Shown here: one piece after another, positions 1-15,770 of the stretch | How the letters are laid out: every line of letters begins with the position of its first letter | Numbering within the stretch: position 1 is the stretch's first letter | NCBI GenBank assembly: GCA_022709105.1 | Contig: JAKIXL010000020.1 | Span: 1 to 15,770, forward strand | Length of the DNA stretch: 15,770 nt | Reading direction: 5' to 3' | Origin: Thermoplasmatota archaeon | Lineage (GTDB): Archaea; Thermoplasmatota; Thermoplasmata; Methanomassiliicoccales; Methanomassiliicoccaceae | Position numbers and translations under genes: made by a program | The notes under the pieces: generated by a model | Database searches by the model: none | What the model was told of the DNA's origin: nothing | Seen by the model: only the letters and a program-made list of their open reading frames with translations

Positions 1-1026
1 GAGGCGCTGGCCCTGAGCGAGGAATGCCGCTCCGCCGGCAACTCCGGCCTGAAGCGCCACGAGATGGCCGCGGCCCGTCTGGAAGAGGTTCGGTCATCGC
101 TCTTGGAGGGCGAGGGGCGCAAGGCCATGGTGCCGGAGGTGGCCGATCTGCTGGCCTCTGCCGGTAAGGCCCTGTCGAACGGCAGGTATGAGAGCATGGA
201 CGCTCTCCTTCTGAGGGCTAGGAGGCTGCATGCCATCGAGAGTTCGATAGCGAGCGGACGAGCGGTGGCCGATCTGGTCAACGCGGCCGTGCTGCTGTCC
301 AGAGCGGGACCCGCGCTCGATGACCTCCCGGCCGATGCCAGAGGCCTCCTTGACAGACCGATGTCCGAGCTGCTGGAGGAAAGGAACCTGCGCGACATTA
401 CTGCCCAGGTCCGCTCTAGGGTCAGAGAGGCCTTGGAAGATCGCGCGGCCCAGGTAAGGTCCAGGGTCGAGCGCGGCAGGGGCGAGACCAGCGCGGCGCG
501 CTCGATCCTGGGAACGGCCCAGAGGTCCCTGGCCGAGAACAAGCTGGAGGCCGCCGTGGACCAACTAGCGGAGGCCGAGGCGGCTGTAGGGGCCACCGTG
601 GCCGAGGTTCTCGACCTTCGAGACCTCACCCGCCGTTACCATGAGCAGGCGGCGCTCTCGCGGACCCTGGGCATGGGAAACGCGGGCATCGAGGAGTACA
701 GAAAGGCTATGGCATCCGGCAGTGTGACGCAGGCGGTCCGGCACCTTCGCCAGGCTGTCGATGAAGCGGAGAATTCGAACTCATCCTGCCTGCCGAGCCT
801 GCGGCTGCGAAGCGGCACGTTGGTGAACGAAGGGGCGGCGCCGGCGATCTCGGTCATGGTGGGCGGGCTGAGCGGCAGGGGGGCGAGCATATCTCCTGTC
901 CTGTGGCCATCGAGGACGGCCCAGCTGCCGTCACCAGGCACGGAGGACAAAGTGACGGTCGTCTTCCGTGCGATGTTCGTGCCCCGCCCTATGGTCAAAG
1001 AGCTGGCGAAGGACGGCACGTCCTGA
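1..1026 (+). CDS. C-terminal part of a long alpha-helical/coiled-coil protein of unknown function (5' partial)
   Basis: The reading frame is open from the first base, so the true start lies outside the window; the ATG at 64 is internal. About 341 residues are visible. The first ~250 are charged, Ala/Glu/Arg/Leu-rich and arranged as successive amphipathic helices, as in coiled-coil or helical-repeat scaffolds. The last ~75 residues change character: Gly/Ser/Val/Pro-rich stretches with alternating hydrophobics suggest a small beta-sandwich domain ending the chain. No catalytic motif, signal peptide or membrane segment is visible in this part. It ends in TGA and converges on the DUF35 gene with an 85-base gap. 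I do not recognise the family; a structural or binding role would be a guess from composition alone. Confidence 0.75.
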   Translation, partial: EALALSEECRSAGNSGLKRHEMAAARLEEVRSSLLEGEGRKAMVPEVADLLASAGKALSNGRYESMDALLLRARRLHAIESSIASGRAVADLVNAAVLLSRAGPALDDLPADARGLLDRPMSELLEERNLRDITAQVRSRVREALEDRAAQVRSRVERGRGETSAARSILGTAQRSLAENKLEAAVDQLAEAEAAVGATVAEVLDLRDLTRRYHEQAALSRTLGMGNAGIEEYRKAMASGSVTQAVRHLRQAVDEAENSNSSCLPSLRLRSGTLVNEGAAPAISVMVGGLSGRGASISPVLWPSRTAQLPSPGTEDKVTVVFRAMFVPRPMVKELAKDGTS

Positions 1027-1087
1027 GGGATCTTGGGGACGAGAAGGTGGTCCATCTCGTCCAAGCGCCTATGCCCCTATGATATAC

Positions 1088-1110
1088 AGATAATATAGAA
1101 GGAAAAGGGT
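1088..1110 (-). terminator. T-rich probable terminator of the HMG-CoA synthase operon
   Basis: Directly after the DUF35 stop codon, the minus strand reads a pyrimidine/T-rich tract (CCCTTTTCCTTCTATATTAT), the usual form of an intrinsic archaeal terminator. It lies in the short gap between two convergent genes. No strong hairpin is apparent. Confidence 0.4.
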
Positions 1111-1111
1111 T

Positions 1112-1540
1112 TCACTCCGGAGGCCGGGGAGCCGCGGGAGGCGTCAAAGGCATGAACTTGTACCCATAGTAAATGATCCCTGACGCCCCCTCTTCGCCGA
1201 GCCTCCTGATCACCGCCTGCACCTTCATGCCTATGTTGACCTCCGCCGGATCGCAATCGATCACCTGGCCGGTCACTCGGATGCCCTCATCCATCTGGAT
1301 GATGGCGATGACATATGGCTTCTGCAGCTCGAACTGCGACGGGGCATCATGGACCACCGAGAAGGTTATCACCTCTCCGGTCCCCTGGAGCTTGAACGGC
1401 CCCATCTTCCCAATGCTCTTGCGGTGGCAGACCGGGCACACCGTCCTCGGCGGGAAATAGAGGCGACCGCAGTTGCCGCACTTGGCCCCCGTGAGATTGT
1501 ATCTTGGCTCGTTCTCCCTCCAGAACCTCGCCACGGCCAT
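1112..1540 (-). CDS. DUF35 zinc-ribbon/OB-fold protein, acyl-CoA-binding subunit of the HMG-CoA synthase/thiolase complex
   Basis: A 142-residue protein with the standard DUF35 plan. It has a short N-terminal helix, a rubredoxin-like zinc ribbon with cysteines at C21, C24, C35 and C38 (CGNCG and CPVCH), then a C-terminal OB fold from about residue 45. All four zinc ligands are present. In the methanogen HMG-CoA synthase/acetoacetyl-CoA thiolase complex, the DUF35 protein bridges the two enzymes and helps form a shared CoA-binding site. In bacterial steroid catabolism, DUF35 domains partner thiolase-fold aldolases. The start codon overlaps the thiolase-like stop by one base (TGATG), so the two are translationally coupled and probably made in equal amounts. 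Last gene of the operon. Confidence 0.9.
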   Translation of the reverse strand: MAVARFWRENEPRYNLTGAKCGNCGRLYFPPRTVCPVCHRKSIGKMGPFKLQGTGEVITFSVVHDAPSQFELQKPYVIAIIQMDEGIRVTGQVIDCDPAEVNIGMKVQAVIRRLGEEGASGIIYYGYKFMPLTPPAAPRPPE

Positions 1541-2709
1541 CAGTTCACCCTCCCCAATATGTTGACGACGACCGTCGCCCCGGTCCCTCCGACGTTCTGA
1601 GCGAGCGCCCTCTCCGCCCCGGAGACCTGTCGCTTACCCGCCTCTCCCCTGAGCTGCGTCACCAGCTCCACTACCTGGGCGATGCCGGTCGCCCCCATGG
1701 GATCGCCGCGGGCCTTGAGCCCGCCGGAGGTGTTGACCGCCAGCTTCGCTCCCAGCGAGGTCAGCCCGTCCTGCGTTGCCTTTCCACCGGTCCCTTTGGG
1801 GAAGAAGCCCAGGTCCTCGATGGCCAGGATCTCGGAGATGGTGAAGTTGTAGTGCACCTCGGCGATCTGGACGTCCGATGCGGCGATCCCGGCCTGCTTG
1901 AAGGCCTGCCGCGCCGCGATGGAGGTGGCGTCGAACTGGGTTATGCTCTTGCGATGTGCGAGAGCGAGCGTGTCCGATGCCTGCCCTGAGCCCAGGACCT
2001 TAACCGGCGTATCGGTGTACTTCCTTGCCCTCTCCAGCGGGCAAAGGACCACGGCGGCGGCGCCGTCGGACACCGGAGCGCAGTCGAACATCCCCAGCGG
2101 CTCGGCCACCGGGGCGGCCTTGATCACCGCGTCCAACTTGATCTCCTTCTGGAACTGGGCCTTGGGGTTCAAGGAGCCGTGCTTGTGGTTCTTCACCGCC
2201 ACGGAGGCCAGCTGCTCCCTGGTCGTTCCGTACTTGAACATGTGCCGCCGGGCGATCATGGCGTGCAGCGCCGGGAAGGTGGCGCCGAAGGTCGTCTCCC
2301 ACTGCTGGTCCGCCGCGGTGGCCTGGATCTCTCCCGACAGGACATCGCCGACGTCGGTCATCTTCTCCGCTCCCCCGACCACCACGATGTCGTGCATGCC
2401 GGAGGCCACGGCGATGTAGCCCTGGCGGAACGCCAGTCCCCCGGAGGCGCCTGCCGCCTCCACCCTCGTGGCCGGTATGTGGTCCCTCGCCATTCCCGAG
2501 TAGTCGGCTATGAGCGCTCCGATATGTTCCTGCTCGATGTACTTCCCGGCCGACATGTTCCCGACGTACAGCGCGTCGATCTCCTCGCTGGTCAGGTTCG
2601 CGTCGGCGACCGCCGCCAGGCCCGCCTGGATGCCCAGCTGACGGAAGGACATGTCCCACAGCTCGCCGAACTTGGTGTCGCCGATGCCTATGATGGCTAC
2701 CTCTCTCAT
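1540..2709 (-). CDS. Thiolase-fold protein in the HMG-CoA synthase operon; catalytic residues replaced
   Basis: A 389-residue protein aligning end to end with archaeal SCP-x-type acetoacetyl-CoA thiolases, from the N-terminal AIIGIG strand to the C-terminal NVGGTG loop. The expected role is condensing two acetyl-CoA to acetoacetyl-CoA for HMG-CoA synthase. However, the signature residues differ. The nucleophile motif normally read AACASGG is AAGASGG (G87, codon GGC at 2449-2451). The GHPxGATG motif is GDPMGATG (D336, codon GAT at 1702-1704). The HDxFT motif is HYNFT (H286 kept, Y287, N288). The usual HNVGG is QNVGG (Q371). The rest is intact, with no frameshift or internal stop. Start ATG at 2709 overlaps the HMG-CoA synthase stop (ATGA). 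The same frame is open far upstream, but that stretch lies inside the synthase gene and is not thiolase-like. Classical thiolase activity looks unlikely; a scaffold or a different carbon-carbon chemistry is possible. Confidence 0.9.
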
Positions 2710-3764
2710 TCCGCTCCCCCCTTCATCCTTATCTTGCCTCGGAACTTCGCGTAGGTGGCGTAGTCGAGGAACTTCTTGTGCTCGACCAGGTCCTTCACGG
2801 TCGGCGCGGCGTCCCTCCTCAGTTCGAGGATCTCGTTCGTCACGGTGATGTCGAAGGCGTCCGATCCCGCGCCGGAGCCGTAGGCGACGGCGAAGATGCG
2901 GTCGCCTGGCTTCGCTATGTCCAGAACCGACGCGAGGCCGAGGGGCACCGCGCCGGAGTAGGTGTTCCCTATGAACGGCGTCAGAAGCCCGGCCTCTATC
3001 TGCTTCTCGCTGAAACCCAGCTGCTTGGCGACCCTCACCGGGAACTTGCCGTTGGGCTGGTGGAACACCGCGTGCGCATAGTCGGCTGGCTTCGAGGACA
3101 TCTTCTCCATTAGGCTCTGCGAGGCGGCCATGATATGCTTGAAGTACGCCGGTTCGCCGGTGAACCGCCCTCCATGCGACGGATAGCACTGTCCCTCTCG
3201 CCTCCAGAAGTCCGGGGTGTCGGTGGTGAAGGAGCACGTCCGATCGATGCGGGCCACGATGTTCTTCGAGCCTATGAGGTATGCGGCGCCTCCCGCCGAC
3301 GCCGAGTACTCGAGGGCGTCCCCAGGTGCGCCCTGGGAGGTGTCCGCCCCGATGGCCACGCCGTATTCGATCATCCCCGAGCCTACCAGCCCCATGCAGG
3401 TCTGGATACCGGCTGTCCCGGCCTTGCACGCGAACTCGTAATCAGCTACGGTAAGGTTCGGAGAGGCCCCGATGGCCTCGGCCACGACCGTCCCGGTCGG
3501 CTTCACCGCGTAGGGATGCGATTCCGAACCTACGTATATGGCGCCGATGTCGCAGGGATCGACATCGCAGCGGCGCATCATGTTCCTGGCCGCCTCGATG
3601 GAAATCGTGATGACGTCCTCGTCCGGCGAGGGCACCGACTTGGAAAAGATCAGCAGGTTGCGGCTCATCGCGTCCCCGTCCGTCCCCCATACCCGGCCGA
3701 TCTCCTGCGGCGCTATCCTGTACCGGGGCAGGTAGGCCCCGTAGCTGACTATTCCTACTTCCAT
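2706..3764 (-). CDS. Hydroxymethylglutaryl-CoA synthase (archaeal type)
   Basis: A 352-residue HMG-CoA synthase of the short archaeal/bacterial type. It condenses acetyl-CoA with acetoacetyl-CoA to HMG-CoA, the first committed precursor of mevalonate and archaeal isoprenoid lipids; cytosolic. The catalytic set is complete: E81 in VGSESHP, acyl-accepting C113 in EFACKAGT, and H235 in FHQPNGK. Spacing matches the Glu/Cys/His set of characterised synthases. Other family marks are [16 protein letters not shown] and the C-terminal [10 protein letters not shown]. The start is fixed by a strong Shine-Dalgarno site (AGGAGG, six bases before the ATG) that overlaps the stop of the upstream regulator; the intergenic gap is 10 bases. 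The stop overlaps the thiolase-like start by four bases (ATGA). Everything visible supports an active enzyme. Confidence 0.95.
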
Positions 3765-3774
3765 TAACTTCCTC

Positions 3775-4458
3775 CTAGGCGAGCTTCTTCAACCGTTCGA
3801 CCATGGCCGCGACCGGCATGTCGATCTTAATGAGCGGAATGTTCTCCAGCGAGGCCAGCTTGATGGCCAGCTGATCAACGTGCTCCGGGCGGTGGTAGCC
3901 TACCACGCTCGGCTTGAGAGGGTGGGCGCGGATGGCGATCATGGGGGAGCGCCCGAACTTCACGCCGGTGAAGATGAGTATGCGCTCCGATGACCAGCCG
4001 TAGATCTTGAGGTAATCGAACGAGGAAAGAGACGTTATGGCCTTTATGGAATCGATGACCGTGTAGCCATGTATATGCCTGCCGAGATCGACGCCTTGGT
4101 TCAGCGGCTGGGCGTCGATCATGTCCATCAGCTCCTGGGCCGATATGCTGGTGCGGAACTCGTTGATGCTGATTATGCAGTCATGTTTCTCGCCCAGGTC
4201 GTAGCGCTTCAGCACGTTGGAGCCGGAGGCCTCATCAAGATCGATCAACCCGTCGACCATGCGGCGGATGATGGCTATCCCCGGAGAACGCCTTCGGCCG
4301 GACTCGTAGTCGCTTATGACCGAAGGCGATATCTCAAGATGCTTGGCCAGTTCTTGCTGGGAGATGCCGAACTCCTCGCGCCACTTGCGTATCGTCTTGC
4401 CGGCGTCGATCGATAGAGTGATCTCTCCGGCGATCTTCTCGCGCAGCTGCTCCCTCAT
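3775..4458 (-). CDS. HTH (XRE-like) transcriptional regulator heading the HMG-CoA synthase operon
   Basis: A 227-residue protein. Residues ~21-60 form a Cro/CI-type helix-turn-helix ([20 protein letters not shown] followed by ESGRRRSPG). The remaining ~165 residues are a mixed alpha/beta domain without recognised catalytic motifs; it may sense a ligand. A regulator of this type (COG1709-like, from memory) precedes HMG-CoA synthase in methanogens, so control of isoprenoid precursor synthesis and its own operon is a fair inference. The frame is open to 4746, but ATG 4458 is preferred: the HTH protein begins naturally there, the upstream residues are low-complexity, and a TATA box centred near 4487 predicts transcription starting within a few bases of this ATG. 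The stop codon TAG lies 10 bases before the synthase start. Confidence 0.88.
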
Positions 4459-4481
4459 CGCAACGGGACCATCTGGATGTG

Positions 4482-4493
4482 TATTTATATTTG
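4482..4493 (-). promoter_or_regulatory. TATA box (box A) of the regulator/HMG-CoA synthase operon
   Basis: The minus strand reads AAATATAAATAC, an isolated AT-rich island in GC-rich DNA. Its centre is ~28 bases before the ATG at 4458, so the transcript should be leaderless or nearly so. The plus-strand reading (GTATTTATATTT) could also fire towards the winged-helix gene at 4647, but that would leave a leader of over 100 bases. Confidence 0.65.
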
Positions 4494-4646
4494 TCGTAGA
4501 GCAGGTTCGACAATATCTGAAAGGACGGTGTCCTGGGAGAGATGCACCGCCGCTGACCGCCGGGAGAGGGACGTGGTCCTGGCTCGATGGCAAGAACGCG
4601 CCGAGAGGTAGAGGCTGGCGGCGGAGAAGGCGCTTGAGGAGCTGAG

Positions 4647-4925
4647 ATGACCATTGACCGCTCGGACCTGTACGTGGTCGCGCGCATCCTCGAGCGCCTG
4701 TGGAAGGAGGAGCGTCCGATGCTGCGCACCCGGCTCCAGCTCGCATCCCGCGTGAACCACGACGTGTTCACCAGGTACCTGGATTGGATGCAGGGGAAGG
4801 GCCTGGCGGAGATGAGGGACGATGGGGCCGGCCGAGGGGGCGTGCCGCTGACCGGCACGGGCTCGGAAGCCTATCGCGTCCTGGTGCGGTGGATCAACGA
4901 CGTTATCGCGGGCCCCCGGACCTAG
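4647..4925 (+). CDS. Small winged-helix DNA-binding protein
   Basis: A 92-residue protein resembling the stand-alone archaeal winged-helix proteins of the HTH_45 type. Helices fill residues ~5-25, a recognition-helix region (RLQLASRVNHDVFTRYLDWM) covers ~28-47, a wing follows (MRDDGAGRGGVPLT), and a C-terminal helix (SEAYRVLVRWINDVI) could mediate dimerisation. It probably acts as a local transcription factor; its target is unknown. GAGGAG lies ~7 bases before the ATG and supports the start. It is transcribed divergently from the operon regulator, with a 188-base gap that could hold operators for both. Its TAG stop overlaps the TAG stop of the convergent membrane protein gene within one CTAG palindrome. 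Confidence 0.75.
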   Translation: MTIDRSDLYVVARILERLWKEERPMLRTRLQLASRVNHDVFTRYLDWMQGKGLAEMRDDGAGRGGVPLTGTGSEAYRVLVRWINDVIAGPRT

Positions 4926-5461
4926 TGATGTCTGGCGCGCTTCTTGCGGTGGCTGAGCCATGCCTGCAGCAGCAGAGCGAAGAGCGCGAGGATGGCAATC
5001 CAACAGATGATGCTGGAGGCGTAGAGCGCCGGCCCGAGCTCCAATGGATAGCGGGCCTGGTCGATCGACGAGGCCACCCTGATCTGGCCATCCGGATCGT
5101 GGCTCATCACCACCAGTCGGCTTGATTCCATTATCCTTATGTCCCCAACGACCCGGGTCGTGTTCAGCTCCGAGAAATCGGGGTCGCGCTCGAACGGCAG
5201 GCCGCTCCTAGCCGCCTCGAACCCCGCTTGATCGGTGAGGTAGACGTCCATGGTCCTGCTATCGACGGAGGCCACCTCAAAATGGACGTAGCCGCCGAGG
5301 TCCGGGCTCAGAGGAAAGGAATACATATCGATCCCTCGGCCGGCCGACACGCCCAGGTTGCCGGAGTGCGAGCGGCCGTTGAGCATGCCTTGGATGAACC
5401 AGCCGGTGATGGAAACCGCCAGCAACAGCACCACGACCGATATGACATGCCAACGCTTCAT
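4922..5461 (-). CDS. Membrane-anchored protein with an extracytoplasmic beta domain, function unknown
   Basis: A 179-residue protein with a hydrophobic segment at residues ~6-25 (after MKRWH), an outside-facing soluble region of ~120 residues, a second membrane segment at ~150-170, and a basic tail (HRKKRARHH). The positive N-terminus and tail fit two-pass topology with both ends in the cytoplasm. The soluble part has alternating strands (GGYVHFEVASVDSRTMDVYL) reminiscent of GOLD/emp24-like beta-sandwich domains found in archaeal surface proteins; this is impression, not proof. A TATA box at ~5484-5495 predicts a nearly leaderless mRNA starting at this ATG, supporting the chosen start. The stop overlaps that of the winged-helix gene. 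Confidence 0.75.
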   Translation of the reverse strand: MKRWHVISVVVLLLAVSITGWFIQGMLNGRSHSGNLGVSAGRGIDMYSFPLSPDLGGYVHFEVASVDSRTMDVYLTDQAGFEAARSGLPFERDPDFSELNTTRVVGDIRIMESSRLVVMSHDPDGQIRVASSIDQARYPLELGPALYASSIICWIAILALFALLLQAWLSHRKKRARHH

Positions 5462-5483
5462 GGACCCGGGGGGATAGAACAGG

Positions 5484-5495
5484 GATATATTATGG
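5484..5495 (-). promoter_or_regulatory. TATA box of the membrane-anchored protein gene
   Basis: The minus strand reads CCATAATATATC, centred ~28 bases before the ATG at 5461. This predicts a leaderless or very short-leader transcript. Confidence 0.55.
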
Positions 5496-5663
5496 ATTGC
5501 TCCTCGTTGATTAATCTATCAGCTCCAAAGCTTAACTTCAGTGCACATATGGAAGACCCCGGCCGGGAATTCAGCGGCGGGATCCGGACGCTCAAGCGCA
5601 AATGCGGCCCAGGGAACAGAACAAGCATGGCAGCGGACCGAGGGGGATCTGACGGGTGAAGCA

Positions 5664-5777
5664 GAGGGGGGATTCGACCTCGCCCGCTATCGCCGCCGGC
5701 CGCTAGTCGAAACGGCGCATTCAGTGCTCAAGAGAGCGATGCGAGGTCACATGCTAGTTTGCTCGGGCGCTATGTGA
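5664..5777 (+). pseudogene. Remnant of a DDE transposase C-terminus (IS4/IS5-type YREK motif)
   Basis: One frame reads ARYRRRPLVETAHSVLKRAM. It contains Y-(2)-R-(3)-E-(6)-K exactly, with Tyr at 5688-5690 and Lys at 5730-5732. That is the YREK signature around the catalytic Glu of IS4-family and related DDE transposases, and the neighbouring residues (RRPLVET, SVLKR) also match that region. The frame closes soon after, no catalytic Asp motifs are visible upstream, and I see no terminal inverted repeats. This is therefore a decayed fragment of an insertion sequence, not a gene. It lies in a gene-poor stretch beside a tRNA gene, a common place for such debris. A chance match is possible because the segment is short. 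Confidence 0.5.
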
Positions 5778-5865
5778 TGCTGCGAGATTCGATCGCGGGC
5801 GATATCATACAACGGTCAAGAGAGGGGACCAACGTGGGTGAGCTCAGTTGAACAAGGCCAGCAAA

Positions 5866-5876
5866 AGATATTTAAT
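5866..5876 (+). promoter_or_regulatory. TATA box of the tRNA-Pro gene
   Basis: AGATATTTAAT is an AT-rich box A ~35 bases before the mature tRNA 5' end. Transcription is expected ~25 bases downstream, near 5897-5900, leaving a short 5' leader for RNase P. Confidence 0.6.
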
Positions 5877-5905
5877 GCCCGTCCATATTAGCCCATCCTA
5901 CCCAT

Positions 5906-5982
5906 GGGGCAGTGGGGTAGCTTGGCCATCCTTGATGGTTCGGGACCATTAGACTCCAGTTCAAATCTGGGCTGCCCCACCA
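5906..5982 (+). tRNA. tRNA-Pro (anticodon CGG), CCA encoded
   Basis: A complete cloverleaf can be folded by eye. The acceptor stem GGGGCAG pairs with CTGCCCC. The anticodon arm GATGG-TTCGGGA-CCATT places CGG at 5941-5943 (reads CCG, proline). The T arm TCCAG-TTCAAAT-CTGGG includes one G-U pair. The D arm contains GGGTAGCTTGG. Discriminator A is followed by an encoded CCA at 5980-5982. No intron is present. A TATA box precedes it and a T-rich tract follows. CCG is a frequent proline codon in GC-rich DNA, so this isoacceptor is probably well used. Confidence 0.96.
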
Positions 5983-6018
5983 GCTCTCAATTTCATCCAT
6001 TGAGATACATAATGATTC

Positions 6019-6036
6019 AATTTATTTTACCTTTCT
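6019..6036 (+). terminator. T-rich terminator downstream of tRNA-Pro
   Basis: AATTTATTTTACCTTTCT begins ~37 bases after the tRNA 3' end. It contains several T clusters typical of archaeal termination. Confidence 0.45.
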
Positions 6037-6059
6037 AACGACCATCCCGCATTAACATT

Positions 6060-6070
6060 TCTTTAAATTT
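6060..6070 (+). promoter_or_regulatory. TATA box upstream of the three-segment membrane protein gene
   Basis: TCTTTAAATTT lies ~50 bases before the ATG at 6115. A start ~25 bases downstream would give a leader of roughly 25 bases. Confidence 0.45.
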
Positions 6071-6114
6071 CGATAAAAGATTAAGGATTCTAGATGAGAT
6101 GGTGACCGGATTAC

Positions 6115-6855
6115 ATGTTCTGTGAGCGATGGGGTCCCTCAATAGGTGATGTCGCGGCCTTCCGCGACGATCTTCCTGATGGAATGAGCGTGAGGCCCGG
6201 CGATGTTTCGACCGCCGGAGGCGGCGGGAGCTTCGCCCCACATCTGAAGGCCCCCAACATCATCGAGAGCCCTGATGGCTCATTGTCCTGGGCCTACGAG
6301 CTCTCTTTCTGGCGCAATCCCACCATCCTCATCACCGTGCTCAAGGTCATGTTCCTCTCCCTGGGCATCGTCACCCTGCTGGCCTTCGTCCTGGCCCTGG
6401 CCGACGGCGTCGAGGATGCGGCGATGTTCGCCCTGACGATGTTCGGCATTGGTGCTGCGGTCCTGACCGCCCTGACGCTGGCGGCGTACGTCATCATCGG
6501 CCTGCTGTACGGCGGCCGGTACCATGTCCTGTTCAAGATGGACCGCCGGGGCGTACATCACATCCAGCTGAAGAAGCAATACGACCGCGCCGCGGCCCTG
6601 GGCCTCCTGACCGCCCTGGCAGGCCTTGCCGGGGGCAGCTTGACCGCGGTTGGGGCAGGCATGCTGGCCGCGTCCAGGCAGAGCATGTACACCGCGTTCA
6701 AGGACGTCACCTCCGTCAAGATCCGGGAGAGGAGGAACGTCATCTATCTCGGTGAGGCCCTGGCCCAGAACCAGGTGTACGCCGAGGCCGAGGACCTTCC
6801 TCGAGTGAAGGCCTACATCCTGGAGCACATCCGCAAGGATGTCCGGGTTAGGTAG
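6115..6855 (+). CDS. Membrane protein with C-terminal PH-like domain, function unknown
   Basis: A 246-residue protein. Residues ~1-65 are soluble and contain a Gly-rich linker (AGGGGSF at 34-40). Two clear membrane segments follow at ~70-96 and ~103-131. A third hydrophobic, Ala/Gly/Leu-rich stretch lies at ~159-183. Around it are short strands with basic residues (YHVLFKMDRRGVHHIQL before it, VTSVKIRERRNVIYL after it) and a terminal helix (LPRVKAYILEHIRK). This resembles bacterial PH-like domains interrupted by membrane segments, in which GRYHVLFK-type strands start the fold. I cannot assign a role. ATG 6115 is taken as the start; a GGTGA lies ~11 bases before it. ATG 6184 (MSVRPGD) is the main alternative and would remove the poorly conserved-looking N-terminus. 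It ends in TAG. Confidence 0.7.
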   Translation: MFCERWGPSIGDVAAFRDDLPDGMSVRPGDVSTAGGGGSFAPHLKAPNIIESPDGSLSWAYELSFWRNPTILITVLKVMFLSLGIVTLLAFVLALADGVEDAAMFALTMFGIGAAVLTALTLAAYVIIGLLYGGRYHVLFKMDRRGVHHIQLKKQYDRAAALGLLTALAGLAGGSLTAVGAGMLAASRQSMYTAFKDVTSVKIRERRNVIYLGEALAQNQVYAEAEDLPRVKAYILEHIRKDVRVR

Positions 6856-6892
6856 AAGGGCGTTTATGCGCCTGATCGCGGAGGCCGGCACA

Positions 6893-6901
6893 ATCTATAT
6901 C
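6893..6901 (+). promoter_or_regulatory. Probable TATA box of the MBL-fold gene
   Basis: ATCTATATC lies ~42 bases before the ATG at 6939 in otherwise GC-rich DNA. The expected transcript leader is ~15-20 bases. Confidence 0.35.
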
Positions 6902-6938
6902 CAGGCTGCGCGATGAGCTTCACGGACGTTGATGATCG

Positions 6939-7640
6939 ATGACCGGAAAAAAGTGGCTGATATCCATTGCATATGATTCCCCAGCTCTCCCGGGGTTCGA
7001 AGAGGGATGGGGCTTTTCGGCCCTCGTTCGCTCGGAGGAGGGCATCGTGCTCTTCGACTGCGGATGGGACGGCCGCTTGCTCAAGGACAACCTCTCCCGC
7101 CTGGGGTCCGCCGTATCCGAGATCGACCGGGTGGTGATCTCCCACTCTCACTGGGACCACATCGGAGGGCTGCCGGCCATCGTCCGGGACCCTGAGATCA
7201 AGAGGTCCCTGGAGGTCATCGTGCCCGCCGGATTCTCCCGGAACCTGCAGAATGAACTGGGCCGCTGGTCATCGGTCATCGAGGTCAGTTCGGCACGTGA
7301 GGTCCAGCCAGGCATATGGGCCACCGGCCCTCTTGGCGGCGAGATCGCGGAGCAGGCGCTGGTGCTGCGGGGGGAGAGCGGAGCGGCGGTCCTGACCGGC
7401 TGCGGCCACCCGGGACTGGATGCGGTCCTCGCGGGCGGCTCTATGCACGGTCATGTGAGGCATCTGATCGGAGGACTGCACGACTGCGGCCTCGCGGAGC
7501 TGGAACGCTCACTCGGCGAGAATCCGGAGATGAGCGCGGTCCTCTGCCATTGCACGCGATGCAAGGCTGAGGCGCTGGCGGCGATGCCGCGCAGGGTCCG
7601 CATCGGTGCAGCTGGGGAGATCTTCGAGGTCCGGCTTTGA
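6939..7640 (+). CDS. MBL-fold metallohydrolase, COG1237 (MJ0888-like) type
   Basis: A 233-residue metallo-beta-lactamase-fold protein. The binuclear metal site is visible: HSHWDH (H69, H71, D73, H74), H157 in GCGHPG, a later His in GGLH (H181), and H204 in LCHCTRC. The combination FDCG, then HxHxDHIGG, GCxHPG, GGxH and HCT near the end is the pattern of the COG1237 branch. That branch is annotated in methanogens as making a 7,8-dihydropterin ribofuranosyl aminobenzene phosphate and is linked to methanopterin biosynthesis; the exact reaction here is unverified. Length is near the low end for the family. HCTRCK has extra cysteines in place of the usual HCTG. It stands alone, with a TATA box upstream and 107 bases before the next gene. 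The N-terminus lacks a signal peptide, so it is cytosolic. Confidence 0.85.
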   Translation: MTGKKWLISIAYDSPALPGFEEGWGFSALVRSEEGIVLFDCGWDGRLLKDNLSRLGSAVSEIDRVVISHSHWDHIGGLPAIVRDPEIKRSLEVIVPAGFSRNLQNELGRWSSVIEVSSAREVQPGIWATGPLGGEIAEQALVLRGESGAAVLTGCGHPGLDAVLAGGSMHGHVRHLIGGLHDCGLAELERSLGENPEMSAVLCHCTRCKAEALAAMPRRVRIGAAGEIFEVRL

Positions 7641-7747
7641 TCCAGCCTAGCCTAGGTGCCTGCGGTTCGTGCATCGCCCTCGCTGGGGCCATGAGATGCG
7701 CCCTGGGGAAAATGTACTTCACCGCGGTCTAGGGATAGCTCATAAGC

Positions 7748-8764
7748 ATGGAAAGCGTCAAGTGTTTTGACAAGGGCGAACCGTCCAATGCCTCGGTGCC
7801 ACGACGCCCCCTCGGACGGACGGGGGCCATTGTCTCGGCCATAGGCCTGGGCGGCTATCATATAGGCGTTCCCGAGCTGTCGGACTCGGAGAGCGTTCGA
7901 CTGATACGCGCCGCGATCGACGCTGGTATCGATTTTATGGACAACTGTTGGGACTACCATGGGGGGAGAAGCGAGGAGCTTATGGGAAGAGCGCTCCAGG
8001 ACGGATATCGCGAACGCGTGTTCCTCATGACCAAGATCGACGGCCGGGACCGGTGGACGGCGGCTATGCAGCTGGAGCGATCGATGGAGCGACTGCGTAC
8101 CGATCGTATCGACCTTCTGCAGTTCCACGAGATCGTTCGTCATGAAGACCCGGAGCGCGTGCTGGAAGCCGGCGGGGCGCTGGAGGCAGCCCTGGAGGCG
8201 AGGGACGCCGGAAGGGTGCGGTTCGTAGGCTTCACCGGCCACAAGAGCCCGGACATTCACAACCTGATGCTGGACATGGCCGAGTCCCTGGGGTTCCGCT
8301 TCGACGCCGTCCAGATGCCGCTGAACGTGCTCGACGCCAGTTACGACAGTTTCGAGCAGAGAGTGCTCCCAAGGCTGGTGGAGCAGGGGATCGCGGTGCT
8401 GGGCATGAAGCCAATGGCCGCGGGAAGGCTTCCGGAGACCGGGGTCCTGGGCCCCATCGAGTGCTTGCATTACGCGATGAGCCTGCCCACCAGCGTGGTC
8501 ATCACCGGCTGCGGGTCGATGGCCTTGGTTGAGCAAGCGGCCGCCGCCGGGCGGAGCTTTCGGCAGCTTACCGGCGAGGAGATGCGGTCACTGCGGCTTC
8601 GAGCCGCTGGGGCCGCCAGGGACGGAAGGCTGGAGGCCTACAAGACCACGGACGCGTACGATGGCACTTCGAGGCATCCCCAATGGCTCGGGCCGCGGGA
8701 CATCGTGCCCAAGGAGCGGGCGCCAGGCTTATCACCTCCCACGGGTTGGCGGAAGAAGTGCTGA
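7748..8764 (+). CDS. Aldo/keto reductase
   Basis: A 338-residue NAD(P)H-dependent (beta/alpha)8-barrel oxidoreductase. The catalytic tetrad is in place: D65 and Y70 in DFMDNCWDYHGG, K96 in TKI, and H127 in LQFHEI. The family start PLGRTG is at residues 21-26, and a C-terminal stretch (SVVITGCGSM) fits the cofactor-binding end. The variant with WDYH in the D/Y motif and LQFHE is common in the uncharacterised microbial branch, so the substrate is unknown. The ~20 residues before PLGRTG are an unusual N-terminal extension; GTG at 7796 would be a shorter start. The stop TGA overlaps the start of the next gene, suggesting a two-gene operon with the acetyltransferase. Confidence 0.9.
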   Translation: MESVKCFDKGEPSNASVPRRPLGRTGAIVSAIGLGGYHIGVPELSDSESVRLIRAAIDAGIDFMDNCWDYHGGRSEELMGRALQDGYRERVFLMTKIDGRDRWTAAMQLERSMERLRTDRIDLLQFHEIVRHEDPERVLEAGGALEAALEARDAGRVRFVGFTGHKSPDIHNLMLDMAESLGFRFDAVQMPLNVLDASYDSFEQRVLPRLVEQGIAVLGMKPMAAGRLPETGVLGPIECLHYAMSLPTSVVITGCGSMALVEQAAAAGRSFRQLTGEEMRSLRLRAAGAARDGRLEAYKTTDAYDGTSRHPQWLGPRDIVPKERAPGLSPPTGWRKKC

Positions 8765-9333
8765 TCCGAACGCTGAGCTTGTGCGATCTCCCCGGGGTGA
8801 TGGAGGTCCAACGGAGCGCCTATCCTGATGGGCTGATCGAGCCCGCGGCCTCCTTCGCGCGCAAGCTCGAGATCTGGCCCGAAGGCGCCCGGGGAGCGTT
8901 CGATGGAGACGTCCTCGCCGGCTACCTGTTCTGCCACCCATGGCCCACTGGAACGGTCGCGCCGTTCGGTTCGAAGCGGATCGTCATTCCGACCGCCAAG
9001 GCCGATCTGTTCATCCACGACCTGGCGGTGCGTCCTGAACGCCGCGGGGTGGGCATCGCCTCCCTGTTGGTCCGAGAGGCTGTGGCCATGGCCGCCGCAC
9101 ATCGATTATCGAGGTGTGCCCTGGTGGCGGTGCTGGACGCCAGGCCCTTCTGGGAGCGGCTGAGTTTCCGGCCGGTGTGCGAGATCGGCTATGGGGCAGG
9201 AGAAAGAGGATGGTACATGGTGATGGATCTCCCGGCCTCCCCGCCCCTGGTTAGGAATGGCTCGACAGACCCTTGGACCGCCGCCCCCTATGCTGACGAC
9301 GTAAGGTCGCAAAACCTCCCATATTCTGATTAG
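8758..9333 (+). CDS. GNAT-family N-acetyltransferase
   Basis: About 191 residues from a GTG start at 8758. The sequence then begins VLIRTLSLCDLPGVMEVQRS, the usual first strand and helix of GNAT enzymes. Acetyl-CoA binding motif A is clear at residues ~87-105: HDLAVRPERRGVGIASLL with the R-R-G-V-G pyrophosphate loop. A downstream helix and strand (CALVAVLDARPFWERLSF) complete the fold. Acceptor unknown (small molecule, peptide or protein). The frame stays open to ATG 8683, but those residues would overlap the aldo/keto reductase by 82 bases and look unlike a GNAT N-terminus. With the GTG start the overlap is 7 bases. GGAAG lies a few bases before the GTG as a weak ribosome site. The last ~25 residues after the fold look disordered. 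Confidence 0.85.
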   Translation: MLIRTLSLCDLPGVMEVQRSAYPDGLIEPAASFARKLEIWPEGARGAFDGDVLAGYLFCHPWPTGTVAPFGSKRIVIPTAKADLFIHDLAVRPERRGVGIASLLVREAVAMAAAHRLSRCALVAVLDARPFWERLSFRPVCEIGYGAGERGWYMVMDLPASPPLVRNGSTDPWTAAPYADDVRSQNLPYSD

Positions 9334-9345
9334 GGAACGGATAAT

Positions 9346-9356
9346 GCTTATTAATC
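9346..9356 (+). promoter_or_regulatory. TATA box of the alpha/beta hydrolase gene
   Basis: GCTTATTAATC is centred ~33 bases before the ATG at 9384. The predicted leader is under 10 bases, so translation is probably close to leaderless. Confidence 0.55.
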
Positions 9357-9383
9357 AAAGACCGGCACAAGTAAGCGATAACT

Positions 9384-10241
9384 ATGGCGAACGTTACCGG
9401 TTACATAGAGGTGGAACCTGGCGTGGAGCTCCACGTTCAGGACTGGGGGGAGGGCCGGCCGCTGGTCCTTGTCCATGGCTGGCCGCACTGCCTTAGGATG
9501 TTCGACGCGCAGTCCATGGAACTCCCTGCGAGAGGCATACGCGTCGTGGCCCTGGACCTCAGAGGGTTCGGCCACTCCACCAAGACCTGGGACGGTCTCG
9601 ATTACGATACCTGGGCCAGCGATGTCGGCCGTGTCATCTCCGTGCTAGGGCTGAACGACGTTACCCTGGCAGGGTTCTCCATGGGCGGGGCCATCGCCGC
9701 CCATTATGCGGCGACCTCCCGGGACCCCCGCGTCGTCAGATTGGCATTGTTGGCAGCGCCGGTCCCCAAGCTGCAGGCCGAGGACGACTTCCCCGACGGT
9801 GTCCCAGCCGAGACCATCACGGACATCATCGATGCCGAGCGCGGAGACTTCGCCAGGGCCAAGAGCGAGTTCAATCGGAAGTTCTTCAGCACCAAGGTGA
9901 GCGACGAGCTCCTGCGATGGTACGACCAGATGGGACTGATGGCACCGAACAGGTCCACCGTCCGCGGGTTCGAGGAGCTCAGGGACCGCGATCTGCGCGA
10001 TGAGATCGGGAACATCGATATCCACACCAGGATCTTCCACGCGGTGAACGATAGGATCGTCCCGTTCGCCCTTGCCGAGCGGCAGAGAGAGCTCATAAGA
10101 GGTTCTTCGATCGTGAGGTTCGAGAACGGCGGCCACGGGTTCTGCTACGAGGAAAGGGACCGCCTGAACGATGAGCTGGAGAAGTTCGTGAACGAGGGGC
10201 CGGAGGTCGTAGACCGCTCGCTGATGCGGGCCCACGTGTGA
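9384..10241 (+). CDS. Alpha/beta hydrolase (esterase/chloroperoxidase-like)
   Basis: A 285-residue soluble hydrolase. Family marks are LVHGWP (oxyanion region, residues 29-34), LDLRGFGHS (57-65), and the nucleophile elbow GFSMGG with S99. D223 (NDRIVP) and H251 (NGGHGF) complete the Ser-Asp-His triad. The layout matches the arylesterase/cofactor-free haloperoxidase branch, which hydrolyses small esters; the true substrate cannot be read from the sequence. A cap segment is likely between residues ~130 and 200. It has its own promoter, is monocistronic, and ends 9 bases before the convergent DUF1638 gene. Confidence 0.92.
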   Translation: MANVTGYIEVEPGVELHVQDWGEGRPLVLVHGWPHCLRMFDAQSMELPARGIRVVALDLRGFGHSTKTWDGLDYDTWASDVGRVISVLGLNDVTLAGFSMGGAIAAHYAATSRDPRVVRLALLAAPVPKLQAEDDFPDGVPAETITDIIDAERGDFARAKSEFNRKFFSTKVSDELLRWYDQMGLMAPNRSTVRGFEELRDRDLRDEIGNIDIHTRIFHAVNDRIVPFALAERQRELIRGSSIVRFENGGHGFCYEERDRLNDELEKFVNEGPEVVDRSLMRAHV

Positions 10242-10250
10242 TTCTCGCGT

Positions 10251-10889
10251 CTAACGCGTGACTTCGATGGCACGCGCCAGCTCCTTGGTCCGAGCGATGC
10301 CGTCCTTGAGCGTCTCTAGCGTTCCGCATCGACGCTCGTACCTCAGGTCCAGCTCCCGTGCGAACTGCTGAGATAGGGCCTCGAACTCCTCCATGTTGCC
10401 AAGGCCATCGTCGATGAACAGCACGCGCTGGTAGCCGTTGAACATTGTCCTCAGGTACCAGTCCACGTCGATGCCCGCCTCCTCGTGATCGGGCATCTGC
10501 TCCCTAAGCCGGCGCTCGAACCATTCCCGACCCATCTTGGAGAAGTACGGGGTGTGGTACATCGTGCCGGCACATATCTTACGCTCCCTGTCGTACTCCT
10601 CGGAGGTGAGGAGCACCCCTATGCAGTCGTCACCGTTCAATTGGACGGTCGGTACACGCACCTGGCCGGCGATGTCCTTCAGCGAACTGCATATGCCGTA
10701 GCCGAGGAGCACCGCGTCGACCTTTCCCTCGAGCAGGCCGATCCTTTCAAGGACCACTCTCTTCAGCTCCTCTGGATGGATGTGGAGGCCGAACTCCAAG
10801 TACTCCTTGTGGACGATGTCCTTTTCATCCTCGAGAAGGGCCTCGAGGGCCCTTTCGAAGGTCTCGCAAGCGATGATGCCGATCCTCAT
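10251..10889 (-). CDS. DUF1638 family protein
   Basis: A 212-residue protein matching the DUF1638 pattern. It begins with a Rossmann-like strand ending in Cys (MRIGIIACETF, C8), followed by a GLHIHPEEL segment (residues 34-42), LLGYGICSSL (C67), and NGDDCIGVLL (C89), with Tyr- and His-bearing TMYHTPYF after it. The repeated Cys at fixed family positions suggests metal or cofactor binding. Family members are common in methanogens and acetogens, often beside methyltransferase/corrinoid protein genes; no such neighbours exist here. The frame extends to 11015, but ATG 10889 has GAGGG six bases upstream and starts the conserved domain. Function is unknown. Confidence 0.85.
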   Translation of the reverse strand: MRIGIIACETFERALEALLEDEKDIVHKEYLEFGLHIHPEELKRVVLERIGLLEGKVDAVLLGYGICSSLKDIAGQVRVPTVQLNGDDCIGVLLTSEEYDRERKICAGTMYHTPYFSKMGREWFERRLREQMPDHEEAGIDVDWYLRTMFNGYQRVLFIDDGLGNMEEFEALSQQFARELDLRYERRCGTLETLKDGIARTKELARAIEVTR

Positions 10890-10909
10890 GATGCCCTCTT
10901 GGTCCAAGC

Positions 10910-10918
10910 GGGGGGGGG
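10910..10918. repeat. Nine-base G homopolymer in the DUF1638 5' leader
   Basis: A run of nine G (C on the coding strand) lies 21 bases before the DUF1638 start. Such tracts slip easily in replication and in sequencing. Confidence 0.8.
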
Positions 10919-11170
10919 AGGTCGCTGACCAGATGAACGATGATGTATCTCTTGGCCATACTTTTCTATTGCGGTCGCCGATCGACGGCAATGAGCCGCG
11001 GGGCAGATCAAGCAACTACGCTTTAAGGTCAGAAGAGAGGACAATCCCTTAACCAGCAGCTGGGATGAGAACGTCCACCAAGAGTCCGCCCTACGCGGCC
11101 AGCGGCCGTGGCAGGAGGGTCCGGAACGGCCTTGCCTTATTGTGCGAGGAGCTAAAAGGTGATGGAGCGT
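10919..11170. other. Intergenic stretch without a recognised gene
   Basis: It lies between the start of the DUF1638 gene and the end of the zinc-ribbon membrane protein gene. I see no convincing coding region. A CTTTAAGG at ~11020 could be a weak plus-strand TATA box, and a GAAAAGTATGG around 10960 on the minus strand may serve DUF1638; neither is secure. No stable RNA is recognised. Confidence 0.4.
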
Positions 11171-11177
11171 AAAAAAA
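11171..11177 (-). terminator. Oligo-T terminator of the zinc-ribbon membrane protein gene
   Basis: The minus strand has seven consecutive T about 24 bases after the TGA stop. This is a typical archaeal oligo-U termination signal. Confidence 0.6.
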
Positions 11178-11200
11178 GATGAGGGATGGGCTGGCGCTTT

Positions 11201-11758
11201 TCACCGGATGATGCCCATCTTAAGGCCCATTCCCGCGAGGCCGAACAGGCCGCCTATGAACACCAGGCCGCCGTCGAGACCGATGTTGTTGCCGAACATG
11301 GCCGCCACTCCCCAGAACAGGAAGATGGCCGAGAGGCCGAACACGATGGCATCCATGTATCTCGCGATAGGCCTCATCAGATAGGGCATTATGACCATTC
11401 CAGCGAATAAAAGGCCGCCTACTATGCCAAACATGCCCAAAAGTACGAACTGGCCCTGCACGAACTGGGAAAGCGAGGCGAAGTTGTCGAACCCGGCCGC
11501 TAGAAGCAGCGCCGATGCTATGAGGAAGAGCACATCGCCCAAGTGTACGCTCCTTACCGTAGGTACCCTAGGCGGCTGGATCAGCTGGACTGGCAGCGGC
11601 GGGACAGGCGCCGGCGGAGGGGGCGGCTGGGCGGCCGGCTGCTGAACGGGCGGAGGGGCCGGATGGGACGCCAAAGGTTCAACCCCTAACGGAGAGCCGC
11701 ATTCCATGCAGAACGCCGCTCCCACAGCGTTCTCGTTACCACAATTGTTGCATCTCAT
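11201..11758 (-). CDS. Zinc-ribbon, proline-rich, four-helix membrane protein
   Basis: A 185-residue protein from ATG 11758, with three parts. Residues 1-22 form a zinc ribbon (MRCNNCGNENAVGAAFCMEC, two CxxC knuckles). Residues ~25-70 are a flexible Pro/Ala-rich linker (runs such as PPPPPAPVPPLP). The rest has four hydrophobic helices (beginning VLFLIASALLLAAG, FVLLGMFGIVGGLLFAG, DAIVFGLSAIFLFWG, GLVFIGGLFGLAGMG). This zinc-ribbon plus multi-helix plan is common in archaea, where the ribbon faces the cytoplasm; its role is unknown. ATG 11767 in the same frame is possible, but GAAGG abuts that ATG directly. From 11758 the GAAGGA is eight bases upstream, a workable ribosome site. A TATA box and an oligo-T terminator flank the gene, so it is probably monocistronic. 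Confidence 0.85.
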   Translation of the reverse strand: MRCNNCGNENAVGAAFCMECGSPLGVEPLASHPAPPPVQQPAAQPPPPPAPVPPLPVQLIQPPRVPTVRSVHLGDVLFLIASALLLAAGFDNFASLSQFVQGQFVLLGMFGIVGGLLFAGMVIMPYLMRPIARYMDAIVFGLSAIFLFWGVAAMFGNNIGLDGGLVFIGGLFGLAGMGLKMGIIR

Positions 11759-11795
11759 CTGCTGCATCCTTCTTTCTCGCTACTTCACTGGCCTG

Positions 11796-11805
11796 GTTAT
11801 ATAAC
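11796..11805 (-). promoter_or_regulatory. Palindromic TATA box between divergent genes
   Basis: GTTATATAAC is a perfect 10-base palindrome ~42 bases before the zinc-ribbon protein start. In this direction the leader would hold the GAAGGA ribosome site. The symmetric core could also be read towards the ROK kinase on the plus strand, with a longer leader. Confidence 0.55.
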
Positions 11806-11906
11806 TTGGCCTAAAATCTGCCGGCATCCATAATGAGCCTTGGGCCGCCTGAAGGCCGAGTCCGGGGGACAATAGGCTCATGAACCTTACGGTCGTTGTG
11901 GGGCTC

Positions 11907-12857
11907 ATGGGGAAGCGGCGATCGATCGGCATCGACATCGGCCATACCAACATCCGTGCGGCCAGGGTCGAGAACGGCACGGTGGTAGAGGTGCTGCGGG
12001 AACGCACCGACGTGCCGGGCGGGCCGGAAGGGGTGCTGGAGCAGGTCTCTAGAATGGTGATAGCTCTGGACCACGGGTCCGGCTGCCCTGTCGGCGTCGG
12101 GATCGCCGGCCAATGCGACAGCTGCCTCGGAGTGGTAAGGTGCGGGCCGAACCTGTTCTGGCCGGACGTCCCCTTCCGGGACCTGCTCTCCGCGCGGGTC
12201 CGGGCGAAGGTGGTCCTGCGCAACGACGTGGTCATGGCCACGTTCGGAGAGTGGAGGCAGGGCGCCGGCAAGGACGTCGATGACCTGGCCTGCCTGTTCG
12301 TGGGCACCGGCATCGGCGGAGGCGCCATCGTCGGCGGCAGGCTGCTGGAGGGTGCCACCGGCTGCGGCGGCCATTTCGGCCACATATCGGTATGCATGGA
12401 CGGCCCGCTGTGCTCCTGCGGGCGCCGGGGCTGCGTGGAAGCGTATGCCGGAGGCAGGAACGTGGAGGCCCGGGCGCGCTCCCTTCTGCTCGAGGACCCC
12501 GGCGCCAGCCCGGCGCTGGCGGCAGCGTGCCGCGAGGACCTGGACAGGCTGAACGGCCGCATGATCTCGGAGGCCGCGTCGTCCGGTGATCCCCTCTCCC
12601 TTCGCATACGGGATGATATGGCCGCGGCGCTTTCATCGGCGGTGGCCAGCGTCATCAACTCGCTGAATCCCGAGCGGGTCGTCTTGGGAGGAGCGGTGCT
12701 CTTCGGCTTCCCTGATCTCCTGGGCATGGTTATGCGGGGTGCCGTGGAGCAGTGCCTGGTCCCGGCGAAAGCCGGCCTCAGCATCGTGCCGTCCGCGCTG
12801 GGAGACATCGCCGGGGCCATCGGGGCGGCCACCATGGCGTTGGAGCGCTACGGTTGA
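11907..12857 (+). CDS. ROK-family sugar kinase (possibly N-acetylmannosamine-kinase-like)
   Basis: 316 residues from ATG 11907. ROK kinases phosphorylate sugars with ATP in the cytosol. Visible marks are the phosphate loop DIGHTN (residues 10-15), catalytic D107 in RNDV, GTGIGGG (133-139), and the ROK zinc site H159-x9-CSCGRRGC (C169, C171, C176) followed by E178. Two positions are unusual. The phosphate loop has His where DIGGT is normal (H13). The sugar-contact Glu of the usual GExGH is His (GGHFGH, H156), as I recall for E. coli NanK (GHIGH), hinting at ManNAc-type or other non-glucose specificity. ATG 11880 is in frame and adds nine hydrophobic residues (MNLTVVVGL) not typical of the family, so 11907 is preferred. 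The 3' end overlaps the convergent YkgJ gene by 10 bases. Confidence 0.88.
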   Translation: MGKRRSIGIDIGHTNIRAARVENGTVVEVLRERTDVPGGPEGVLEQVSRMVIALDHGSGCPVGVGIAGQCDSCLGVVRCGPNLFWPDVPFRDLLSARVRAKVVLRNDVVMATFGEWRQGAGKDVDDLACLFVGTGIGGGAIVGGRLLEGATGCGGHFGHISVCMDGPLCSCGRRGCVEAYAGGRNVEARARSLLLEDPGASPALAAACREDLDRLNGRMISEAASSGDPLSLRIRDDMAAALSSAVASVINSLNPERVVLGGAVLFGFPDLLGMVMRGAVEQCLVPAKAGLSIVPSALGDIAGAIGAATMALERYG

Positions 12858-13264
12858 CGGCGCTTCGCCTCCGCGTCGATGGTCGCAAGAAGCATCCTGA
12901 GCCTCCGGCCCTTGAGCTGCAGCTCCCTGCCGTCAAGGCTCTGCGCTTCAGGGCAGATCGCGTCTATGATTGTCCTGCCGTCCTCGTCCACGTTCACCGG
13001 GTACAGCGCGCAGCCCAAGGGGCGCGAGCGGTATTCCCGGCACCGCTTCCTCTCCGGATCGTAGAAGTAGCACCAGGTCCCTACGTTCCTCAACCGCGGG
13101 ATCTTGTCCACGCCGATGTAAGAGAACTCTGACCTTCTGTATCCGCGCCGCTCCAGCCTAGCGATGTCCGCCTCGCTGAGCTCCATCATGGTATCCCTGC
13201 AGCATTTCTGGCAGTGGGAGCAGCGCATGGCCATCCCTACGGCGCCCCTGTACTTAATTTTCAC
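12848..13264 (-). CDS. YkgJ-family cysteine-cluster protein (putative metal/Fe-S binding)
   Basis: A 138-residue protein with the YkgJ (CxxCxxCC) signature. C15, C18, C21 and C22 sit in RCSHCQKCC. Later cysteines are C65 (GTWCYF), C75 and C85 (RCREYRSRPLGCALYP), and C104. Eight cysteines plus the REYxxRPxxCxxYP motif define the family, thought to bind zinc or an Fe-S cluster; its biochemical role is unsettled. The first codon is GTG at 13264, and its GTGA overlaps the stop of the upstream copper ATPase gene, indicating translational coupling. ATG codons at 13234 and 13228 (just before the first Cys) are alternative starts, possibly served by an AAATTAAGTA box. The end overlaps the ROK gene by 10 bases. 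Confidence 0.87.
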   Translation of the reverse strand: MKIKYRGAVGMAMRCSHCQKCCRDTMMELSEADIARLERRGYRRSEFSYIGVDKIPRLRNVGTWCYFYDPERKRCREYRSRPLGCALYPVNVDEDGRTIIDAICPEAQSLDGRELQLKGRRLRMLLATIDAEAKRRQP

Positions 13265-15276
13265 CGCAGCAGCCGGGCGTTGACCGCCACCACGATGGTG
13301 GAGATGCTCATCAGGGCCGCGCCCGCCGCCGGGGTCAGCACCACGCCCTGCGATGCCAGGACGCCGGCGGCCATAGGGATGGCAACGGCGTTGTACCCGG
13401 TCGCGTAGATCAGGTTCTGCACCATCTTGGAGTATGTCCTCTTCGACAGGTCGATGACCTTTGGGACGTCACGGGGATCGTTGCGCACCAGGATTATGTC
13501 CGCCGAACTGACCGCGACGTCCGTGCCGGCGCCGATGGCGATGCCGATGTCGGCCTGCACCAGCGCCGGCGCGTCGTTCACCCCGTCGCCCACCATGGCC
13601 ACGACGTGCCCGCTCTGCATACAGGCAACCGCTGCAGCCTTCTCCTCCGGCCTCACCGAGGCTCGGAACTCATCCATCCCCAACTCCCTGGCCACGTCCT
13701 CCGCGACCTCAGGGCTGTCCCCAGTGATCATCACCGAGCGGATGCCCCTCGATCTCAGCTCGTCGATGGCCTCCTTCGACACCGGCCGGACCCTGTCGGC
13801 GAGAGCGAAGGCCGCCTGCGCCCTGCCCTGGCAGGCCAGGAGCACCACCGTGCGGCCTCCCGCGGAAAGAGGGGCGAGGTCCGGCACCCCCTCGATGCCC
13901 ATCTCCGCCGCAGCGGAGGGAGAGAGCATCAGCGCCTCTCGGCCGCTCACCATCGCTCGCGCCCCCTTGCCCGGCAGGGCGCGGAACTCGATGGCCTCCA
14001 TGGGCTCGAGGCCGCGCTCCCTGGCCGACGCCACGATGCCCCGGGCGATGGAGTGCTCCGAGTAGGACTCCACGGCCGCAGCGGCGCGGAGCGCTTCATC
14101 CTCGCTCATGCCGCCGTACGGCGTGATGCCTACCACCCGGAAGTCTCCCTCGGTTAGGGTGCCGGTCTTGTCGAACACCACGGTGTCCACGTTCCTCGCC
14201 CGCTCGAAGGCGTTCCTTTCCCGGACCAGGAAGCCGGAGCGGGCCGCGAGGACGGTGGATATCGCCACCACCAGGGGGATGGCGAGGCCCAGGGCATGAG
14301 GGCAGCAGATCACCATGACCGTCACCGCCCGCTCCACCGCGAAGCCGGCGCTCTCGCCGGCCAGCAGCCAGGCCGCGAAGGTCAGCGCCCCGCTGGCCAG
14401 AGCGATGACGGTCAGCAGCAAGGCCGCGCGATCGGCGATGTCCTGGCTGCGGGACCGGCTCTCCTGGGCCCGGCGGACCAGGTCGATGACCTGGCTGAGG
14501 TAGGTATCACGGCCGGTGCGCGTGACCTTGATGGTCAGCGAGCCCTCGCCGTTGACGGAGCCGCCGATGGCCTGATCGCCCGGCCGCTTGCCCACCGGAC
14601 GGGACTCACCGGTCAGCAGCGACTCGTTGACGTCGCTCTCCCCGCTCACCACCTCGCCGTCAGTGGGCACCTTGGAGCCGGGACGGACGAGCACGATGTC
14701 CCCAAGCATAAGCTCCCGGGAGGGGACCTTCACGACCTCTCCGCCCCGGACGACCTCGGCCTCCGCCGGCAGCATTCGAGCGAGCTCCTCCAGCGCCCTC
14801 GACGCGCCCCGCATCGAGCGCATCTCCAGGTAGTGGCCCAGCAGCATCACGTCGATCAGGGTGGCCAGCTCCCAGAAGAAGACCGTACCCTGGATGAGCA
14901 GCACCGAGGCGGCGCTGTACACATAGGCCACGGTGATGGCCAGGCCGATGAGCGTCATCATGCCCGGGAGACGCTCCCTCAGCTCTCGGACAAGACCCGT
15001 AAGGAACGGCCAGCCGCCATAGGCGTAAACAATGGTGGAAAGCGCCAGAAGCGAAAGGTCGGCGAACGGCACCTCCAATGATACGCCGAACAGCTGCTGG
15101 ACCTCGGGCGTGAGAGCAAGGATGGGCGCTGTAAGGATGACGCAAACGATGAAACGGCGCAGCATGTCCTTTGCCATATCTCCATGGCCTATGCTCCGAT
15201 GCCTGTCCTGCTCACCTATGCCGTGCTCCATCGGAAGGTCGTGACCGGCCTGGGAATGGTCCTCGTGGTTCTCCAT
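13261..15276 (-). CDS. copB: Heavy-metal P-type ATPase, P1B-3 (CopB-like) copper exporter
   Basis: A 671-residue ATP-driven metal pump of the cytoplasmic membrane. The N-terminus (residues 1-35) is rich in His and Met (HEDH, MEHG, DRHR, GHGDM) and has no CxxC domain. The core has all P-type motifs: TGES (222-225, actuator), CPH (325-327, membrane metal site), DKTGT with phosphorylated D369, HS in SEHSIA (nucleotide domain), and GDGVNDA (563-569). CPH together with a His-rich tail and MSISTIVVAVNA in the last helix places it in subgroup P1B-3, whose members export Cu(II)/Cu(I). Metal choice is inferred from motifs. No clear Shine-Dalgarno is seen. It follows the MFS gene by 41 bases on the same strand and is coupled to the YkgJ gene downstream, so the three may share a transcript. 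Confidence 0.93.
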   Translation of the reverse strand: MENHEDHSQAGHDLPMEHGIGEQDRHRSIGHGDMAKDMLRRFIVCVILTAPILALTPEVQQLFGVSLEVPFADLSLLALSTIVYAYGGWPFLTGLVRELRERLPGMMTLIGLAITVAYVYSAASVLLIQGTVFFWELATLIDVMLLGHYLEMRSMRGASRALEELARMLPAEAEVVRGGEVVKVPSRELMLGDIVLVRPGSKVPTDGEVVSGESDVNESLLTGESRPVGKRPGDQAIGGSVNGEGSLTIKVTRTGRDTYLSQVIDLVRRAQESRSRSQDIADRAALLLTVIALASGALTFAAWLLAGESAGFAVERAVTVMVICCPHALGLAIPLVVAISTVLAARSGFLVRERNAFERARNVDTVVFDKTGTLTEGDFRVVGITPYGGMSEDEALRAAAAVESYSEHSIARGIVASARERGLEPMEAIEFRALPGKGARAMVSGREALMLSPSAAAEMGIEGVPDLAPLSAGGRTVVLLACQGRAQAAFALADRVRPVSKEAIDELRSRGIRSVMITGDSPEVAEDVARELGMDEFRASVRPEEKAAAVACMQSGHVVAMVGDGVNDAPALVQADIGIAIGAGTDVAVSSADIILVRNDPRDVPKVIDLSKRTYSKMVQNLIYATGYNAVAIPMAAGVLASQGVVLTPAAGAALMSISTIVVAVNARLLR

Positions 15277-15317
15277 GCATCATTGATGGGAGCTATCGGG
15301 AGTTCAACCTGCCCTCA

Positions 15318-15770
15318 TCACGGGGTTGTTTCCACGGGCACGGCCTCGGGTCGATGGTCCTCCATGCGCATGATGGCCGGCATGAACATCGATCCCAGGG
15401 CGGTGAACACCATCGCCGAGCCCCCCAGGAGGAACCATGCCTGGATGCCGATAAGCTCTGAGATGGGGCCGGCGAGAACGAGGCCCACCGGGGTCATGGC
15501 CGCCACTCCCGAGCCCAGGATGGCGAGCACCCGGCCCTGGTAGTCCGCCCGCACGCCCCTCTGCATTATGGCCACGATCGTGCCGTTGATGATCGGCAGC
15601 GAGAGACCGATGAGCAGGCATCCGAAGGCCGCCCATATGTAACCGCTAGGCGGCAGCAGGCCGATCAGACCGACACCCAGGCCGCACATACCGGTCGCGG
15701 CCATGCAGGTCACGATCTTCCTCGAGGTCCCTCCCCAGACGCCGAGAGCGAGCCCCCCGGTGATCATGCC
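15318..15770 (-). CDS. MFS transporter, C-terminal part (N-terminus outside the window)
   Basis: About 150 residues of a multi-helix membrane protein whose frame runs off the window end. The helices are hydrophobic and Gly-rich, with a cytoplasmic loop carrying ADYQGRVLA. The pattern LPIINGTIVAIMQ, then V-x-A-D-x-Q-G-R-V, then TPVGLVLAGPISE is typical of the second half of DHA3/EntS-type major facilitator exporters (drug, macrolide or siderophore efflux). The substrate cannot be told from this fragment. The ATG at 15767 is internal. It lies 41 bases upstream of the copper ATPase gene on the same strand, with no terminator seen between them, so co-transcription is possible. Confidence 0.82.
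   Translation of the reverse strand, partial: GMITGGLALGVWGGTSRKIVTCMAATGMCGLGVGLIGLLPPSGYIWAAFGCLLIGLSLPIINGTIVAIMQRGVRADYQGRVLAILGSGVAAMTPVGLVLAGPISELIGIQAWFLLGGSAMVFTALGSMFMPAIMRMEDHRPEAVPVETTP

Follow-up and report, generated by a model that had tools for sequence, protein, structure and literature searches.

The thiolase-fold protein encoded in the HMG-CoA synthase operon of this Methanomassiliicoccaceae archaeon is very probably, as judged from sequence comparison, a pseudoenzyme that derives from an acetoacetyl-CoA thiolase and persists in the HMG-CoA synthase complex as a non-catalytic subunit, while acetoacetyl-CoA would be made elsewhere. Its catalytic residues are lost, selection on it is ongoing, its partners are intact, and another thiolase is present in the genome. 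The three-gene cassette lies within the 15,770-nucleotide stretch of DNA that was analysed as a whole (the window), and its features are collected in Table 1.

Table 1. Genes of the HMG-CoA cassette and the adjoining regulator gene, in coordinates of the window.
Feature	Coordinates	Strand	Basis and remarks
HTH (XRE-type) regulator gene	3775..4458	minus	PF01381 over cut-off; directly upstream of cassette
Archaeal HMG-CoA synthase	2706..3764	minus	TIGR00748, 581.5 bits vs cut-off 353.35; catalytic positions read
Thiolase-fold subunit without catalytic Cys87, Cys288 and His336 (G87, N288, D336); pseudoenzyme candidate	1540..2709	minus	
DUF35 protein (zinc ribbon and OB fold), putative third complex subunit	1112..1540	minus	PF01796 and PF12172 over cut-off

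The thiolase-fold gene is intact and encodes 389 amino acids; it shares 4 bases with the HMG-CoA synthase gene and 1 base with the DUF35 gene, and the coordinates bear out an earlier note on this DNA. The best match of the protein among solved structures is the acetoacetyl-CoA thiolase of the M. thermolithotrophicus complex (6ESQ; E 2.1e-108, residues 1-386), and this alignment, together with a score of 555.8 bits against the NCBIfam model PRK06064 (cut-off 420), establishes full-length homology to the acetoacetyl-CoA thiolase of archaeal HMG-CoA complexes. Against another NCBIfam model, NF053570, it scores 563.4 bits, which is under the cut-off of 600. The HMG-CoA synthase retains its catalytic Glu, Cys, and His, in line with the impression of the earlier note that this partner looks active; the same residues are kept at 77 of 77 loci that cover them in one of the sets read, and no contrary residue was seen in the other set, some loci of which end early.

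The regulator gene upstream would encode 227 amino acids given a start at the ATG at 4458, the listed open reading frame extending to 4746, and no NCBIfam model matches the protein at or over its cut-off. Among 69 related loci with 1 kb or more of upstream sequence each, 64 have a homologue of it directly upstream of the HMG-CoA synthase gene and in the same orientation, in lineages with intact and with inactivated thiolases alike.

The protein carries G87, H286-Y287-N288, G335-D336-P337, and Q371, all as the earlier note had read them, and the matching places of 6ESQ are occupied by Cys, His-Asp-Cys, and Gly-His. Position 288 we take to be that of the Cys of the HDC motif and position 336 that of the His of the GHP motif, with the catalytic roles assumed for them in thiolase biochemistry. 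The nucleophilic Cys, the HDC Cys, and the GHP His expected of a thiolase from an archaeal HMG-CoA complex are therefore all replaced. Among the 120 nearest database proteins listed, position 87 is Gly in 119 and Asp in one; position 288 is Asn in 103, Ser in 16, Thr in one, and Cys in none; and position 336 is Asp in all 120. Since the same losses recur across these relatives, G87, N288, and D336 can be attributed neither to chance nor to a slip of sequencing. Position 87 corresponds to the nucleophilic Cys85 described for the M. thermolithotrophicus complex (PMC6392133).

Two further substitutions that had been counted among the catalytic losses do not belong there. Tyr287 is private to the window copy, as all 120 nearest proteins listed have Asp287, including P0002, which differs from the window protein in three residues; the argument against sequencing error does not extend to it. 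Gln371, shared by 94 of the 120, also occurs in 4 of 39 intact representatives. Both are details, and not catalytic losses.

To see how far the loss extends, we read the catalytic sites in 212 genomes, which yielded 209 distinct sequences. The sample is uneven: it comprises 47 of 61 genomes of the order (those with a readable cassette thiolase), 50 of 80 loci found with patterns from the window's own protein, 23 loci from 37 genomes hand-chosen largely because they contain other thiolases, 19 genomes (L297-L315) selected for showing no type I/II thiolase, and 73 genomes from a draw of the phylum Thermoplasmatota, which alone were taken regardless of their thiolases. Of the 136 genomes drawn for it, 82 from outside the order carried a synthase that scored over the cut-off, and 9 of these were left out by hand (G243, G252, G282, G294, G311, G326, G332, G334, and G346). 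Seven loci of the hand-chosen genomes, with more distant synthases (L290-L296), stand outside the count; in five of them a distant thiolase adjoins the synthase and has Cys at 87.

Cys87 is absent from all 47 cassette thiolases read in the order, and from 146 of the 209 sequences overall (Gly in 81, Asp in 42, Ser in 10, Thr in 10, Glu in 2, and Ala in 1), being kept in 63; in the phylum draw it is lacking in 42 genomes and kept in 31. We refer to the thiolases without Cys87 as dead. The Gly form is found in Methanomassiliicoccus luminyensis and Ca. M. intestinalis. Six Archaeoglobaceae genomes and others that group with them on the tree have Asp87, usually with Ser288 and Ala337, and Thr87 with Ser288 is found in Thermoplasma acidophilum, T. 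volcanium, Thermogymnomonas, Picrophilus, Ferroplasma, and Acidiplasma. Positions 87, 288, and 336 are all intact in Methanocorpusculum, represented by M. parvum (L076), and in the 19 selected genomes, which belong to its phylum. The losses look stepwise, because some thiolases keep Cys87 and have lost the second Cys (L275, L279, L281, L284, L351, L362, and L379), and others have lost Cys87 alone (G338, L350, G059, and L166). Thus the loss seen earlier in a single genome is real, and it is wider than was noted, spanning the order and recurring in other lineages.

The recurrence was mapped on a quick, unrooted tree of 143 cassette thiolases, thinned from 208 after the truncated row G234 had been dropped and built without the trait columns. 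The state of Cys87 requires six changes on this tree, at least four of which are forced by well-supported branches. Dead rows make up most of a large Thermoplasmatota clade (78 dead rows and one intact), form an Archaeoglobi clade (11) and a Thermoplasma-type clade (6), and also occur singly, as G328 and G338. The long branch of G244 is placed next to the Thermoplasma-type clade with little certainty. The direction is taken as loss and not gain, since the intact state is that of working thiolases. The one intact row within the large dead clade, G250 (L370), has a fully intact cassette thiolase and sits with G259 at 93% support, and its placement possibly reflects reacquisition, misplacement, or extra losses.

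What has happened to the remainder of the protein was assessed by comparing 39 fully intact with 97 dead representatives at the 114 sites that are at least 97% conserved in the intact set. Median retention of these sites in the dead set is 0.965, with 74 of them kept at 0.9 or more and 105 at no less than 0.5. Retention is lowest at C87 (0%) and C288 (4%), followed by 211 (9%), where Ser is changed to Ala. Several neighbouring sites, among them 338, 129, 145, and 149, are loosened as well, and 336 is kept at 38%. In seven close relatives (21 pairs each), dN/dS is 0.03-0.17 for the thiolase vs 0.04-0.15 for the HMG-CoA synthase. The ratio of thiolase to synthase distance has a median of 1.09 in 646 intact pairs vs 1.41 in 3524 dead pairs, with 1.50 within the order and 1.06 in 13 Archaeoglobi-like rows. 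Constraint on the dead thiolases is strong, and in most dead clades mildly relaxed. Loss of catalytic residues and continuing purifying selection, two of the marks expected of a pseudoenzyme, are both found here.

The same data bear on ordinary decay, under which a redundant thiolase would be on its way out after another had taken over, and would be kept only by its position in the operon. The presence of another thiolase and the raised rate relative to the synthase, which fits some relaxation, are what decay would lead one to expect. However, the dN/dS values do not exceed 0.17 in any of the 21 pairs, the 47 sequences read in the order still align over 384-389 residues, and the dead form persists over whole clades of the tree, so that decay is a very unlikely account.

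Another possibility is that the protein has acquired a new catalytic activity, such as an aldol or retro-aldol reaction, acyl transfer, or a weak non-covalent Claisen condensation, through the retained His286 and new polar residues, for example Asp336. Indeed, His286 is kept in 91 of the 97 dead representatives and Asp287 in 96, Asp336 is invariant among the nearest relatives, and aldolases with a DUF35 partner are described as combining Gly at the nucleophile position with a new function (PMC12329534). Yet the dead clades have no conserved replacement acid or base in common: position 336 varies among them between H, D, Q, Y, N, F, and R, and position 288 between N, S, D, A, V, G, T, and C. 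Even among the 28 representatives of the order, position 336 is D in 15, Y in 7, H in 4, F in 1, and N in 1, and even His286 gives way to Asn in 5 and to Asp in 1 of the 97. A residue kept in at least 90% of the 97 dead representatives and differing from the intact consensus was sought, and only Ala211 was found. We therefore regard new chemistry as unlikely. The earlier note had offered it as one of two readings, and the variation at 87, 288, and 336 across the dead clades speaks against it there, while its support from Asp336 holds among the nearest relatives. The same note had named C210 as a possible substitute nucleophile; this residue is about equally common in intact (92%) and dead (89%) thiolases, and the suggestion was rejected.

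The substitution at 211 deserves separate consideration. Ser211, which presumably matches the CoA-contacting Ser247 of bacterial thiolase, is replaced by Ala in 87 of the 97 dead representatives, in none of the 39 intact ones, and in one of the 7 partly changed rows; by clade, Ala211 is found in 11 of 11 Archaeoglobi, 27 of 28 representatives of the order, G328, G338, and one of 6 Thermoplasma-type rows. The change accompanies the loss of Cys87 in several separate lineages and mostly not in the Thermoplasma-type clade; Ala211 is also present in one row that keeps Cys87, G134. The prevalence of Ala211 hints at an altered CoA contact, and this counts against an allosteric or hand-off role, in which the empty pocket would bind acetoacetyl-CoA or CoA and pass it on or regulate the synthase, so that some channelling from an outside thiolase would survive. 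Such a role would fit the conservation, in the dead thiolases, of most sites conserved in intact ones, and the description of the intact complex as having a shared CoA site (PMC12329534). Weighing the two, we consider it quite unlikely.

If the cassette thiolase is catalytically dead, acetoacetyl-CoA has to come from elsewhere. When the cassette protein was searched against the window's genome, a draft that is 80% complete, no further copy of it was found; a Pfam search, on the other hand, revealed a second thiolase, of the kind that the earlier note had proposed to look for, at a separate locus (G000:C111:6395-7618, minus strand, equal to L171:1396-2619, minus strand), with no DUF35 match seen in the adjacent open reading frames. 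It shares the thiolase superfamily with the cassette protein and differs from it in subfamily and in having CGSG, NEAF, GHP, and CLGGG, that is, all four catalytic residues (Cys, Asn, His, and Cys), and it matches TIGR01930 with 449.7 bits (cut-off 240.55). The four residues are present in all 120 listed proteins of its family, its own record included. Sixty of the 61 genomes of the order have a separate match of at least 290 bits to a canonical thiolase, the residues having been read in 45 of these 60. Over all groups, with some genomes represented twice, 124 of 129 canonical thiolase loci have all four residues, and the other 5 are truncated, none being contrary.

The co-occurrence was followed by counting a match to PF00108 with E below 1e-40, a limit set in this analysis, as another type I/II thiolase. 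Such a thiolase is present in 41 of the 42 Cys-less genomes of the phylum draw (its residues were read in 33 of them) vs 11 of 31 Cys-keeping ones (Fisher p 3e-9, ignoring kinship), and over all 209 sequences in 135 of 146 dead vs 16 of 63 Cys-keeping ones. When kinship is taken into account, only four supported pairs differ in the loss, of which on average 2.1 go the same way, 0.0 the opposite way, and 1.9 show no difference, one going the opposite way in a few pairings; among the 12 supported pairs in which one member has another thiolase and the other has none, 1.3 agree in direction and 10.7 show no difference in loss. So few supported pairs do not decide whether, with kinship allowed for, the loss is linked to the presence of another thiolase. 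Having another thiolase does not force the loss, since 16 of the 63 Cys-keeping sequences come from genomes with one. G171 has a canonical thiolase and an intact cassette together, and the phylum draw contains nine more intact cassettes with another thiolase (G291, G246, G308, G240, G288, G343, G324, G250, and G305).

Eleven dead thiolases come from genomes without a type I/II thiolase, and seven of these are of the Archaeoglobi type, for which all six genomes checked (all but G166) hold an intact SCP2-type thiolase elsewhere; G063 has one as well. For the metagenome-assembled genomes G076, G091, and G108, no intact alternative thiolase was found, the second weak Pfam match in each of G091 and G108 being unread. 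G279, the sole dead genome of the phylum draw without another thiolase, is identical to G091 in contig coordinates and in scores. In the draft of G076 (L249), the nucleophilic Cys is likewise missing from two adjacent thiolase-like genes of the SCP2 type.

Taken as a pseudoenzyme, the thiolase-like subunit most likely holds the synthase and the DUF35 protein together and supplies its own side of a shared CoA-binding site, so that the HMG-CoA synthase would still work. The thiolase reaction is not expected of it, because the nucleophilic Cys, the HDC Cys, and the GHP His are replaced; a separate thiolase would make acetoacetyl-CoA, which would reach the complex from solution, and for this reason the first step would no longer be channelled. 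The assembly of the complex, the role in the CoA site, and the route of supply are what we infer by analogy with the M. thermolithotrophicus complex, described as having a CoA-binding interface built by all three proteins and an acetoacetyl chain that moves between active sites at this shared interface (PMC6392133, PMC12329534). If the synthase needs the thiolase chain for its CoA site, then the chemistry can go and the thiolase itself cannot. The scaffold reading of the earlier note gains support from the second, intact thiolase, from the kept synthase residues, and from the finding that under continued purifying selection it is the cysteines that are most lost. We lean, by a modest degree, towards a more general account, in which the synthase needs the thiolase chain and lineages of Thermoplasmatota more than once, and Archaeoglobi separately, made an obligatory dead subunit of it once the chemistry had passed to another thiolase, giving up channelling.

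None of the three cassette genes was found in six genomes of genus g6 of the order (G024, G033, G038, G042, G056, and G058). We considered this joint absence as proof of mutual dependence and dropped it: five of these genomes, all but G042, do contain HMG-CoA reductase, none of the 61 genomes of the order yields a bacterial-type synthase that exceeds the TIGR01835 cut-off, and in G016 of the same genus a contig end falls inside the thiolase, so that the absence is possibly a real loss and possibly an assembly gap. Families f24 and f32 of the phylum draw have no archaeal HMG-CoA synthase match over the cut-off; they may use another synthase, since the listed weak matches are mostly in reading frames of 470-600 codons.

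Three known systems are comparable with the cassette. The M. thermolithotrophicus complex (PDB 6ESQ/6ET9) resembles it in full-length homology, in the three kinds of subunits, and in the kept catalytic residues of the synthase, and differs in the three catalytic residues of the thiolase. The Friedel-Crafts acylase PhlABC of Pseudomonas protegens has the same design of a thiolase-fold, a synthase-fold, and a DUF35-type protein, one fold lacking key residues and being thought structural; PhlA is described as without the key Cys and Glu, yet active enzyme is obtained only from the whole PhlABC set (PMC6392133). There it is the synthase-like PhlA that is without key residues and the thiolase-like PhlC that is active, whereas in the window cassette, which belongs to the mevalonate pathway, the roles are reversed. 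Finally, the Ltp2/ChsH2 and Sal/Shy aldolases combine a thiolase fold with a DUF35 partner, and Sal is described with Gly at the nucleophile position, as in G87 (PMC12329534). However, Ltp2 and Sal are reported there to use the Tyr of YDHF or YDCY, in place of which the window protein has His286 (the 120 nearest relatives listed have His in 110 and Asn in 10), and the operon partner of the window protein is HMG-CoA synthase. The absence of this Tyr was a further reason for setting aside aldolase or acyl-transfer chemistry. Models of lipid-transfer proteins are not reached either, the protein scoring 240.4 bits against PRK08256 (cut-off 436) and 184.4 against PRK07855 (cut-off 469).

Among the titles and abstract beginnings of open-licence articles in PubMed Central, we found no report of an inactive thiolase in an archaeal HMG-CoA complex, and the excerpts of two papers that treat archaeal mevalonate genes (PMC3533463, PMC11052028) make no mention of one. 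Where database names are given to the dead subunits, they are mostly thiolase or acetyl-CoA acetyltransferase, so that the first step would be credited to the wrong gene in reconstructions of the pathway. Both the dead form (Thermoplasma acidophilum, Methanomassiliicoccus luminyensis) and the intact form (Methanocorpusculum parvum) occur in cultured organisms, which makes the proposal directly testable. The membrane lipids of archaea depend on the mevalonate pathway, into which the three-protein complex is described as channelling acetoacetyl-CoA (PMC12329534). If it is true that large archaeal groups keep this complex after its first enzyme has died, channelling would not be the sole reason for the complex to exist.
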